In this document: positions 1 through 64,000 of the stretch, piece after piece
Layout of the letters: each line of letters starts with the position of its first letter
Position numbering within the stretch: position 1 is the stretch's first letter
Program-made: the position numbers and the translations under genes
From: Bacteroidota bacterium
GTDB taxonomy: Bacteria > Bacteroidota > Bacteroidia > Bacteroidales > F082
Assembly: GCA_018816765.1 (NCBI GenBank)
Contig: JAHIUX010000087.1
Coordinates: forward strand, 1 to 64,000
DNA: 64,000 bases
Direction: 5' to 3'
The notes under the pieces: model-generated
Database searches by the model: none
What the model was told of the DNA's origin: nothing
What the model saw: the letters and a program-made list of their open reading frames with translations, nothing else

Positions 1-77
1 GTAAAATGATGGATGCTAAAGCCACAGCCATGCGTGAAAAGGTTGTTGCAATGGTGCAAAAACTGATGATGAACTGA
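1..77 (+). CDS. 3' end of a truncated gene of unknown function
   Basis: A reading frame is already open at the left edge and ends with TGA at 75-77, encoding a methionine- and lysine-rich tail ending in KLMMN. Only about 24 codons are visible, so no family can be assigned. The stop lies 59 bases before the next gene on the same strand. It could also be a chance open frame, but its position and direction fit the end of a real gene. Confidence 0.45.
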   Translation, partial: KMMDAKATAMREKVVAMVQKLMMN

Positions 78-136
78 AGTTGACTGTATCAGCCTCTGAA
101 GGGTTGATATGGCAACGAGATAATTAATTTATACGC

Positions 137-1381
137 ATGAAAAACATGTTAGTCCTGCTTTGTTTGCTTTCGATTTTTTCTGCTTGCCAGAAAGAGGGTG
201 GAAAATCCGATCCCAAACCGGTTTCTGATTATCGGAACTTTACCTCACTGGCTGATTTTAACAATACGCTCAACCTGCTTGTGGCCATTAGCGATTCTGC
301 TGAGCGCGAAACCCGCCTTGCCCATTTATGGGACAGCCTCAAGGCACACCATCAGGTTCCCTTCGCTATTGGCGATTCCGTTGCCTTGCTTTATAAAGGC
401 AATGTAAACAGCGTTTCCTGGGCTGGCGATTTCAACGGATGGAACCCGGGAACTGCCGGTTGGGCGGGCCAACGGCTTGGCACTACAGCAGTGTTCAGGC
501 TGATCAAACAGTTTCCGGCCGACGCACGCCTCGATTACAAGATTGTGGCCGGCAACAACTGGTTCCTCGATCCGGCCAATACCTACCAGCAATACAGCGG
601 CTTCGGCCCTAACTCAGAGTTGAGGATGCCTTCCTGGATTTTTCCTGAAGAGACGCAACCCATCGAAAACGCAACGAAAGGAAGCCTGTCAGCCAACCAG
701 CTGATCACCAGCAGCCCACAGAACCTGAATTACACGGTTCAGTACAAGGTGTACCTGCCTTATGGTTACGAAAACCTGAACAATTTGCCGGTGATTTACA
801 TTACCGATGGCCAGGAATATGCTGATAACAGGTTGGGTGCTGCTGTGATCATACTCGACAACCTGATCTTCGAACATAAAATCAGCCCGGTAATTGCGGT
901 ATTTATCGACCCCCGTGATCCGTCAAACCTGGGAAATAACCGCCGCATGAGTGAATACACCGCAAATATCAGGTTTGCTGATTTCGTTGCAGACGAACTC
1001 ACCGCAGTTATCGATCAGGCGTATAAAACTGACTCCAGCGCAAGCAAAAGGGCAATCATGGGAACTTCCCTAGGTGGTTGGAACGCGGCTTTCTTCGGGC
1101 TGCGCCGATCCGATAAATTCGGATTGATTGCCATACATTCTCCGGCCTTCGATGAAGCCATTATCAGCCAATATGCTGCAAGCAATATGTTACCAATCAA
1201 TATCTTTATGAGCACCGGCGTGATCTATGACACCCAAACCAAGGCCAGGGCAATGCGCGATGTGTTGCAGGCAAAAGATTATCCGCTGCAGTACATCGAA
1301 GTAAACCAGGGACATTCATGGGGCAATTGGCGCGCCCTGATTGAAGAGCCGCTTGTGCAGTTTTTCGGTACAGGCAATTAG
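137..1381 (+). CDS. lipoprotein: CBM48-like domain plus esterase-like alpha/beta hydrolase
   Basis: The 414-residue product starts with a hydrophobic signal ending in the lipobox FSAC (Cys17), so it should be a lipid-anchored envelope protein. Residues about 75-175 look like the early-set/CBM48 fold seen in enterochelin-esterase (Fes)-like proteins (VSWAGDFNGWNPG). The rest is an esterase-D-type alpha/beta hydrolase. GTSLGG near residue 310 supplies the nucleophile serine, and the late NQGHSWGNW supplies the likely catalytic histidine. The family hydrolyses esters of siderophores or of feruloyl and acetyl groups on polysaccharides; the substrate here is not visible. It converges on the DUF2892 gene with only 10 bases between stops. 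Confidence 0.8.
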   Translation: MKNMLVLLCLLSIFSACQKEGGKSDPKPVSDYRNFTSLADFNNTLNLLVAISDSAERETRLAHLWDSLKAHHQVPFAIGDSVALLYKGNVNSVSWAGDFNGWNPGTAGWAGQRLGTTAVFRLIKQFPADARLDYKIVAGNNWFLDPANTYQQYSGFGPNSELRMPSWIFPEETQPIENATKGSLSANQLITSSPQNLNYTVQYKVYLPYGYENLNNLPVIYITDGQEYADNRLGAAVIILDNLIFEHKISPVIAVFIDPRDPSNLGNNRRMSEYTANIRFADFVADELTAVIDQAYKTDSSASKRAIMGTSLGGWNAAFFGLRRSDKFGLIAIHSPAFDEAIISQYAASNMLPINIFMSTGVIYDTQTKARAMRDVLQAKDYPLQYIEVNQGHSWGNWRALIEEPLVQFFGTGN

Positions 1382-1391
1382 CCAAGATGAA

Positions 1392-1577
1392 CTAGGCCTT
1401 TTTGCCCGTGTTTAATCCAATGAGTGAATAGAGCGGGCAAAAATTAACCAGGGCAGTGGCAATAGGAACAATGCCAACGAGTCCCCACCAACTTCCAGAG
1501 AAGTAACCAAGGCCTCCAATGGCCAATCCCAGAATAATGCGAATGATTTTGTCGATGCTTCCAACGTTCTTTTTCAT
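1392..1577 (-). CDS. DUF2892 (YgaP transmembrane-like) small membrane protein
   Basis: This 61-residue protein has a basic N-terminus (MKKNVGSIDKIIRIILG), two hydrophobic segments and the CPLYSLIGLNT ending typical of DUF2892. The family resembles the membrane part of the rhodanese YgaP, and its usual length is 60-70 residues, so the gene is complete. It lies 62 bases downstream of the Crp/Fnr regulator gene on the same strand. In Bacteroidota this family often sits beside Crp-type regulators and sulfur-handling genes. Its molecular role is unknown. Confidence 0.8.
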   Translation of the reverse strand: MKKNVGSIDKIIRIILGLAIGGLGYFSGSWWGLVGIVPIATALVNFCPLYSLIGLNTGKKA

Positions 1578-1639
1578 GGTATTGTTTTTAAGTATGCGGC
1601 AAAGATAAGATGCAGCGAAGCCCTTGTCAGTGACAAATG

Positions 1640-2263
1640 TTACAGATCGCTCAATATTTCAACTTTTCCCCTGTGGTTTTTGATAACGCCTTGTTTTTCA
1701 AGTTGTTTTAACAAGCGTGATACGACTTCCCTAACGGTGCCAAGCTCGTTGGCCAATTGCTGGTGTGTTGTGTTGATGGTGTTTCCGCTTTCCGTCTGCC
1801 TGATTTTTAACAGCCTGAGCAGGCGGTAATCCATGCTTTTGAAGGCGATGGCATCTACCACATTGATCATTTCGTTGAAGCGTTTATGAAACAGGTTCAT
1901 GATGAACTGCCGGAATTCAGCATGTTCGGCGAACCAGGACCTGAGGCTGGCAGCCGGAATCAGCAAAACTTCGGTATTGTTCTCTGTTATGGCAACAGCA
2001 TTGCTGCGTTGGCCGTTGAACCCAGAAGAAATGGACAGTGCGCAGCTTTCGCCTTCGAAAATCGTATACAACAATATTTCCCGACCGGTTTCGTCATTGC
2101 GCACTACCCTGATCTGTCCGTCAGTGACAAATGGGATCAGCACGATGACATCGCCTTCATCAAGAATTTTCTGCCCAGCCGGAATCGTCATCCTGCGGCA
2201 GCTTTCAAGTTTTTCTATTAATCCGGGATCGCTAAATCCAAACGGTTGAATTTTTGCTGGCAT
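1640..2263 (-). CDS. Crp/Fnr-family transcriptional regulator
   Basis: The 207-residue protein has an N-terminal cyclic-nucleotide-binding-like jelly roll (residues about 10-120; DEGDVIVLIPFVTDGQIRVV) and a C-terminal winged helix (about 150-200; LANELGTVREVVSRLLKQLE). That is the standard Crp/Fnr layout. No Fnr-type N-terminal cysteine cluster is present, so an Fe-S oxygen sensor is unlikely. It starts 10 bases after the flippase stop and may be read from that transcript as well as from its own promoter. The DUF2892 gene downstream is the most obvious target or operon partner. Confidence 0.9.
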   Translation of the reverse strand: MPAKIQPFGFSDPGLIEKLESCRRMTIPAGQKILDEGDVIVLIPFVTDGQIRVVRNDETGREILLYTIFEGESCALSISSGFNGQRSNAVAITENNTEVLLIPAASLRSWFAEHAEFRQFIMNLFHKRFNEMINVVDAIAFKSMDYRLLRLLKIRQTESGNTINTTHQQLANELGTVREVVSRLLKQLEKQGVIKNHRGKVEILSDL

Positions 2264-2273
2264 ATGAACTTGC

Positions 2274-3566
2274 TTATTTCGAATGCAACAAACGCTTTAC
2301 CCCATCAGCAAAGGCCCTGATGTCGGCCATTGTGAGCAACACATCGGCCAGCTTGCTTTTGGTGAGTTTTTTGAACATCATCCATTGATAAACGACCGCA
2401 GCAAGATATGCGGATGAAGCGCTTAAGCCGGCTCCGGGTAAACCCCACAACGGGATGAGTACAAACACCAGCGGAAGCGTAACAGCCAATCCGACCACCG
2501 ATGCCATCAGGTTGTATTTTGGTTGGCCGGTGCCCGAAAAATAATGACTGAAAATGGTGTTTGCCGATAAGGCAATGACGCCGGGCGCCAGGCTGATGAT
2601 GACAATCCTGATGTCACCAAAGTCTTTGCTCAGGATCAGTTCAAACACGCTCCTGGGAATGGCGATCAACAGGAGCATAGCCAGACTGGTCAGGATAACA
2701 GAGAATTTAAGCAGCTGCAGACTCAGCTGTTTGGCAAACTGTGGATCATTGCTGTTGCTGATGCTTGAATACTGCACCAGCGATATGCTTTGGCCAATCA
2801 GCCGCAAGCCTTCGGTGAGCTGAACACCCGAGTTGTAAACGCCAACAGGGGCAAAACCGGCAAAATGCCTGATCACAAAATAGCTCAGTCGCTTGTTGAT
2901 CAGGTGCACGATGCTTGAAAGTTGGGTCATGCTGCCGAAACCCAGCATGTCCTTTGCTGTTTTTCTCAGCTGAAGACTCCTGTCGTGCCACATTTCAGGC
3001 AATACCATCCACAAGCCAACTGCTGCTGGTACTCCATATGAGGCATACATGGCAAAAACAAAGGCTTTTTCATCTTTGATTCCGATTACGTAAACACACG
3101 CAGCCATGATCGCCAGCAACAAGAGGAACTGCAATGAAAACAGGCTGTTGAATGCGAGGATGTTGCGTTTCCCCAGGAGTACATTCAGGTTGAAACTATG
3201 CATGCTGTTTAAAAATACAAGGACAATAATGTGCACTCCATAGCCTCGCGGAACCATGATTTCGTAAGTTTCAGGAAAGAAAGAAAGTCCGAAAAACAGG
3301 CAGGAAGTTAGCAGCAGTATCAACAGCGTCCAGAGCATAGTAGCCACCATCATGCTGTACATATTCTTTCGCGGGGTGTAAAACACCAGCGCGCTGCTCA
3401 TCAGCTCAACCACCAGTATAATCAGTGAAATATCGAGCAGGATAATGCCTGCAATGCCCCAGGCAGAAGCACCGAGTTCATTGGCTGCAATCCAGAGCAC
3501 CACAAGGCTCGAAAGGGCATTCAAGATGCGTGTGCCAGAGGTTCCGATAATTTTGCGCAGCAGCAT
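2274..3566 (-). CDS. polysaccharide (Wzx/MATE-type) flippase-like membrane protein
   Basis: The 430-residue protein is almost wholly hydrophobic with about 12 predicted membrane helices. The N-terminus (IIGTSGTRILNALSSLVVLW) and a late AGLSASSAYLAAVVYQW helix are typical of oligosaccharide flippases of the MOP superfamily, which move lipid-linked glycans across the inner membrane. It lies 6 bases after the formyltransferase-like gene, so the two are probably co-transcribed for surface-glycan assembly. The substrate cannot be inferred. Confidence 0.8.
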   Translation of the reverse strand: MLLRKIIGTSGTRILNALSSLVVLWIAANELGASAWGIAGIILLDISLIILVVELMSSALVFYTPRKNMYSMMVATMLWTLLILLLTSCLFFGLSFFPETYEIMVPRGYGVHIIVLVFLNSMHSFNLNVLLGKRNILAFNSLFSLQFLLLLAIMAACVYVIGIKDEKAFVFAMYASYGVPAAVGLWMVLPEMWHDRSLQLRKTAKDMLGFGSMTQLSSIVHLINKRLSYFVIRHFAGFAPVGVYNSGVQLTEGLRLIGQSISLVQYSSISNSNDPQFAKQLSLQLLKFSVILTSLAMLLLIAIPRSVFELILSKDFGDIRIVIISLAPGVIALSANTIFSHYFSGTGQPKYNLMASVVGLAVTLPLVFVLIPLWGLPGAGLSASSAYLAAVVYQWMMFKKLTKSKLADVLLTMADIRAFADGVKRLLHSK

Positions 3567-3572
3567 AATGGG

Positions 3573-5288
3573 TTACTTCAGTTTGAGTTTTTCACGCAAT
3601 TTGGCGTTGAAGCCTGCCAGACTAAAAACAAATCGTTTTCCATCGATTACTGTATAGTCTTCATTTCCATTGAAGGTGTGAAGACCTTTGTTGTACTTGC
3701 TTTTTTGTATCGGTGTGATGCGTTGAAAGTTTGTTTCTACGAAACGGTCAGGGTCGAGCGCTTGTATTTCGTTCAGCACTACCGCCACCCCATAATCCTT
3801 TGCACAGTCCTGTGCAGGTCTGATGAGCTTTCCATGATGGTAGAACAACTGACCTGCCGGCCTGGCCGAACGGATGTCTGACTTGATGGGGTTGTTGTTG
3901 TGGGCGAAAAATGGTCCGGTCAAACGCTCAGCATACATGGCGTAAAGGTTCACGCTGGGAAGGTCCTTGGTGGTGAACATCAGCCACCACCTGCCATCGT
4001 GCTGAAACAAAACAGGATCAACGGCCCTGACATGTTGTAGCAGGATGCATTCAAAATGAAGCGTATAGGTGACAGGATCATAGCGGTATAGGCTGATGTT
4101 GTCCGACTCAAAGGATTCAGGAATGCAGTAAAGCTGTCCTTCGAAGGGAATAAGGTAAGGGAACGACAGGTGGGCTTTCGTTTCGAGTGATGGCCGGTAA
4201 TGCTCAAATCCGATATTTTCATCCGCTACCTGAATTTCTCCCTTGCCCTTTCTGTAATCGTAATGTTCGAAAAAGAGCAGGTTTTGCCGTTCATCTTTAT
4301 AAATGAAGGGATCGGCCAGATAGGATGAATGGCTTGATTTCCTTAGCCATTTGATGCATTGGGTGCTTTCGTCAGGATTGTCAATCACGGCTTCCCTCGA
4401 ATGAAAGATAACACCAATATTCCAGTCTTCGTGCCTGAACAGGTCATTCAGGTGAAAGAAAACGCGCCGGAATCCCATCATGAGATAAAACCAAATCATG
4501 GTCAGGTTTCCCGGAGGGTGGAAAATCTTAGCTTTGGATTCTGATAAAACCGGGTTCAGGCAGCCAAGCTGAATGTCGCGGCACACCTGCAACGGATAAT
4601 GCCTGCTTTCGTTGTATAGCTGATTCAAATGAGCGGTATAGCTGTGCCTGATGGTCTTGTAATAGCCTTGCCTCAGCACGACTCCCTTATCGAGCGAATC
4701 AGTAAGCTGCTGCAGGATGACACCATTGGCAACCATAGGCTTGAACACTTCCCAGAAACCTGGCGGCCCTCCGCGCACCACTTCTTCATCGTCGTGATGA
4801 AACGACCAGATGCCATAAGTGGTAGTTTGCAAAATCTCGCCCCTAATGATGTTGAAACCAAAGCGAAGCATGAAATCAAGGCGCTTTTCACGCATCTTTG
4901 TCAGGTCTTCCGCCGCAAAATAATTGGCGATTCCCTTTTTTACCGGAATGCATTTCATGGTCACTGCATTGGCAGTGAGTTGTTCGAATGAGCATGTTTT
5001 TTTTACTTCCGGACGAAACACAAACCTGTTCCACAGATTGAATATCAAGCGGTTGTAGCGATAAGTAAAGAGTTTCTTTAACAATGGCTCAGGGGGCACC
5101 GTTTCTGCGTTCACCACAACCAGTTCGAGGCGATGACCCGCTTCAGTAAGCAAGGCAATGGTTTCTGTCTGCCATTGCTCAAGCACCAGGCTGTTGCATA
5201 ATACACCAAATCGAAGTGGCGCAGGACCCGCTGTTTGTGCTGCTGTCATGTGTTGATTTCCGGATAAACGCCAAAATCTCCCCGCCAT
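3573..5288 (-). CDS. formyltransferase-fold protein with C-terminal GINT1-like beta-propeller
   Basis: The N-terminal half (residues about 20-250) follows the methionyl-tRNA-formyltransferase fold. GIWSFHHDDEEVVRGGPPGFWE near residue 165 corresponds to the catalytic loop, and DSLDKGVVL follows. Formyl transfer to an amino sugar is the most likely chemistry. The C-terminal half (about 280-571) resembles the five-bladed propeller of glucosamine inositol-phosphorylceramide transferase N-domains (GH43-like). The start at 5288 fits a TACATTTG -7 element at 5319-5326; an internal Met at 5249 directly before the conserved fold is the alternative. It is followed by the flippase and divergent from the asparagine-synthetase-like gene, so a role in surface-glycan decoration is inferred. 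Confidence 0.72.
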   Translation of the reverse strand: MAGRFWRLSGNQHMTAAQTAGPAPLRFGVLCNSLVLEQWQTETIALLTEAGHRLELVVVNAETVPPEPLLKKLFTYRYNRLIFNLWNRFVFRPEVKKTCSFEQLTANAVTMKCIPVKKGIANYFAAEDLTKMREKRLDFMLRFGFNIIRGEILQTTTYGIWSFHHDDEEVVRGGPPGFWEVFKPMVANGVILQQLTDSLDKGVVLRQGYYKTIRHSYTAHLNQLYNESRHYPLQVCRDIQLGCLNPVLSESKAKIFHPPGNLTMIWFYLMMGFRRVFFHLNDLFRHEDWNIGVIFHSREAVIDNPDESTQCIKWLRKSSHSSYLADPFIYKDERQNLLFFEHYDYRKGKGEIQVADENIGFEHYRPSLETKAHLSFPYLIPFEGQLYCIPESFESDNISLYRYDPVTYTLHFECILLQHVRAVDPVLFQHDGRWWLMFTTKDLPSVNLYAMYAERLTGPFFAHNNNPIKSDIRSARPAGQLFYHHGKLIRPAQDCAKDYGVAVVLNEIQALDPDRFVETNFQRITPIQKSKYNKGLHTFNGNEDYTVIDGKRFVFSLAGFNAKLREKLKLK

Positions 5289-5318
5289 TGCCTGTCAGGG
5301 TTGATTTTGCCAGTTCAG

Positions 5319-5326
5319 CAAATGTA
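5319..5326 (-). promoter_or_regulatory. Bacteroidota -7 element before the formyltransferase-like gene
   Basis: On the minus strand the sequence reads TACATTTG, matching TAnnTTTG. Transcription would start near 5312, giving a leader of about 24 bases to the start at 5288. No clear -33 TTTG is visible. Confidence 0.45.
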
Positions 5327-5545
5327 AACATTTTGCCGCTGACGCATTTGAATGCTGCAGCGAATTTTGATTTGAATCCCTGCATCAGTTTCTGGCGAGG
5401 ATCATTTGACCCGCAGTTTGCCGCATGGTATGGAGATAATTGGCTTTCAGCAAACGTTACCATTGGTTTATGGAGCAAATTTTGTGGGTTAATCAGGGCT
5501 GTTCTACATGAAAGGATTGCTTATCTTGCGGCTTATTTTATTACA

Positions 5546-7276
5546 ATGCCAGGTCTGCTGTTTTACACCAATCCCGATGCTGACAGGCTGGAGAAAGCGC
5601 TTGCTTCGCTGCCGGTTATGGAGGAATATACCTTACAGCGGATTGTGCAAAATGACTTGCTTTTTCTGGGTTTTTATGCTTATGCAAGCTACCCGGTAAT
5701 GGTTATTGAAGCAGCCGGTGCGCTTATCCTGCTTGAGGGAAAGGTATACAACCAGACCGAAAAACAGCTGAAGACACGTCTTGAAACAATGGCAGCCTCT
5801 CAAAACGGCAGTGACAGCAGCCTGGAGCAATGGGTGCGCTCGCTTGACGGTGAATTTGTCGGTGTGATCTGTTATCCTGAAACGGGCAAAGTCCTGGTGT
5901 TTAATGATGCCTTGGGCCGGCTACCATTGTATGCCGGTGAACTTTCAGGCAAAATAGTCATTTCAAGGGATGTCTCCTTCATCAAAGCACTGATGCATAA
6001 CAGTCATCCGGACAAAGCGGCGGTGGCGCTGACATTGTTGCTTGGCTATGCTCCCGGTGGAAAAACGCTGTGGGAAGCTATCCGGAGGCTTGAGCCGGCG
6101 ACAGTTTTCAGGATTGATCCCGGGAAGCACAACCCATATCAAAAATCATCCTTCGCAATAGATTTTAGTCATTCAGAGATTCGGCTTGCTGACCAACAGG
6201 ACCATATTTTCCATTTGCTCGAAAAAGGCTTGTCAGACAGGCTGAACGCAGGAAGCAATGTTGGCTTGTCGCTCAGTGGCGGTCTCGACTCACGTCTGCT
6301 GGCGGGAATGCTGGCCCGAATGGACAGGGAAATACCCACACTGACCTATGCCGATGCAGAAGCAACTGCCGTTGCCGACCTGGCTGCTGTGGATCAAATA
6401 GTGTCTCAACTGCAGATAGAAAAAAACCACGAACGGCTTCAGCTGAGCCTGCCGGATGAAATGCAGTTCGACAAGCTTAACGGGCTGAAGCAGGGCCTCA
6501 ACTACCTGGGGATGGCATTTATTCTGCCATTCCTTGATCGCTTCAGGCAGCGGGACTTATGGCAGCTTACCGGTGATGGAGGCGATAAATTGCTGGCCGA
6601 CCTGCGTCCGCTCCGAAAGCTGCATACACACCACCAACTGATTGAATACCTGTTGCGAAACCACACCATCATGCCGTTAAGCCTTGTGGCCGAAATGAGT
6701 GGTTTCAGCAAGGAAGACCTTCGCGATCTGTTGCTCCAAATGCTGCAATCTTATGAAGTTACCAATGAAAATGAGCGCTATATGTCCTTTCTGATCAGGG
6801 AGAGGGCCATGACATGGCTGTTCGAAGGGGAAGACAGAAACCGATGCTATGCCTGGTCAACAACGCCGTATTACAGTCCTGATTTGTTTAAAGCCTGCCT
6901 GCACTATCCGATGGAAGGAAAGCGCAACGGAAACCTCTTTCTGGCGTTTTTTGAACGGCTTCCCGGAAAATTGCAGCATATTTCGAACCCCAACTGGCAA
7001 TGTTCTCCGGCAGATCAACAGGCTGTCAATCGGGTGTTCCGCAGACAAATGCTGAGGGCCGCCATGCCGGTTCCATTATTGAAACTACTGGCAAAAAACA
7101 GAGATACTATGACATTGAGTTGCTTCCCGTATGCTGCACAGCTTCAACAGCTGATGTCGGAGGATCACTTACTCAGCGATACAATTCATTTCAGGAATTT
7201 GCGCTCCGGTGAACCACTTACAACCGAAGCATGGTGGCACCTGTTTACCTTGCTCAAGGCGTTTTCCGACAGATAA
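5546..7276 (+). CDS. asparagine-synthetase-like protein without the glutaminase cysteine
   Basis: The PP-loop LSLSGGLDSRLLAG near residue 240 identifies the ATP-pyrophosphatase domain of the AsnB family. It is preceded by a class-II-glutaminase-like fold (LDGEFVGVICYPETG, NDALGRLPLY). The frame is open upstream to 5216, but the start at 5546 gives MPGLLFYTN, which aligns with the MCGI start of the family. The catalytic Cys is therefore replaced by Pro. At 576 residues it matches family length. Loss of Cys2 predicts use of ammonia or another amine donor, or an altered amide-forming role, as in AsnB-like proteins of polysaccharide loci. Neighbours are a formyltransferase-like gene (divergent) and a GT2 fusion. 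Confidence 0.75.
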   Translation: MPGLLFYTNPDADRLEKALASLPVMEEYTLQRIVQNDLLFLGFYAYASYPVMVIEAAGALILLEGKVYNQTEKQLKTRLETMAASQNGSDSSLEQWVRSLDGEFVGVICYPETGKVLVFNDALGRLPLYAGELSGKIVISRDVSFIKALMHNSHPDKAAVALTLLLGYAPGGKTLWEAIRRLEPATVFRIDPGKHNPYQKSSFAIDFSHSEIRLADQQDHIFHLLEKGLSDRLNAGSNVGLSLSGGLDSRLLAGMLARMDREIPTLTYADAEATAVADLAAVDQIVSQLQIEKNHERLQLSLPDEMQFDKLNGLKQGLNYLGMAFILPFLDRFRQRDLWQLTGDGGDKLLADLRPLRKLHTHHQLIEYLLRNHTIMPLSLVAEMSGFSKEDLRDLLLQMLQSYEVTNENERYMSFLIRERAMTWLFEGEDRNRCYAWSTTPYYSPDLFKACLHYPMEGKRNGNLFLAFFERLPGKLQHISNPNWQCSPADQQAVNRVFRRQMLRAAMPVPLLKLLAKNRDTMTLSCFPYAAQLQQLMSEDHLLSDTIHFRNLRSGEPLTTEAWWHLFTLLKAFSDR

Positions 7277-7427
7277 GCATGACGTATTTGGGTTGTCGAA
7301 AAGACCTTAAAAAGCAGGGGCACAAACAATATTCAATGATTCATACGTTTATAGCCTGATAACACAGCCTTGTAATTATGATAACTGGCTCGCCTTGATT
7401 GTTGCACATCATTTTAAAGAAGTATCC

Positions 7428-7435
7428 TATCTTTG
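7428..7435 (+). promoter_or_regulatory. Bacteroidota -7 element before the GT2 fusion gene
   Basis: TATCTTTG matches TAnnTTTG exactly. The inferred start site near 7442 lies downstream of the upstream in-frame start at 7399. This supports the ATG at 7465 as the real start. A TTG at 7402-7404 could serve as -33 with a rather long spacer. Confidence 0.55.
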
Positions 7436-7464
7436 GGCTTCCTAAAAAAAACATGCTCCCGGGA

Positions 7465-9435
7465 ATGAAACTATCGATCGTCATTGTGAACTATAATGTA
7501 GAACACTTTCTTGAACAGTGCCTTTACGCTGTGAGGAAAGCCCTGAAAAATGTTGACGGTGAGGTGTTTGTGGTCGACAACGATTCTGTTGACGGATCCT
7601 TGCGCATGCTGCGCGAAAAATTCCCTGAGGTGATCCTGATCGACAACAAACAGAATGTCGGCTTCAGCAAGGCCAACAACCAGGCCATCAGGATCTCGAA
7701 AGGAGAGTATGTGTTGTTGTTAAACCCGGATACGGTGGTTGAAGACGACACCTTTGAAAAGGTGATCGCTTTTATGGACAAGCACCCTGATGCGGGCGGC
7801 CTGGGTGTGAAAATGGTCGATGGCAAAGGTAAATTTCTGCCTGAGTCGAAACGCGGACTGCCCACACCGCTGACGGCCTTTTACAAAATCTTTGGCTTTT
7901 CGAGCCTGTTTCCTACCTCAAAAAGGTTTTCGCGATACCATATGGGTTTTCTCGACAAAGACCAGGTGCACGAAATTGAGGTGCTTGCAGGCGCCTTTAT
8001 GCTGATGCGCCGCGAAGCACTCAACAAAACAGGTTTGCTCGATGAAGCCTTCTTCATGTATGGCGAAGATATCGACCTGTCGTACCGGATTACCCTGGCA
8101 GGGTATAAAAACTACTATTTCCCTGAAACACGCATCATCCATTACAAGGGCGAAAGCACCAAAAAAAGCAGCGTAAACTATGTGTTTGTTTTTTACAATG
8201 CGATGATCATCTTTGCCCGCAAGCATTTTAGCCAGAAACGTGCAAACACTTTTACCTTTCTCATCAACATTGCCATCTATTTCAGGGCATCGCTGGCCAT
8301 CCTGAGCCGCTTTTTCAAACAGGCGTTTTTGCCGGTAGCCGATGCCACAACGGCATACCTTGGCTTACTGCTCATCAAACAGTTTTGGGGCAATATGACC
8401 ATCTACCGCTATGGTGGTGATTATCCCTATGAGCTTGTAGGCATTGCGTTTCCGGTGTATATCCTCATCTGGCTTGTGTCAATTTACATCAGCGGAGGTT
8501 ACGACAGACCGGTCAAAATACACAAGTCCATCAGCGGCATTGCTGCCGGCACTGTCATCATCCTGGTGCTTTATGCCTTGCTGCCCGAGAGCATGCGGTT
8601 CTCACGTGCGCTCATCATCTTTGGCATGTTGTGGCTGATCGTTGCATCAGTGATCAACCGCTATGGGGTGCATTGGCTCAATATTGGCGACTATACCATT
8701 GGCAGCAACGAACGGCGGCGTTTTCTGGTGATCGGTGAGGTAGTGGAAGCCAGCCGGGTGAAAAAACTGCTGATGACAACCGCCATCAAGCCTGATTTTG
8801 TAGGCATCGTTACCAGTGAAATCAAAGCGCCACTCAGTGAAGATGTCATCGGAACGATTCAGCAGGTGAAGGACATCATCACTATTTACAACATCAACGA
8901 GATCATCTTTTGTTCGAAAAGCATTCCACACCAGATGATCATCGATAAAATGGTGGAATGGCATCACAGTCAGATCGACTATAAGATTGCACCCGAGGAC
9001 AGCTATTCAATCATAGGAAGCAACTCCATTAACACCCGTGGTGATTTGTATACCATTGATATCAAAGCAATTGATAAGCAGGGTAGCCGCCGGAACAAAC
9101 GCTTGTTCGACTTGGTAGCCTCCTTCGGCATATTGCTGTTTTGGCCGGTACTGCTGTTTTTTGTGCACCAGCCCGTGGGCATATTGGTTAATGCAACGAA
9201 GGTTATACTGGGCAGGCGAACCTGGGTTGGTTATTGCAAAGTTGCCGCTCCACAAGGGGGCAGGCTGCCCTTGATTCGTGCGGGCATTGTATCGCCAGCC
9301 GATGTGTTTCACAATGCTGTCACCGACGAAGAAACACTAAACAGGCTAAACCTCATGTATGCCCGCGACTACACACTGCTCAAGGATATGAATATCCTCA
9401 TCAGGGCAATGCGGTATAGCGGCCGCCGCATCTGA
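7465..9435 (+). CDS. GT2 glycosyltransferase fused to a WcaJ-like membrane/nucleotide-binding region
   Basis: The start at 7465 gives MKLSIVIVNYNVEHF, the canonical GT2 opening, and is preceded by GGGA. The GT2 domain (1 to about 270) shows LLLNPDTVVED and LLDEAFFMYGEDIDLSYR, as in rhamnosyltransferase-like enzymes. Residues about 300-420 hold several membrane helices. Next comes a Rossmann-like segment (RRRFLVIGEVVEASRVKKLL). A C-terminal KRLFDLVASFGILLFWPVLL resembles the membrane hairpin that opens polyprenyl-phosphate sugar-phosphotransferases (WcaJ), but the catalytic cytosolic part is absent. The 656-residue protein probably adds a sugar to a lipid-linked glycan at the inner membrane. 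Confidence 0.8.
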   Translation: MKLSIVIVNYNVEHFLEQCLYAVRKALKNVDGEVFVVDNDSVDGSLRMLREKFPEVILIDNKQNVGFSKANNQAIRISKGEYVLLLNPDTVVEDDTFEKVIAFMDKHPDAGGLGVKMVDGKGKFLPESKRGLPTPLTAFYKIFGFSSLFPTSKRFSRYHMGFLDKDQVHEIEVLAGAFMLMRREALNKTGLLDEAFFMYGEDIDLSYRITLAGYKNYYFPETRIIHYKGESTKKSSVNYVFVFYNAMIIFARKHFSQKRANTFTFLINIAIYFRASLAILSRFFKQAFLPVADATTAYLGLLLIKQFWGNMTIYRYGGDYPYELVGIAFPVYILIWLVSIYISGGYDRPVKIHKSISGIAAGTVIILVLYALLPESMRFSRALIIFGMLWLIVASVINRYGVHWLNIGDYTIGSNERRRFLVIGEVVEASRVKKLLMTTAIKPDFVGIVTSEIKAPLSEDVIGTIQQVKDIITIYNINEIIFCSKSIPHQMIIDKMVEWHHSQIDYKIAPEDSYSIIGSNSINTRGDLYTIDIKAIDKQGSRRNKRLFDLVASFGILLFWPVLLFFVHQPVGILVNATKVILGRRTWVGYCKVAAPQGGRLPLIRAGIVSPADVFHNAVTDEETLNRLNLMYARDYTLLKDMNILIRAMRYSGRRI

Positions 9436-9501
9436 CAAACCGAAAGGATGACCGACATTCGGCTTTCGCGAAATTTATTTCCGCATGCCTTAAAAATTGC
9501 T

Positions 9502-9509
9502 TAATTTTG
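9502..9509 (+). promoter_or_regulatory. -7 element before nusB
   Basis: TAATTTTG matches TAnnTTTG. It places transcription initiation near 9516 and overlaps an upstream TTG at 9507. This argues for ATG 9546 as the nusB start. Confidence 0.45.
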
Positions 9510-9545
9510 CCGCGTGATCACGATCAACTAAGTTCATTTACAACC

Positions 9546-10508
9546 ATGCTCAGCAGAAGGCACCTCCGTATCAAAGTCCTGCAGGCCCTTTACGCCTACT
9601 TTCAATCAGGCAGTACCAGTATCGAACAGGGTGAAAAACAACTAATTCTCAGTATCAATAAGCTTTTCGAGCTGTTTATCTATCAGCTCTCCTTTTTAAT
9701 TGAGACTGCCCGTTTTGCCGAAAGGCGGCTTGAAGAAGGCAAAAAGAAACACCTCCCGACAGCCGACGACCTCAATCCCAATATGCGGTTTGCACAAAAC
9801 AGCATCCTGGGCCTGATTAACGACAACAAGGATTTCAGGCGCTTCGAAAACTTGTATAAGATCAATTGGTCGCAGGACCAGGATATGGTCCGTAAGTTCT
9901 ACCTCGAAATCAAGGATTCGTCCGATTTTGAAAAGTACATGGCAGGTGATTCGAGCAGCTTTGCGGCTGAGAAGAAATTCCTGATCAATATTGCCGAGAA
10001 GTATTTTTCCACTTTCGAACTCCTGCAGTCGTTTTATGAAGAAAAGAGCATTTATTTTGTCGATGACTATCATCTGGTGACCTATATGATTGTGAAATTC
10101 TTCAAGTTCATGGAAAAGGATTTTGACATCAACACCAAATTACCCACCATCTTCAGGACTGAGCAGGACGAAGAAGACGAAGACCAGGATTTCGTAAAAA
10201 AGCTCTTCAGGGAAACCATTTTGCACAGCGAAGCCTACGGCAGGCTCGTAGCTGATTCCACCTCAAACTGGGAGCAGGAACGCATCGCCATCATGGATAT
10301 GATCATCCTGAAAATGGCGCTGACCGAGCTGACCTGTTTCCCGTCGATCCCGGTGAAGGTGACGATGAACGAATACATCGACATCTCCAAGTACTTCAGC
10401 ACAGCCCGCAGCAAGGTGTTCGTCAACGGCATCCTCGATAAGCTCATTCAGCAATTCAGGGCCGAAGGACTGGTGGTGAAAACAGGCCGTGGCCTGCTCG
10501 ACGAATAA
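9546..10508 (+). CDS. nusB: transcription antitermination factor NusB (long Bacteroidota form)
   Basis: The protein starts MLSRRHLRIKVLQALYAYF, the RNA-binding arginine-rich helix of NusB. The end carries the conserved NEYIDISKYFSTARSKVFVNGILDKL block. At about 320 residues it is twice the E. coli length, which is normal for Bacteroidota because of an inserted central helical region. NusB binds BoxA RNA with S10 (NusE) and supports rRNA transcription antitermination. A longer start at 9507 is a TTG inside the promoter and is not used here. A short hairpin without a T-run lies at 10527-10543, after the stop. Confidence 0.93.
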   Translation: MLSRRHLRIKVLQALYAYFQSGSTSIEQGEKQLILSINKLFELFIYQLSFLIETARFAERRLEEGKKKHLPTADDLNPNMRFAQNSILGLINDNKDFRRFENLYKINWSQDQDMVRKFYLEIKDSSDFEKYMAGDSSSFAAEKKFLINIAEKYFSTFELLQSFYEEKSIYFVDDYHLVTYMIVKFFKFMEKDFDINTKLPTIFRTEQDEEDEDQDFVKKLFRETILHSEAYGRLVADSTSNWEQERIAIMDMIILKMALTELTCFPSIPVKVTMNEYIDISKYFSTARSKVFVNGILDKLIQQFRAEGLVVKTGRGLLDE

Positions 10509-10599
10509 GGTGCTTATGCCGACCCAACGCATCTCCAATGCGTAATGTGGATTTATTTCAGTTGTTTTCCGGAAGTGTCGGTTTTTAAACGGATACGGT

Positions 10600-10607
10600 T
10601 ATCTTTG
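10600..10607 (+). promoter_or_regulatory. -7 element before the T9SS glycosidase-like gene
   Basis: TATCTTTG is an exact TAnnTTTG match 45 bases before the TTG start codon at 10653. The -33 box is unclear. Confidence 0.5.
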
Positions 10608-10652
10608 CCTCTTTGGTATGGTTTTAGCATATTAACCTGAAAACCGGCTGCT

Positions 10653-13085
10653 TTGAAAAACTATCTGTTGCTGTCATTGATGTTGTTCGTGTTGCTCAGG
10701 CTGCAGGCCCAGCCGCAGCTGATCACTGTAGATGCGTCACAACCACAGGCAAAGCTTAACGGACTCTATGAGTTGAATGTGCAGCTGACGAGTCTTGTCC
10801 GTAATCCGTTTGATGCCGATTCATTAAACCTTACTGGGCTTTTCATTGCTCCCGATGGCCAACAGCTTAGTCAGCAAGGTTTTTTTTATCAGGCATTTGA
10901 AAACCAGTCAGGTAGCCTGAGTCCTGTTGGGGAGCCCTTTTGGAAAATCAGGTTTACTCCACGCCAGACCGGCGATTGGTCTTATGTTGTTCAGGTGACG
11001 GATGTGTTTGGAAGTGACCAGTCCGACACCCTGCATTTCGACTGTTTCGAAAGCGAAAAACCAGGTTTTGTAAGCAAATCGGCCACCGGCAACTACCTTG
11101 TCGATGACAAGGGAATGGATGTTTTTCTCATTGGCGAAAACATTGCCTGGGCCGGCTATGAATCAGGAAACGACCGCATGGCTGAATACATGGAAAAACT
11201 GGATGCCAGCGGCGCAAATTTTGCCAAACTGATGATGACACCCTGGTCATACAGCATCGAATGGGGCCCGGGCGGATTGAAAAACTACGGAAACAGGCAG
11301 GACAGGGCATTCATGGTCGACAGCGTTTTCAGGATGGCCGCTGAGTATGGGCTTTACCTTCAGCTGGCTGTTTCAATACACAATGAGCTCAGGCCCGGAT
11401 TCGCCAACGAGGACTGGCTTTCAAACCCATACAATGTCATCCATGGCGGTCCCTGTGCTGAGCCACAGGATTTTTTCACTTTACCGGAAGCCCGGTCCCT
11501 GTTTAAAAACAGGCTGTCGTACATCATTGCACGCTGGGGCTATGAACCCTTGCTGATGGGATGGGAATTATTTTCTGAAGCCGACAACTTTTCGTTCTAC
11601 AGCCAGTATGCTACCCAGATTGCTGATTGGGCAGGGGAGATGGCAACATTTATTCGCGAAAATGACCCTTATCACCACCTGACTTCTGTCGGTTTTGCTT
11701 TAACCAAAAGCAACCCCACTGTGTGGCAGCATCCCGATATCGGCTTCACCCAGTTGCATTTTTATGCCGACAGGCCTGATGTTGAAGGAGAAGCATTCAG
11801 GATGTGTGGCGTATACCTCGGCGCATACAACAAACCAGTGTTGATTGGTGAGTACGGCATTGGCCACATCAACGACTCCATTATCGCCTGGGACCCCGAA
11901 GGCTGGGCCTTGCACAACGGCTTATGGGCAACAGCCTTGTCGGGCGCTATTGGCGGTGCGGTTCCCTGGTTCTGGGATGCTTACATCAACGACCTTGACC
12001 TGTATCACCGCTTTACAGGACCGGCACGCTTTATGCACGATGAAAAGCTCAGTGGCAAAGGATTTGTGCCACAACACCTGCACACTGCATCTGCCGTTCA
12101 GCAGGATTGGACGCTTTCGCCGAAATACTTCGACCTCAACGCAAAATCGCCTTCCAGTGATTTCACCCTGCAAGCAACAGGTGTGCTTGCGCCTGCTGAA
12201 GACAGCCTCGTTGGGATGCTTTATGGCCCGTTGTCGCTTTTCGCCAACCTGCGGAATCCGCCGGTATTTCACGGAAAGTGGCAGTCAGGCAGCATGATTA
12301 CAGTCGAAACAGGCCCGCAGGTTTCGGATGGTATCCTGCAGCTGACCATCGACGGACAAGTGGTTTTCGAAGGCACTGTGCAGCCATCTAGCCTCTATGC
12401 CTTTGAAATTGATGCCGGGGAACATACCGTTCAGCTCGACAACAGGGGTGCGTCATTTTTAAGCATGATCGAATTGCACGAGATTGTGTTTCAGGATTAC
12501 CTGCCCGAATTACGCGCTTTTGGCATGGTAAGCGAAGACAGGGCACTGGTATGGGTGCACAACAGAAACCACCACTGGCAATGGATACGCGATCACGAAC
12601 TTCCGCCTGAAGCTGCTTCGGGCTACCTGGTTTTGCCATTTTATTCGGGCGATTTTCAGCTCGATTGGTACAATACAAGCAGTGGTGAAGTTGACTCAAG
12701 CCTTGTGCTGAGTGCCGGAGCTGATGGCCTTGCTGTTCCCGTAAGGAACCTGGAGACTGACATCGCTCTCAAAGTCAATCTGATAACAAGTGTTGCGCCA
12801 AGGTGTACCGCCAATGAAAAGCGCATAATGGTGTTTCCAAACCCTTCAACCGGCCGGTTTACCTTTGCTGTTGAACTGAAAATTGCTGGCCTGTTAAGCC
12901 TCGAAATCACTGATCTGGCAGGCAGAATCGTCTACAATGAGACAAAACACTGCAGCGCTGGCGGACTGAAGCAGCTGCGCTGGGATCCCGCCTTACCTGC
13001 TGCTTACCTGCACAAAACCACATTTTTCCTCTATCGCCTGCGTACACCGGAGGGGGTATTTACCGGCAAGATTATTCTGGAATAG
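10653..13085 (+). CDS. T9SS-exported DUF5060/TIM-barrel glycosidase-like protein
   Basis: The 810-residue product starts at a TTG codon with a signal peptide ending near LRLQAQ. Residues about 25-115 look like the DUF5060 beta-sandwich (ADSLNLTGLFIAPDG, TGDWSYVVQV). A GH5-like barrel follows at about 140-440, with candidate acid/base and nucleophile glutamates in MGWELFSEAD (near 305) and LIGEYGIGH (near 397). The last 80 residues form a T9SS type A sorting domain (IMVFPNPSTGRFTF ... GKIILE). It should be secreted or surface-anchored and act on a polysaccharide. Substrate and activity are not proven by the sequence. Confidence 0.8.
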   Translation: MKNYLLLSLMLFVLLRLQAQPQLITVDASQPQAKLNGLYELNVQLTSLVRNPFDADSLNLTGLFIAPDGQQLSQQGFFYQAFENQSGSLSPVGEPFWKIRFTPRQTGDWSYVVQVTDVFGSDQSDTLHFDCFESEKPGFVSKSATGNYLVDDKGMDVFLIGENIAWAGYESGNDRMAEYMEKLDASGANFAKLMMTPWSYSIEWGPGGLKNYGNRQDRAFMVDSVFRMAAEYGLYLQLAVSIHNELRPGFANEDWLSNPYNVIHGGPCAEPQDFFTLPEARSLFKNRLSYIIARWGYEPLLMGWELFSEADNFSFYSQYATQIADWAGEMATFIRENDPYHHLTSVGFALTKSNPTVWQHPDIGFTQLHFYADRPDVEGEAFRMCGVYLGAYNKPVLIGEYGIGHINDSIIAWDPEGWALHNGLWATALSGAIGGAVPWFWDAYINDLDLYHRFTGPARFMHDEKLSGKGFVPQHLHTASAVQQDWTLSPKYFDLNAKSPSSDFTLQATGVLAPAEDSLVGMLYGPLSLFANLRNPPVFHGKWQSGSMITVETGPQVSDGILQLTIDGQVVFEGTVQPSSLYAFEIDAGEHTVQLDNRGASFLSMIELHEIVFQDYLPELRAFGMVSEDRALVWVHNRNHHWQWIRDHELPPEAASGYLVLPFYSGDFQLDWYNTSSGEVDSSLVLSAGADGLAVPVRNLETDIALKVNLITSVAPRCTANEKRIMVFPNPSTGRFTFAVELKIAGLLSLEITDLAGRIVYNETKHCSAGGLKQLRWDPALPAAYLHKTTFFLYRLRTPEGVFTGKIILE

Positions 13086-13123
13086 AATTTCTTTCAAAAG
13101 CCAGCTTGCTGCGAAAAAAATAG

Positions 13124-13131
13124 TATTTTTG
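13124..13131 (+). promoter_or_regulatory. -7 element before the aconitase gene
   Basis: TATTTTTG matches TAnnTTTG and would give a leader of about 65 bases to ATG 13204. The spacing to a candidate TTG at 13106-13108 is only 15 bases, shorter than usual. Confidence 0.4.
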
Positions 13132-13203
13132 CTTAAACACTTGATTTTATTGTTATTAGATTAACAACAAAGCCCAAACTGAACAAAACTAATAAGAACA
13201 ACT

Positions 13204-15471
13204 ATGAAGGTTTTTGATTTTGATATGATTAAGGGTGTTTATGCCCAACTGCCGGCGCGCGTCGAAACTGCCCGCAAACTGCTTGGTCGCCCGTTGAGCC
13301 TCACCGAAAAAATCCTGTATGCCCACCTGACAGATTCGCTTCCTGAGCTGCCCTTTACCCGAGGCGGTTCATACGTCGATTTTGACCCCGACAGGGTTGC
13401 CATGCAGGATGCCACTGCCCAGATGGCCTTGCTGCAATTTATGCAGGCTGGTAAAAGCAAGGTGGCCGTTCCATCTACCGTGCACTGCGATCACCTGATC
13501 CAGGCCAAAGCCGGAGCCGAAGCCGATATGAAAGTGGCCCGCGACACCAACAAGGAAGTGTTTGATTTTCTTGCATCTGTATCAAATAAATATGGCATTG
13601 GTTTCTGGAAACCCGGTGCTGGCATCATCCACCAGGTGGTGCTCGAGAACTATGCTTTTCCCGGCGGGATGATGATCGGGACTGACTCACACACGGTGAA
13701 TGCTGGCGGTCTGGGCATGGTGGCCATCGGTGTTGGCGGCGCTGATGCCGTGGATGTGATGGCCGGAATGGCCTGGGAACTGAAATTCCCGAAACTTATC
13801 GGCATCAGGCTGACAGGCCGCCTCAGCGGATGGACCTCAGCCAAGGATGTGATCCTGAAAGTGGCCGGAATCCTGACCGTGAAAGGTGGCACAGGTGCCA
13901 TCGTTGAGTATTTTGGCGAAGGCGCTGAAGCCATCTCCTGCACCGGAAAAGGTACGATCTGCAATATGGGTGCCGAAATCGGAGCAACAACCTCCCTCTT
14001 TGGCTACGATGCCAAAATGGAAGCCTACCTCAGGGGAACAAACAGATCGCTGGTGGCCGACGAAGCCAACAAGGTGAAGGCACACCTGACTGCCGACCCT
14101 GAAGTGTATGCCCATCCTGAAAAATATTTTGACCAGGTGATCGAAATTGACCTTTCAACCCTCGAACCCCACATCAACGGGCCGTTCACTCCCGACCTGG
14201 CTACGCCCGTTTCCAAATTTGCTGCTGCAGTAAAGGAAAACAACTGGCCCGAAACATTATCTGTAGGCCTCATCGGCAGCTGCACCAACTCATCCTATGA
14301 AGACATCTCCCGTGCTGCTTCGCTGGCGCAGCAGGCCATCGACAAGAAACTGACAGTGAAATCAGAGTACACGGTGACACCGGGCTCCGAGCTTGTGCGC
14401 TATACCGTTGAACGCGATGGATACCTCGATACCTTTGCCAGCATCGGTGGGGTGGTCCTTGCCAATGCCTGCGGACCTTGTATCGGCCAATGGGCGCGAC
14501 ACAATGCCGACAAAGGCGAACGGAATTCAATCATGACTTCGTTCAACAGGAACTTTGCCAAGCGCAACGACGGAAATCCAAACACACACGGCTTCGTCGC
14601 ATCACCTGAGATGGTGACAGCCTTTGCCATCGCCGGCTCGCTGACCTTTAACCCCCTGACCGACTACCTTGTGAATGCCGATGGAGAAAAGGTGAAGCTC
14701 AATGAACCAAAAGGCATCGAATTTCCACCACGGGGTTTTGCTGTCGAAGACAACGGCTATCAGGCACCTGCCGAAGACGGTAGCAAAGTTGAAGTGAATG
14801 TCGACCCGAAATCGACCAGGCTGCAGCTACTCGAACCCTTCAAACCCTGGGATGGTAAGGACATCAAAGGACTCTATCTGCTGATCAAAGCCAAGGGCAA
14901 ATGCACCACCGACCATATTTCGATGGCCGGACCCTGGTTGCGCTACCGCGGCCACCTCGAAAACATCTCACAAAATATGCTCATCGGTGCGGTAAACTAC
15001 TTCGGGGAAAAAACCAATGCCGTGGTGAACCAGCTTACATCTTCGGTCGACACGGTGCCCAACACTGCCCTCGCTTACCGAGAAACCGGTTTCGGTTCCA
15101 TCGTCGTGGGCGACGAAAACTATGGCGAAGGCTCCTCGCGTGAGCATGCCGCCATGGAACCCCGTTTCCTTGGCGTTAAAGCCGTGCTGGTGAAATCATT
15201 CGCACGTATCCACGAAACAAACCTCAAAAAACAGGGGATGCTGGCAATTACCTTCGCCGACAAAGCCGATTATGACAAGATCAGGGAAGACGACAGAATC
15301 GATATCCTCGGACTCTCAGCGATGGAAGCCGGTAAGCCGCTTACAATCAGGCTGAATCACGCCGACCATCGCATGGAGGAATTTGCGGTAAATCACACCT
15401 ATAACGCAAACCAGATCGCCTGGCTGAAGGCAGGCAGCGCCCTGAACCTGATTAAGGAAAAGCAGCTGTAA
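13204..15471 (+). CDS. acn: aconitate hydratase (mitochondrial-type)
   Basis: The 755-residue enzyme interconverts citrate and isocitrate in the TCA cycle in the cytoplasm. The [4Fe-4S] cysteines are visible in [11 protein letters not shown] (near residue 360) and [10 protein letters not shown] (near 423 and 426). Domain 4 carries the substrate loop [14 protein letters not shown]. Length and order match the mitochondrial-like aconitases common in Bacteroidota. It is monocistronic: its own -7 element lies upstream, and a strong hairpin terminator begins 30 bases after the stop. Confidence 0.96.
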
Positions 15472-15500
15472 ACGGGAAAGCCGTTACAATTGAAACATGA

Positions 15501-15553
15501 TTGCCTGAAAGCCTGCCTTGTAAAATAATGCGGGCTTTCAGGCAATTTTTTTT
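15501..15553 (+). terminator. rho-independent terminator of the aconitase gene
   Basis: A perfect 13-bp stem (15501-15513 with 15533-15545) has a 19-base loop and is followed by eight T residues. Confidence 0.9.
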
Positions 15554-15574
15554 CCTGTTTGTGATTATTTCACT

Positions 15575-15582
15575 TATATTTG
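15575..15582 (+). promoter_or_regulatory. possible -7 element in the 15472-15791 gap
   Basis: TATATTTG matches TAnnTTTG. If used for the gene at 15792 the leader would be about 200 bases. I see no tRNA, riboswitch or small reading frame of note in the rest of this gap. Confidence 0.35.
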
Positions 15583-15791
15583 TAGGGCATTTTCCTGCAA
15601 CACATGGCAAGCACCATCATTTCCGGTAAGCATTTTTTGAGCAATAAGGCAGCATAGGTTTGTGAATCGAATGATTGACAAACAGGGGAACGTCATTTTC
15701 CGGAGCTGAGGGTGTTTTTGGGATGGACTAATTTGTGAAACAGAACAATCAGATTTCAACAAACCATATTATTCACCTAATCCCCAAAAAA

Positions 15792-16436
15792 ATGAAAAAA
15801 CTTATTTTTCTGTTGTCATTACTGATCGGAATCAGCGCTGTTGCGCCTGTGTTCGCGCAGAAATCGGACAAGGCGCTCAACAAGCAGCTGAAGTCGAAAG
15901 CCACCAAGCGCGCACGCGAAGAAGCCAAGACCTTCAAAAAACAAGGCTATTATGTTGCACAGGGTGCCCTCCCAATGGATATGCAGCTCGAAAACGCCTG
16001 GAAAAAACAACTGCAGGAAGATGAAGACGGTTATCCCAAATTCATTGTGGCTACCGGAAACTCAGTATCCGAATCACAGACTGCAGCCAAGTTGCAGGCA
16101 ACCGAAACTGCCAAACTTGAGCTTGCCGGAACCATCACCACCAACGTGATGGCCATCATCGAAAACAACATCGCCACACAACAGCTTAGTGCCGAGGATG
16201 CCGCAGCAGTGACAAAAACCGTGGGCGCATCAAAAAACATCATTGCACAGGAACTCGGCAGGGTGGTCACCCTGTATGAAATGTACCGCAAGGTGGGCAA
16301 CAACATCGAAGCCAATGTGCGCCTGGCTTACGACAGCAAAACAGCCAAGGATGCCGCCAAAAAGGTTATCCGCAAAAAACTGGAAGAAGAAGCAGGTCTG
16401 GTGCAGGAAAAACTGGACAAGCTGATGAATTTCTAG
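15792..16436 (+). CDS. secreted protein of unknown function (LPP20-like)
   Basis: The product starts with a clear signal peptide (MKKLIFLLSLLIGISAVAPVFAQ), so it is periplasmic or outer-membrane associated. The mature part is strongly charged and helical. An alanine-rich central stretch (SQTAAKLQATETAKLELAG) is reminiscent of LPP20/FlgP-type proteins, and the protein ends in a coiled-coil-like VQEKLDKLMNF. An upstream ATG at 15735 adds 19 residues that would disrupt the signal, so 15792 is preferred. It has its own terminator. I do not assign a function. Confidence 0.7.
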   Translation: MKKLIFLLSLLIGISAVAPVFAQKSDKALNKQLKSKATKRAREEAKTFKKQGYYVAQGALPMDMQLENAWKKQLQEDEDGYPKFIVATGNSVSESQTAAKLQATETAKLELAGTITTNVMAIIENNIATQQLSAEDAAAVTKTVGASKNIIAQELGRVVTLYEMYRKVGNNIEANVRLAYDSKTAKDAAKKVIRKKLEEEAGLVQEKLDKLMNF

Positions 16437-16457
16437 GCATTGCCTGAACCAATATGA

Positions 16458-16492
16458 AACCGCCCGGCAGCAATGTGAGGGCGGTTTTTTTT
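16458..16492 (+). terminator. rho-independent terminator
   Basis: An 8-bp stem AACCGCCC/GGGCGGTT (16458-16465 with 16479-16486) is followed by a T-run to 16492. It ends the secreted-protein gene and abuts the convergent serine-hydrolase gene. Confidence 0.85.
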
Positions 16493-17531
16493 ATGCCTCA
16501 CGCCTGCGCTTCAGTATCTTCACAATGCGCTTGTAGACGATCTCTGACAAGGTCCACATATCGCCACCACTTGTATTCACAAACTGGATAATGACGGTGT
16601 CGATGTCTTTGTGATATTTTGCAATGCTTTGATAACCAGGAACCAAGCCTGTGTGTTCATATACATACACTGATGAATACATTTCCTGTTCGGCCTCACT
16701 GAGCAGGGAGCCATCGTTCAGTGCGCGCAGAAACAGGCCCACATCTTCAGCAGTGGCGATCATCGAGCCATGGTTGTTGGATTTGATATCGGGCTGCCAG
16801 CCAACGAAATAGCCGCTCATCACATCATCAGGATTCACTTCATGAAGCGAAGCAAAGGTGTTTTTCAATCCGAGCGGGATTAAAATTTCTTCTTTGATAA
16901 ACTGTTGATGGTTGTAACCCACCACCTGGTCGATGATTTCGGAAAGCAGCAGGTAGTTGGTGTTTGAATAGGCATAATCTGTTCCGGGTTCAAAAAGTGC
17001 GGGCTGGTCGAGGGCATAGGCGAGGGCTTCGCGGCTGCTTTTCGGTGGATCGGCCCAGGGAAAAGCAGGGTTGTCGGTCAGGTTGGGGATGCCGCTGCGG
17101 TGCTGCAACATCATGCGCAGGGTGATTTTTTCGGCAAATGCGATCCTGCCCACAAGCTCAGGAAAATATTGTGCCAGCGATTCATCAAGCGACAAGCGAT
17201 TGTTGCAGGCCAGCCTGGTGACGGCCACAGCCACATACAACTTGCTGATGCTGGCGATCTTGAATAAGGCCTTCGGGTCGGCAGGGACCTTATTCTCCCT
17301 GTTTTTCCAGCCCGCTGCATAAAACGCCGGTGGCTTGCCCGCTTCATCCACATACACAATAATGCCATCCAACCCATGACCGGCAGCATCATTCAGCTGT
17401 TGCTGTACTGTGGCAGGCAGGGGAGCTATCCAGGCCCAGACCAGCACCCAGGGTGGAAAAATGATCAGGCAGCACAATGCGACCAATGGCATTACGATTC
17501 TCAGTATGTGTATGATGCGTTTTTTCGTCAT
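16491..17531 (-). CDS. membrane-anchored serine hydrolase, beta-lactamase/PBP4 family
   Basis: The 346-residue protein has an N-terminal membrane segment (residues about 8-35) and a class-C beta-lactamase-like domain. The catalytic SxxK is SISK near residue 95. The second motif is YSN near 187 (YAYSNTNYLLL) and the third is HTG near 291. The family includes D-aminopeptidases, esterases and PBP-like enzymes, and its members are rarely true beta-lactamases. Acting on the periplasmic side is inferred from the signal anchor. A TAAATTTG element at 17615-17622 could drive it. Confidence 0.85.
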   Translation of the reverse strand: MTKKRIIHILRIVMPLVALCCLIIFPPWVLVWAWIAPLPATVQQQLNDAAGHGLDGIIVYVDEAGKPPAFYAAGWKNRENKVPADPKALFKIASISKLYVAVAVTRLACNNRLSLDESLAQYFPELVGRIAFAEKITLRMMLQHRSGIPNLTDNPAFPWADPPKSSREALAYALDQPALFEPGTDYAYSNTNYLLLSEIIDQVVGYNHQQFIKEEILIPLGLKNTFASLHEVNPDDVMSGYFVGWQPDIKSNNHGSMIATAEDVGLFLRALNDGSLLSEAEQEMYSSVYVYEHTGLVPGYQSIAKYHKDIDTVIIQFVNTSGGDMWTLSEIVYKRIVKILKRRREA

Positions 17532-17614
17532 GATAAAAAAAAGAAGAGCGATTAATTGTTGTTTTAGTTAAATGATAATCAATGTTATCAGCACAGAAAG
17601 TCGCTATCCGTGGT

Positions 17615-17622
17615 CAAATTTA
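17615..17622 (-). promoter_or_regulatory. -7 element before the serine hydrolase gene
   Basis: The minus strand reads TAAATTTG, an exact TAnnTTTG match. It implies a leader of about 75-80 bases to the start at 17531. Confidence 0.4.
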
Positions 17623-17693
17623 ACAAATTTCGCTGAAAACGGCCTGCAATGCAGAAATGCCGACGCTATCCCATGATGCAATTGCCTGGCTGA

Positions 17694-18161
17694 TCAGGTC
17701 TTTGTTACTGGATGGTGGTTCACCGGAAAATTCACTGAGTTTGCAACAAAGCACAATTCATTTGCCTTTTTATGCAAGGCGTTAGCTTTTTCGATCATCG
17801 GCTGTTCGGCCACTGTCACAACAGGATGTAAGTTCACCACGGTGAAATGACCGCCACCATCGGCTGTTTCCACCATCGTTCCGCGGGCAGTATCGGTGTA
17901 TTCCGTGACGATGACCCCGGCTTCAGCACACAGGTGCAAATACCAAAGCATGTGACAGGACGACAAGGCAGAAACCAAGAGTTCTTCCGGGTTGTGTTTG
18001 GTGTTATCGCCACGAAAAGCCGGGTCGGATGAACCTGAGATTGCCGGTTTACCCTGTATGATCAGCCGATAGCTCCTTTCGTAGGCACTGTAGCTTTTTG
18101 TTCCCGTGCCCTTATTCCCCGTCCATATAGTCGTCGCCTGGTAATGGTGTGCTGTTGGCAT
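17694..18161 (-). CDS. OsmC/Ohr-family peroxide-reductase-like protein
   Basis: The 155-residue protein shows the two conserved cysteines of the family: LSSCHMLWYLHLC near residue 70 and ELCFVANSVNFPV near 136. HNPEELLVSALSSCH is the signature that places it in the OsmC rather than the Ohr branch. It probably reduces organic hydroperoxides in the cytoplasm. Its 5' side is the left edge of the accessory island: a 57-bp repeat begins 30 bases upstream of the start. Confidence 0.9.
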   Translation of the reverse strand: MPTAHHYQATTIWTGNKGTGTKSYSAYERSYRLIIQGKPAISGSSDPAFRGDNTKHNPEELLVSALSSCHMLWYLHLCAEAGVIVTEYTDTARGTMVETADGGGHFTVVNLHPVVTVAEQPMIEKANALHKKANELCFVANSVNFPVNHHPVTKT

Positions 18162-18191
18162 ATGTGTGTGGTTGTTCTTAATTTGTGTGTG

Positions 18192-18248
18192 TTTAAGCGT
18201 TTTTTCTTTTGTCTGGATTTAAACCGTACTAATTTTGGGGGAGCTTAC
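18192..18248. repeat. 57-bp direct repeat, copy A (IS66-like end)
   Basis: It matches 20374-20430 in the same orientation at 53 of 57 positions. The right edge, read on the minus strand, begins GTAAGCTCCCCCAAAATTAG. A GTAAGC terminus is characteristic of IS66-family inverted repeats. The match stops at that edge, and the sequence beyond differs between copies. This copy interrupts a transposase remnant. IS-end identity is inferred. Confidence 0.7.
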
Positions 18249-18393
18249 AATGCCTGAATCCATGCAAACCCATTTCGGGCTCCCCAACAAACTGCGCAAT
18301 CATCCGAACCTCATGATCGGCACCCATGGCAGATTCCATACTCACCGGAACGATGTGCAGCTGCTCCCTGCTGTGTCCTTGCTGGTATTTCAT
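18249..18393 (-). pseudogene. N-terminal remnant of an IS1182-like transposase
   Basis: From the ATG at 18393-18391 the minus strand encodes about 48 residues: MKYQQGHSREQLHIVPVS, then a stretch with DHEVRMIAQFV and MGLHGFRH. This pattern (KYxxG..R.Q....P......D..VR.I..FV) is the N-terminus of IS1182-family transposases. The frame then runs straight into repeat copy A and is lost, so it is a broken fragment. Family assignment is from memory of the motif. Confidence 0.55.
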
Positions 18394-18454
18394 TGAATGC
18401 GTTGCCCTTACATCTTCTTTTCCCCTGCAATTTCACAGGCTTTGCCTTCATGCC

Positions 18455-19765
18455 TCATTGTTTAAGAACTAAAAGGGTTTTGGCTATTTCATCACGCAGG
18501 GTCGGTTTCACTTTTACCTCATCCGCAAATTCTTTCCAATGATTGACAGTGCCGTTGATCTCATCAATAATCTCTGATGCTTTTTTACATCGAATGGATG
18601 CGCCTATAACCAACAAATCTGCTTTTGTAATGTTTTTTCTTTTGCCGTTAATGCTCAATGCATGCTGACTCACCCAATCGCTCCCGGGTCTGTATGCATG
18701 ACATACATCGTAGGCCGGTGCCAGTTCCCATTTGCCTCCTTGCCTGAGCAGAAAGGAAAAATTCTTGGTGTGGTCATCACAATTCCGTGCAATGACGTTA
18801 AAAACCATCCTTCTGAACATCTGCTCCGCATCGGCATAGGTCAATTTTAACTCCCTCATACACTGAAAGAGCTGCTCATAGCTGAAACTATTCACCTGAT
18901 TGTAATCAAGGTGTTTTAGGGCACAGAAGGTTTGTATGTGGTGCTTCACTTCACCGCCTTCCCTGTCAAAACGGGTAGTCATAAAATGTGCTCTGCCATT
19001 TTCCTCCAGCAGGCATGATGGCGTCATTTCGATACCGCATGCCTTAGCCATATTGTAGTAGGCCATTTCCACCCTGCCATAGCCATGGCTGCTGCCCAAC
19101 TGTACATCACTTACCCCATCGAGTTTAATAAGCCAATGTTCGAATCCCTTAGGTGCTTTGGTTTGTCCGGATTTCACCTCTCCTGTTTTTTTATTCCATG
19201 CAATAAGGGCTTTTGGACGGGCACCACCGGCAGATGTTCCTATCTTCAAAATCTCCAATACAGCCTGTTCTTCGTCTTTATTGAGATTGGTTGTAAACGC
19301 TTCGCGTTGGCCGAGCATCTTTTGTGCTGTAGCTACCAGGCTATCGATGTCAACAGTAAATGTTCTTTTACTTTCTTTCATAGCAGACGGCTCAAATTCC
19401 AGGGCACCCATGCCGCGCGTACCAATGAAGCAAAGCATTTCAACCGGATTCATGCTATCCTGTGGACGGCCTTGCTGTGCCAGCCACAGATTGATTAATT
19501 GGTTTCCGTATTTGTCGGGCAAAGCATCGGCCAACAAACCGGGTAAACCTTTGAAGGTGTCGTATTTGGAATTTTTATCCTTTCGCAGTTCGGGAAATGA
19601 AAACTGATTCCGATTAGCGGAAACGGGCATTTTAAGCGGAGCCAAATCCCAGCCTAATGACTTGAATTTTGGATCGTATTCAAAAGTAGCCAACCCATTG
19701 TCTGTGTCCCATGCTACGGCGCCCACCAACTTTCCCCATATTTTTACTTCTGCTACCTGCATCAT
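18455..19765 (-). CDS. hipA: HipA-type serine/threonine kinase toxin
   Basis: The 436-residue protein has the HipA N-terminal domain, a Gly-rich activation/P-loop segment GTSAGGARPKAL (near 177) and the catalytic block ARNCDDHTKNFSFLL (near 327). APAYDV (near 350) follows as the metal-binding DxxPxYD-like motif. HipA kinases phosphorylate glutamyl-tRNA synthetase or related targets and cause growth arrest and persistence. The ATG at 19763-19765 directly follows the hipB stop with no gap, the classic coupled arrangement. The target of this homolog is not known. Confidence 0.93.
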   Translation of the reverse strand: MMQVAEVKIWGKLVGAVAWDTDNGLATFEYDPKFKSLGWDLAPLKMPVSANRNQFSFPELRKDKNSKYDTFKGLPGLLADALPDKYGNQLINLWLAQQGRPQDSMNPVEMLCFIGTRGMGALEFEPSAMKESKRTFTVDIDSLVATAQKMLGQREAFTTNLNKDEEQAVLEILKIGTSAGGARPKALIAWNKKTGEVKSGQTKAPKGFEHWLIKLDGVSDVQLGSSHGYGRVEMAYYNMAKACGIEMTPSCLLEENGRAHFMTTRFDREGGEVKHHIQTFCALKHLDYNQVNSFSYEQLFQCMRELKLTYADAEQMFRRMVFNVIARNCDDHTKNFSFLLRQGGKWELAPAYDVCHAYRPGSDWVSQHALSINGKRKNITKADLLVIGASIRCKKASEIIDEINGTVNHWKEFADEVKVKPTLRDEIAKTLLVLKQ

Positions 19766-20119
19766 TTACCAAGCTGTATTTTCTTTGTTTTCGTCTTTCC
19801 CGGGTTTGCTTCGGGCCCGTTGGCGTTTTTCCTTTTGCAGCTTTACCAATGCCAGTGGACTTATCGTTTCCCTGACTTCAAAAGCACTCAATGCCGATAG
19901 TTGGTCCAAAATCCTTAACACCTGAATCAGTGTGGTTACCGTTACCGTTTCACCCCGCTCAAGCAGGCTTAAGGTAGATCGGCTGAGACCGGCTGCTGCT
20001 GCCAGCTCATCCTGCGTTTTATTTTGCTCCATTCGATGGTGCCTGACAAATGTGCCAATGTACTCAGCCAATGCTTTGTCGCTCATAGATGCCCATTCAT
20101 TGAATGATTTATCAGTCAT
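19766..20119 (-). CDS. hipB: HipB-type XRE antitoxin
   Basis: The 117-residue protein carries an XRE helix-turn-helix (QNKTQDELAAAAGLSRSTLSLLERG, about residues 34-60) and a basic tail. It should bind HipA and repress the operon. Four copies of a near-palindromic motif lie in and before its first codons. One of them covers the start region of the gene itself, a strong sign of autoregulation. Confidence 0.92.
   Translation of the reverse strand: MTDKSFNEWASMSDKALAEYIGTFVRHHRMEQNKTQDELAAAAGLSRSTLSLLERGETVTVTTLIQVLRILDQLSALSAFEVRETISPLALVKLQKEKRQRARSKPGKDENKENTAW
20101..20117. promoter_or_regulatory. hipB: HipB operator-like motif O1
   Basis: TGAATGATTTATCAGTC lies inside the first codons of hipB and resembles O2 except at its 3' end. 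Confidence 0.55.
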
Positions 20120-20141
20120 AAAGCTGTTGTTTAATTCTTAG

Positions 20142-20158
20142 TGAATGATTTATCATGC
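20142..20158. promoter_or_regulatory. hipB: HipB operator-like motif O2
   Basis: TGAATGATTTATCATGC contains the perfect inverted repeat ATGAT-N2-ATCAT. It covers the inferred transcription start of hipBA, immediately after the -7 box. Confidence 0.7.
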
Positions 20159-20187
20159 AAATATAAAGATTAATTGTTAAATGTCAA
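20158..20187 (-). promoter_or_regulatory. hipB: hipBA promoter
   Basis: On the minus strand a TTG (20187-20185) is followed after 19 bases by TATATTTG (20165-20158). This is a well-spaced Bacteroidota -33/-7 pair. Transcription would begin about 20150, inside operator O2, with a leader of about 30 bases. Confidence 0.75.
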
Positions 20188-20212
20188 TAACAAATGAAAA
20201 AAAGCACTTCAA

Positions 20213-20229
20213 TGAATGATATGTCATGC
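20213..20229. promoter_or_regulatory. hipB: HipB operator-like motif O3
   Basis: TGAATGATATGTCATGC, with ATGA-N4-TCAT symmetry, lies upstream of the -33 box. Confidence 0.65.
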
Positions 20230-20253
20230 AGTAAATGACAAAAGGCGGTTTTG

Positions 20254-20270
20254 TGAAGGATATGTCATGC
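20254..20270. promoter_or_regulatory. hipB: HipB operator-like motif O4
   Basis: TGAAGGATATGTCATGC lies exactly 41 bases from O3, the same spacing as O1 to O2. Confidence 0.65.
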
Positions 20271-20309
20271 ATTATGCTTGCTATTTACGATAAATTCCAT
20301 TCTGCTTGA

Positions 20310-20430
20310 CTATTCCGGTCCAATCGGCGCCACCCATTCCGGATCGTTCGGCACCAGTATGCCGGAATATTCATTTAAACGTTTGTTCTTTTGCCTGGTT
20401 TTAAACCGTACTAATTTTGGGGGAGCTTAC
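20310..20430 (-). pseudogene. short open-frame remnant beginning in repeat copy B
   Basis: On the minus strand a frame runs from just inside the repeat edge (PPKLVRFKTRQKNKRLNEYS...) for 38 codons to a stop at 20312-20310, with no start codon. Three of the four differences between repeat copies fall at third codon positions of this frame, which suggests the repeat once was protein-coding. I do not recognise the protein; remnant of an IS gene is a guess. Confidence 0.35.
20374..20430. repeat. 57-bp direct repeat, copy B (IS66-like end)
   Basis: This is the second copy of the repeat at 18192-18248, with four mismatches. The two copies bracket the transposase remnant and hipBA. No flanking 8-bp target duplication could be paired by eye. 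Confidence 0.7.
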
Positions 20431-20447
20431 GCAGTATAGCTTTACTG

Positions 20448-20509
20448 ATTTTTGCTGCATTCGGCAAGGCTCAAACAAGTTTGGCTCTACTCTTACTTAT
20501 CGCAAAAAT
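20448..20509. other. hairpin-rich non-coding stretch after hsdM
   Basis: ATTTTTGC (20448-20455) and GCAAAAAT (20502-20509) form arms around an internal AAAC-AA-GTTT dyad. The segment lies between repeat copy B and the hsdM stop. It could fold at the end of the hsd transcript, but there is no clear T-run for a terminator. Confidence 0.35.
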
Positions 20510-20562
20510 TTGGACGTGTGTTGGCTTGTGGGGCTTGGCAATGTGTGTGACTGCTGCGTTGG

Positions 20563-22065
20563 CTATTTCCCGTTTATTGTTACCATAATTTCCTCGAAAC
20601 TTTCTATACCTGATTTTAAATTCTCAATGATGTCGTTTGCTAATATATCTGGGTCGGGTAAATTATCAAGGTCGGTTAGACTCTTATCTTTTAGCCAAGT
20701 AATATCTAGACTTGTTTTATCCCGTTCAATGATTTCTTCATAAGTAAATTTTCTCCAGCGTCCTTCTGAATTGGTATCTGCATTGAAAGTCTCTTTACGT
20801 TTATGGATGTTGCTTGGATTGTAACAGTCTATAAAATCTTTTAAGTCTTCCAGGCGCAAAGGATTTTTCTTTAGCGTATAATGGATGTTGGTCCTGAAAT
20901 CGTAAATCCAAATCTCTTTTGTCTGTGCGTTTTTTGATGCAGGTTTGTTGTCGAAGAATAATACATTTGCTTTTACACCTTGCTTGTAGAAAATACCAGT
21001 CGGCAAGCGTAAAACAGTATGTAGGTTTGTTGTTTCCAACAATTTCTTTCTGATGGTTTCTCCCGCACCTCCTTCAAACAAAACATTATCAGGTAAAACT
21101 ACTGCTGCTCGTCCGTCCGATTTAAGCAAAGTTCGAATGTGCTGTACAAAGTTTAACTGTTTATTACTTGTGGTTACCCAAAAATCCTGACGGTTGTATG
21201 TTAAATCTTCGCTGTCTTGTTCTCCTTCATCGTTTGTAAAAGTCATACTGCTTTTTTTGCCAAAAGGTGGATTTGCCAGCACATAATCGGCACGCAAACC
21301 GGCATCAGAAACCAATGCATCTGCCGATGAAATAAAACTTTCACTTTCAAAATCACCAATATTATGCAGAAACAAGTTCATTAATGCCATTCTTCTCGTA
21401 TTGGCAACAATTTCATTACCGTGAAAAGTTTTTAATTTTAGAAACTCTTTTTGCTCACGGTCTAATGAAAAGTTGGCAGGATTGGCAATAAAATCATAAG
21501 CCGCTAGAAAGAAACCACCTGTTCCACAGGCAGGGTCAGCAATTACTTTCATAGGTTCAGGTCGCACACATTCAACCATTGCCCGAATTAATGCTCTTGG
21601 TGTAAAATATTGACCTGCACCGCTTTTTGTGTCTTCTGCGTTTTTCTCTAAAAGCCCTTCGTATATTTTTCCTTTCACATCAGCACCCATTGTACTCCAT
21701 TGCTCTTTATCAATCATATCAATGAGTTTGTAAAGCTTGGCTGGGTCTTGAATTTTGTTTTGGCTCTTGGTAAAGATTTGTCCTAACACGCCTTTAGATT
21801 GCGATAATTCACGAAGCAAAGTTGTGTAATGACTTTCCAAGTCTGCACCTCTTTTGGCTGCAAGGCTTTCCCAGTTGTATGCTGTTGGGATTGGTAGTTT
21901 TCTGTTATATGGAGGTTTACTAAACTCGTCTGCCATTTTCAAAAACAGCAAATAAGTAAGTTGTTCTAAATAGTCTCCATAACTTACACCATCATCTTTT
22001 AAGATTGTGCAGAAGCTCCATACTTTACTTATTATGCTTGATGTATTGTTGCTTTCGTTGCTCAT
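20563..22065 (-). CDS. hsdM: type I restriction-modification DNA methyltransferase subunit M
   Basis: The 500-residue protein has a helical N-terminal HsdM domain (residues about 10-140) and an N6-adenine methyltransferase core. The SAM-binding motif I is ADPACGTGGFF near residue 177, and the catalytic motif IV is ANPPFG near 267. With HsdS it methylates the recognition site; with HsdR it forms the restriction complex. It is the last gene of the operon and its start overlaps the preceding AlbA_2 gene by 4 bases. Confidence 0.95.
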   Translation of the reverse strand: MSNESNNTSSIISKVWSFCTILKDDGVSYGDYLEQLTYLLFLKMADEFSKPPYNRKLPIPTAYNWESLAAKRGADLESHYTTLLRELSQSKGVLGQIFTKSQNKIQDPAKLYKLIDMIDKEQWSTMGADVKGKIYEGLLEKNAEDTKSGAGQYFTPRALIRAMVECVRPEPMKVIADPACGTGGFFLAAYDFIANPANFSLDREQKEFLKLKTFHGNEIVANTRRMALMNLFLHNIGDFESESFISSADALVSDAGLRADYVLANPPFGKKSSMTFTNDEGEQDSEDLTYNRQDFWVTTSNKQLNFVQHIRTLLKSDGRAAVVLPDNVLFEGGAGETIRKKLLETTNLHTVLRLPTGIFYKQGVKANVLFFDNKPASKNAQTKEIWIYDFRTNIHYTLKKNPLRLEDLKDFIDCYNPSNIHKRKETFNADTNSEGRWRKFTYEEIIERDKTSLDITWLKDKSLTDLDNLPDPDILANDIIENLKSGIESFEEIMVTINGK

Positions 22066-23540
22066 TTTAGTTTTGATTTCAATTTTGCTGTTAAATAATA
22101 ACCACCTGTTTGAGCTGCTTCTCCTTTAAACTCAATCAAATCGGCTTCTTTTAGCTGCTGAAGATACCTTTCCATGGTTCTTTCAGATACTTCAATAACT
22201 TTAATATAATCAGGTGCTCTTTTTCCTTCATTCGCAGCTATTGCTTTAAGTAGAGCGCTTAATTTTTCTTTAACTCCTTTAGTTATTCCGTCAATAGCTC
22301 CGTCAATAGCTCCGTCAATAGCTCCGTCATTATCTTTTTCTTTAGCTCCGTCAACAGCTCCGTCAACAGCTCCGCCAAGTTTTGTTTTACTATAGAAAGT
22401 AAGCTTAACAGTTTGTTCACCAATATCCCAAACAGGTGCTTTTAGCTCAGCTTTTTTACATTCATCAGCAATCATAATTGTTCCCCTGCCAATCTTTTCA
22501 ATAAATCCCCTTAGAAATACCATATGCGCAATGTCCGGGTTATAAGGCATTGACAAATGGCTTTTTGTTAATTCTCTTTGTTTATAAGGAGATTTTCCTG
22601 AATTACTTATTTCAATTTTATCGGGATAAATTATAACAGCCATTGCACTTGAAGGAACAGAATATTCCCTATGTACAAGAGCATTCATAATGCCCTCACG
22701 TAATGCTTTCATAGGAATTTCATAATCATCATCTCTTCCCCAATCTTTATTGTCAAATTTCCTCTTAAGTTGAAGATGCTTATCAAAGAAGTCGAGAAGA
22801 GCCATCCGATTTTTGAAAATATTCCCATCCAATAAACGGTCGTCAGTAAATTCATCGCTGGTTTTTCCACCTTTCAATAAGGCAACCCTAACTCTTGCCT
22901 GAGGAATATACCGTGCAGGGTTTTTAGCAAATAACAAAACCGCTGCATTGGTGAAATTACCGTTCTGATACAGCCCGTAATGAGATAAAAATTCCAGCGG
23001 TTCAAGTTTTTCAGTATTAAGTTTGAGGTCAAATTTTGCTGCGTCAATGGTCTTGTTAATTTCTTCCATATCCAAGTCACCTAACTCAACACCCAATGCA
23101 GCCTTACGTTCCCAATGAATTTCGGTTTGTTGCCTTTTATGAATAAGTTCAGAAATTTCTTTAGATGAAGCCTGAACTGTTTTATCATTTCTTCGATAAA
23201 AAATACTGCCGTTAAAAATGTAAGGTTGTTTTGAACCTTCCCATACTTTGATTAAAAGCAATTGTTTCTCATCATAGTTTTCAATAGAAACCATAACGGG
23301 TGCTTCAGGAACCAGTTCTTTTGTCAGAAATTGCTCTAATTCTTTTGCAATTTTATCAGCATCCTTAACACCTTTAATTTCTTTACTATCTGTAATGCCA
23401 ATTAATAACTGACCGCCTTTGTTATTCAAAAAACCACAAATTGTTTTGCCTATGGCATCCTTACGAACAACTTCTTTAAACTCAAGCTGTCCGCTTTCGT
23501 CCTGCTTTAGCAGGTCTTTTATGAGTTGTTCTGTTTTCAT
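22062..23540 (-). CDS. AlbA_2 (Schlafen-type) domain ATPase-like protein inside the hsd operon
   Basis: The N-terminus (SGQLEFKEVVRKDAIGKTICGFLNNKGGQLLIGI) is a clear AlbA_2/Schlafen-like putative DNA-binding domain. The middle (GIMNALVHREYSVPSSA, GRGTIMIADECK) matches the HATPase-c_4 region of RecG-like ATP-binding proteins. Residues about 390-417 are a hinge of DGAV/DGAI repeats, and the end is a winged helix (RTMERYLQQLKEADLIEFKG). Such proteins act as regulators or as nucleic-acid-binding defence effectors. It overlaps DUF4062 (4 bases) upstream and hsdM (4 bases) downstream, so it is translated within the hsd operon. A role in RM control or in a back-up response is inferred. Confidence 0.82.
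   Translation of the reverse strand: MKTEQLIKDLLKQDESGQLEFKEVVRKDAIGKTICGFLNNKGGQLLIGITDSKEIKGVKDADKIAKELEQFLTKELVPEAPVMVSIENYDEKQLLLIKVWEGSKQPYIFNGSIFYRRNDKTVQASSKEISELIHKRQQTEIHWERKAALGVELGDLDMEEINKTIDAAKFDLKLNTEKLEPLEFLSHYGLYQNGNFTNAAVLLFAKNPARYIPQARVRVALLKGGKTSDEFTDDRLLDGNIFKNRMALLDFFDKHLQLKRKFDNKDWGRDDDYEIPMKALREGIMNALVHREYSVPSSAMAVIIYPDKIEISNSGKSPYKQRELTKSHLSMPYNPDIAHMVFLRGFIEKIGRGTIMIADECKKAELKAPVWDIGEQTVKLTFYSKTKLGGAVDGAVDGAKEKDNDGAIDGAIDGAIDGITKGVKEKLSALLKAIAANEGKRAPDYIKVIEVSERTMERYLQQLKEADLIEFKGEAAQTGGYYLTAKLKSKLK
22288..22371. repeat. 12-bp in-frame tandem repeats
   Basis: Units of CCGTCAATAGCT occur three times (22288-22323) plus a variant unit to 22335. After one degenerate unit there are two CCGTCAACAGCT units (22348-22371). 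Each unit encodes four residues (DGAI or DGAV) of the linker, so unit gain or loss would change linker length without a frameshift. Confidence 0.9.
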
Positions 23541-24121
23541 TGTACTGGATTATTTAAATTAGCTAATTCACGTTCTACACGTTTAATGTCACGGAATAAA
23601 GTTTCAACGTGCCTTAATGCTTCATCTGGTCTGAAAAATTCTTGTACCCAATGATATTTCCGTTCTTCATAAGCTAAATTTATTTGAACAGCATCGTTAT
23701 ACATGTCAATAACTTTAACACTGTCCATAACGGAAGTTGATTGAATTTCAAAGTCGTTCCTTTGCGTTTTTGCAGCATCTGCATACATATACTGAGCAAG
23801 CAGTTTTCGTGAGAAAGTCACAAAGCTATGAGCAATAAATCTTCGTGGTTTGTCAATGGCGATAGCTCTTTGAAATTCTGAATGAGTAATGCCGGTGCTG
23901 TACATCGGATTGATTATGCCAAAGAAAATATCACATTCAGCCACCGCTGCTATGCAAGCTTCGGTGTTATTCATTCCTAATGGCGGATGAAGTGTACCGT
24001 ATTCAGAATTGATAACGTGGTATCCATACGTATTCAAAATACCGCAAATTTGCAGCAACAAATCGCGGTTTTGATACACGGTCGAAGCAACCATGATATT
24101 TATTTTCCTCTTTTTAGCCAT
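23537..24121 (-). CDS. DUF4062-like protein inside the hsd operon
   Basis: The 194-residue protein begins KINIMVASTVYQNRD, followed by GYHVINSEYG, an acidic CDIFFGIINPMY strand and HSEFQRAIAIDKPRR. This order fits DUF4062, a Rossmann/TIR-like nucleotide-handling fold often found at the N-terminus of STAND NTPases and in defence loci. Here it stands alone with a short helical tail. It overlaps hsdS by 8 bases and the AlbA_2 gene by 4 bases, so it is part of the operon. Its role in restriction is unknown; a damage or nucleotide sensor is possible but unproven. Confidence 0.65.
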   Translation of the reverse strand: MAKKRKINIMVASTVYQNRDLLLQICGILNTYGYHVINSEYGTLHPPLGMNNTEACIAAVAECDIFFGIINPMYSTGITHSEFQRAIAIDKPRRFIAHSFVTFSRKLLAQYMYADAAKTQRNDFEIQSTSVMDSVKVIDMYNDAVQINLAYEERKYHWVQEFFRPDEALRHVETLFRDIKRVERELANLNNPVQ

Positions 24122-25451
24122 TCGCTGTTTTCTTTTTTTTAGTTTTCACTTTTTTCACAGGTTTATTCTTTTCCCTTTCTGCTTTTATTCGTTCCAACAA
24201 CTTACTGGCAGGTTCATCGTTCGGGTCTTGCTCTACCAGTTTGCCTTCAAATGCTTTTTTCAAAATGCTTTGGCGAAGGGCTTCTGCTTGTATTAAGCTG
24301 GTGCTGATGCTTTCTTCTATCTTGTCGCAAACAGATAGGCGACTTTCGATTTCGGAGACGATGAGTTGTTGTTCTTCAGGTTTGCAAACATTCACAGGAT
24401 AATCTGCAATTTCTTCAAATGAAATTCTTGGTCTGTCACCGGAAGTTTTATGATTGGCAAAACGTACAAAGTCTCTGTGGTGTAAAATGTATTTTAGTAA
24501 GTCAGGATTAAAATCATTTAAGCAGTCGAGTATAATAAACTCACCAGAACAAGTTCCGTCAATTTCTGCTTTGTAAACTTTATTCAAGTATGGTCGCATT
24601 CTGCCATATAAGACTTGATTTTTCTTGAACACATTACCAGCACTTTTAAACTCTTTGAAATCATAAAACTTGAATGGTCTCAGTGTATTTGGCTCGATAC
24701 AATCCATTCCGATAAACTTCGCTTCTGGCATTTCGCTTGGCAAAGCTTTTTGAGAATTTCTGTTAGCAATATTACCAAGTGTTAATCTTTTCCACCCTTT
24801 CGGCAATTCCCCTTCTTTAACATTTTTGTTGGTTAGTTTCCCCTCAAACGCCCATTTCAACACCGCTTGTCGATAGACTTTAAGTTGCTCTTGTGCGGTT
24901 ATTAAGCTTTCGATACCTTTATCCAAACTGCTGAACAATTCTTCTATTTTGGATACAATGCGGTTCTGCTCTGAAAGGGGAGGGAGAAAAATATTAACTT
25001 GTTGAACTGCTTCAATATTCAAGTTCTTTACTGTTGAACCTTTAGCAAGATTTGAAAATTGCTGATAAACAAATGAAGAACTTAAAATGTGATACAAATA
25101 ATTTGTGTCAATTAGACTTTTGGGAGTTCTAATAACTAACCACCCGTCATGAATGCACCCTTCTGTTTTCATTATGTACGGATGACCAAAACTCATTGAG
25201 TTTGAAAGAATAAAATCATCCTGATACACCATTCTTGTTTTATGCAAACCTTCCGGTCTAATTTTTTCTTTTGTATGATAGATGTATTTAGTTATTCCCT
25301 TTGTATCGCCTATTTTAATCCAGTTTAATCCATTTTCAGCTTCAGTAATATATTCATCAATTGGTCGCGGCGAACCACCTCTTTCAATCAGAAATAATTC
25401 GCCAAGTGAAACGTATATCCAACCTTTCGGTAATTCCTTTTCCTCAATCAT
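24114..25451 (-). CDS. hsdS: type I restriction-modification specificity subunit S
   Basis: The 445-residue protein has two target-recognition domains, each opening with LPKGW (residues about 7 and 217). Each is followed by the conserved helical spacer (SEQNRIVSKIEELFSSLDKG near 160; PEEQQLIVSEIESRLS near 360) and a FEGKL motif. Complete two-TRD architecture implies a bipartite asymmetric target. The C-terminus is lysine-rich (VKKVKTKKKK). It starts in a one-base overlap with the hsdR stop (TAATG) and overlaps the DUF4062 gene by 8 bases. Confidence 0.93.
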   Translation of the reverse strand: MIEEKELPKGWIYVSLGELFLIERGGSPRPIDEYITEAENGLNWIKIGDTKGITKYIYHTKEKIRPEGLHKTRMVYQDDFILSNSMSFGHPYIMKTEGCIHDGWLVIRTPKSLIDTNYLYHILSSSFVYQQFSNLAKGSTVKNLNIEAVQQVNIFLPPLSEQNRIVSKIEELFSSLDKGIESLITAQEQLKVYRQAVLKWAFEGKLTNKNVKEGELPKGWKRLTLGNIANRNSQKALPSEMPEAKFIGMDCIEPNTLRPFKFYDFKEFKSAGNVFKKNQVLYGRMRPYLNKVYKAEIDGTCSGEFIILDCLNDFNPDLLKYILHHRDFVRFANHKTSGDRPRISFEEIADYPVNVCKPEEQQLIVSEIESRLSVCDKIEESISTSLIQAEALRQSILKKAFEGKLVEQDPNDEPASKLLERIKAEREKNKPVKKVKTKKKKTANG

Positions 25452-28246
25452 TATGCTGCCAATGCTTCATTTAGTTCGTTAATAATCGTTTCCATTTCAT
25501 CGCCAAAGAGTTGCCACATTTTACCCCGCCCACCTTTTGCGTCAAATGGGGTGTAGTCCAAATCGTCGGTTTCAATATGCACCGAAGTGGCAATCTGCTC
25601 TTTCAGCATATATAACCAGTCCATTTGCTCTTTTGTAAATTTAATTGCTGCACCTTGTTGCTTTTTCCAAACCCAGTCGGCAAAGTTTTTATCAACGGTT
25701 TTGTCGTACGGTGTTAAAGCGGTGTCAATGCCTGCCACCCTACGAATTAGAGAAACCAATGCCACCATTTCGTTTTTGGGTTGCCCGCTTACGCTTTCCA
25801 GTTGTTCATAAGCCCGCCACACATTCATTGGGGCAAGGGTGGGTTTGTCTTGCACAATTTTCTCTACCAAATCTTTAATCATTGCAAAGTTTAGTTCGCG
25901 CCTTTGGTAAGGTTGACCGTAAAAAATCTGCAAGGCAGTAATTTCATCCTTATGGCTTTCAATCCATTCCTTAAAAGCAATAACTGTTTCGTTTGCTTTG
26001 TCTTTGTTGTCCTTATCCCAACCTACTTTCACCAGCTCATCGGGGTTGAGCAAATCAATTTTTTGTTCGTGTGCCTTTCGCACATTTTCTATGTATTCGT
26101 TCAGTTCGCCTGTAAATACTTTTGCAGCCTGATTTCTAAGTTGCTCCAAATTCAGGGAAATGGCTGCTTCAATATCAACCGGTGCATCGCCCCGTTTTTC
26201 ATCCTTTACTTTTTGCTCAATGGCTTCAATCGTATCAGGGTTGTAAGCATTCAACAAGTCTTTCACCACTTGTGTTAATGAAACTCCGCCTGATTTTTCT
26301 TCAAATGTTTTTTTCTCCTTTTCGGTAATCTGTTTGTCTAATCGGGTCAGGCGGTTTGCCAAAGAAGTAAACAAATCTTCATCTCTTGCGCCAACTGCAA
26401 CTGCACCTAACAAGTCTTTTAAAGGCACACCAGGCTTTTTCTCAAGCGGACGGCTGTCAGTTTTCAAACTTTTAGTTACTCCAATTGCATCTACAATCAC
26501 AAAATGGTCCTTTGTGATTTTTGCCGAAGGAGATACTTTTTTCAAATCATCAAAATTAATGACCCGAGTGCCGCGTCCTTTCATTTGCTCAAAGTAGTTC
26601 CGACTTTTAACATCCCGCATAAAGAGCAAACATTCCAAAGGTTTTACATCGGTACCCGTGGCAATCATATCGACGGTTACAGCAATGCGTGGGTGATAAT
26701 CGTTGCGGAATTGAGCCAGAACAGATTTTGGGTCTTCGGTGGCTTTGTAAGTAACTTTTTTACAAAAGCGGTTTTCTTCGTTAAATTCTTCCCGCACGAT
26801 TTGAATAATGTCGTCGGCATGGCTGTCGGTTTTGGCAAAAATCAGGGTTTTAGGCACTTCAAAAACTCCGTCTTTGTCGTAACGGTCAGAGAACATCACA
26901 GGCAAGTGTTCTTTAAAAGTAGAAATAACTTTGCGGATTTGATTTGGATTTACAATGTCTTTATCCAATTGTTGTGCAGAATAGTTTTCATCTTCGTCCT
27001 GTAATTCCAGTCTTTTTTTTCGGCTCAAACGTTCGCGATGTTCAATATATTCACCTTTCCACAGTGTTGCACCTTGTTGCGTGATTTTGGTTTCAATCAA
27101 ATACACATCATAACCCACATTTACACCATCGGCAACCGCCATTTCGTGCGAATATTCAGAAACGATGTTTTGTTTAAAATAAGCTATTGTTCTGGCATCT
27201 GGTGTAGCAGTCAAACCTATCTGAAATGCATCAAAATAATCAAGTACCTGCATCCACAAATTGTAAATGCTGCGGTGGCATTCGTCAATTACAATGAAAT
27301 CGAAAAATTCAATGGGCAATTTCTCACTATATTCCACTGGTGGAACTTCTTTGGGTTGCCACTTTTCGTTTGGGTTTTCTTCTTCGGCACTTTCGTCAAG
27401 GTCTTGACCTTTGAGCACAGCATATAATCGTTGAATGGTGCTGATATATACGTGGTTGTCGTCGGGAATATGTTTTGATTTCAGGCGGTGAACACCATAA
27501 AGTTCAGTAAACTTGCGATTGTCATCGTTCGGCAGATAACTCATAAACTCCTGTTCTGCTTGTTCCCCAAGGTTTTTAGTGTCAACCAAAAATAAAATCC
27601 TTCGGACGACATTGTTCCCGTTATCATCTTTCAATTTTAGTAAACGGTAAACAGAAGTTATGGCAGTAAAAGTTTTACCCGAACCGGTCGCCATTTGTAT
27701 TAGTGCTCTTGGTTTATTCAGCCTGAATGATTTTTCAAGGTTTGTGATGGCGTTTATCTGGCAATCACGCAAACCATCTTCTGGCAGATTGTCAAGGTCT
27801 TGCAGAGCAGTCCGAACAGATTTAGTCTTTTTCAACCAATTCCTTAAGGTTTCAGGTCGGTGAAAAGTGAAAATATTTCTACCTCTAGGTTTTGGGTCTC
27901 TAAAATCTGTAATTGTTGTTATCTCTCCGGTACTCAAATACACAAAAGGGAGTTTCTCGTTATTTAAATATTTTAGTTTAGCGGTGGCATAATCTTCTGC
28001 CTGGTCTTCGTGAAATGTAAGTTTGTGTCCTTCTTCTTCTCGTTTTGCTTCAATAATTCCTACAGGTTTTCCATCTACAAACAATACATAATCAGCAGGC
28101 CCAACATCTGTGAGATATTCCCGAACAGCAACACCAATTCCTTCATTCAGATTAATTCTGTTTTTGTTTTGAATTAGCCAGCCGCAGGTAATCAATTGTC
28201 TGTCAATATTATCTCGTGCTATTTGTTCCGGGTTTTGGTTTACCAT
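25451..28246 (-). CDS. hsdR: type I restriction enzyme subunit R
   Basis: The ATG at 28246-28244 gives MVNQNPEQIARDNIDRQL, the usual HsdR N-terminus. An upstream ATG at 28303 would add 19 atypical residues. The nuclease motif is in YVLFVDGKPVGIIEAKRE (residues about 60-80). Walker A MATGSGKTF is near 185 and DECHRS near 320, followed by LTATP. The helicase and C-terminal regions are intact in this 931-residue protein. It translocates DNA and cleaves unmethylated targets with HsdM and HsdS. It is first in the operon. A weak TAACTTTA element precedes it. Confidence 0.94.
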   Translation of the reverse strand: MVNQNPEQIARDNIDRQLITCGWLIQNKNRINLNEGIGVAVREYLTDVGPADYVLFVDGKPVGIIEAKREEEGHKLTFHEDQAEDYATAKLKYLNNEKLPFVYLSTGEITTITDFRDPKPRGRNIFTFHRPETLRNWLKKTKSVRTALQDLDNLPEDGLRDCQINAITNLEKSFRLNKPRALIQMATGSGKTFTAITSVYRLLKLKDDNGNNVVRRILFLVDTKNLGEQAEQEFMSYLPNDDNRKFTELYGVHRLKSKHIPDDNHVYISTIQRLYAVLKGQDLDESAEEENPNEKWQPKEVPPVEYSEKLPIEFFDFIVIDECHRSIYNLWMQVLDYFDAFQIGLTATPDARTIAYFKQNIVSEYSHEMAVADGVNVGYDVYLIETKITQQGATLWKGEYIEHRERLSRKKRLELQDEDENYSAQQLDKDIVNPNQIRKVISTFKEHLPVMFSDRYDKDGVFEVPKTLIFAKTDSHADDIIQIVREEFNEENRFCKKVTYKATEDPKSVLAQFRNDYHPRIAVTVDMIATGTDVKPLECLLFMRDVKSRNYFEQMKGRGTRVINFDDLKKVSPSAKITKDHFVIVDAIGVTKSLKTDSRPLEKKPGVPLKDLLGAVAVGARDEDLFTSLANRLTRLDKQITEKEKKTFEEKSGGVSLTQVVKDLLNAYNPDTIEAIEQKVKDEKRGDAPVDIEAAISLNLEQLRNQAAKVFTGELNEYIENVRKAHEQKIDLLNPDELVKVGWDKDNKDKANETVIAFKEWIESHKDEITALQIFYGQPYQRRELNFAMIKDLVEKIVQDKPTLAPMNVWRAYEQLESVSGQPKNEMVALVSLIRRVAGIDTALTPYDKTVDKNFADWVWKKQQGAAIKFTKEQMDWLYMLKEQIATSVHIETDDLDYTPFDAKGGRGKMWQLFGDEMETIINELNEALAA

Positions 28247-28356
28247 TATAATTCCTAAAATATCATTTTGTAAAGTTAAAATTATTTGTGGGTGCGTCAG
28301 CAAGAAAACAGCTCTTTTGCAAGCTGAAGCTTCGGCAAGTGTGTTAGGGCTTGCGA

Positions 28357-28374
28357 ATCCCGATGAATCGGGAT
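28357..28374. repeat. 18-bp palindrome
   Basis: ATCCCGAT-GA-ATCGGGAT lies in the 28304-28584 gap. A second bulged dyad with TTCGGCAAG and CTTGCGAA arms lies just to its left. No reading frame is supported here. Confidence 0.6.
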
Positions 28375-28478
28375 AAGTTATGCTGTTTTGTACGTGGGCT
28401 GTTTTTTATATCGTTTTTTGTTTTTGACTTTTTTGTAGCAAAATTTTCACTGCCGCACTGTCTTTCTACGCTTGTGCA

Positions 28479-28606
28479 CAACGTTCGCGTGTATGAGTAG
28501 TGGCGGGCTTCGAAGTACTTTCCTATCAAGATAAATTGAACTTGATGCGAGATAGAACGCCTGAATACGCTACAAGCCCCGCCATCACTTATACACGATA
28601 TTGTTG
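28479..28606 (-). other. 128-bp attC-like imperfect palindrome
   Basis: The arms 28479-28511 and 28574-28606 are imperfect inverted repeats. Both carry CAAC outer ends, a short unpaired bubble, then GTGTAT-AGT-TGGCGGG, interrupted by small mismatches. The size and the AAC/GTT outer boxes with internal mismatch resemble integron attC sites. Read on the minus strand, the element begins inside the last codons of the methylase gene, as attC sites do in cassettes. No integrase is in the window. Confidence 0.45.
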
Positions 28607-29487
28607 GTAGATTTTTCTTTTTCCAATTTAAATCTAAGTGGATTATAATTGTCAATATCGGGCTGCTTTAGAGTTTTACTAAAAAATAAAACTTCTTGTC
28701 CCATTCTAACTTTGTAAGCTGTATGTTTAAATGAAAATTCTGTCTTTTGACATTCAGAATATAGATTTATTATCTCTGGAACATTGTCGTATGATACTAT
28801 CCATTTTATATTTTTTATATTTTTTATATTATCACTAACTGCTTTGTGATCATCTGATTCGTAGTGATTTAAATATAGTGAACTTGCTTTAAGATAGTAG
28901 GGAGGATCAAAATAGAATATTACATTACTATTATTTGATTCATATTGGATTTGCTGAATCAATTTTATTGCATCTCTTTTGTACAATCTAATGTCTTTTT
29001 TCCTTGAAGCAATTATTCTTATTCTATCAATTAATTCAACCTTATTAAATCGACAATTTATTGTGTAATTACCATTTTGCTCAATTCCACCTATTGGGCC
29101 ACCATTAATGATGCCAGATCTATTTGTGCGATTTAAAAAAAATGTGGAGAATCCAAGATCAAATAAATTTGCTTTTTCTTTAACTGTTTGAATAACTTTT
29201 TGCTTTCTCCATTCTTCTATTGTTATCTCTGTATCACGTATTCGTTCACAAAATTTATTGGTGTTATTTAAGACTGAATGCCAAAATGCATATATAGATC
29301 GGTCTTTATCATTAATCGTAATTTTAGAAACAAAGCCTTCCAACAACAAAAATAGCGCAACTGAGGCTCCACCGGAGTATGGTTCAACGTAGTGTCCATT
29401 AATGTTGTTATCAATACAAATCTTTGCAATGAAGGCTGAAAGCTTGTTTTTGCCACCTGGGTATCTTAAAGGGGAATAGTGTTTCAT
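28585..29487 (-). CDS. D12-class (Dam-like) DNA adenine methylase
   Basis: The 300-residue protein has the alpha-group order. The SAM site is at the N-terminus (PLRYPGGKNKL at residues 6-16, PYSGGASVALFLL near 36) and the catalytic DPPYY is near residue 193. It should methylate adenine N6 in double-stranded DNA; the target sequence is unknown. The start overlaps the preceding ParB-like gene by 4 bases. The last codons (NNIVYK) are encoded by the arm of the attC-like palindrome. Base composition is markedly AT-rich compared with the flanking core genes. Confidence 0.9.
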   Translation of the reverse strand: MKHYSPLRYPGGKNKLSAFIAKICIDNNINGHYVEPYSGGASVALFLLLEGFVSKITINDKDRSIYAFWHSVLNNTNKFCERIRDTEITIEEWRKQKVIQTVKEKANLFDLGFSTFFLNRTNRSGIINGGPIGGIEQNGNYTINCRFNKVELIDRIRIIASRKKDIRLYKRDAIKLIQQIQYESNNSNVIFYFDPPYYLKASSLYLNHYESDDHKAVSDNIKNIKNIKWIVSYDNVPEIINLYSECQKTEFSFKHTAYKVRMGQEVLFFSKTLKQPDIDNYNPLRFKLEKEKSTNNIVYK

Positions 29488-30866
29488 TTCTTATTTAAAT
29501 CAAACCACATTGTTTCAAAAAATGATTGTAAATTATCCCATTTCAATTTTAACTCATTTGTTGATGGTTGAGTAGTTGTTGAATGAACATACTCATGAAA
29601 ATTGTCAATTGAAAGATACGAGTTTTCCTTTTTTGCTGAACCAACTTTATTAATATTGTTAAATATCTTTTTGTCATATCCTTTTTCCTCTAAGGATTTA
29701 ACAACCCAAGGGATTTTTTGACTGAGAGTATCATCTTTTTTGAAAATTTTCTGATTCATTTTTGCATAGTGGTCAAGGCATATCTCTAAAAACACTCTAA
29801 AAAGCACACCAACTGCATTGGGTACGGCATTATTTGTTTCATCAATAAGCAAATTTTCTCGTAATTCTCTATAGATATTATTGATTTTGACCTCTGAAAT
29901 CCTCAAAGAGCAAGACATTGGAATTAAGTATTTTCTTGAAGTCGATTTTGGGAGAACCCTCTGCTTTGCAGGATTCGGACCAACTGTTACAGTTTTTTCT
30001 CCAAATATATCTTCTGTCGTGTTTTCCTTGATTTTTTCTTCTACCTTTTTTGTATCTTCAACTTTTACAGATTCCAAGAATTTTTCTACATCTTCCTTTT
30101 TATTTAGTGTTCTTGAATCAATTCTATTCCCTTGAATATCTTGTTTGTTTAAAACCGAAAATATGATGACTTTAAGTTTTTCTTTAAAATTAGCATCTTT
30201 AACTTTAAACTCGCCATCATCAAAATAATAACCATAAAGTCTTTGAGCAGGTTTAGTTGTAATTGTTCTAAAAAAAGTTGTAACATAACCTTGCCCTAAA
30301 ATCTGTTCTCTCATCTCTTCTGGCAATTCCAATTCTCTTACAATTTTAGTTATTCCAATTTTGATTAACTCTAATGGATTTTCATTTCCTCTACGTTTGC
30401 TATAATGAGCTCTTTCAGTATCTTTCCAATTAACTTCATTGTTGCCATTGTAATGTTTTCTATCAATGTAACGAAGTGCATCTTCTCTGTCTTCGACAAG
30501 AACACACTCAAGGCTAAAATTATCCGATAAATTTACTTTCTGCTTTTCTGCTTCCAAAAAATCTTGTAATTTTTTATCTTTTGCTAATAATGAATTATTC
30601 AGTAATTTGTAAGCTGTAAGTCTTCTGTTCCCTTCCAAAACAATATTCTGTTCTCCATCATACCAAACAACAATTTTTTCAAGTTGTGGTAAATCAAAAT
30701 CCTTAACAATTGATTCAATTAGGGACTTGATTTTGAATTCAGCTTTAGAAAGAAAAAAATCTATTAATTCTGATTCATCTTGATTAAACAACTTATCTGG
30801 GAATCTTGCATTTTCATCCCAAAGAGTCAAGTCTTTAATTGCAATAGTTTTTATCAGGTTTGCCAT
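29484..30866 (-). CDS. ParB/sulfiredoxin-domain protein coupled to the adenine methylase
   Basis: The N-terminal 130 residues follow the ParB/Srx fold (LPQLEKIVVWYDGEQNIVLEGNRRLTAYKLL, with the GNRR motif near 78). This fold has been linked to nuclease or nucleotidase activity in defence and phage proteins. The middle is charged and probably disordered. The C-terminal 140 residues are helical (VGVLFRVFLEICLDHYAK ... NFHEYVHS ... LKWDNLQSFFETMW) and look HEPN- or DUF4145-like, though no RX4-6H motif is visible. Coupling to the methylase by a 4-base overlap suggests a two-protein module. The gene is strongly AT-rich. Function is not established. Confidence 0.6.
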   Translation of the reverse strand: MANLIKTIAIKDLTLWDENARFPDKLFNQDESELIDFFLSKAEFKIKSLIESIVKDFDLPQLEKIVVWYDGEQNIVLEGNRRLTAYKLLNNSLLAKDKKLQDFLEAEKQKVNLSDNFSLECVLVEDREDALRYIDRKHYNGNNEVNWKDTERAHYSKRRGNENPLELIKIGITKIVRELELPEEMREQILGQGYVTTFFRTITTKPAQRLYGYYFDDGEFKVKDANFKEKLKVIIFSVLNKQDIQGNRIDSRTLNKKEDVEKFLESVKVEDTKKVEEKIKENTTEDIFGEKTVTVGPNPAKQRVLPKSTSRKYLIPMSCSLRISEVKINNIYRELRENLLIDETNNAVPNAVGVLFRVFLEICLDHYAKMNQKIFKKDDTLSQKIPWVVKSLEEKGYDKKIFNNINKVGSAKKENSYLSIDNFHEYVHSTTTQPSTNELKLKWDNLQSFFETMWFDLNKK

Positions 30867-31125
30867 TTTTATTTAGTGTTACTGTGTCACTCTAAAATTA
30901 CCCCCAACAACTATGTACACGCCTTGCGTCTGTATTTATTTTGCATGCGGCATTGCCGGTTTGTTTGTTTGGAGTAAAATTAGCAAATTGTTTGCATTGT
31001 TGCACCAGCACCAATTATTTATCCGGCGTGCAGGCACAGAAAACGGCTTGAACAAAAAAACAGGGGCATGGGCTGTGCTTTACAGGATTGTTTACCTTTA
31101 TTCCATAAAAAAAAAACCAGGGGAC

Positions 31126-32121
31126 ATGAAAAAATACCTGCTTTCGGTGATCTTATGCGCCTTCCTGATACCGCTCAGCGCCCAGGACACCTTTTCCATT
31201 GTGGCGGTGGACACCCTCAACGGTCAGATCGGCAGTGCCGGTGCCAGCTGCATCGACAACAACGACATTGCCGGCGGGGCCATCATCATCAGCGATATCA
31301 TTCCCGGCCGCGGGGCCATACACACCCAATCCTACTGGATTCCGGCCAACCAGCTGAATGCACATAACCGCATGCTGCTGGGCGACAGTCCGGATGAAAT
31401 CATTGCCTGGCTCGAGGCCAATGATGCGCAGGGACAGCCTGCAAAAAGGCAATACGGCATTGTCGATACCGACAGCGATGGCCATCCCCGGTCGGCGGCC
31501 TTCACCGGTGCGGCCTGCATGGACTGGAAAGGACATATTGCGGGTGTCAACTACAGCATTCAGGGCAATATCCTGCTTGGCCAACACATCATCGATTCCA
31601 TCGAAGCCGGTTTCCTGCATGCCGAAGGTACACTGGCCGACAAGCTCATGGCCGCGCTGCAGGGAGCCAATGTGCCTGGCGCCGACTCACGCTGCCTGAG
31701 CGAAGGGGTTTCGTCGCTCTCTGCCTTTCTGAGGCTTGCCAATCCCGATGACGATCCCGATAGCCTTTACCTCGATCTGAATGTGGCCGAAACACCTTTT
31801 GGCGTTGAGCCCATCACCGCACTCCAGGAATTATACGATGAATGGAAGCAGCTTACCGGCCTTCGCGAAAAGCACCAACCTGTCCGCTGGCAACTTACCC
31901 AAAATCCTGCTGAGGCTAATTGTCAATTAATCAATAAACTACCCACGAACGAAGCTTTTTCACTGGTGGTTTATCAGGCAACAGGGCAGGCCGTGCTCCG
32001 GACCACGGTCAGCGGACAGTCATTCTCCTTTGCGGTGGCCCATTGGCCTGCCGGGCTTTACCTGATCACCCTGAGCAACGCTGATGGTTATTGCCAGACC
32101 CTGAAAATGATGCTTAAATAA
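31126..32121 (+). CDS. secreted DUF1028 protein with T9SS sorting tail
   Basis: The chosen ATG follows an AGGGGA ribosome-binding site and starts the signal peptide MKKYLLSVILCAFLIPLSAQ. The frame is open further upstream to 30913 but without coding character. Residues about 20-235 form the DUF1028 domain (DTFSIVAVDTLNGQIGSAGAS, GGAIIISDIIPGRGAIHTQS), a family of Ntn-hydrolase-like fold and unknown substrate. The last 80 residues (WQLTQNPAEANCQL ... WPAGLYLITLS) form a T9SS type A sorting domain. It should be exported by T9SS. The 259-base gap before it contains the right edge of the AT-rich island. Confidence 0.82.
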   Translation: MKKYLLSVILCAFLIPLSAQDTFSIVAVDTLNGQIGSAGASCIDNNDIAGGAIIISDIIPGRGAIHTQSYWIPANQLNAHNRMLLGDSPDEIIAWLEANDAQGQPAKRQYGIVDTDSDGHPRSAAFTGAACMDWKGHIAGVNYSIQGNILLGQHIIDSIEAGFLHAEGTLADKLMAALQGANVPGADSRCLSEGVSSLSAFLRLANPDDDPDSLYLDLNVAETPFGVEPITALQELYDEWKQLTGLREKHQPVRWQLTQNPAEANCQLINKLPTNEAFSLVVYQATGQAVLRTTVSGQSFSFAVAHWPAGLYLITLSNADGYCQTLKMMLK

Positions 32122-32123
32122 TC

Positions 32124-32154
32124 TTTTGGCATCGGAGCGATTGTGCTACTTTTG
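32124..32154 (+). promoter_or_regulatory. promoter of the DUF2807 lipoprotein gene
   Basis: TTTTG at 32124-32128 and TACTTTTG at 32147-32154 are separated by 18 bases, a good -33/-7 pair. It lies immediately after the DUF1028 stop and excludes starts before about 32160. Confidence 0.7.
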
Positions 32155-32201
32155 TGCTGCATTCTGTAACAACCTTAATGAATACTATGCCTGAGTCAAT
32201 G

Positions 32202-32918
32202 ATGAAACTTTCCCGTATGTTTATAATCACCGTGGCTTTCGGGGCTTCGGTGCTGATGCTGAACAGCTGTGGCTGTGTGATTGGTAAAGGGCCTGTTGCC
32301 CGTGTCGAACGCGCCATCGAACCAGCAACACAGCTGGTGATTGATGTGCCTGCCGAGGTGATCCTGTCGCAGTCCGACAAGCCCTTGCTGGCCATAACCA
32401 CCCATCCAAACCTGCAACAATACATCAAAGTGAGCCGGAGCGGCGATAAAATCACCCTGAAGTCGTCGCGCTGCATCGAAAATGCAGGCAATGTCATCAT
32501 CGAGCTGGGGATGCCCGATTTTACTTCGCTGAACATCAAGGTTCCCGCCAAGGTGCGTACGGCTGGCAAACGCATCGATGTTGAGAAATTCGAGCTGAAT
32601 GTGGGCGATGCCCTTGCCGTCAGCCTCAACATTTCCACCATCGACATGGTCGTCAATATGTCTGGTCCGGCCAACCTGATGCTGAATGGTTTCTCGCGCA
32701 CACTGCGCCTCAGCCAGCAGGGCAAGGGACAGGTGAGGGCCATCGGATTTCCCGTATCCACGGCCGAATGCATCCTGAAAGGTCCCGGAATCACCCAGCT
32801 GCAGGTGCAGAAAACGCTGCAGGCCGAGGTGGCCGGGGGAACCCTGCTGGAATACCTGGGTGCTCCAGGAATCAAAACCACGATCAGCGGCGAAGGTAAA
32901 ATCACTCAGCTCAAATAG
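32202..32918 (+). CDS. DUF2807 (GIN-domain) lipoprotein
   Basis: Of several in-frame Met codons, 32202 gives a compact signal MKLSRMFIITVAFGASVLML with lipobox LNSCG. Starts at 32178, 32187 and 32199 are alternatives. The mature protein is a repetitive beta-structure typical of the DUF2807 head domain (VIDVPAEVILSQSDKPLLAI, LNIKVPAKVRTAGKRIDV), which is widespread in Bacteroidota. It is probably an outer-membrane-attached protein of unknown role. Two long antisense reading frames overlap it but have no support. Confidence 0.8.
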   Translation: MKLSRMFIITVAFGASVLMLNSCGCVIGKGPVARVERAIEPATQLVIDVPAEVILSQSDKPLLAITTHPNLQQYIKVSRSGDKITLKSSRCIENAGNVIIELGMPDFTSLNIKVPAKVRTAGKRIDVEKFELNVGDALAVSLNISTIDMVVNMSGPANLMLNGFSRTLRLSQQGKGQVRAIGFPVSTAECILKGPGITQLQVQKTLQAEVAGGTLLEYLGAPGIKTTISGEGKITQLK

Positions 32919-32961
32919 GCTGATGGTATAATAATCCGGAGAAAACAGCGTTAGCCTTTCC

Positions 32962-34032
32962 ATGAAGCACAACCTACACTTAATGAGATATTCCCGTTTG
33001 CTTGTTGCAATTTTCGCCCTGCTGATGCCACAGCTTCAGCTCAGCGCACAGATTGGCGGTCGCGGCGTGTACGACTTTGTCAATGCACCGGTAACGGCAA
33101 GGGTAGCGGCCCTTGGCGGACTGGCAGCACCCATTGACGATGGCGACATCAACCTTGCCCTGTTCAATCCGGCCCTCATCAACGCCTCGATGAGCAATCA
33201 ACTCAACCTCTCCTATGTGGATTATTATGCCGACATCAACTTTGGCTCGGTGCAGTATGCCCACGATTTCAACAAGATAGGCAGTTTTGCAGCCGGCTTG
33301 CAGTATTATAACTATGGCAGCTTCGATTATGCCGACGAAGGCGGTAACCGCGACGGACAGTTTTCGGCTGCCGACTATGTGTTTGTGTTGGGCTGGGGCC
33401 GCCAGCTCGACTCAAGCTTCTCGATAGGCGCCAACGCGAAATTCATTGGTTCGGCCTACGAATCGTACAATTCATTCGGCTTGGCCGTTGATGTGGCCGG
33501 AACCTACCGCACCCGCTCAGGCTGGCTGATGTCGTTAACCGCCCGCAATATTGGCCGCGAAATGAAATCCTTTCTGCCCGGAGAAGCCTCAGCAATGCCT
33601 TTCTCGATGCAGTTTGGTGTTTCGAAACGCCTCGACCACGTGCCTTTCAGGGTGATGGTGATCTACGATCAGCTGCAGCGCTGGGATTTAACCTATGAAT
33701 CGAGCTACAACAACAGCAATACCGACCCCATCAGCGGAGATAAAAATACCAAAGCAGGTTTCGAGAAATTCGGCGATCAGCTGATGCGCCATATGCTTGT
33801 CGGCGGCGAGTTTTACATCGGCAAAAACCTCAGCCTGCGCGCCAGCTACAACTACCGCCGCAGGCAGGAGATGAAACTTACCGACCGCGCCGGAATGGTA
33901 GGCTTCAGCTGGGGGTTAGGCATCCGGATCAGCAAATTCAACATCAGCTATGCGCGTGCCGCTTACCATATCATCGGTTCACCAAACTACCTCACCATCA
34001 CCACAAACCTGAACAGCTTCGGCCGGAAATAG
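32962..34032 (+). CDS. porQ: type IX secretion system protein PorQ
   Basis: The 356-residue outer-membrane beta-barrel protein has a signal peptide ending near LQLSAQ. It opens with the PorQ hallmark GGRGVYDFVNAPVTARVAALGG and is rich in alternating aromatic strands to the end. PorQ works with PorU, PorV and PorZ in the attachment complex that cleaves sorting tails and links cargo to the surface. Its presence fits the three sorting-tail proteins in this window. A second Met at 32983 is a possible start. Confidence 0.88.
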   Translation: MKHNLHLMRYSRLLVAIFALLMPQLQLSAQIGGRGVYDFVNAPVTARVAALGGLAAPIDDGDINLALFNPALINASMSNQLNLSYVDYYADINFGSVQYAHDFNKIGSFAAGLQYYNYGSFDYADEGGNRDGQFSAADYVFVLGWGRQLDSSFSIGANAKFIGSAYESYNSFGLAVDVAGTYRTRSGWLMSLTARNIGREMKSFLPGEASAMPFSMQFGVSKRLDHVPFRVMVIYDQLQRWDLTYESSYNNSNTDPISGDKNTKAGFEKFGDQLMRHMLVGGEFYIGKNLSLRASYNYRRRQEMKLTDRAGMVGFSWGLGIRISKFNISYARAAYHIIGSPNYLTITTNLNSFGRK

Positions 34033-34072
34033 GCCGTGGAAGAGTTGTTTGAAGGGGATATTCTTGGATAAT

Positions 34073-34101
34073 AAGCAGCGATGGCTGCGCAGCTGCTTTT
34101 T
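34073..34101 (+). terminator. probable terminator after porQ
   Basis: A 7-bp stem AAGCAGC/GCTGCTT (34073-34079 with 34092-34098) runs into five T residues. Confidence 0.5.
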
Positions 34102-34136
34102 GCACAACAAAATTTCATCAGTCGGCCAATGCGTTG

Positions 34137-34144
34137 TACATTTG
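34137..34144 (+). promoter_or_regulatory. recF: -7 element before recF
   Basis: TACATTTG matches TAnnTTTG. The implied start site near 34151 rules out the earlier in-frame codon at 34134 and supports ATG 34170. Confidence 0.5.
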
Positions 34145-34169
34145 CCACGCGACAAAAAGCAATGAGCCC

Positions 34170-35276
34170 ATGTATCTGCAACGTTTAAGCCTGAACAATT
34201 TCAAGAACTACACCGAAGCTGAGATGCAGTTTTCGGATAAGATCAATTGTTTTATCGGCAACAACGGCGCGGGCAAAACCAACATCCTCGATGCCATCTA
34301 TTACCTTTCTTTCTGCAAGAGCTATTTCAATGCGGTTGACCAGCAAAATATCCGCCACGACGAAGCTTTTTTCAGCATCCACGGCTATTACCGGTCCAAT
34401 GGCAACGAAGCGGATCAGGTAAGCTGCATCCAGCGCAGAAACCAGAAGAAACAGTTTAGGCTGAACAAGAAGGAGTATGAGCGTTTGGCCGACCACATCG
34501 GGAAGATTCCGCTGGTGATGATTTCGCCTTACGACCGCGACCTGATCAACGAAGGCAGCGAGGTGAGGCGCAAATTTATCGACGGGGTTATTGCCCAGTT
34601 CGATCCGGTATACCTGAATGAGCTGATCAGTTACAACAAGGCCTTGTTGCAGCGGAACACCCTGCTCAGGCAGTTTGCCGAACGCCACCAGTTCGACAGG
34701 GAGTTGCTCCGGATGTACGACCAGCAGCTGGAGCAGGCGGCAGCGGTGATTTACGACCGCAGGGCTGCTTTCCTTGACAATTTTGTTCCGCTGTTTACGC
34801 ATTATTACGCCTTTGTATCGGGAGGAAAAGAGGAAGTCGATATCGTGTATGAATCAGGGTTGCACCAGGCCGGACTCGGGCAGTTGCTCGAAGCTGCCGT
34901 TGAACGCGACAGGCTGGCACGATTCACCACCGTCGGCATTCACAAGGACGACCTTGATTTGCGCATTGCCGGCTTTCCACTCAAGAAATTTGGTTCGCAG
35001 GGACAGCAAAAGTCCTTCGTAATCGCCATCAAGCTGGCACAGTTCGATTACACGCGCAACATCATGCAGGCCAAGCCGGTACTGCTTTTCGATGATATTT
35101 TCGATAAGCTCGACGACAACAGGGTGGAGCAACTGATCAGGCTGGTGAGCAACAACAGCTTCGGGCAGGTGTTTATCACCGACACCCAGCGTCAGCGCAT
35201 CGAACGGCTGTTTAAGTCAGCCGACATCGACCACCGGATTTTTGAAGTTGAAGCCGGGCGGGTGGCGGAGGCATAA
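34170..35276 (+). CDS. recF: DNA replication/repair protein RecF
   Basis: The start at 34170 gives MYLQRLSLNNFKNY, the usual RecF opening. Walker A is GNNGAGKTN near residue 30, the signature region KKFGSQGQQKS near 272, and Walker B LLFDDIFDKLD near 304. The 368-residue length is normal. RecF is an SMC-like ATPase that with RecO and RecR loads RecA at gapped DNA. It is followed closely by dciA, as often seen in Bacteroidota, but dnaA and dnaN are not nearby. Confidence 0.95.
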   Translation: MYLQRLSLNNFKNYTEAEMQFSDKINCFIGNNGAGKTNILDAIYYLSFCKSYFNAVDQQNIRHDEAFFSIHGYYRSNGNEADQVSCIQRRNQKKQFRLNKKEYERLADHIGKIPLVMISPYDRDLINEGSEVRRKFIDGVIAQFDPVYLNELISYNKALLQRNTLLRQFAERHQFDRELLRMYDQQLEQAAAVIYDRRAAFLDNFVPLFTHYYAFVSGGKEEVDIVYESGLHQAGLGQLLEAAVERDRLARFTTVGIHKDDLDLRIAGFPLKKFGSQGQQKSFVIAIKLAQFDYTRNIMQAKPVLLFDDIFDKLDDNRVEQLIRLVSNNSFGQVFITDTQRQRIERLFKSADIDHRIFEVEAGRVAEA

Positions 35277-35338
35277 GGGGCCTGCCGTATTGTTGAAATC
35301 TCCTCCGTTGCCGGGAACGGCTTTCAGTGAAATTACCC

Positions 35339-35346
35339 TACCTTTG
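35339..35346 (+). promoter_or_regulatory. dciA: -7 element directly before dciA
   Basis: TACCTTTG matches TAnnTTTG and ends only 7 bases before ATG 35354. The transcript may therefore be leaderless or nearly so. Confidence 0.5.
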
Positions 35347-35353
35347 TGTGACC

Positions 35354-35644
35354 ATGTCGACCCACAACGAACAACCCCTCGAAGGGGCCATCAAAGCCTT
35401 TCTGAGGTATTACAACCTCGAGCACCGCATCGATGAAATGAAACTCATCAACGGCTGGGAGTCGGTTGTCGGGCCAATGATTGCCAAACACACCATGGAC
35501 CTGCATATCCAGCGGAAAACCCTGTTCGTGAAGCTCGATTCTGACGCCTTGCGCAATGAACTCAGCTATGCCAGATCCCTCGTGCTTAAAAACCTGAATG
35601 ACATCGTCGGAACCACGGTGATCACCGACATTGTTTTCAGGTAA
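35354..35644 (+). CDS. dciA: DUF721/DciA-like replicative helicase loader protein
   Basis: The 96-residue protein (start MSTHNEQPLEGAIKAFLRYY) carries the DUF721 core, with WESVVGPMIAKHTMDL, TLFVKLDSDALRNELSYARSLVLKNLN and a final VITDIVFR. DciA-type proteins interact with and load DnaB helicase in bacteria lacking DnaC. An upstream start at 35327 lies before the promoter-like element and is rejected. Adjacency to recF is a recurring arrangement in this phylum. The gene converges on the Dph6-like gene. Confidence 0.85.
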   Translation: MSTHNEQPLEGAIKAFLRYYNLEHRIDEMKLINGWESVVGPMIAKHTMDLHIQRKTLFVKLDSDALRNELSYARSLVLKNLNDIVGTTVITDIVFR

Positions 35645-35652
35645 GTTATTGG

Positions 35653-36360
35653 TCAATAGGGCAGTACATCCGTAAAGTAAAAGCCATTGTCGTATTGTTG
35701 CTCTTTTTCGCGCGGATAGCTGTGATAGACCGTTTTCCCGTTTCTTACCCGCAGCGGGTGGCTGAATATTGGGCCATCATAGACAAAGGTGTGAAACTCC
35801 CCGTTTTCGCCGCAGGGATCGATACCAGGTGGCAGGTCATTCAGAAATCCCGTGTCGTACTGTCTCCCGGCAAATGATTTATCGAGCAGCCGTGCATTCA
35901 CACAGACCACAACGGCCCTGAAACCTGCTCCGATCACCTCCCGGGCCAGCAGCGACGTATCCATTTTCCAGAGTGGAAATTCGGCAGTAAATCCGGCTTT
36001 CGCGAGTTGTTCCTCCCGGTAGCGGCGCAGGTCTTCGAGGTAAATATCACCGAAGACAGCGATCCGGTGCTGGTGTCCTTTATACTGATCCAGGGCAGCC
36101 TGCATCAGTTCGTTGTAGTGCTGCATCCCGCAGTTTTCGGGCAGGCTGACCGTGTGCAGCGGCAAGCCGATAGCAGCGGCCTGCCGTTCGAGCAGTGCCA
36201 TGCGCACCCCGTGCATGCTGATGCGGCCATCGGGGCTGCTCACCGTTGTCAGCAGCGCATTCACCGGACGGCCTTCGCGGCGCAGGAGCCAAAGGCTGTA
36301 GGCGGCGTCTTTTCCACTGCTCCAGTTGAGCAGCCTGACCGAAGCACTCAGGGCAGCCAA
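35653..36360 (-). CDS. Dph6-like PP-loop ATPase (diphthine-ammonia ligase family)
   Basis: The PP-loop SSGKDAAYSLW at residues 13-23 and the later FGDIYLEDLRRYREE and LLDKSFAGRQYD match the ATP-pyrophosphatase family of Dph6. A C-terminal GENGEFHTFVYDGPIF completes the family pattern. In eukaryotes the family amidates diphthine; bacteria lack diphthamide, so the substrate here is unknown. The start is a TTG at 36360, only 5 bases after the metallopeptidase stop, so the two are probably one transcript. Confidence 0.82.
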   Translation of the reverse strand: MAALSASVRLLNWSSGKDAAYSLWLLRREGRPVNALLTTVSSPDGRISMHGVRMALLERQAAAIGLPLHTVSLPENCGMQHYNELMQAALDQYKGHQHRIAVFGDIYLEDLRRYREEQLAKAGFTAEFPLWKMDTSLLAREVIGAGFRAVVVCVNARLLDKSFAGRQYDTGFLNDLPPGIDPCGENGEFHTFVYDGPIFSHPLRVRNGKTVYHSYPREKEQQYDNGFYFTDVLPY

Positions 36361-36365
36361 CCGGG

Positions 36366-38402
36366 TTATTTCACCGATTTCAAGGCGGTCCTGGCGGCTT
36401 CAATGGCCGGCTGAGCCGATATTTCGGTGCCCACGGCGCCTTTCATCCACAGCTGTGGAATGATGCGTCCCTGGGTGAAAGCGCGGTAAATTTCATCAGC
36501 AAACTGCTTGTCCTTGATGTGGTTGCCAAACTGAAACTCAATCAGTTGTCCGATCGGATAGGCCGGCAGATAGAGCGGATAGTCAACCATATGCGAGTAG
36601 ATGGCCAGGATGGGCGAGTCTTTGATGCCAAAAACGGGCGCGAAGTAGGCGTTCCATGTTTCGGTGGCGATTTTGATCACAGCGGCCTTCAGCTGTGCAG
36701 GTGTGGCATCGGGGTGGGCATACATCCAGCGCCACACATTGATGTCGACAAGCGACACGCCCATGATTTCGTAGTTCGACCAGAGGTTATCCAGTGCAGC
36801 CAGGTTTTTCGCCGTCTCGTCTGACTTGTCCATGCCAAGCAAGGCGAGGTCGCGTGCCTGAAACACAAAGGCGAGGGCTTCGGTGAAGGATGTGTTCGGA
36901 ACGCCATTGAGCATATAATAGTCCACATCGTGCAGGCTGATGGTTTGTTCCACATTGTGCCCAAACTCATGCACGGCAATGTTGTATCCTTTGTAGTCCA
37001 TGCCATTGGCGCTGATGCGGGTACGCAGGCGTGATTTGTCCGACTTCATCTGGGCTCCCCAGGCATGTCCGGCACCGCGCGACGGGTCAACAATAATTTT
37101 CGATGCGATGGAGCGGGCAGAATCGGCATTGAAACCAAGTTTCACGAGGATATTGGGCAAATCGGCTTCGACGGCCGCCTTGTTCGGATATTTTTCGTTC
37201 AGTAGCTTATCAATGGCAGTGATGTCGAGCGATGAACGGGTCTTGAAACCATCGTACCAGATGTCCCAGGGGTGCAGCTTGCGGCCCAGGCGTTTTTCGA
37301 TGACCTTGCCAATTTCCTTTAATTCAGGGCTTTTCATCAGGTCGATGAAAATCTTTTCCACATCAGCAACAGGAATTTCCATCTCTTCGTCGAACTTCCG
37401 CTGGATATAATCCGGAAAATGAGGGGAGTAGGCGTCGATTTTCCGGGTAGCCCTGAACAGGCTTAACATATGGGCATACCTGGTGTCGGGTTCCGGCTTA
37501 AAGCTGACGGCCTGACCGTCTTTCATCAAAGTGTTGAGTGTCGGGTTCCACAGGTAGGCATCGCTGTTAATCACCTGTTCGGGAATTTCCTGGCTGATGA
37601 TGCGCAGCATGGCCTGGTAAATCATGGTTTGCTTCACGAAACCATTTTTCATGGCATAATCCGATTTGATCTCGTCGCGCAGGCCCCAGTGAGTGATCAG
37701 CTTCATGTCGGCAGGGAAATAGGTTTTGCCGTTTTTGTCGGTCAGCTTGCCCACATAAATGTTGTAATCGGAAATATAGGCATCGGCATTGGTCAGCTGT
37801 TGCTCGTAATCCTGCAGCAGTTGAGCCGGAATACGCGATTTGAACACATCGCCCATGCGGGCATAGGCCCATTCTTCGCGGGTCCAGCTGGCGCCAAGAC
37901 TGGTTTTCTCAGCCAGGCTGTAAAATGGAAAGTTCAATATGGTGATGAAAGCCAGTTTGTTGGCAAACATATCATCGCTGAAATGGGCTCCGGCGCTGTA
38001 GCCACCATAGATGCGGTCGATAGGCAGAATCTCGCCTTCGTCGACGTGGAGTGGCAGCTTGAGCCCGACATTGATGCTGTTGAAACTGCCATAGAGCAAC
38101 TCGATATTATGCTGCATGCGGTTGAAGACATTGCGGCGCTCGTTTGCGTTTTTCACCGAATAGGTCCGGCACATATCGATGAAATCGGCTGCGCTGCCAT
38201 CGGCCTCCTGCCAGAATGAAGCCGCCTGTGCCACCCCCTGCTCAATCCGTGCATGCTGATCGGGTGTTGCTGCCTGTTTCAGCCCGGCAACGAGTTTGTC
38301 AAGGTCGTTTTGCATAAGCAAGGGTTTGGGAACGTTGTTGTGTTGTGCGCTTGCGGCCATCACTGCAAAGAACAGGACAGCTGACAAAATTGTATTCTTC
38401 AT
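36366..38402 (-). CDS. secreted zinc metallopeptidase (HEFGH gluzincin)
   Basis: The 678-residue protein has a signal peptide (MKNTILSAVLFFAVMAASAQ). The zinc motif HEFGHN lies near residue 477, with a likely third ligand in SFTEALAFVF about 25-30 residues on. This geometry is that of gluzincins of the M3 type, although overall similarity to thimet-oligopeptidase-like enzymes is weak by eye. It is probably periplasmic or exported and degrades peptides. A TATGTTTG -7 element precedes it, and the Dph6-like gene follows. Confidence 0.75.
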   Translation of the reverse strand: MKNTILSAVLFFAVMAASAQHNNVPKPLLMQNDLDKLVAGLKQAATPDQHARIEQGVAQAASFWQEADGSAADFIDMCRTYSVKNANERRNVFNRMQHNIELLYGSFNSINVGLKLPLHVDEGEILPIDRIYGGYSAGAHFSDDMFANKLAFITILNFPFYSLAEKTSLGASWTREEWAYARMGDVFKSRIPAQLLQDYEQQLTNADAYISDYNIYVGKLTDKNGKTYFPADMKLITHWGLRDEIKSDYAMKNGFVKQTMIYQAMLRIISQEIPEQVINSDAYLWNPTLNTLMKDGQAVSFKPEPDTRYAHMLSLFRATRKIDAYSPHFPDYIQRKFDEEMEIPVADVEKIFIDLMKSPELKEIGKVIEKRLGRKLHPWDIWYDGFKTRSSLDITAIDKLLNEKYPNKAAVEADLPNILVKLGFNADSARSIASKIIVDPSRGAGHAWGAQMKSDKSRLRTRISANGMDYKGYNIAVHEFGHNVEQTISLHDVDYYMLNGVPNTSFTEALAFVFQARDLALLGMDKSDETAKNLAALDNLWSNYEIMGVSLVDINVWRWMYAHPDATPAQLKAAVIKIATETWNAYFAPVFGIKDSPILAIYSHMVDYPLYLPAYPIGQLIEFQFGNHIKDKQFADEIYRAFTQGRIIPQLWMKGAVGTEISAQPAIEAARTALKSVK

Positions 38403-38451
38403 TTCGTTTCAATTTATGGGTTTTCACTGAATATTCATGCGTCGTTTGTTG

Positions 38452-38459
38452 CAAACATA
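38452..38459 (-). promoter_or_regulatory. -7 element before the metallopeptidase gene
   Basis: The minus strand reads TATGTTTG, matching TAnnTTTG, about 45 bases ahead of the inferred leader end at 38402. Confidence 0.5.
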
Positions 38460-38633
38460 CTGAGGCGAAAAGCTGTTATCACGCGGCCTGCCCTCGAAAC
38501 CGGCTCACCGGTTGGCTTCAGCACAACGGATTATGTGGATTGCCTGCGGTGACTGGCCTCAGCCTGAGCGCCCACAAAATTACATAAAAAGCAATGGAGA
38601 AAAGGCCGGTTGATGGTGCTTTAATTTAGGGCC

Positions 38634-39245
38634 TTACTTGACATAGAACGAAAGCAGTTTTGCGTCGCCGATAAACACCTCAAAGTGATCGTCGATGGCT
38701 GTTGGACCTACACCTGCTGGCGTCCCGGTGAAAATGAGGTCGCCCTGACGCAGGGTCACAAACTGCGAAACATAGGCAATGATGGTGTCGAAAGAGAAAA
38801 TCATGTCGCGGCTATTGCCTTCCTGCCTTGTTTCGCCATTGATTTTCAGGCCAAAGGCAATGTTATTCAGGTCAGCGAAAGTCGCTTTGTCGAGGAAATG
38901 CCCCACGGGAGCGGAGGAATCAAAGGCTTTGGCAATTTCCCAGGGAAGGCCTTTCTTTTTGCATTCGTTCTGCAGGTCGCGTGCGGTGAAGTCGATGCCA
39001 ACACCAATCTCCTGGTAATAGTCGGGCGCAAATTCCTTGTCGATGCATTTGCCATTTTTATTGATTTTCAGCACCAACTCCGTTTCGTAGTGGATGTCGG
39101 TGGAGAAATCGGGATAATAAAACGGGTTGTGCGGCAAGAGCAGTGCGGTGCTTGGCTTCATGAAGAACACAGGCTTTTCGGGAACGGGGTTGTTCAGCTC
39201 TTTGGCATGATCGACGTAGTTGCGTCCAATGCAAATGATTTTCAT
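38634..39245 (-). CDS. fumarylacetoacetate hydrolase (FAH)-family protein
   Basis: The 203-residue protein shows the FAH core: MKIICIGRNYVDHAKEL, the metal-binding HYETELVLKI (near 52), GVGIDFTARDLQ and FTGTPAGVGP near the end. The short form corresponds to FAHD1/YcgM-like acylpyruvases or oxaloacetate decarboxylases. It starts 3 bases after the stop of the DnaQ-like exonuclease gene and is probably translated from the same mRNA. Confidence 0.9.
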   Translation of the reverse strand: MKIICIGRNYVDHAKELNNPVPEKPVFFMKPSTALLLPHNPFYYPDFSTDIHYETELVLKINKNGKCIDKEFAPDYYQEIGVGIDFTARDLQNECKKKGLPWEIAKAFDSSAPVGHFLDKATFADLNNIAFGLKINGETRQEGNSRDMIFSFDTIIAYVSQFVTLRQGDLIFTGTPAGVGPTAIDDHFEVFIGDAKLLSFYVK

Positions 39246-39248
39246 GGC

Positions 39249-40088
39249 TTATTTGTTTTTACTGTTTGTCAACGTCACTGAACCCATCCCCGACATTCGC
39301 AATTTGATGGTGGTGATGAGTTTTTTTGTAAACAAGGGGAAGTCACCTTTCATCATCCAGTCGTAATAGGAAGGATCTTTCGAAAATACATCTTCAACCG
39401 TCCTTCCTTTGTGTTTGCCAAAGTTAAACACCTCGGCCTGATCGGCATTGTAGATAATTTGTCCGGCAAGGTCGGCAAACTGCTGTTGCATCGAAAAATC
39501 GTGCAGCGCCTTGATGTCGTTCACCACGGGGTGTTCAACAATGCCTTCACGGCCCTCGTAGTCAACACCCTGATACCTGTCGAGCTGGGCTTTGAGGATT
39601 TCGTAGGTGGCTGTGGTGTCGGCTTCCGCTGAATGGGCATCTTCGAGTTCTTTCTGGCAGAAAAAGCGGTAAGCGCCTTTGAGTGTGCGCGGTTCCATCT
39701 TCATGAAAATGTTTTGCACATCAACCACATGGCGGTTATTCAGGTCGAAGTCGGTGTCGCAGCGCAGGAACTCTTCCATGAGTACAGGAATATCAAACTT
39801 GATGGCATTGTAGCCCGACAGGTCACAGCCCGCCAGAAAGCGGCCCAGTTCTTTAGCCACATCCTTGAAAAACGGCTTGTCTTTGAGGTCTTCGTCGGTG
39901 ATGCCATGAATTTTTGTTGATTCGGGCGGTACAGGTATGCCCGGATTGATCCGCAGCGTTTTTTGTTCCTTGTTGCCATTGGGGTGCACCTTCAGTATGC
40001 TGATTTCGATGACCCTGTCGTTTGAAATGTTGAGGCCTGTGGTTTCGAGGTCGAAAAAGGCGATGGGGCGTTTCAGGTTAAGTTCCAT
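39249..40088 (-). CDS. DnaQ-like 3'-5' exonuclease with ExoX-like C-terminus
   Basis: The DEDDh exonuclease motifs are visible: FFDLETTGL (Exo I, near residue 12), YNAIKFDIPVL (Exo II, near 97) and HSAEADTTATYE (Exo III, near 150). The C-terminal 70 residues (FNFGKHKGRTVEDVF ... YYDWMMKGDFP) resemble the ExoX-type tail. The 279-residue enzyme is probably a repair or RNA-processing exonuclease rather than the replicative epsilon subunit. A strong terminator for the E2 gene lies just upstream, so it needs its own promoter. Confidence 0.88.
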   Translation of the reverse strand: MELNLKRPIAFFDLETTGLNISNDRVIEISILKVHPNGNKEQKTLRINPGIPVPPESTKIHGITDEDLKDKPFFKDVAKELGRFLAGCDLSGYNAIKFDIPVLMEEFLRCDTDFDLNNRHVVDVQNIFMKMEPRTLKGAYRFFCQKELEDAHSAEADTTATYEILKAQLDRYQGVDYEGREGIVEHPVVNDIKALHDFSMQQQFADLAGQIIYNADQAEVFNFGKHKGRTVEDVFSKDPSYYDWMMKGDFPLFTKKLITTIKLRMSGMGSVTLTNSKNK

Positions 40089-40091
40089 AAA

Positions 40092-40128
40092 GCAAAATAA
40101 AAGGGTTGGAACTGGTCATTCCAACCCT
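40092..40128 (-). terminator. terminator of the E2 gene
   Basis: A perfect 10-bp stem AGGGTTGGAA/TTCCAACCCT (40102-40111 with 40119-40128) has a 7-base loop. It is followed on the minus strand by TTTTATTTTG. Confidence 0.85.
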
Positions 40129-40146
40129 GATCAGGTGTGTATTTGT

Positions 40147-41454
40147 TTAAATCTCACGCTGAGGATCGAAACCCTCGAGCAGTTCTTTGAGGCGTTTGAG
40201 GTACATGCCACCGAGTGCGCCGTCAACAATGCGGTGGTCATAGGCCAGCGACAGGATCATGATGTGCCTGATGGCAATCACATCGCCATATTCGGTTTCA
40301 ATCACTGCCGGCTGTTTGCGGATGGCACCAACAGCCAGAATAGCCACCTGGGGCTGGTTGATGATGGGTGTTCCGGTAAGGCTGTCGAACGACCCAAAAT
40401 TGGTTATAGTAAAGGTGCCTCCCTGAATTTCATCGGGTTGCAATTTATTGGCCCTGGCTCTTGCGGCAAGGTCGTTCACGTTCTTGGTGATTCCGAGCAG
40501 GTTTTTCTCGTCAACATTTTTGATCACGGGAACAATCAGGTTGCCGTTGGGCAGGGCTGTTGCCATACCGATATGGATGTTTTTCCGAAGGATCATATGG
40601 TAACCATCGACTGAGGCGTTCACCTGCGGATATTCGCGCAGGGCTTTTGCTGCGGCTTCGAAGAAGATCGGGGTGTAGGTGATTTTTTGGTTTTCACGCT
40701 TTTGGAAGCTGTCTTTCACCTTGTTGCGCCAGTTGACGATGTTGGTAACATCCACATCGATGAAAGAGGTCACATGGGGAGAAACCTGTTTCGACATCAC
40801 CATATGGTCGGCAATGAGCCTGCGCATGCGGTCCATTTCGACAATGGTATCACCGGCAGCGCTGACAAGGGCAGGAACTTCTGTCCTGGGAGCGGCAAAT
40901 TTCGAAACCGGTGCAACGGCAGCGGGGGCAACGGCTTGCGCAGCAACCATGGGTGCTGATCCGCGATTGGCCAGGTAAGCCAGCACATCGTCTTTTGTCA
41001 GACGCCCTTCTTTGCCACTACCAGTGAGCTTGTCGAGCTCCTTGAACGGGATGTTTTCCTTGCGGGCAATGTTTTTTACCAGTGGGGAGTAGAAGCGGTC
41101 GGAGCCTGCTTCGTTTTCTACAACTGTCTCAACAGTTTCAACGACTGCTGTGGCAACAACCGGCTCAACACTGGCGATAGCCGGTGCCGCTGCGGGTGCT
41201 TCTTCCTCTTCGCCTTCCATTTCGATGAAGGCAATCACCTTGCCAACAGCTACCACATCGCCTTCATTATATAAGCGTTTTACAATCTTTCCCTCAACAG
41301 GTGAAGGAATTTCGGAATCAACCTTATCGGTGGCTATCTCGACGATGGCATCGTCTTCATTCACCTGTTCGCCCTCGGCCTTCAGCCAGCGCGTAATGGT
41401 GGCTTCGATAACACTTTCACCAAGTTTTGGCATGATAAGTTCGAATGTTGCCAT
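40147..41454 (-). CDS. 2-oxoacid dehydrogenase E2 (dihydrolipoyl acyltransferase)
   Basis: The 435-residue protein has an N-terminal lipoyl domain with the lipoylated lysine in EIATDKVDSEI (near residue 44) and an Ala/Val-rich linker. The E3-binding domain is next (PLVKNIARKENIPFKELDKLTGSGKEGRLTKDDV, about 120-155). The catalytic domain ends in YDHRIVDGALGG (near 407). One lipoyl domain and the overall sequence fit branched-chain or pyruvate/2-oxoglutarate types; I cannot decide which. E1 and E3 are not adjacent, and the gene has its own promoter and terminator. Confidence 0.92.
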   Translation of the reverse strand: MATFELIMPKLGESVIEATITRWLKAEGEQVNEDDAIVEIATDKVDSEIPSPVEGKIVKRLYNEGDVVAVGKVIAFIEMEGEEEEAPAAAPAIASVEPVVATAVVETVETVVENEAGSDRFYSPLVKNIARKENIPFKELDKLTGSGKEGRLTKDDVLAYLANRGSAPMVAAQAVAPAAVAPVSKFAAPRTEVPALVSAAGDTIVEMDRMRRLIADHMVMSKQVSPHVTSFIDVDVTNIVNWRNKVKDSFQKRENQKITYTPIFFEAAAKALREYPQVNASVDGYHMILRKNIHIGMATALPNGNLIVPVIKNVDEKNLLGITKNVNDLAARARANKLQPDEIQGGTFTITNFGSFDSLTGTPIINQPQVAILAVGAIRKQPAVIETEYGDVIAIRHIMILSLAYDHRIVDGALGGMYLKRLKELLEGFDPQREI

Positions 41455-41524
41455 AATATATTTCTTTACAGTGGGTTAATTATCAAATAAATACTATTTC
41501 CTGCCCGTTTGTTCATTCAATTTG

Positions 41525-41532
41525 CAAAATTA
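41525..41532 (-). promoter_or_regulatory. -7 element before the E2 gene
   Basis: The minus strand reads TAATTTTG, an exact match, giving a leader of about 60 bases. The rest of the 41455-41833 gap holds the divergent DUF3276 promoter, a short TGTCAG/CTGACA dyad and no gene. Confidence 0.5.
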
Positions 41533-41787
41533 GGCATAAATTTTTGAAAATAGAATTAATCTAAATTGAATAAAAAGTGCCTTTATGATGCGTGTTTCGT
41601 TCCTGTCAGAAGCGGGCCTGACACACAGATTTTTGTGCCTTGGGGATTGTGATGTTGTTAATGCAATTTTCAAAACCCATTCGCATAGAACACACTACTT
41701 CAGACTGGCGTAGCCAAACCCACTGAATGAATCTCACGGAGGAAAAAAAAGCGCATAAAATAAACGACCGAATTTAGGAAAGTTTTT

Positions 41788-41795
41788 TATTTTTG
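41788..41795 (+). promoter_or_regulatory. -7 element before the DUF3276 gene
   Basis: TATTTTTG matches TAnnTTTG and places the mRNA start near 41802. This supports ATG 41834 over the earlier GTG at 41798. Confidence 0.45.
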
Positions 41796-41833
41796 CTGTG
41801 TTATCATTTGGCAAAATCAACAAACAGATCACC

Positions 41834-42172
41834 ATGGAAGAACAGGACAAGCAGGCCAGGAGAGAGGAATTGTTTTCGAGGTCGGTAAGGGCGGGAAAAA
41901 GGACATATTTTTTCGATGTGAAGTCTACCCGTGGCGAAGAACAGTATCTGACCATCACCGAAAGCAAAAGGCGGTTCGACAGTGAACAGGGCAAGTTCTT
42001 TTACGAGAAACACAAGCTCTTTCTGTATCGCGAGGATTTCGAAAAATTCATCAAAGGACTCAATGAGTCGATCGACTTCATTGAAACCGGAAAACTGCCT
42101 GATGATTATGGGGTGGAAAATGAACCAAAAGACAATATCGGATTTAGTTTTGAGGACCTCGATAAGCTCTGA
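41834..42172 (+). CDS. DUF3276 PUR-family nucleic-acid-binding protein
   Basis: The 112-residue protein has the PUR repeat pattern: LFSRSVRAGKRTYFFDVKSTRGEEQYLTITESKRR, then KLFLYREDFEKFIKGLNESIDFI. Bacteroidota and spirochaete PUR-alpha-like proteins (BpuR) bind single-stranded DNA and RNA and modulate expression. It is a single gene with its own promoter and a strong terminator. The acidic C-terminus (FSFEDLDKL) is typical. Confidence 0.9.
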   Translation: MEEQDKQARREELFSRSVRAGKRTYFFDVKSTRGEEQYLTITESKRRFDSEQGKFFYEKHKLFLYREDFEKFIKGLNESIDFIETGKLPDDYGVENEPKDNIGFSFEDLDKL

Positions 42173-42204
42173 TATCAACAATTGGTTGCCCGTTAAGATG
42201 TTGC

Positions 42205-42234
42205 AAAGCTACCAAACGGTAGCTTTTGTTTTCT
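42205..42234 (+). terminator. terminator after the DUF3276 gene
   Basis: A perfect 9-bp stem AAAGCTACC/GGTAGCTTT (42205-42213 with 42218-42226) has a 4-base loop and is followed by TGTTTTC-type T-rich sequence. Confidence 0.85.
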
Positions 42235-42302
42235 TCGGCCACTTAGGAAGGCGGTGTTGAAAACTTCGGGGAGTGAGCCTGTGAACGGGCACCGAAAAAA
42301 TG

Positions 42303-42310
42303 TATTTTTG
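42303..42310 (+). promoter_or_regulatory. parA: -7 element before parA
   Basis: TATTTTTG matches TAnnTTTG, 52 bases before ATG 42362. Confidence 0.5.
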
Positions 42311-42361
42311 TTTGGCTTAGAAGTGTTGCTTTTGTTGTTACTGGATTGATTATCATAAATT

Positions 42362-43177
42362 ATGGGTAAAGTTATTGCCGTTGCAAACCAAAAAGGCGGC
42401 GTTGGTAAAACCACCACTGCGATAAACCTGGCTGCCAGCCTTGCCGTTTTGGAGTTTAAAACATTGCTGCTCGATGCCGATCCGCAGGCCAATGCAACTT
42501 CGGGCGTGGGTTTTGACCCAAAGAACGTAAAAACAAGCATTTACGAATGTGTCATCGATGACCTTGATCCAAGAAACATCATCCTGGAGACACAAACACC
42601 TTTTCTGCACCTGCTGCCGGCTCACATCGACCTTGTGGGCGCCGAGATCGAAATGATCAACCTTCCCGGACGCGAAAAAATGATGCGGAAAGCCGTTGAT
42701 AAGGTCCGTGACCTCTATGATTTCATCATCATCGACTGCTCGCCTTCCCTGGGCCTGATCACTGTGAATGCCCTCACTGCAGCCAACTCGGTGATCATCC
42801 CTGTGCAATGCGAATATTTTGCCCTCGAAGGCCTCGGGAAACTGTTGAATACCATCAAGATTGTCCAGTCGAGGCTCAACCCCGAACTCGATATTGAGGG
42901 TATTTTGCTGACCATGTTTGATGCGCGCCTGCGCTTGTCAAAGCAGGTTGTTGAAGAAGTAAAGACCCATTTCCAGCAAATGGTTTTCGATACCATCATC
43001 AACCGCAACACCAGGCTCAGCGAAGCGCCAAGCTACGGCGAAACCATCATCATGCATGATGCCACCAGCGTGGGTGCCGTCAATTACCTTAACCTGGCCA
43101 GGGAACTGCTGCAAAAAAACGGACTGACAGCAATTGCCAACGACGATAAACAAATGGAGACTGACAATGACGAATAA
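42362..43177 (+). CDS. parA: chromosome-partitioning ATPase ParA (Soj)
   Basis: The 271-residue protein has the deviant Walker A KGGVGKTT at residues 11-18 with the signature lysine, LLLDADPQANATSG and DFIIIDCSPSLG. Chromosomal ParA proteins of this short type act with ParB to segregate origins. It overlaps parB by 11 bases. I could not find a perfect parS palindrome by eye in the window. Confidence 0.95.
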   Translation: MGKVIAVANQKGGVGKTTTAINLAASLAVLEFKTLLLDADPQANATSGVGFDPKNVKTSIYECVIDDLDPRNIILETQTPFLHLLPAHIDLVGAEIEMINLPGREKMMRKAVDKVRDLYDFIIIDCSPSLGLITVNALTAANSVIIPVQCEYFALEGLGKLLNTIKIVQSRLNPELDIEGILLTMFDARLRLSKQVVEEVKTHFQQMVFDTIINRNTRLSEAPSYGETIIMHDATSVGAVNYLNLARELLQKNGLTAIANDDKQMETDNDE

Positions 43178-44066
43178 CCCCAAACAAAAGAAACGCGGAC
43201 TTGGGCGCGGCCTCGAAGCCATACTGCAAAGCCCTGACACCGATATTACATCCATTGATATCTCGGGAAATTATGTTGCCGGAGCCATTGCTGAACTCGA
43301 AATCAGCAAGATAGAAGCCAATCCCTTTCAGCCGCGGACCGGTTTCGATGATATGGCCCTGCGCGAACTGGCAGCTTCCATAAAGACACAGGGAATCATC
43401 CAGCCCGTAACCGTACGCAAGCTTGGATTCGATAAATACCAGCTCATCTCGGGCGAACGCAGGCTGCGTGCGTCCATCATGGCCGGCCTCGAAGTAATCC
43501 CGGCATTTATCAGGGTAGCCAACGATGAGCAGATGCTCGAAATGGCCCTGATCGAAAATATTCACCGCGAAAGCCTGAACGCCATCGAGATTGCCATCTC
43601 GTATCAGCGGCTGCTCGACGAATGCGCGCTCACACAGGAAAAGCTGAGCGAACAGGTGGGCAAAAACCGCACCACCATCACCAACTACCTGCGCCTGCTT
43701 AAGCTGCCGCCCGAAGTGCAGATTGCCTTGCGCGACGGACATATCACCATGGGCCATGCCCGTGCCCTGATTAACCTCGAAGAGGATGCACGCCAGCTGA
43801 TCATTCTGCAGCGCATCATCGAAGAAGAACTGAATGTACGCCAGGTGGAAGCCCTCGTTCGTCAGATCAACAATCCTGCCCCGGCAAAAAGTGATGCTGG
43901 CAAACAGGTTGTTCCTGAGCGGTTTAAAGAGGCTAAAAAGCGACTGATTCAGCTCCTTGACGCCAGGGTCGATATCAGACGCAATAGCAAGGGAAAAGGT
44001 GCGTTAATACTTAACTTCGATAACGATCAGGACTTTGACCGACTCATGGAACTGATTGAAAAATAA
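43167..44066 (+). CDS. parB: chromosome-partitioning protein ParB (Spo0J)
   Basis: The start at 43167 (MTNNPKQKKRGLGRGLEAIL) overlaps the parA stop by 11 bases and gives the usual ParB N-terminus; 43134 would be an unlikely extension. Key motifs are NPFQPR (near 52), GERRLRAS (near 97, the CTPase pocket) and the HTH in LTQEKLSEQVGKNRTTITNYLRLL. A C-terminal dimerisation segment (NSKGKGALILNFDNDQDFDRLMELI) is present. At 299 residues it is complete. Confidence 0.95.
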   Translation: MTNNPKQKKRGLGRGLEAILQSPDTDITSIDISGNYVAGAIAELEISKIEANPFQPRTGFDDMALRELAASIKTQGIIQPVTVRKLGFDKYQLISGERRLRASIMAGLEVIPAFIRVANDEQMLEMALIENIHRESLNAIEIAISYQRLLDECALTQEKLSEQVGKNRTTITNYLRLLKLPPEVQIALRDGHITMGHARALINLEEDARQLIILQRIIEEELNVRQVEALVRQINNPAPAKSDAGKQVVPERFKEAKKRLIQLLDARVDIRRNSKGKGALILNFDNDQDFDRLMELIEK

Positions 44067-44078
44067 ATCAATTTGGCC

Positions 44079-44651
44079 ATGCGCTTCTGCCTGATGTGTT
44101 TGCTTTTGCTTGTGTTTATGCTCCCCCAGGGGACAGTCAATGCACAGGAAAAGGAAACCCTTGCTACGGCAGAGAAAAAGCCGCATTCACCACACAGGGC
44201 CACCCTCTATTCGATGATGCTTCCCGGTCTGGGTCAGGTCTACAACCACAAATACTGGAAAGTACCCGTAATCTATGCCGGCATCGGTGTGATCGGTTAT
44301 GTGGGCATCACAAACCGCAACAACTACCTTAAGGCAAAGGAGGCATACATTTATGTTTCAAATGGGGATGATTATCCCATCGATAACGACCTCGTGGGTA
44401 AATATCCTGCCGAAGACCTGATTGTGATCCGCGACTACTACCGGCGCAATATGGAACTCAGCTGGATTGTGATGGGCTTGTGGTATGCCCTCAATGTGAT
44501 TGATGCCACTGTGGATGCCCATCTGTTCGACTATGATGTCGGCGAAAACCTCAGTGTGCACCTCGAACCTGTGCTGAATTTGCCCATGCAGCGAAGTGCG
44601 TTCGGTCCGGCTCCTGCGGCTGCAGGCCTGCAAATCAATGTCAGATTTTAA
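44079..44651 (+). CDS. DUF5683 membrane protein in the parAB-dapB cluster
   Basis: The start is taken at ATG 44079; a TTG at 44073 is possible. A signal-like hydrophobic N-terminus is followed by a DUF5683 domain (ATLYSMMLPGLGQVYNHKYWKVPVIYAGIGVIGYV) with two or three membrane segments. A late WIVMGLWYALNVIDATVDAHLFDYDVG is also typical. The family is specific to Bacteroidota and typically sits next to parB and dapB, as here. Its role is unknown. Confidence 0.85.
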   Translation: MRFCLMCLLLLVFMLPQGTVNAQEKETLATAEKKPHSPHRATLYSMMLPGLGQVYNHKYWKVPVIYAGIGVIGYVGITNRNNYLKAKEAYIYVSNGDDYPIDNDLVGKYPAEDLIVIRDYYRRNMELSWIVMGLWYALNVIDATVDAHLFDYDVGENLSVHLEPVLNLPMQRSAFGPAPAAAGLQINVRF

Positions 44652-44660
44652 TTTACGCGT

Positions 44661-45395
44661 ATGAATACAAGCCGTATTGCCCTTATCGGCTATGGCCGGA
44701 TGGGAAAAGAAGTGGAGAAAATGGCCATTAAACGTGGGCACACCATTGCCTGTGTTATCGATAATGAAGCGGATTGGGCTCAAAAGGCTTCTTTGCTCAA
44801 CAATGCGGATGTAGCCATCGATTTCAGTCTGCCCCAGACAGCTGTCAGCAACATCAGGCGCTGTTTTGCAGCCAGCCTTCCCCTTGTTGAAGGTACAACA
44901 GGATGGAACAAGGACCTGGAAACAGTGATCAGTGAATGCAATGCAGCCAAGAAGACGCTATTTTATGCCCCGAACTTCAGCCTGGGCATGAACATCATGT
45001 TTCTGCTAAACAAACAGCTGGCCGGACTGCTGAACAGGACCAACTACCGGGTATCACTCACCGAGTCACATCACATCCACAAACTCGATGCCCCCAGCGG
45101 AACAGCAGTTCAATTGCTTAACCAGCTTATTGCCGGTATTGAACGCTACAGCGGATGGGATTTTGAAGGCAAGCAGGGCGATGACCAGGTACCTGTGTCG
45201 GTCATTCGTGAAGGTGAAGTGCATGGCATTCATGAAGTTGTAGCCGACTCAGCGGAAGATATTATCAGTATCAGGCATGAAGCCAAAGGGCGACAGGGGC
45301 TGGCGCTTGGCGCCGTGATGGCAGCTGAATTCCTTGTGGGTAAAAAGGGCGTCTTCACCATGGACGACCTGATGGAAGCCTTGCTCAGGGACTGA
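44661..45395 (+). CDS. dapB: 4-hydroxy-tetrahydrodipicolinate reductase
   Basis: The 244-residue enzyme has the N-terminal Rossmann motif IGYGRMGKEV and the catalytic/substrate loop ESHHIHKLDAPSGTA near residue 135. It reduces the dihydrodipicolinate intermediate of lysine and meso-diaminopimelate synthesis with NAD(P)H. It starts 9 bases after DUF5683 and closes the parA-parB-DUF5683-dapB run. The lepB genes that often follow in this phylum are not present here. Confidence 0.95.
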   Translation: MNTSRIALIGYGRMGKEVEKMAIKRGHTIACVIDNEADWAQKASLLNNADVAIDFSLPQTAVSNIRRCFAASLPLVEGTTGWNKDLETVISECNAAKKTLFYAPNFSLGMNIMFLLNKQLAGLLNRTNYRVSLTESHHIHKLDAPSGTAVQLLNQLIAGIERYSGWDFEGKQGDDQVPVSVIREGEVHGIHEVVADSAEDIISIRHEAKGRQGLALGAVMAAEFLVGKKGVFTMDDLMEALLRD

Positions 45396-45620
45396 TTCAA
45401 AATGATGGCGTAATCGCGGATACAACGTTTTCAGCGGCCATCAGACAGAAAAGCATACAAATGCCGCTGTAAGTGCTGGCGGATTATCAATGAATTACCA
45501 TTGTGCTGTGTTAAGCTGTTATATCGCAGCTTAATACCCTTGCAAAGCCATTCAGCCTGATTTCCGAAAAATAAATATTTAACCTCTTCAGCAATTGTGT
45601 GTTGGGATTCTTAAACTAGT

Positions 45621-45628
45621 TAACTTTG
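45621..45628 (+). promoter_or_regulatory. -7 element in the 45396-45794 gap
   Basis: TAACTTTG is an exact TAnnTTTG match. Transcription from about 45635 would leave a 160-base leader before ATG 45795. A small AGTGC/GCACT dyad lies near 45760-45775. No gene or RNA is otherwise recognised in this 399-base gap. Confidence 0.45.
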
Positions 45629-45794
45629 CAAGGCTTGGCTGGTAGGAGAAGGGGAAACAGAGGTCGTTCAACCTTGCGAACCATACAATTCCGTTCTTTC
45701 ATTTTAGATTTGAATCACATCAAAATATTGGATTTGAATAACAATCAGGGCTTTAACAGTGCGGCGTCAGCACTTTAATCACTGACAATACAAA

Positions 45795-47021
45795 ATGAAA
45801 GCAATGTTTACCATGTTTACCCTTGCTTTTCTTTGCCTGGCGGGTGCAGCGCCGGCCCAGGAATGGTCGCAGTTGACGACCAATTATGACAGTTCGCTGT
45901 ACAACCTTTATTTTGTAAATGCCGATGTGGGTTATGCCAGTGGTGATCATGGGAAGGTGTTGAAAACCATCAATGGAGGTAACAGTTGGGTGACGCTGAA
46001 CACCGGAATAAACCAGGGCCTGGCCTCAATACACTTTGTGGATCCGATGATTGGTTATGCTGCCAGTGGCTTTTACAACGACTATTGCAGCATGGTAAAA
46101 ACAATTGATGGAGGCAATAGCTGGACCACAGTGAACACAGCTGCAGGAAAGACAGCAGGTGGCATGTGGTTTCTTGATGCAGAGCGGGGCTTTTATGCCT
46201 GGGCCGACGACCTTTTTGGCAGCAGCGTGATTGGACGGACCCTTGACGGCGGTGCCAGCTGGGATACGGTTTATTCAGGCAACGACTGGATCAGCTACTT
46301 TTATTTTGTTGATGAGAATACCGGTTTTGCGTCAGTGACAAATGGCGGCGTGCTGAAAACCACTGATGGCGGTGCAAGCTGGTCTTTGAACGCTGTGCCC
46401 GGATCGTCGTGGAACTCAGGAATTTATTTTGTTGATGAGAACATTGGTTTTGTAGGCGGTGGTCCGCCAAACCCGGCTTACACCATGTACAAAACCACCG
46501 ATGGCGGTCTTGGGTGGACACAGATTGAATCGGTACCCACCATGATCTTTAAGATTGACTTTGCTGATGCAAACATCGGCTACGCCCTGACAGTAGGCAC
46601 TTCAGGTGCAGGCTCCCTGATTAAAACCGTTGATCAGGGAGAAACATGGCTTGCTGAAGAAACACCGGTTGATGATATTCGTGGAGTCTCATTTCTGAAC
46701 CCCAACCTGGGCTTTGCTGTTGGTGAAAATGGCGTTATTCTCCGCTTCAACGACACCCAGAGTACTGGTAGCATTGAACAGGATCAGCTAAGTGTAAGTC
46801 CTGTTCCTGCAAGCGATTGGATTACGATAAGCCTGAAAAGGAATTCCAATCCCATTAATTTACTTAAGATGTACAACACTACAGGTGCCCTGGTAAAATC
46901 AATGAGAATGGAAAATCAAGCGTTCAATCTGAGTGTAGGTGACCTCCCAGATGGGGTATATATCCTCGAAATAATGAGTGAAAATGGCTGGTCGAACAGG
47001 AAAATTGTGATCAGGCATTAA
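45795..47021 (+). CDS. T9SS-exported Ycf48/BNR-type beta-propeller protein
   Basis: After a signal peptide (LAFLCLAGAAPAQ) the 408-residue protein has about seven blades. Each contains an F-V-D/N-x-x-x-G-F/Y-A strand followed by KTxDGGxSW (for example KTINGGNSW, KTIDGGNSW, KTTDGGASW), the pattern of Ycf48-like and sortilin/BNR repeats. The C-terminus (LSVSPVPASDWITIS ... LPDGVYILEIMSENGW) is a T9SS type A sorting domain. It is probably a surface binding protein with no visible catalytic site. Confidence 0.85.
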   Translation: MKAMFTMFTLAFLCLAGAAPAQEWSQLTTNYDSSLYNLYFVNADVGYASGDHGKVLKTINGGNSWVTLNTGINQGLASIHFVDPMIGYAASGFYNDYCSMVKTIDGGNSWTTVNTAAGKTAGGMWFLDAERGFYAWADDLFGSSVIGRTLDGGASWDTVYSGNDWISYFYFVDENTGFASVTNGGVLKTTDGGASWSLNAVPGSSWNSGIYFVDENIGFVGGGPPNPAYTMYKTTDGGLGWTQIESVPTMIFKIDFADANIGYALTVGTSGAGSLIKTVDQGETWLAEETPVDDIRGVSFLNPNLGFAVGENGVILRFNDTQSTGSIEQDQLSVSPVPASDWITISLKRNSNPINLLKMYNTTGALVKSMRMENQAFNLSVGDLPDGVYILEIMSENGWSNRKIVIRH

Positions 47022-47091
47022 GCACGGCTACTGGTGCTGACAGAAGTGGGCAGTGGTTTTTTCAACTGAACACCGGATGAAAACGAAAGCT

Positions 47092-47099
47092 TACCTTTG
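47092..47099 (+). promoter_or_regulatory. -7 element before the acetyltransferase-like gene
   Basis: TACCTTTG matches TAnnTTTG, about 29 bases before ATG 47128. Confidence 0.5.
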
Positions 47100-47127
47100 C
47101 CATAACGGGTAGCCTAAGCAAGACACG

Positions 47128-47766
47128 ATGGAAGTCAATATAGCCGACAGTGCGTTTATCGAAAGCCTCACATTTGAACCGCTCAGCAGCGCCAACTGGC
47201 TTAAGTTTGAAGGCCTTTTTGGCGAACGAGGTGCTTGCGGAAACTGCTGGTGCATGTACTATCGGCGTTCAAAGGCTGAATTTACGGAAGGCAAATTTGA
47301 TGATGGCAACAAGCTGGCCATGAAAGCCCTTGTGGATGCAGGCAAGCCCACCGGCTTCCTGGGATTGTATGAGGGACGAGCCATTGCATGGTGTGCCCTT
47401 GCGCCGCGCGGGGACTTCATGAAACTGGAGAAATCGCGTGTGCACAAACGCATTGACAATCAGGTGGTCTGGTCGATTCCATGTTTTTTCATCGACAAAC
47501 AATTCAGGCGTGCCGGAGTCTCGGTGGCCTTGCTGAGAGCCGTCATCAGCTTTGCTAAAGCAACGCATATCTCCGTATTGGAAGCCTATCCAACCATACC
47601 CACAAAGGAACCTTTACCCGATTCATTTGCCTGGATAGGCTTATTTAAGTCATTTGAAAGGGCTGGTTTCAGTATTGTCGACCGTAGGTCGAAAAACCGG
47701 CCGATGGTGCGTTATTATACCGTTGATGAGGTGAATATGTCAACAAATCAACAATCAAAAACCTAA
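47128..47766 (+). CDS. GNAT-family N-acetyltransferase-like protein
   Basis: The 212-residue protein has an N-terminal cysteine-containing GACGNCWCMYYRR stretch. A GNAT core follows: PTGFLGLYEGRAIAWCALAPRGDF, then CFFIDKQFRRAGVSVALLRAVI, where the R-x-x-G-V/S-x-x-L segment is the acetyl-CoA pyrophosphate loop. The substrate is unknown. It is followed after 4 bases by an MBL-fold gene, so the two are likely co-transcribed. Confidence 0.75.
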   Translation: MEVNIADSAFIESLTFEPLSSANWLKFEGLFGERGACGNCWCMYYRRSKAEFTEGKFDDGNKLAMKALVDAGKPTGFLGLYEGRAIAWCALAPRGDFMKLEKSRVHKRIDNQVVWSIPCFFIDKQFRRAGVSVALLRAVISFAKATHISVLEAYPTIPTKEPLPDSFAWIGLFKSFERAGFSIVDRRSKNRPMVRYYTVDEVNMSTNQQSKT

Positions 47767-47770
47767 GCAA

Positions 47771-48511
47771 ATGCAGAAAAGAGTCAAGCGTGCCTTGGTT
47801 GGCACAGCCATTGCCTTATTACTTCCAGCCTTGTTTTTCGGAGGCTATATGTGGAAAGCCAAAACAGAAGTGAAGAAGATGTCGCCACTTGAGACTGGTG
47901 AGGTCGCCCCGGGGATTTTTGCACTGAAAGATGCTTTTGTCAATATGTACCTCATCCGCGACGACAGCACCTATATCTCCATCGACGCCGGCAACAGCAC
48001 ACAGGGGATAGCCGCTGAACTGGCAAAGCTGGGAATAGCCGCTTCACAAGTCAATGCCGTATTTCTAACCCACACGGATGGCGATCATGTTGGGGCCCTG
48101 GCATTGTTTTCGCAGGCGAAAATATATCTTTCTTCGCAGGAAGAGCAGATGATCGACGGAACAAAGTCGCGGTTTTTGATTTTTAAAAACCGCATCTCCT
48201 TGGCTGACAAAGGCCTTGTCGGGGACCAACAGACCCTGTTGATTGGCAATATCCGTGTGAAAGGCTTGCTGACTCCTGGTCACACGCCAGGGTCAATGTG
48301 CTTTCTGGTGAATGATAGTTGCTTATTTACGGGTGATGCCTTAAGCCTGAAGTTTGGCCATATGGACAAGTTCAATACATTTTTCAATATGGACACTGAT
48401 AGGGCGATGCAATCAATGGCCAAACTGAAAAACCTTCACGACATTTCGTGGATATTTACGGCACATTACGGTTCGAGTCACAACTTTGCTGAAGCGGTCA
48501 GCGGACTTTGA
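47771..48511 (+). CDS. membrane-anchored MBL-fold metallohydrolase
   Basis: An N-terminal membrane helix (residues about 8-28) is followed by a metallo-beta-lactamase fold: YLIRDDSTYISIDAGN, the metal motif THTDGDHVGAL near 100, GLLTPGHTPGS near 170, LFTGDALSL near 190 and a last TAHYG. The usual HxHxDH motif reads HTDGDH here, with Asp in place of the second His, which could alter metal binding. The substrate is unknown. The protein probably acts on the periplasmic face. Confidence 0.8.
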   Translation: MQKRVKRALVGTAIALLLPALFFGGYMWKAKTEVKKMSPLETGEVAPGIFALKDAFVNMYLIRDDSTYISIDAGNSTQGIAAELAKLGIAASQVNAVFLTHTDGDHVGALALFSQAKIYLSSQEEQMIDGTKSRFLIFKNRISLADKGLVGDQQTLLIGNIRVKGLLTPGHTPGSMCFLVNDSCLFTGDALSLKFGHMDKFNTFFNMDTDRAMQSMAKLKNLHDISWIFTAHYGSSHNFAEAVSGL

Positions 48512-48685
48512 CAAACCGTTAAGCATGGCACTATGCAGTATTGATTGAGGGCAGGGTGCTGCGAGCCGGCTGAAAGAACATAATGGAATCGCGGGTGAAG
48601 TAGCCTTCGCCAATGTGTTGTGTCATGTACGATCCTGCCAATTTACATACCGTGCCTGGTCTTAGCCGTCGTTAAATACTTATTT

Positions 48686-48717
48686 TTTGGTTAAGCATAT
48701 AATATTGTGTACTTTTA
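48686..48717 (+). promoter_or_regulatory. promoter of the signalling operon
   Basis: TTTG at 48686-48689 and TACTTTTA at 48710-48717 are spaced 20 bases apart, close to the Bacteroidota consensus apart from the final base. The ATG at 48742 follows after about 24 bases. Nothing else is recognised in the 230-base gap. Confidence 0.55.
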
Positions 48718-48741
48718 AGCGAATATTCAATGCGATAGCAG

Positions 48742-50160
48742 ATGAAAACAAAACTCATCAATTTAATCGATTTTGATACGGTCAACATCTTGCTCGAAGG
48801 CTTCAACAAATCAACAGGATTTGTGACGGCCATCCTGGACTTGCAAGGGAATGTGTTGTCAAAATCGGGCTGGCGGCAGGTTTGCACCGATTTTCACAGG
48901 GTGCACCCTGAAACTTCAAAGCGTTGCACCATCAGTGATACAGTATTGGCAGGCAAGATGGAGGAAGGGGAAAAGTTTCATTATTATAAGTGTTTGAACG
49001 GATTGGTGGATGTGGCTGTGCCCATCGTCATCAAAGGTATTCATATTGCCAACCTGTTTACAGGTCAGTTTTTCTTCGAAGAACCAGACCGTGCCTATTT
49101 CGCAGAACAGGCCAGGAAATTCGGATTTGACGAAGCATCTTACTTCGAATCACTTGAAAAAGTGCCGGTTATCCCGAAAGAAAAAGTGAGGGATGTGATG
49201 GAGTTTTTGTTGAATATGACCCTGATGATCAGCGAAATGACCCTGCAGAAATTAGAGTTATTGGAGTTGAATAAATCATTGCAAAGCAATAGAGAATATA
49301 ACAGGGCACTGTTTACCGAATCACCCATCGGACTGGCATTAACAACCCTTGAAGGTCTACTGGTTGATGCAAATCCTGCGTACTGCAATACAATTGGCCG
49401 GACTCTCGACGAAACGCTGAAGCTTACATACTGGCAAATTACCCCGGAATCGTATCAAACACAGGAACAACTGCAACTGAAAAGCCTTGAAGAAAAAGGG
49501 CTTTACGGGCCCTACGAAAAAGAATACATTCACCGCAACGGACATCTGGTTCCGGTAAGATTACAGGGGAAAATTATTGAACGAAACAACCAGAAATACA
49601 TCTGGTCGAGTGTTGAAGATATTTCGGAACGTAAGCATGCCGAAAAAGCTCTGCAACAAGCCAAGGAGTATGCCGAAAACCTGATCGAAACTGCCAATGT
49701 GATGATTGTTGGACTGGACGCAACGGGCAAAATCAATGTTTTCAACGAAACTGCCGAACGGATTACTGGTTATTCCCGCGCCGATCTGCTTGGGAAAAAC
49801 TGGTTCGAAATATTAACTCCGCGAAACAAATACCCGGAGGTTTGGGCGGAGTTCGAACGACTTTTGAGCGGTGGCTTCCCCCGGACTTTTGAAAACCCAA
49901 TCCTTACCAAATCAGGAGAAGAATGTTTGATTAGCTGGCAAAACAACGAATTGTGGGAGGATGGACAGATTTGTGGCACCATTTCGTTCGGCATTGATAT
50001 TACCGACCAGAAACGGGCTGAAGTAAAACTTCAGGAGCAGCTCGATGAACTGACCCGCTGGCAAAAAGTTACACTTGGCCGCGAAGAACGCGTGCAAAAA
50101 CTAAAGGACGAGGTAAACGAACTTCTTGCTTTACTGAATAAAACTGCACGGTATAAGTAA
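48742..50160 (+). CDS. PocR-domain/PAS-PAS sensor without output domain
   Basis: Residues about 5-165 form a PocR ligand-binding domain (NILLEGFNKSTGFVTAILDL, QVCTDFHRVHPETSKRC, YYKCLNGLVDVAVPIV) with conserved Cys and His residues. Two PAS domains follow (about 185-305 and 306-425). The 45-residue C-terminal coiled coil (ELTRWQKVTLGREERVQKLK) closely resembles the tail of the next protein. There is no kinase, cyclase or DNA-binding domain. It lies 11 bases before the giant hybrid kinase and probably delivers a ligand signal to it through the shared tails, which is an inference. Confidence 0.85.
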   Translation: MKTKLINLIDFDTVNILLEGFNKSTGFVTAILDLQGNVLSKSGWRQVCTDFHRVHPETSKRCTISDTVLAGKMEEGEKFHYYKCLNGLVDVAVPIVIKGIHIANLFTGQFFFEEPDRAYFAEQARKFGFDEASYFESLEKVPVIPKEKVRDVMEFLLNMTLMISEMTLQKLELLELNKSLQSNREYNRALFTESPIGLALTTLEGLLVDANPAYCNTIGRTLDETLKLTYWQITPESYQTQEQLQLKSLEEKGLYGPYEKEYIHRNGHLVPVRLQGKIIERNNQKYIWSSVEDISERKHAEKALQQAKEYAENLIETANVMIVGLDATGKINVFNETAERITGYSRADLLGKNWFEILTPRNKYPEVWAEFERLLSGGFPRTFENPILTKSGEECLISWQNNELWEDGQICGTISFGIDITDQKRAEVKLQEQLDELTRWQKVTLGREERVQKLKDEVNELLALLNKTARYK

Positions 50161-50171
50161 AAGTGTGAAAC

Positions 50172-53100
50172 ATGAGCAAATTGAATGAATCTAATGATTT
50201 AAGAGGCGACACTGGTTTTTTTGCAGGAGGTGGTGAAATGAGTCAAGTCATTCTCAAGAAAGACTGGTCGAAAACCCCGCTTGGCCCCATCGAAACATGG
50301 TCGCTGGGCTTGCGTACCGCTGTCAGCCTGGTTTTAAATTCTAATTTCCCCATATCAATGGCCTGGGGGGAGCATCATACCCAGATTTACAATGACGGTT
50401 ACTGGCCAATCTGCGGCGATAAACACCCGACGGCAATGGGCCAGGATTTTACTGAATGCTGGGCGTCGGCTTTCCCGGTTATTGGCGACGCATTCTGGAG
50501 CGCGTATGGAGGTAAAACAGCCTATCTCGAAGACCAGCGTATGTTTCTCGACCGCTTGGGTTACCTCGAAGAAACCTGTTTCACCTTTTCATTCAGCCCG
50601 ATCCGTGATGAGAATGGGGCTGTTGCAGGCCTTTTTCATCCGGTAAACGAAACTACTTCAAAAATGCTGAGCCAGAGGCGGAGCAAAACACTTCGCGATC
50701 TGACCGCAATCGGCCTTGTAGCCAAGTCGTTTCAGGAAGCTATTGACCAAACGGTACAAATCCTGGCTGATGCTATGTTTGATGTACCTTTCGCACTATT
50801 TTATCAAATCGGTACTGACGCGCGAAATGCACGGCTTGTTGGCAAGGTGGGATTGGATTCAGGATTTGCTGCCTGTCCCTCTGAAATTGATATTTCGCAG
50901 GGTAAATCCTTGTGGCCGCTGGCACAGGTTCAGGAAAGCGGATCCGCAATACTTATTGACGATTTAGCAGTCCGTATCCAAAATATGGTATGTGAACCTT
51001 ATCCTGAACCGGTAAAACAAGCCCGGCTCCTGCCACTTACCATACACGGACACAGCGATATTTCGGTGATCATGATTCTGGGAATAAGCCCGCGTTTGCC
51101 GGAAAATGAAGACTACCGGTCGTTTCATGAATTGCTGGCTTCCACCATCGGGAATGTGGTTTCCAGCGCTTTGTCCATCGAAGCGGAGAAGCGCCGGATT
51201 GAGGCGCTGGCCGAGCTCGACCGGGCAAAAACCATTTTCTTTTCGAACATCAGCCACGAATTCCGTACTCCGCTTACATTGATGCTAGGGCCACTTGAAG
51301 ACGAACTGGCCGACAGCCATGAACCTTTGTCTGAATCGCGACGCGAACGTTTGGCAACTGCCCATCGCAACTCATTGCGTCTGCTGAAACTGGTCAATAC
51401 CTTGCTCGATTACTCACTCATCGAAGCCGGAAGAATTAATGCACACTATCAACCCACAGATTTGGGGCTGTTCACTACGGAACTGGCCAGCATGTTCCAG
51501 CCAGCTACAGAAAAAGCGGGAATTGAATTTTTGGTTGATTGCCCTGCCCTGCCCGAAATGGTTTATATCGACCGCGAAATGTGGGAGAAAATCGTCCTTA
51601 ATTTACTGTCAAACGCTTTCAAACATACTTTTACAGGCCAAATCCGGATTTCGCTCAACTGGAAAACAGATCAGGTCGAACTTACAGTTCAGGATTCAGG
51701 AGTTGGTATACCGAAAGAAGAGCTATCCCATTTGTTCGAGCGTTTTCACCGGGTAAAAGGATCGCGGTCGCGCACAGTTGAGGGAACCGGGATTGGGCTG
51801 GCGCTGGTTAAAGAACTGGCTCAGCTTCATGGTGGCAGCGTTGAGGTGGAAAGTGAACCCGGAATGGGCAGCACCTTCAGGATTACGGCGAAAACAGGCC
51901 GTGCACATTTGCCTGAAGGCCAAACTACTGAAGAATCAGCTGCTGTTTCATATACAAAATTACCGAAGACTTTTGCTGACGAAGCAACAAGGCTGATCAC
52001 AAAAACCGGTTCTGCTATTGAATTAAGTAGGCCGGTAACATTAAGTGCGCAAAATCGGGCACGCATAGTGTGGGCCGACGACAATGCCGATATGCGCGAC
52101 TATGTGAGCCACCTGCTTGGTGAAGTTTATGAAGTTATTGCTGTTTCGGATGGTGCAGAAGCGCTGGCTTTGACCAGGGAAACATTACCCGACCTAGTAT
52201 TGACTGATGTGATGATGCCTGTGATGGACGGTTTTGAATTGTTGCGCGAACTTCGTGCGACGGAATCAACCAGGCAAATTCCGGTCATCTTTTTGTCGGC
52301 AAGGGCTGGTGAGGAAGCGGCGGTTGGAGGACTCGAATCGGGGGCCGACGATTACCTCGTCAAGCCATTCACCGCACGGGAGCTTATGGCACGGGTTGCC
52401 ACCCACATAAATCTGGCCAAACTCAGGCGTAGTTGGACTGCTGAGCAGGAATCTGTCGAAAAATTTAAGATTTCAGAAAGAAATAACCTCGAACAACTGG
52501 AGCTGGCTGAAAAGTCGCGCCGCGCCCTTCTCGGAATCCTTGAAGATCAGCAGCTAACTGAAGAAGCGCTGCGGAAAAGCGAAAATGAATTCCGCACCCT
52601 TGCCGAATCCATGCCGCAAATTGTGTGGGTCACGCGTGCCGATGGCTGGAATATTTATTTTAACCAGCAATGGGTCGACTACACTGGTTTAAGCCTGGAA
52701 GAAAGCTATGGACATGGCTGGAACAAGCCTTTCCATCCCGACGACCAGCAACGCGCCTGGGATGCCTGGCAGAATGCGGTGAACAACAACGGAATTTACT
52801 CAATCGAAGCCCGCCTGCGCCGTGCTGATGGCGAATACCGCTGGTGGCTGGTTCGCGGAATCCCACAAATCAGTGAACAGGGCGAAATCCTGAAATGGTT
52901 TGGTACCTGCACCGATATTGATGACATCAAACAAACCCAAAAAGAGTTAAACGAAAGTGAACAACTCCTGCGTCTTTCGGCGGAACTGGCCAATGTGGCT
53001 GCCTGGGAATTTGATTTTACGACCAACAGCATGTCGCGCTCGAAAAACCACGACAGTCTGTACGGGATCCCGGTTCAGGAAAAATGGGCTTTCGAAACAT

Positions 53101-54659
53101 TCCTGAATGCTACCCATCCAGACGACCGCGAATTAAGCAATTCGACAATTCGAAAATCGGTTGCGGCGGGTGGCCCCGACAAGTACAGGTTCGACTTCAG
53201 GGTAATCTATCCTGATCTGTCGGTTCACTGGCTCAATGTAATTGGCGAGGTAGTCAAACGAAATGACAAAGGCGAAGGGATTTTGGTCCGCGGTTTTATT
53301 ATTGATATTACCGACCGTAAACGTGCTGAGACTGAACTGCAGGAAAGCGAGGCGCGCTACCGGATGCTCTTCAACAGTGCACCTGTTGGCATTGTTGTCT
53401 CTGATCTCGAAGGACGCTATCTCGACGCAAATCTGGCCATGTGCCGGATGCTTGGATACTCCTACGATGAGTTTGTTTCTATGAATGCAAAAGACATTGT
53501 GATCCCTTCAGAGATCCGGCACATCGATCCGGCAATCCGCGCGTCTCAAACCGGAAACAACTTCAATCGGGAGTGGGAACTGCGGCGTAAGGATGGTTCG
53601 CGCTTCACGGCGGAAGTGATCGTCGCCAGCCTTCCCGATGGCAAACCCCTGGGGATGGTCCGCGACATTACCGACCGCAAACAGGCCGAAGAAGAAATTC
53701 GCAAGCTCAACGAACGCATATCAACAGCAACAAAGGCATCGAAAGTGGGTATCTGGGACTGGGACATTGAGAAAAATCAACTGTTTTGGGATGACCAGAT
53801 GTATTTATTGTACGGTATAAAAAAGGAAGAATTTTCAGGTGCATACGAAGCTTGGATAAATGGACTTCACCCCGATGACAAAGTGCATGGTAAAGAACAA
53901 ACCGAATTGGCATTAAGGGGAGAAAAGGAATATGATACTGAATTTCGTATAATTTGGCCCGATGGGACCATTCGGCATTGTAAAGCAAAAGGCGAAGTAT
54001 TCAGAAACTTAAAAGGTGAACCGATTCGGATGGTAGGAGTCAACTTTGATATTACTGAACAAAAAAGAATCGATCAAAAAATTCGCGAAAAAGACCAGGA
54101 ATTCAAAAAACTTTCGTCCAATGTTCCCGATTTGATTTTTCAATTTACCCGGAAACCCGATGGAACATATTGCGTACCTGTTGCATCAGAAGGAATCCGG
54201 AATATTTTTGGTTGTACACCAGAAGAAGTTATTGATGATTTTACACCTATCGGACGCGTAATTTACCCCGAAGATGCTGAACGGGTTATAAAAGATATTG
54301 AATATTCAGCCGAACATTTAACCTATTTTACCTGCGAGTTCAGGGTGCAAATTCCAGGCAGGGATATACAGTGGATTTATTCAAAATCTACCCCTGAAAA
54401 ATTGCCCGATGGCAGTATTACATGGTATGGTTTTAACACCGATATAACACAAAAAAAACTGGCCGAAGAAGAGATCAACCAACAATTGAATGAATTGCAC
54501 CGTTGGTACGAAGCCATGCTCGACCGTGAAGAACGAATACTTGAACTTAAACATGAAGTAAATCAATTGCTTGAAAAAGATGGTTATGCTTCAAAATATG
54601 ATTCTGCGAAGTCTGTTTCAGACAATGCTCAACCGGAGGTAAGTCCTTTTGAACCTTAA
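50172..54659 (+). CDS. giant hybrid histidine kinase with internal kinase/REC and five downstream PAS domains
   Basis: The 1495-residue protein begins with a PAS-like domain (DWSKTPLGPIETW) and a GAF domain (about 170-330). A HisKA with SHEFRTPL (His near 362) and a HATPase (NLLSNAFKHT, DSGVGIP, GTGIGLALVKEL) come next, then a receiver domain (WADDNADMRDYV near 632; phospho-Asp in LTDVMMP near 678). Five PAS/PAC domains then occupy about 800-1430. The C-terminal coiled coil (ELHRWYEAMLDREERILELK) matches that of the preceding protein. Sensory domains after the receiver are unusual. No membrane segment is evident, so it is cytoplasmic. Confidence 0.9.
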   Translation: MSKLNESNDLRGDTGFFAGGGEMSQVILKKDWSKTPLGPIETWSLGLRTAVSLVLNSNFPISMAWGEHHTQIYNDGYWPICGDKHPTAMGQDFTECWASAFPVIGDAFWSAYGGKTAYLEDQRMFLDRLGYLEETCFTFSFSPIRDENGAVAGLFHPVNETTSKMLSQRRSKTLRDLTAIGLVAKSFQEAIDQTVQILADAMFDVPFALFYQIGTDARNARLVGKVGLDSGFAACPSEIDISQGKSLWPLAQVQESGSAILIDDLAVRIQNMVCEPYPEPVKQARLLPLTIHGHSDISVIMILGISPRLPENEDYRSFHELLASTIGNVVSSALSIEAEKRRIEALAELDRAKTIFFSNISHEFRTPLTLMLGPLEDELADSHEPLSESRRERLATAHRNSLRLLKLVNTLLDYSLIEAGRINAHYQPTDLGLFTTELASMFQPATEKAGIEFLVDCPALPEMVYIDREMWEKIVLNLLSNAFKHTFTGQIRISLNWKTDQVELTVQDSGVGIPKEELSHLFERFHRVKGSRSRTVEGTGIGLALVKELAQLHGGSVEVESEPGMGSTFRITAKTGRAHLPEGQTTEESAAVSYTKLPKTFADEATRLITKTGSAIELSRPVTLSAQNRARIVWADDNADMRDYVSHLLGEVYEVIAVSDGAEALALTRETLPDLVLTDVMMPVMDGFELLRELRATESTRQIPVIFLSARAGEEAAVGGLESGADDYLVKPFTARELMARVATHINLAKLRRSWTAEQESVEKFKISERNNLEQLELAEKSRRALLGILEDQQLTEEALRKSENEFRTLAESMPQIVWVTRADGWNIYFNQQWVDYTGLSLEESYGHGWNKPFHPDDQQRAWDAWQNAVNNNGIYSIEARLRRADGEYRWWLVRGIPQISEQGEILKWFGTCTDIDDIKQTQKELNESEQLLRLSAELANVAAWEFDFTTNSMSRSKNHDSLYGIPVQEKWAFETFLNATHPDDRELSNSTIRKSVAAGGPDKYRFDFRVIYPDLSVHWLNVIGEVVKRNDKGEGILVRGFIIDITDRKRAETELQESEARYRMLFNSAPVGIVVSDLEGRYLDANLAMCRMLGYSYDEFVSMNAKDIVIPSEIRHIDPAIRASQTGNNFNREWELRRKDGSRFTAEVIVASLPDGKPLGMVRDITDRKQAEEEIRKLNERISTATKASKVGIWDWDIEKNQLFWDDQMYLLYGIKKEEFSGAYEAWINGLHPDDKVHGKEQTELALRGEKEYDTEFRIIWPDGTIRHCKAKGEVFRNLKGEPIRMVGVNFDITEQKRIDQKIREKDQEFKKLSSNVPDLIFQFTRKPDGTYCVPVASEGIRNIFGCTPEEVIDDFTPIGRVIYPEDAERVIKDIEYSAEHLTYFTCEFRVQIPGRDIQWIYSKSTPEKLPDGSITWYGFNTDITQKKLAEEEINQQLNELHRWYEAMLDREERILELKHEVNQLLEKDGYASKYDSAKSVSDNAQPEVSPFEP

Positions 54660-54674
54660 ATAAACTGGATAAGG

Positions 54675-56885
54675 ATGAAAAATCAAATGTGGAAAACAAC
54701 GGCATTCGTTTGCATTCTTTTGCTGCTTGGATTATCAAATTCATTGGCGCAAAACAGAACTATTAGCGGGAAACTGATTAATGCGATAAATGGAGAAGCG
54801 TTGCCCGGGATAAAGATTGAAATAAAAGGAACAGGTATTTGGGCGAACAGCAATAAGGAGGGTGAATTCAATCTGATTGTACCCGATACGCTGAAAAATC
54901 CAGGATTTGCTGAATTCGATGGAATGGAGATTCTTGAGATCAGGGCTAACGGTACCGATTCATACCAAATTTACCTCTCTCCTGCGAATTTGATGGAATT
55001 ATCGTTTGAAGATTTAATAAAAATAAAGGTCAGTGTTTCAACAACCAAAAGTGAAGATGTTTTCCATACCCCATCGTCGGTAACCGTTATCGGCCGTGAA
55101 ATGCTAAACCAGTATAATTTCATAAGTGTGGCTGAAATGCTGCGAACTGCTGTTGGAATTGATATCTATCAAACAAACAACGACGACAATGTGGCAACAT
55201 CACGGGGTATACTACAAAATTATTATGCCAATAAAATCCTTATAATGATTGAGAATGTTCCAACCTATCAGCCCATCTACGGAAATACCAATCTCGACCG
55301 TTTGGATGTCAATGATATTGAACGTATTGAAGTTCTAAAAGGCCCGGCCTCTGTTCTTTATGGCGGCAATGCCTACCTGGGTGTTGTAAACATTATTCTC
55401 CGAAAAGGAAAAAGTGGTGATGTAAATGTAAGGTTGGGAGCAGGATACAGGCGTTTTGGTGCTTCAGGGGCAAATGCTACTTTGTCAAAAAAAGATTTCA
55501 AGTTATTCATTTCCGGAAATACAAGCTACGAAATTCAGAAGCCGTATGAATTGACCGGCAAACGGCAGGATGTATATTTGGGCGATTCAGTGATCAACTA
55601 CCAGGGTCAGATTAAATCGACCAATTTTAATGTATTAACCTCTCACAAAGCTTTTACCCTTTTGCTCAACAATTATGAATATCAACATACATTTCTAGGT
55701 ATAAACCCTTCATTCATTTCGGGTGCTGGCAAACCAATGACCGATAGGGGAACCTTGTTGGCACTGAAGTATCGCAAGCCTTTGACTGAAAAAATGAACC
55801 TATTGGCCAGTTTGGCCTACGACTACTTTAAACGTGATTACGCGTCAAATGAGGATGAGTCTATTGCATTGATGCTCAAAGGCGAGCGGCTTGTAGGTAC
55901 TGCATTGCTAAATTACGCTGTAAACGAATTGTTCGATATCGAATTTGGGCTCGATGCCGAGCAACGAATGAACGGACAGCATGTATCGATTGACCTTATT
56001 CATGATAAAATACTGAAAGAAAACCTGAAAAATGCCCGAAATATTACTGAAATGTCCAGTTTTGCACAGCTTCATCTAAAAACAAAAAAAGTCAATGTCC
56101 TGGGGGGCATTCGTTTCACCAATAACTCTTTTTCGGGCAATAACTTTTCAGGGCGGATATCGGCAATTGCACCACTTTCAGAATATAACTCTGTAAAACT
56201 TATACTCGGCCAATCGTTCAGGGCGCCGACCATGCTCGAATTGTACTTCGACCATCCAACTGTTATTGGAAACATCAATCTGAAACCCGAAAAAGCAAAT
56301 TCGATTGAACTTGCTTACGTGCATGGCAAAGGAAACCTGTTTGTTCAAGTGCTGGGCTACTACCACAAACTCGACCATTTAATCCATCGCCTCACCCCTC
56401 CTGCCGGACCGCCTTCCGAATATCATAATCTTTCGACATTCGAAGGTTTTGGTTTCGAATTTGAAGCCAAATACCAAAACACCAAATTGTTTAACGCGTT
56501 CTTTAATTATAACTTCATGGAAGGATTGGGGCAAAAAGCGAAAACAAACTATCAGCATGTTCCCGATCATACCTTTAAAGCAGGGGTAAATAAAGCGTTT
56601 GGCCGCTTTTTTGTTTCTGCCAATGGGTACGCGGTATCTTCGGTGCTGGGCAATCCAAAATTGAATCAACCGATAAAAGGGCAATTCATGCTCGATACGC
56701 ACATCGGATTCAAACATGAACTTGAGTCTAAAAAAGTTTTTTTCAGACATACGCTGAGTGCAAAAAACATTACAAATTCACAAATGCTCATTCCTGAATA
56801 TATAAGGCAAACCGACAATATCAACAGTCAGGCAACTACCGGATTTGGGCGCAGATTCATTTATACCCTAACCCTTTCTTTTTAG
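54675..56885 (+). CDS. TonB-dependent outer-membrane receptor
   Basis: A signal peptide (residues 1-25) precedes a carboxypeptidase-regulatory-like domain (RTISGKLINAINGEALPGIK, about 27-105). The plug is next (SVSTTKSEDVFHTPSSVTVIG ... DIERIEVLKGPASVLYGGNAYLGVVNI), then a 22-strand barrel ending in a C-terminal aromatic (YTLTLSF). It imports a ligand across the outer membrane with TonB energy. No SusD partner is nearby. It sits 15 bases after the hybrid kinase and 5 bases before a YfiR-like gene, pointing to signalling-linked uptake or sensing rather than glycan import. Confidence 0.9.
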   Translation: MKNQMWKTTAFVCILLLLGLSNSLAQNRTISGKLINAINGEALPGIKIEIKGTGIWANSNKEGEFNLIVPDTLKNPGFAEFDGMEILEIRANGTDSYQIYLSPANLMELSFEDLIKIKVSVSTTKSEDVFHTPSSVTVIGREMLNQYNFISVAEMLRTAVGIDIYQTNNDDNVATSRGILQNYYANKILIMIENVPTYQPIYGNTNLDRLDVNDIERIEVLKGPASVLYGGNAYLGVVNIILRKGKSGDVNVRLGAGYRRFGASGANATLSKKDFKLFISGNTSYEIQKPYELTGKRQDVYLGDSVINYQGQIKSTNFNVLTSHKAFTLLLNNYEYQHTFLGINPSFISGAGKPMTDRGTLLALKYRKPLTEKMNLLASLAYDYFKRDYASNEDESIALMLKGERLVGTALLNYAVNELFDIEFGLDAEQRMNGQHVSIDLIHDKILKENLKNARNITEMSSFAQLHLKTKKVNVLGGIRFTNNSFSGNNFSGRISAIAPLSEYNSVKLILGQSFRAPTMLELYFDHPTVIGNINLKPEKANSIELAYVHGKGNLFVQVLGYYHKLDHLIHRLTPPAGPPSEYHNLSTFEGFGFEFEAKYQNTKLFNAFFNYNFMEGLGQKAKTNYQHVPDHTFKAGVNKAFGRFFVSANGYAVSSVLGNPKLNQPIKGQFMLDTHIGFKHELESKKVFFRHTLSAKNITNSQMLIPEYIRQTDNINSQATTGFGRRFIYTLTLSF

Positions 56886-56890
56886 AATCC

Positions 56891-57460
56891 ATGAAAACAA
56901 CGAACAAACATACTGGATTCATGAAAATGAAAGGAGAAATGGTAAGGTTGGTTTTCATTCCCTTACTTTTTCTTGCAATTCCATTTCGGACAGAAGCGCA
57001 ATCGGTAGAATATTTTGTTAAAGCATCGCTTATAACCAAAATTGCCCAATATACAGAGTGGGATTCTACTGCAAGTTCCGATGTTTTCGAGATAGCCATT
57101 CTGGGTAAAAGCCCATTTAAGGGCGAGCTTGAAAAGTTGGCATCGAGTACCCAAATAAAAAACAAACCAATAAAAATCAGTTACATCCGGAATTACAATG
57201 AGGCTAAAACTTGTGAGATTATGTTTGTTAGTCAGTCGGAAAGAAACAACCTGGATGAAATTGTCAAGTATTTTGAAGGTAAAAACACCATGTTGATTGC
57301 TGATACACCTGAATTTTCCGAAAAGGGAATTCATTTCAATTTCTATTTGGACCCAGATAAAACCATTCATTTTGAAATTGACTTGAATGCTCTTAAAAGC
57401 TCTGGATTAAAGCCTGATTTGCAATTATTAACGATCGGGAAAATCATTAAAAAACCCTGA
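56891..57460 (+). CDS. YfiR-like (DUF4154) periplasmic protein
   Basis: After a signal peptide (VRLVFIPLLFLAIPFRTEAQ) the 189-residue protein shows the DUF4154 pattern: VEYFVKASLITKIAQYTEW, then FEIAILGKSPFKGEL, EIMFVSQSERNNLDEIVKY, LIADTPEFSEKGIHFNFYL and a final LLTIGKII. In Pseudomonas, YfiR is a periplasmic repressor of the cyclase YfiN. Here the next gene encodes a HAMP histidine kinase, so it may bind the sensor part of that kinase. The start could be any of the Met codons at 56891, 56930 or 56939. Confidence 0.85.
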   Translation: MKTTNKHTGFMKMKGEMVRLVFIPLLFLAIPFRTEAQSVEYFVKASLITKIAQYTEWDSTASSDVFEIAILGKSPFKGELEKLASSTQIKNKPIKISYIRNYNEAKTCEIMFVSQSERNNLDEIVKYFEGKNTMLIADTPEFSEKGIHFNFYLDPDKTIHFEIDLNALKSSGLKPDLQLLTIGKIIKKP

Positions 57461-57462
57461 TT

Positions 57463-59049
57463 ATGAATCCATTAAGAGATATTCGGTTAAGAAATAAAAT
57501 TATTCTGATCGTTGTTGTAATCGGGACAGTGTCAACTTTTACGGGCAACCTGATTAATTATTTATATGAAATTAACAAAACAAAAATAGGGATGATAGCA
57601 GATTCGCAGATGCACGCCCGACTGATCAGTGAATATTGCAGTTTGCCGCTTGAATTTAATTATCCTGAAAATGCGAAGGACGTTCTTTTAAAGCTAGCTG
57701 AAATTAATTCAATTACAGATGGTATTCTTTACAATTCAAGCGGTTTGGTATTTGCTGAATATCACCGAAAACCTGGCGAGAGAATAGAAATGCCAGCCAA
57801 TCTAATAACGGAAATATTTAAGTTAGAAGGAAACTTTTTACATGTCATTGAAAAAGTACAATCAAAAAGGGGGCTTGAAGGGTATATTTATCTTCGTTCT
57901 GAAATTGATTGGAAATCAATTATGCTAAAGCAGGGGCTAATCGCTGTAATACTTACCTTATTGATGGTTCTGATCATATTTGCCCTGTCATTTTATTTTC
58001 AGAAAGGAATATCAGACCCTATTATAAGGCTATCCAATCAAGTGAAACATAATACTATAACAACCAGTAATATGCCTGCAACCGGTTACGTAGGAAAAGA
58101 TGAAATCGGACAGTTGTACCATGATTTCAATTTGATGATTGAGCAAATTCAGACTCGCGAAAATGACAAGAGAAAGGCAATGGAAGCAGAAAAAATTGCA
58201 TTGGTTGAATCAAAACGCTTACTACTTTTGGCAGATAAATCACGAAACGCGCTTTTAAGCGCCATTGAAGATCAGAAAATGTCAAAGGCAGAGATTATTA
58301 AATTGAATGAAACATTGGAAATTCGGGTAAAAGAGCGGACTGCCCAGCTCGAAGCCGTTAATAAGGAGCTAGAAACATTTACCTATTCCGTTTCACACGA
58401 CCTGAAAGCTCCTTTGCGCGGAATTGATGGTTTCAGCAGGCTGTTGCAGGATATTTATGGACCTGCAATGAATGAGGAAGCCCAGTCATTTATCAAAACC
58501 ATCAGGAGTTCGACTACCTTAATGAACCAACTTATCGATGACCTGCTGAACTATTCGCGACTCGAAAGAAGTCCTTTACGCATTGAAGCCATCAGAATCT
58601 CTGAAGTAATCGATACCATAGTCACTTTGAATAAAGCTGAGCTCGATGCGCATCAATTTATTTTCGAAACAGACAGTGGAGAAATCGTGCTGGCTGCTGA
58701 CAGCAGGGCAATTACCATTGCATTGCGCAACGTGATTGAAAACGCCATTAAGTTCACAAAAAACAGGCCTAATCCGCGGGTAAAGGTTGTAGTCACCGAC
58801 AATGAGCAATCGTGGGTTATCAGTGTGGCCGATAATGGCATCGGATTCAATATGAAATACCACCAACGTATCTTTGAAATCTTCCAGCGCCTTGAAAGGG
58901 CAGAGGACTTCCCGGGTACAGGCATAGGGCTGGCCATGGTGAGCAAAGCCATGCAACGAATGAATGGTAAGGTCTGGGCTGAAAGTGCACCAGGCGAAGG
59001 TTCAGTTTTTTATCTCGAAATACCTAAACATCAATATAATGGGAACTGA
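57463..59049 (+). CDS. membrane HAMP histidine kinase
   Basis: The 528-residue protein has TM1 (about 10-30), a 125-residue periplasmic sensor similar in size to those of YfiN-type proteins, TM2 (about 160-182), a HAMP domain and a coiled coil. The HisKA segment is YSVSHDLKAPLRGIDGF (His near 312), followed by a HATPase (IENAIKFTKNRP, DNGIGF, GTGIGLAMVSKA). It lies 2 bases after the YfiR-like gene and overlaps the response regulator by 11 bases. This supports a periplasmic-repressor/kinase/regulator relay. Confidence 0.92.
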   Translation: MNPLRDIRLRNKIILIVVVIGTVSTFTGNLINYLYEINKTKIGMIADSQMHARLISEYCSLPLEFNYPENAKDVLLKLAEINSITDGILYNSSGLVFAEYHRKPGERIEMPANLITEIFKLEGNFLHVIEKVQSKRGLEGYIYLRSEIDWKSIMLKQGLIAVILTLLMVLIIFALSFYFQKGISDPIIRLSNQVKHNTITTSNMPATGYVGKDEIGQLYHDFNLMIEQIQTRENDKRKAMEAEKIALVESKRLLLLADKSRNALLSAIEDQKMSKAEIIKLNETLEIRVKERTAQLEAVNKELETFTYSVSHDLKAPLRGIDGFSRLLQDIYGPAMNEEAQSFIKTIRSSTTLMNQLIDDLLNYSRLERSPLRIEAIRISEVIDTIVTLNKAELDAHQFIFETDSGEIVLAADSRAITIALRNVIENAIKFTKNRPNPRVKVVVTDNEQSWVISVADNGIGFNMKYHQRIFEIFQRLERAEDFPGTGIGLAMVSKAMQRMNGKVWAESAPGEGSVFYLEIPKHQYNGN

Positions 59050-59467
59050 TAATTCAAATCTGCCAATCCTGGTTGTCGAAGATAACCCCATTGACCTGGA
59101 GCTTACACTTCGCGCATTCAACCGCAAAAAGCTGACAAACCCAATTCAGGTGGCCCGCGATGGTGAAGAAGCGCTGAGGTTTGTTGAAAAATGGGAGCAG
59201 GGTGAGCAAACACCTGTCGTGATCCTCCTCGACCTGAGCATGCCTAAGGTGAACGGCCTTGAAGTGTTGGAGAAGATCAAGTCACATCCTGAATTTAAGA
59301 CAATTCCGGTTGTGATTCTGACCACATCTTCTGAGTCGAACGACCTGCAGCGGGCGTATCAGCTGGGTGCAAACTCCTATATCGTCAAGCCGGTTGACTT
59401 TGAAAAGTTCCTTGAGGTTGCTGAAGTTATCGAATTGTACTGGCGCGTGATCAACAAACCTGCATAA
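59039..59467 (+). CDS. single-domain response regulator (Rcp1-like)
   Basis: The ATG at 59039 overlaps the kinase stop and gives MGTDNSNLPILVVEDNPIDLEL; a frame extension upstream from 58964 is antiphase to the kinase and rejected. Acidic residues VEDN, the phospho-acceptor in LLDLSMPKVNG, and SYIVKPVDF form a complete receiver. It has the EDNPID and late YW features of Rcp1-like regulators and no output domain. It probably relays phosphate to another protein. Confidence 0.92.
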   Translation: MGTDNSNLPILVVEDNPIDLELTLRAFNRKKLTNPIQVARDGEEALRFVEKWEQGEQTPVVILLDLSMPKVNGLEVLEKIKSHPEFKTIPVVILTTSSESNDLQRAYQLGANSYIVKPVDFEKFLEVAEVIELYWRVINKPA

Positions 59468-59619
59468 ATGGTGGTTCAGATCATGCTGGCCGGCATGGCA
59501 GACAGAACAAACGGCAATACAATAGATTTTGACCGCTAGTCTTAATAAGCTTATTTTTGTCAACATATCAGGCATGCCCTGAATGGCAGGCTAAATCACA
59601 ATTGACCGGGTAGCAAAGA

Positions 59620-61191
59620 ATGCTTTTACGTTCGATAATTCAGTATTCTAGAAAAGGCAACTCCAGAATGATCCTGGAATTCTGTTTGTTGCTGCTGATT
59701 ATTGTGCTGTTCATGTTTGATTTCAGGATCAGCTACAATGAGATGGATGTTGTTCCCTATGCCAGGGCTGTATTTAATGACCAATGGTTGACCCACGACT
59801 GGTATCTGAACCTCACTATGCCGTACCGCTATTTTTTCAGCTATCCCGTTGGGTATTTTGCTGAGACTTTTGGTATCATCGAAACAATTAGTGGCGGAAG
59901 GCTGGTAACTTATTTGTTGATTGCAGTGCCGCTTCTGGGCTTGATTAATTCACTCAGAACCTACTCAGACGGGTTTTTGTATTTTTTTGCGTTAATCCTT
60001 TTTTTTATGTTTTTCCGCAATGGCAGCGGGGCCGGCGAATGGATGGTCGGTGGTCTTGAAACGAAGGTTTTTGCCTACGGCTTTGCCCTGTTGGCCCTGA
60101 CCGCATTTCTGAAGAAACAACTCTGGGCAGGGCAGGCCTTTGCCGGCCTGGCCTTGTCGTTCCACTTATTGGTCGGAATTTACAGCCTCTTCTGCCTGCT
60201 ACCGGTCCTGTATGTGTATCAACGCGAAGCGAAAGACTTTTACGTGAAATTTTTCCGGACACTGCCTTTGTTTCTGAGTACTGCTGCAGTCGGTATTTTT
60301 TCAATTGCCAACGAACTCTTGTTTAGTGAAGGTGGTTCTTCGCAACTGGGTTGGGATTTTTATGTGAACATCAGGGTCCCTCACCACACACTTCCGGCTG
60401 CATTCAATGTGGAAAAGTGGATCAAACTGGGTGTCTTTGCTGGTCTAAACCTCCTGTTCTTCCTGAAATCGAAGAAGCAAACCATCAGGTTGATTGCATC
60501 ATATGCGCTTTTCTCGTTCATTATCAGTCTGGTAGGAATAGGTGTTTTCTTCTTTCATAGTTCAGGCCATTATTTCAAATATTATTTTTTTCGGTTTGGC
60601 GACATCATGCTGCCCTTGATGAGCTTGTTGCTGCTGGTTGCCTTTCTCAGCGAAACACAGGCTTCGTTTATCCGGAAAAGGAAAAAACAACTACAGCTTG
60701 CAGTTATGGTTGTTTCAGTGATCATCCTGATCCCTTTTGCACGCACCTTTATCACTGATTTCAGCACCTCAGCTGGGCAGATCAAGGCAAGGACCTCCGG
60801 CGATGTTGCGCTGGAAACCTGGGTAAAGGCAAATGTTTCGAAGTCGGCTGAAATCATCACCCAACCCGATGATGACTTCTTTTACATCAATTACGAGCGG
60901 CCTTTGTTTGTGAGCTGGAAACATTCACCCCAAAACAATACCGACATTATGGAATGGCACAGGCGTTTAGTCCTGCTGAACCGGGGACAGGAATTCAGCA
61001 AGGTGAACCAGTTTAAGCAGAACTATGTTCAACTGACTGAGACTGAAATTCTGGCCATTGCCAATACCTATCCTTCTGTTGCTTATATCATTATGCCCGA
61101 TACCATTGCCTTGAAATTGCCCGTTGCCTTCAAAACAGATAAATCTGTCCTGTATAAAGTGAACAGGCTGGGTGACCGGTTGATTAAATAA
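59620..61191 (+). CDS. polytopic membrane protein (GT-C-like), function unknown
   Basis: The 523-residue protein has about ten membrane helices. An early YNEMDVVPYARAVFNDQWLTHDWYLN loop with acidic residues, placed after the first helix, is as in GT-C glycosyltransferases and related proteins. A soluble C-terminal part (about 390-523) follows the last helix. It could act on lipid-linked sugars, but this is inferred from topology alone. A Met at 59668 would shorten the start. A Dabb-domain gene follows after 27 bases. Confidence 0.6.
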   Translation: MLLRSIIQYSRKGNSRMILEFCLLLLIIVLFMFDFRISYNEMDVVPYARAVFNDQWLTHDWYLNLTMPYRYFFSYPVGYFAETFGIIETISGGRLVTYLLIAVPLLGLINSLRTYSDGFLYFFALILFFMFFRNGSGAGEWMVGGLETKVFAYGFALLALTAFLKKQLWAGQAFAGLALSFHLLVGIYSLFCLLPVLYVYQREAKDFYVKFFRTLPLFLSTAAVGIFSIANELLFSEGGSSQLGWDFYVNIRVPHHTLPAAFNVEKWIKLGVFAGLNLLFFLKSKKQTIRLIASYALFSFIISLVGIGVFFFHSSGHYFKYYFFRFGDIMLPLMSLLLLVAFLSETQASFIRKRKKQLQLAVMVVSVIILIPFARTFITDFSTSAGQIKARTSGDVALETWVKANVSKSAEIITQPDDDFFYINYERPLFVSWKHSPQNNTDIMEWHRRLVLLNRGQEFSKVNQFKQNYVQLTETEILAIANTYPSVAYIIMPDTIALKLPVAFKTDKSVLYKVNRLGDRLIK

Positions 61192-61218
61192 GGCTTGAAA
61201 GAAACAATACGAAATACC

Positions 61219-61521
61219 ATGATTAAACACATCGTTTGTTGGAGGCTTAAAGAAACCGCCCACGGAAATACCGGAATGCAAAACGCAAGGATTATCAAGG
61301 AAAAAATTGAAGCCTTATCGGGAAAAATTCCGGGAATGCTGCACATAGAAGTTGGAATCGACTTTTCGAAAACTGAAAACAGCAGCGACATTGTGTTATA
61401 CAGTGAGTTTGCCACCAAAGCCGACCTGGAAGCATATCAGCTTCATCCCGATCACCAGGCCATCATGCCCTTTATTCTGGAAGCCCGTGCCGAAAGACGA
61501 CTCATCGATTATGAAACATGA
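61219..61521 (+). CDS. Dabb (stress-responsive A/B barrel) domain protein
   Basis: The start at 61219 gives MIKHIVCWRLKETA, the usual opening of Dabb proteins. Conserved GKIPGMLHIEVGIDF, DIVLYSEFATKADLEAYQLHPDHQ and FILEARAERRLIDYE follow. At 100 residues it is a complete single-domain dimeric alpha/beta barrel. Functions in this family are varied and mostly unknown. A weak hairpin with a short T-run follows (61521-61552). Confidence 0.85.
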   Translation: MIKHIVCWRLKETAHGNTGMQNARIIKEKIEALSGKIPGMLHIEVGIDFSKTENSSDIVLYSEFATKADLEAYQLHPDHQAIMPFILEARAERRLIDYET

Positions 61522-61552
61522 CCGATAGGTGTCGGGTGATTGCATCGGTTTT
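61521..61552 (+). terminator. weak terminator after the Dabb gene
   Basis: ACCGAT (61521-61526) pairs with ATCGGT (61544-61549) over a 17-base loop and is followed by four T residues. Confidence 0.35.
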
Positions 61553-61647
61553 ACTCATTTTCCTTCAGCGCCTTTGGTAACGGCATACATCACGGAGGCC
61601 AAAAACGTTAGTCTGGTTTCAATCATGCCGGCAGTTTCCAAAATGCA

Positions 61648-61655
61648 TATATTTG
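61648..61655 (+). promoter_or_regulatory. -7 element before the GH38-like gene
   Basis: TATATTTG matches TAnnTTTG and lies 26 bases before ATG 61682. Confidence 0.5.
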
Positions 61656-61681
61656 GTCAGCAATTCAGCAATAACAAAGGC

Positions 61682-64000
61682 ATGCATAAACATACGCTAC
61701 TGACCTTACTTACCTTTTCGCTGCTTGTCGGGTCGCTTCGTGCACAACCTGACACTTCAACCTACTTTCAGGGATACACTGAAGCTGTCAGCGGTACACG
61801 TTTCACCTACCACTCACCTTTCAGCGATGCCAGTCTGTCGCTTTTGCTACGTGGGCAGGAAAGTTTTGAACCCATCAGCTGGAAAACGGAAATTGTTCCG
61901 CTTTCATACCAGGCCTCGGAAGCCACCTTCATCTGGCTATTTGCCATGGATGTTACCGCTGATCCGGTACAGTTTCAATTATGTGTTAACGATATCCCAA
62001 TCATTGATTTCAGTAGCTCAACGATAAGCGAAAAGGGCAGGCGCATCGTTGCAGGACGCGAAGGAGCTGAGCTGTGCCTGGATGTGACGATGCTTGATAA
62101 ATATGCTGACCAAATGGGTTTTGCAATACTGAGGCTGCCCATCGACTTGCTGCATAAAGGCCAACCAAACCTGATCACTGTTTCCACACAAACCGCCAAC
62201 AACAATGCCTGGTTGATGACTTATAAAACCCGGGTGGAAGAATCGGTTGACATCTATCAGCATATGGTTGTGGTGAAAGATAAGGACCGCCTGCTGCACG
62301 CTGTGAGCATTGATTTTATCCATATCGGCCCGGAAACAGATGCAGAAGTGCGAATTGGTGAAATCAGCGCCCAAACAAGGCTTAAGTCCGGTTTTAATAA
62401 ACTGGAAATGAATGTGCCCATGGTTAAGGAGCCAACAACTTATGAAGCACAAATCAGGGTAGGTGATAAGGAACCCATTGTACGCGGCTTCACCATGAAA
62501 CCTGTCAGGGAATGGGAAATATACCTTGTTCAGCACACGCATACCGACATTGGCTACACCCGCCCTCAAACGGAGATTCTGCCCGAACACCTGCGGTATA
62601 TCGACGATGCCCTAGATTTTTGCGACCTGACCGACCACTTTCCTGATGAGGCTAAATTTCGCTGGACCTGTGAAACTTCATGGTCGGTGAGGGAATACCT
62701 CAGGTGCCGGCCAAAGGCCCAGACAGCGCGCTTGCTCAGGCGCATTGCCGAAGGCAGGATTGAAGTCACGGCCATGTTTCTGAATTATAGTGAAATAGTT
62801 GATGAACAAGCGCTTGCTGCACAAACGGCTTATCTGGCTGAACTGGATAATTATGGGATAAAGCCTGTGACAGCCATGCAAAACGATGTGAATGGCATCG
62901 GATGGTGCCTGGTCGACTATTTTAACAGCTGTGGGGTGAAATACCTCAATATGGGTCTGCATGCCCACCGCGCACAGAAACCATTCGACAAACCAACTGC
63001 TTTCTGGTGGCTTTCACCCTCAGGCAACAGGATACTGGCCTACCGCGGCGAGCACTATCAGCACGCAAACGAACTGGGTCTGACAAGCGGACAGGCCGAT
63101 GTGATCAGAACAAAGTTGTCGCGTTACCTGACTATGCTCGAGGAGAATGGATATTCTTTTAACAGGGTGGCACTGCAATATTCGGGTTACATCACCGACA
63201 ATGCGCCGCCATCGGCCAAAGCATGCGAGCTGATCAGGGACTGGAACGAAAAATATGCCTGGCCCCGCCTGCGCTCGGCTGTTGCAAGTGAGTTTCCGGA
63301 GTATCTTGAAAAAAACCATGCTAAAGCGCTCGACGAGCTTCAGGTAGCCTGGCCCGACTGGTGGTCAGATGGAGTTGCCTCTGCTGCCAACGAAACTGCC
63401 CTTGTCCGGAAAACCCAGTATGAGATCACGGCCATCAATGCCATACTGTCTATGGTTAAAATGAGTGGATTGGAAATGCCCCTAAATTATCGGAGCGATT
63501 CGGAAGAAATCTATGACAAGCTGCTGTTTTATGATGAGCATACCTACGGCTCGGCCGAAAGCGTCACTGATCCCCTGACACAAAATTCTATCGATCAGTG
63601 GTCAATGAAGTCGGCTTACGCATGGGAGGCAAGTAAACGGACGCAGGCACTTGCCGAAAAAACCATGGCATTTATTGAGCCGGGCCTGGTGAGCGGCAAC
63701 AAACCTGTTATTGCGGTATTCAACACATTAAACTGGCAACGTTCGGGAATGGTGCAGTTGTTTCTGCGTTTTGAGGCAGTGCCAGAAGGGGTGCCTTTTA
63801 CGGTTACCGATGCCAATGGCAAGGAGGTGGCCTGCGTGCGGTATGAGCGCCGGCAGGAAGGAATATACTATGGCCTTTGGGTCGACAGTATTCCGGCAAT
63901 GGGCTATAAAACGCTGATGGTGAATATTGGCAAAACGCCTGCAGAACCCTTAAGCAATGAGCAGCAATTGCTCGAAAACCAGTATTACCGCCTGACCGTG
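61682..64000 (+). CDS. GH38 alpha-mannosidase-like protein (5' part, runs off the window)
   Basis: From ATG 61682 the frame is open to the window edge for 773 codons without a stop. It starts with a signal peptide (LLTLLTFSLLVGSLRAQ). The GH38 hallmarks are HTHTDIGYT near residue 285 (metal-binding His and Asp), TAMQNDVNGIGW near 400 with the likely nucleophile Asp, and a downstream helical and beta-sandwich region. An N-terminal extra 250-residue beta-rich part precedes the catalytic domain. The enzyme would hydrolyse alpha-mannosides or related sugars in the periplasm or at the surface. The C-terminus, including any sorting tail, is outside the window. Confidence 0.88.
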   Translation, partial: MHKHTLLTLLTFSLLVGSLRAQPDTSTYFQGYTEAVSGTRFTYHSPFSDASLSLLLRGQESFEPISWKTEIVPLSYQASEATFIWLFAMDVTADPVQFQLCVNDIPIIDFSSSTISEKGRRIVAGREGAELCLDVTMLDKYADQMGFAILRLPIDLLHKGQPNLITVSTQTANNNAWLMTYKTRVEESVDIYQHMVVVKDKDRLLHAVSIDFIHIGPETDAEVRIGEISAQTRLKSGFNKLEMNVPMVKEPTTYEAQIRVGDKEPIVRGFTMKPVREWEIYLVQHTHTDIGYTRPQTEILPEHLRYIDDALDFCDLTDHFPDEAKFRWTCETSWSVREYLRCRPKAQTARLLRRIAEGRIEVTAMFLNYSEIVDEQALAAQTAYLAELDNYGIKPVTAMQNDVNGIGWCLVDYFNSCGVKYLNMGLHAHRAQKPFDKPTAFWWLSPSGNRILAYRGEHYQHANELGLTSGQADVIRTKLSRYLTMLEENGYSFNRVALQYSGYITDNAPPSAKACELIRDWNEKYAWPRLRSAVASEFPEYLEKNHAKALDELQVAWPDWWSDGVASAANETALVRKTQYEITAINAILSMVKMSGLEMPLNYRSDSEEIYDKLLFYDEHTYGSAESVTDPLTQNSIDQWSMKSAYAWEASKRTQALAEKTMAFIEPGLVSGNKPVIAVFNTLNWQRSGMVQLFLRFEAVPEGVPFTVTDANGKEVACVRYERRQEGIYYGLWVDSIPAMGYKTLMVNIGKTPAEPLSNEQQLLENQYYRLTV

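Follow-up and report, generated by a model that had tools for sequence, protein, structure and literature searches.

The window, which is the whole analysed stretch of 64,000 nucleotides, carried six genes (g1-g6) in one tight row at positions 48742-59467, all on the + strand. The features were as follows:

48742-50160, + strand: g1, 472 aa, PocR-PAS-PAS protein without a kinase and with a C-terminal coiled tail (Pfam PocR, 171 bits, residues 8-167)
50172-54659, + strand: g2, 1495 aa, soluble hybrid kinase (HisKA-HATPase-REC) with five PAS_3 stretches and a C-terminal tail as in g1 (Pfam)
54675-56885, + strand: g3, 736 aa, TonB-dependent receptor (TBDR) with plug and barrel (Pfam, 75 bits and 94 bits, respectively)
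56891-57460, + strand: g4, 189 aa, YfiR-like periplasmic protein, DUF4154 (YfiR/HmsC) at residues 43-183 (Pfam, 118 bits, cut-off 24.9)
57463-59049, + strand: g5, 528 aa, membrane kinase with the order TM1 - CHASE8/PAS-like periplasmic sensor - TM2 - HAMP - HisKA - HATPase, the sensor taken as residues 32-158
57655-57657, + strand: codon of F65 in g5, the equivalent of F70 of E. coli DgcN/YfiN in the YfiR-contact patch
59039-59467 (142 aa) or 58964-59467 (167 aa), + strand: g6, stand-alone receiver (Pfam Response_reg)

The intergenic gaps from g1 to g5 were 11, 15, 5, and 2 bp, and g6 overlapped g5 by 86 bp, or by 11 bp if the inner ATG was used. This second ATG at 59039 suited the receiver domain better than that at 58964. 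The row was flanked by gaps of 230 bp on its upstream side and 152 bp on its downstream side. A preliminary description had given a tight six-gene row with these gaps and one overlap, which was borne out by the ORF coordinates, and its domain labels (PocR sensor, hybrid kinase, TonB receptor, YfiR-like protein, HAMP kinase, and receiver) were in agreement with Pfam. Judged from the spacing, a single transcript of the six genes is predicted and plausible. The sigma-70-type scan gave promoter-like and terminator-like sites at chance numbers only, and the Bacteroidota-type promoter pattern TTTG-TAnnTTTG had four exact matches versus 2.96 expected. A candidate with one mismatch was located at 48686, upstream of g1; because it was 1 of 33 such sites on the + strand, no promoter was claimed. 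In the same-genus empty-site comparison, the downstream flank gene (59620-61188) was unmatched in genomes G003 and G019, and therefore synteny was not usable.

Receptor, YfiR-like protein, and kinase sensor

The scores of g3, g4, and g5 against the NCBIfam models TOL_0244 TBDR (NF053590), TOL_0243 YfiR-like (NF053591), and HK_near_YfiR_like (NF053592) were 114.9, 81.9, and 106.3 bits, with cut-offs of 645, 125, and 194, respectively. The main clade of module TBDRs did not include the g3 receptor. The sequence nearest to it was an L064 receptor encoded in a YfiR-YfiR-TBDR-TBDR-TBDR row, one of the cases where YfiR genes sit with several TBDRs and the kinase is absent. A profile of 24 g4 homologues recovered the YfiR chains of known structure (E 7e-10). 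As g4 possesses one cysteine, control by the redox state of YfiR disulphides, a mechanism of P. aeruginosa, was rejected for the window; the YfiR of K-12 has four cysteines. Among the PDB matches of g6 were Rcp1, RcpA, and RcpB, which are phytochrome response regulators (E-values of about 4e-22 to 5e-23).

The HisKA and HATPase domains of g5 were matched in Pfam, and CHASE8 and HAMP were below cut-off. The CHASE8 score was about 24.3-25.5 bits versus the Pfam cut-off of 27, and the DgcN model gave an E-value of 7.7e-8. On the basis of E-values, all 28 aligned sensors, that of the window included, matched the DgcN/YfiN model, HK_near_YfiR_like, and CHASE8. The AlphaFold model of the g5 sensor had the order helix, beta sheet, and helix with a pLDDT of 89, and the CitA PAS was among its fold matches. 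In the contact patch (A66, A67, V68, and F70), F65 of g5 corresponded to F70 of DgcN and was F in 28/28 aligned sensors, and L63 corresponded to V68 and was L or I in 28/28. The equivalents of A66 and A67 varied, being L61 and P62 in g5. Malone 2012 (PMC3375315) describes F70L as an allele of YfiN that is insensitive to YfiR. Judged from its sequence, the g5 sensor is a YfiN homologue that keeps the YfiR-contact residues at the F70 and V68 positions.

Recurrence of the gene module and its fused forms

A TBDR directly upstream (same strand, at most 250 bp) was found at 18 of the 28 loci with split YfiR and CHASE8-kinase genes, among which L071 had a weak sensor match only, and at 37 of the 71 fused YfiR sensors, compared with 14 of the 722 control genes. 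TBDR, YfiR, and kinase thereby recur together as a gene module, at rates far above those of the control. The TBDR-YfiR gap was 30 bp or less in 40/55 cases, with a median of 8. Among the remaining split loci, another gene lay directly upstream in 8/28, one had its TBDR at a distance above 250 bp, and one was at a contig edge. For the fusions, 26 of the 71 were without an adjacent TBDR, and 18 of those were without a TBDR anywhere in the fetched locus. The collection scan was seeded with eight fusions, so that the named loci lean to fusions and are not readable as frequencies. From its 79 loci, five without YfiR by profile (L134, L141, L175, L184, and L185) were left uncounted, and eight genome-set duplicates were dropped. 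Furthermore, 12 weak matches (E 1.9e-9 or worse) among the 58 non-own YfiR matches were left out, L055 and L092 gave no profile match in the first pass, and the 43 genes classed as split include L165 and L168, which are probably truncated fusions.

In relatives, YfiR was joined by a long coiled-coil stalk to a kinase, GGDEF, or SpoIIE output; unlike these stalked sensors, g4 is a separate protein of 189 aa. The stalk length was an exact multiple of seven in 68/71 fusions, most commonly 140-154 residues (about 21-23 nm), and CHASE8 was kept in 0/71. The TBDR was directly upstream in 6/7 GGDEF fusions and in 4/6 fusions classed as 'other', the SpoIIE ones among these. Stalk length does not follow a strict ruler, since L117 has 84 residues and other rods have 182-217. 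We infer that the stalk is a periplasm-spanning rod. Tentatively, YfiR might be the periplasmic head of a widespread class of TBDR-coupled receptors, in which a rigid, heptad-quantised rod would reach from the inner-membrane output, be it kinase, diguanylate cyclase, or phosphatase, to the outer-membrane receptor and signal by direct mechanical means. The window would then hold a split form, with YfiR off the rod, CHASE8 as the docking site, and PocR as a second, cytoplasmic input.

PocR protein, hybrid kinase, and the shared tail

The tails of g1 and g2 were 47.5% identical over 40 aa, and hydropathy gave no transmembrane segment in g2. PocR stood beside YfiR in 2 of the 114 other distinct YfiR genes (L109 and L116). 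The closest PocR relative found was that of L109, a distant genome, with an identity to g1 of 39% over the length and 66% within the PocR domain. It lay in front of the same TBDR-YfiR-kinase module, in the operon order PocR protein - TBDR - YfiR~kinase - receiver. In L116, YfiR-PAS-PocR(N) and PocR(C)-PAS-HisKA-HATPase were encoded by a pair of ORFs that overlap. The other PocR genes examined in the family and class of the window were single-chain with a full kinase (14/14), and none was near a TBDR or YfiR. Moreover, PocR was present in 7 of the 46 YfiR genomes and adjoined YfiR only in the window.

The tail was found in 32/100 genomes of the window's family, in most cases at a distance from YfiR. 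Beside the YfiR module, it was carried by kinase-less PAS or REC proteins in L049, L109, L110, and L112. When the tail positions were compared with the loci by hand, 10 of the 29 tail matches in 31 YfiR genomes were about 10 kb or less from YfiR, versus approximately 0.15 expected if they were placed at random in a genome of 4 Mb. The six-gene order was not seen a second time among the loci compared. The preliminary description regarded the six genes as a single unit and named frequent separation of the two halves in relatives as evidence against it; such separation was found, as the count of 2/114 indicates, and the first half was usually absent. What stood was an association of PocR and tail proteins with the YfiR module that is recurrent although optional, the PocR link resting on L109 and L116. 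The conclusion of a six-gene unit as such is weak.

Proposed pathway, alternatives, and known systems

We lean towards g3-g6 being a trans-envelope two-component pathway, to which g1 and g2 add a cytoplasmic input. The TBDR (g3) would report its ligand to the periplasmic YfiR (g4), presumably by contact and in this direction. YfiR, taken here as inhibitory, would control the kinase g5 by binding to its CHASE8 domain at the patch that surrounds F65, in the manner of YfiR on YfiN; phosphate would probably pass from g5 to the stand-alone receiver g6. The PocR-PAS-PAS protein g1 may sense a small molecule, and its tail may act with the tail-bearing hybrid kinase g2, possibly through tail-tail pairing; this input would bear on the same response in an AND-like or tuning manner. 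The pathway is based on the observed gene order, homologies, contact-patch conservation, and recurring tail proteins. Ligand-gated signalling across both membranes, as had been suggested earlier, is partly supported by the recurrence of TBDR-YfiR-kinase, the natural YfiR-kinase fusions, and the YfiN-type sensor, with its direction and the TBDR-YfiR contact being assumed.

The row might instead hold two unrelated sensory systems side by side, PocR with the hybrid kinase as a cytoplasmic metabolite sensor and TBDR-YfiR-kinase-receiver as a separate envelope sensor. This would agree with the lack of the first half at nearly all YfiR loci, with the one-chain PocR kinases elsewhere in the genomes of relatives, and with the rarity of PocR in YfiR genomes. 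However, the g1-g2-g3 gaps of just 11 and 15 bp, the nearest PocR preceding the same module in L109, the PocR abutting YfiR in L116, and the excess of tail proteins near YfiR speak against it, and we regard it as unlikely. It is also doubtful that YfiR is a substrate-binding-like receptor, where the TBDR merely imports the ligand and loaded YfiR signals to the kinase without receptor contact. The fold search with stalked YfiR gave, after YfiR chains, the periplasmic substrate-binding protein 6k1x (E 2e-3), but YfiR has a single lobe and therefore no closed cleft as in two-lobed binding proteins. In addition, the stalk puts YfiR far from the inner membrane, a reach that a diffusing ligand does not need. 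Genes for sensors are often neighbours of the transporter gene that they control. The TBDR could be what the system regulates and not its input, with the kinase controlling the expression of the transporter in its own operon, which is in keeping with the kinase-less TBDR row of L064. This is improbable, considering that the operon is without a DNA-binding regulator (Pfam) and that a TBDR also lies upstream of GGDEF fusions and of fusions in the 'other' class that includes SpoIIE, the outputs of which are not direct transcription control.

The way in which an outer-membrane receptor passes its signal to an enzyme of the inner membrane is known in few systems. A family where one periplasmic head is either a free regulator or the tip of a rod with a fixed heptad phase, beside a TonB receptor, makes the question of crossing testable. 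Such a family would also supply a likely input for orphan kinases, many of them in Bacteroidota and their relatives.

Compared with YfiBNR (YfiR-YfiN/DgcN-YfiB) of P. aeruginosa and E. coli, the window has a DUF4154 periplasmic regulator and a CHASE8/PAS-like and HAMP partner with the YfiR-contact residues kept. However, its output is a HisKA and HATPase kinase rather than GGDEF, a TBDR stands in the place of a YfiB-like outer-membrane lipoprotein gene, which is absent from the six, and g4, with its one cysteine, lacks the two cysteine pairs of YfiR. A YfiR gene upstream of a histidine kinase and not of a diguanylate cyclase had been pointed out beforehand; the kinase output was confirmed by Pfam, but it is not new. 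Kinase-output YfiN homologues with YfiR, like those of the window, have already been reported (Malone 2012, PMC3375315), in a section that is silent on TBDRs, stalk fusions, and PocR, and "TonB" is absent from the main text. The NCBIfam triad comprises the same three protein types, and each window protein matched its model, although all three scores were under the curated cut-offs; in the window the three are encoded together. The FecA-FecR-FecI TonB transducers also have a signalling outer-membrane receptor, but g3 gave no match to the Secretin/TonB N-terminal (STN) domain, and the operon had no sigma/anti-sigma gene (Pfam). Similarly, g1 shares the PF10114 sensory domain with the PocR transcription regulator, but has PAS domains and the tail instead of a DNA-binding output. 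Since the YfiR core with kinase output had been reported and the NCBIfam triad exists, the system of the window is a variant.

The six-gene operon and its recurrent core

The operon at 48742-59467 is real. The coordinates and gene labels assigned to the row in the preliminary description hold on the basis of the ORFs and Pfam domains. The genes are separated by gaps of 11, 15, 5 and 2 bp, plus one overlap, and were assigned from Pfam as follows:

g1, + strand, PocR-PAS-PAS protein
g2, + strand, soluble hybrid kinase, HisKA-HATPase-REC followed by five PAS stretches
g3, + strand, TonB-dependent receptor (TBDR)
g4, + strand, YfiR-like protein
g5, + strand, membrane kinase with HAMP
g6, + strand, lone receiver, with Rcp1-type regulators as PDB matches

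Elsewhere in the window, 45795-47021 encodes a secreted repeat protein, whose C-terminal region resembles a sorting signal for type IX secretion, consistent with Bacteroidota. A near-identical pair of 30-base promoter-like elements (TTTG...TAATTTTG) lies at 18208-18237 and 20390-20419.

Within the window's family, 11 of 100 genomes, its own counted, carried a YfiR-family (DUF4154) match, as did 39 of 395 genomes of the phylum sample. The neighbourhoods in these genomes, and 79 named loci from a fusion-seeded genome scan, were read with purpose-made profiles. After duplicate removal, 114 YfiR genes besides the window's remained: 43 short, separate genes (split) and 71 joined in one chain to an output domain (fused). 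A TBDR directly upstream on the same strand, within 250 bp, was present for 20/43 split genes, 18/28 split genes with a CHASE8 kinase adjoining them and 37/71 fused genes, compared with 14/722 control genes from the same loci. The same run also held a short receiver gene (23/71 fused, 5/28 split loci) or an additional kinase gene (27/71 and 11/28, respectively). In the TBDR tree, the main clade of 40 rows mixed the module types (24 fused, 15 split, 1 other). The window's receptor fell outside it, and its nearest relative (43% identity) belongs to L064 (G444:C37), a locus with two YfiR genes then three TBDR genes, without a kinase. In L063, L065 and L067, YfiR genes stand in a similar context with no adjoining TBDR or kinase (in tandem in L063); therefore, YfiR has other partners.

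The core of the operon, which varies on the YfiR-YfiN core, is a probable trans-envelope pathway that recurs. Of the gene order, TBDR-YfiR-kinase is what recurs in relatives; the PocR half is probably an optional second input that recurs sometimes.

The PocR half and a shared tail

PocR is rare: it was present in 7 of 46 YfiR genomes, and among these it adjoins YfiR only in the window. In L109 (Bacteroidetes bacterium GWF2_33_16), a kinase-less PocR-PAS-PAS protein, with a PocR domain 66% identical to the window's, is followed after 146 bp by TBDR, a YfiR-kinase fusion and a receiver. This L109 domain was matched at E 1e-20 in 4/395 genomes of the class, the window's own counted. In L116, PocR is divided between two overlapping ORFs bearing YfiR and kinase. 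Sixteen further stretches from the family and class were fetched around PocR or PAS matches. A PocR gene was present in 14 of them, each time encoding a full kinase in the same chain and lying apart from TBDR and YfiR.

A C-terminal tail (GRE.R...LK) is common to g1 and g2 (47.5% over 40 aa); in L109, the PocR protein shares it with the neighbouring multi-PAS protein upstream (75.6% over 45 aa). In these two loci and in L110, L112 and L049, where further tail proteins adjoin the module, the tail is carried by PAS or REC proteins of several domains that cluster around YfiR modules. The tail is not specific, being found in 32/100 family genomes. For 32 YfiR loci chosen from the 79, which come from 31 genomes, positions were compared by hand: 10/29 tail matches lay within about 10 kb of YfiR, from four genomes (G829, G831, G832, G834). 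The tail may serve to pair the sensors with the kinase.

Stalked YfiR fusions

The most surprising result was found outside the window: a heptad-quantised coiled-coil stalk linking YfiR to three output kinds beside TonB receptors. YfiR was fused to an inner-membrane output in 71 distinct genes (L107-L183 and 8 genome-set loci), often adjoining a TBDR. The outputs comprised 58 kinase matches, 7 GGDEF motifs and 6 others; among those scanned, SpoIIE occurred in L153, L154, L157 and L174, and GGDEF in L163. No fusion matched CHASE8 (0/71). By record titles, the hosts were members of Bacteroidota, Ignavibacteria, Elusimicrobia, Lentisphaerales, Gammaproteobacteria, Nitrosomonas and Campylobacterota.

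A linker low in Gly and Pro separates YfiR from the single transmembrane helix. The linker's length, taken from the conserved LLGGTEID Asp up to the Gln that precedes the membrane (E, R or T in three rows), was an exact multiple of 7 in 68/71 fusions (84, 133, 140, 147, 154, 161, 168, 182, 189, 203, 210 and 217), counts that are non-independent because the sequences are related (19 clusters at 45% identity). The three exceptions (144, 151 and 193) were all 4 mod 7, as a single 11-residue insertion would give. No gap occurred from this Gln into the membrane helix in 70/71. In an alignment-free measure of 68 genes (3 without the typed motif left out), 7 was the strongest of the periods from 3 to 13 (R 0.62). 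Restricted to its 27 distinct lengths, this measure gave a weak signal (R 0.28, p 0.13), since the hydropathy edge can be placed only to within a few residues. Mean hydrophobicity power reached 104 at period 3.5, compared with 5-10.5 for the periods on either side. Of the two core registers, one was 92% hydrophobic and the other 37% Gln and 33% hydrophobic.

In the AlphaFold model of an L109 construct, residues 159-368 formed one helix (block pLDDT 90-97 along the rod), and the 15 best fold matches of the head were all YfiR chains. At a helical rise of 1.5 Å per residue, a rod of 140-154 residues measures 21-23 nm, close to the usual width of the periplasm. The rod may span the periplasm and touch the TBDR. 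A fixed ruler is argued against by L117 (84-residue rod, TBDR upstream) and by the longest rods.

The kinase sensor and known systems

The g5 sensor was aligned with 27 others, and all 28 matched CHASE8, HAMP, HK_near_YfiR_like and the DgcN/YfiN models. The AlphaFold model of the g5 sensor showed a small sheet between two long helices (pLDDT 89), and its fold matches included CitA-type PAS domains. Window F65 aligns to F70, and L63 to V68, of E. coli K-12 DgcN; these positions are F in 28/28 and L or I in 28/28 sensors, respectively. V68A and F70L are YfiR-insensitive alleles of P. aeruginosa YfiN according to PMC3375315, whose numbering probably corresponds to that of K-12 DgcN, judging from the matching letters.

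The kinase that the preliminary description put forward, in place of a diguanylate cyclase, as the YfiR partner is present, but it is not new, because Malone et al. 2012 (PMC3375315) already described YfiN homologues with sensor kinases replacing the GGDEF domain and proposed a modular YfiR-YfiN core. NCBIfam models also exist: NF053590 (TBDR), NF053591 (YfiR-like) and NF053592 ("sensor histidine kinase, YfiR-like protein-associated"), matched respectively by the window's TBDR, YfiR and kinase with scores under the cut-offs. No published account of the TBDR-YfiR-kinase combination or of a stalked YfiR was found in a search of freely available papers, the consulted parts of PMC3375315 and PMC4655355 included. 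Compared with the YfiR-YfiN core, that of the operon has a TBDR where YfiB would be and a kinase where the cyclase would be.
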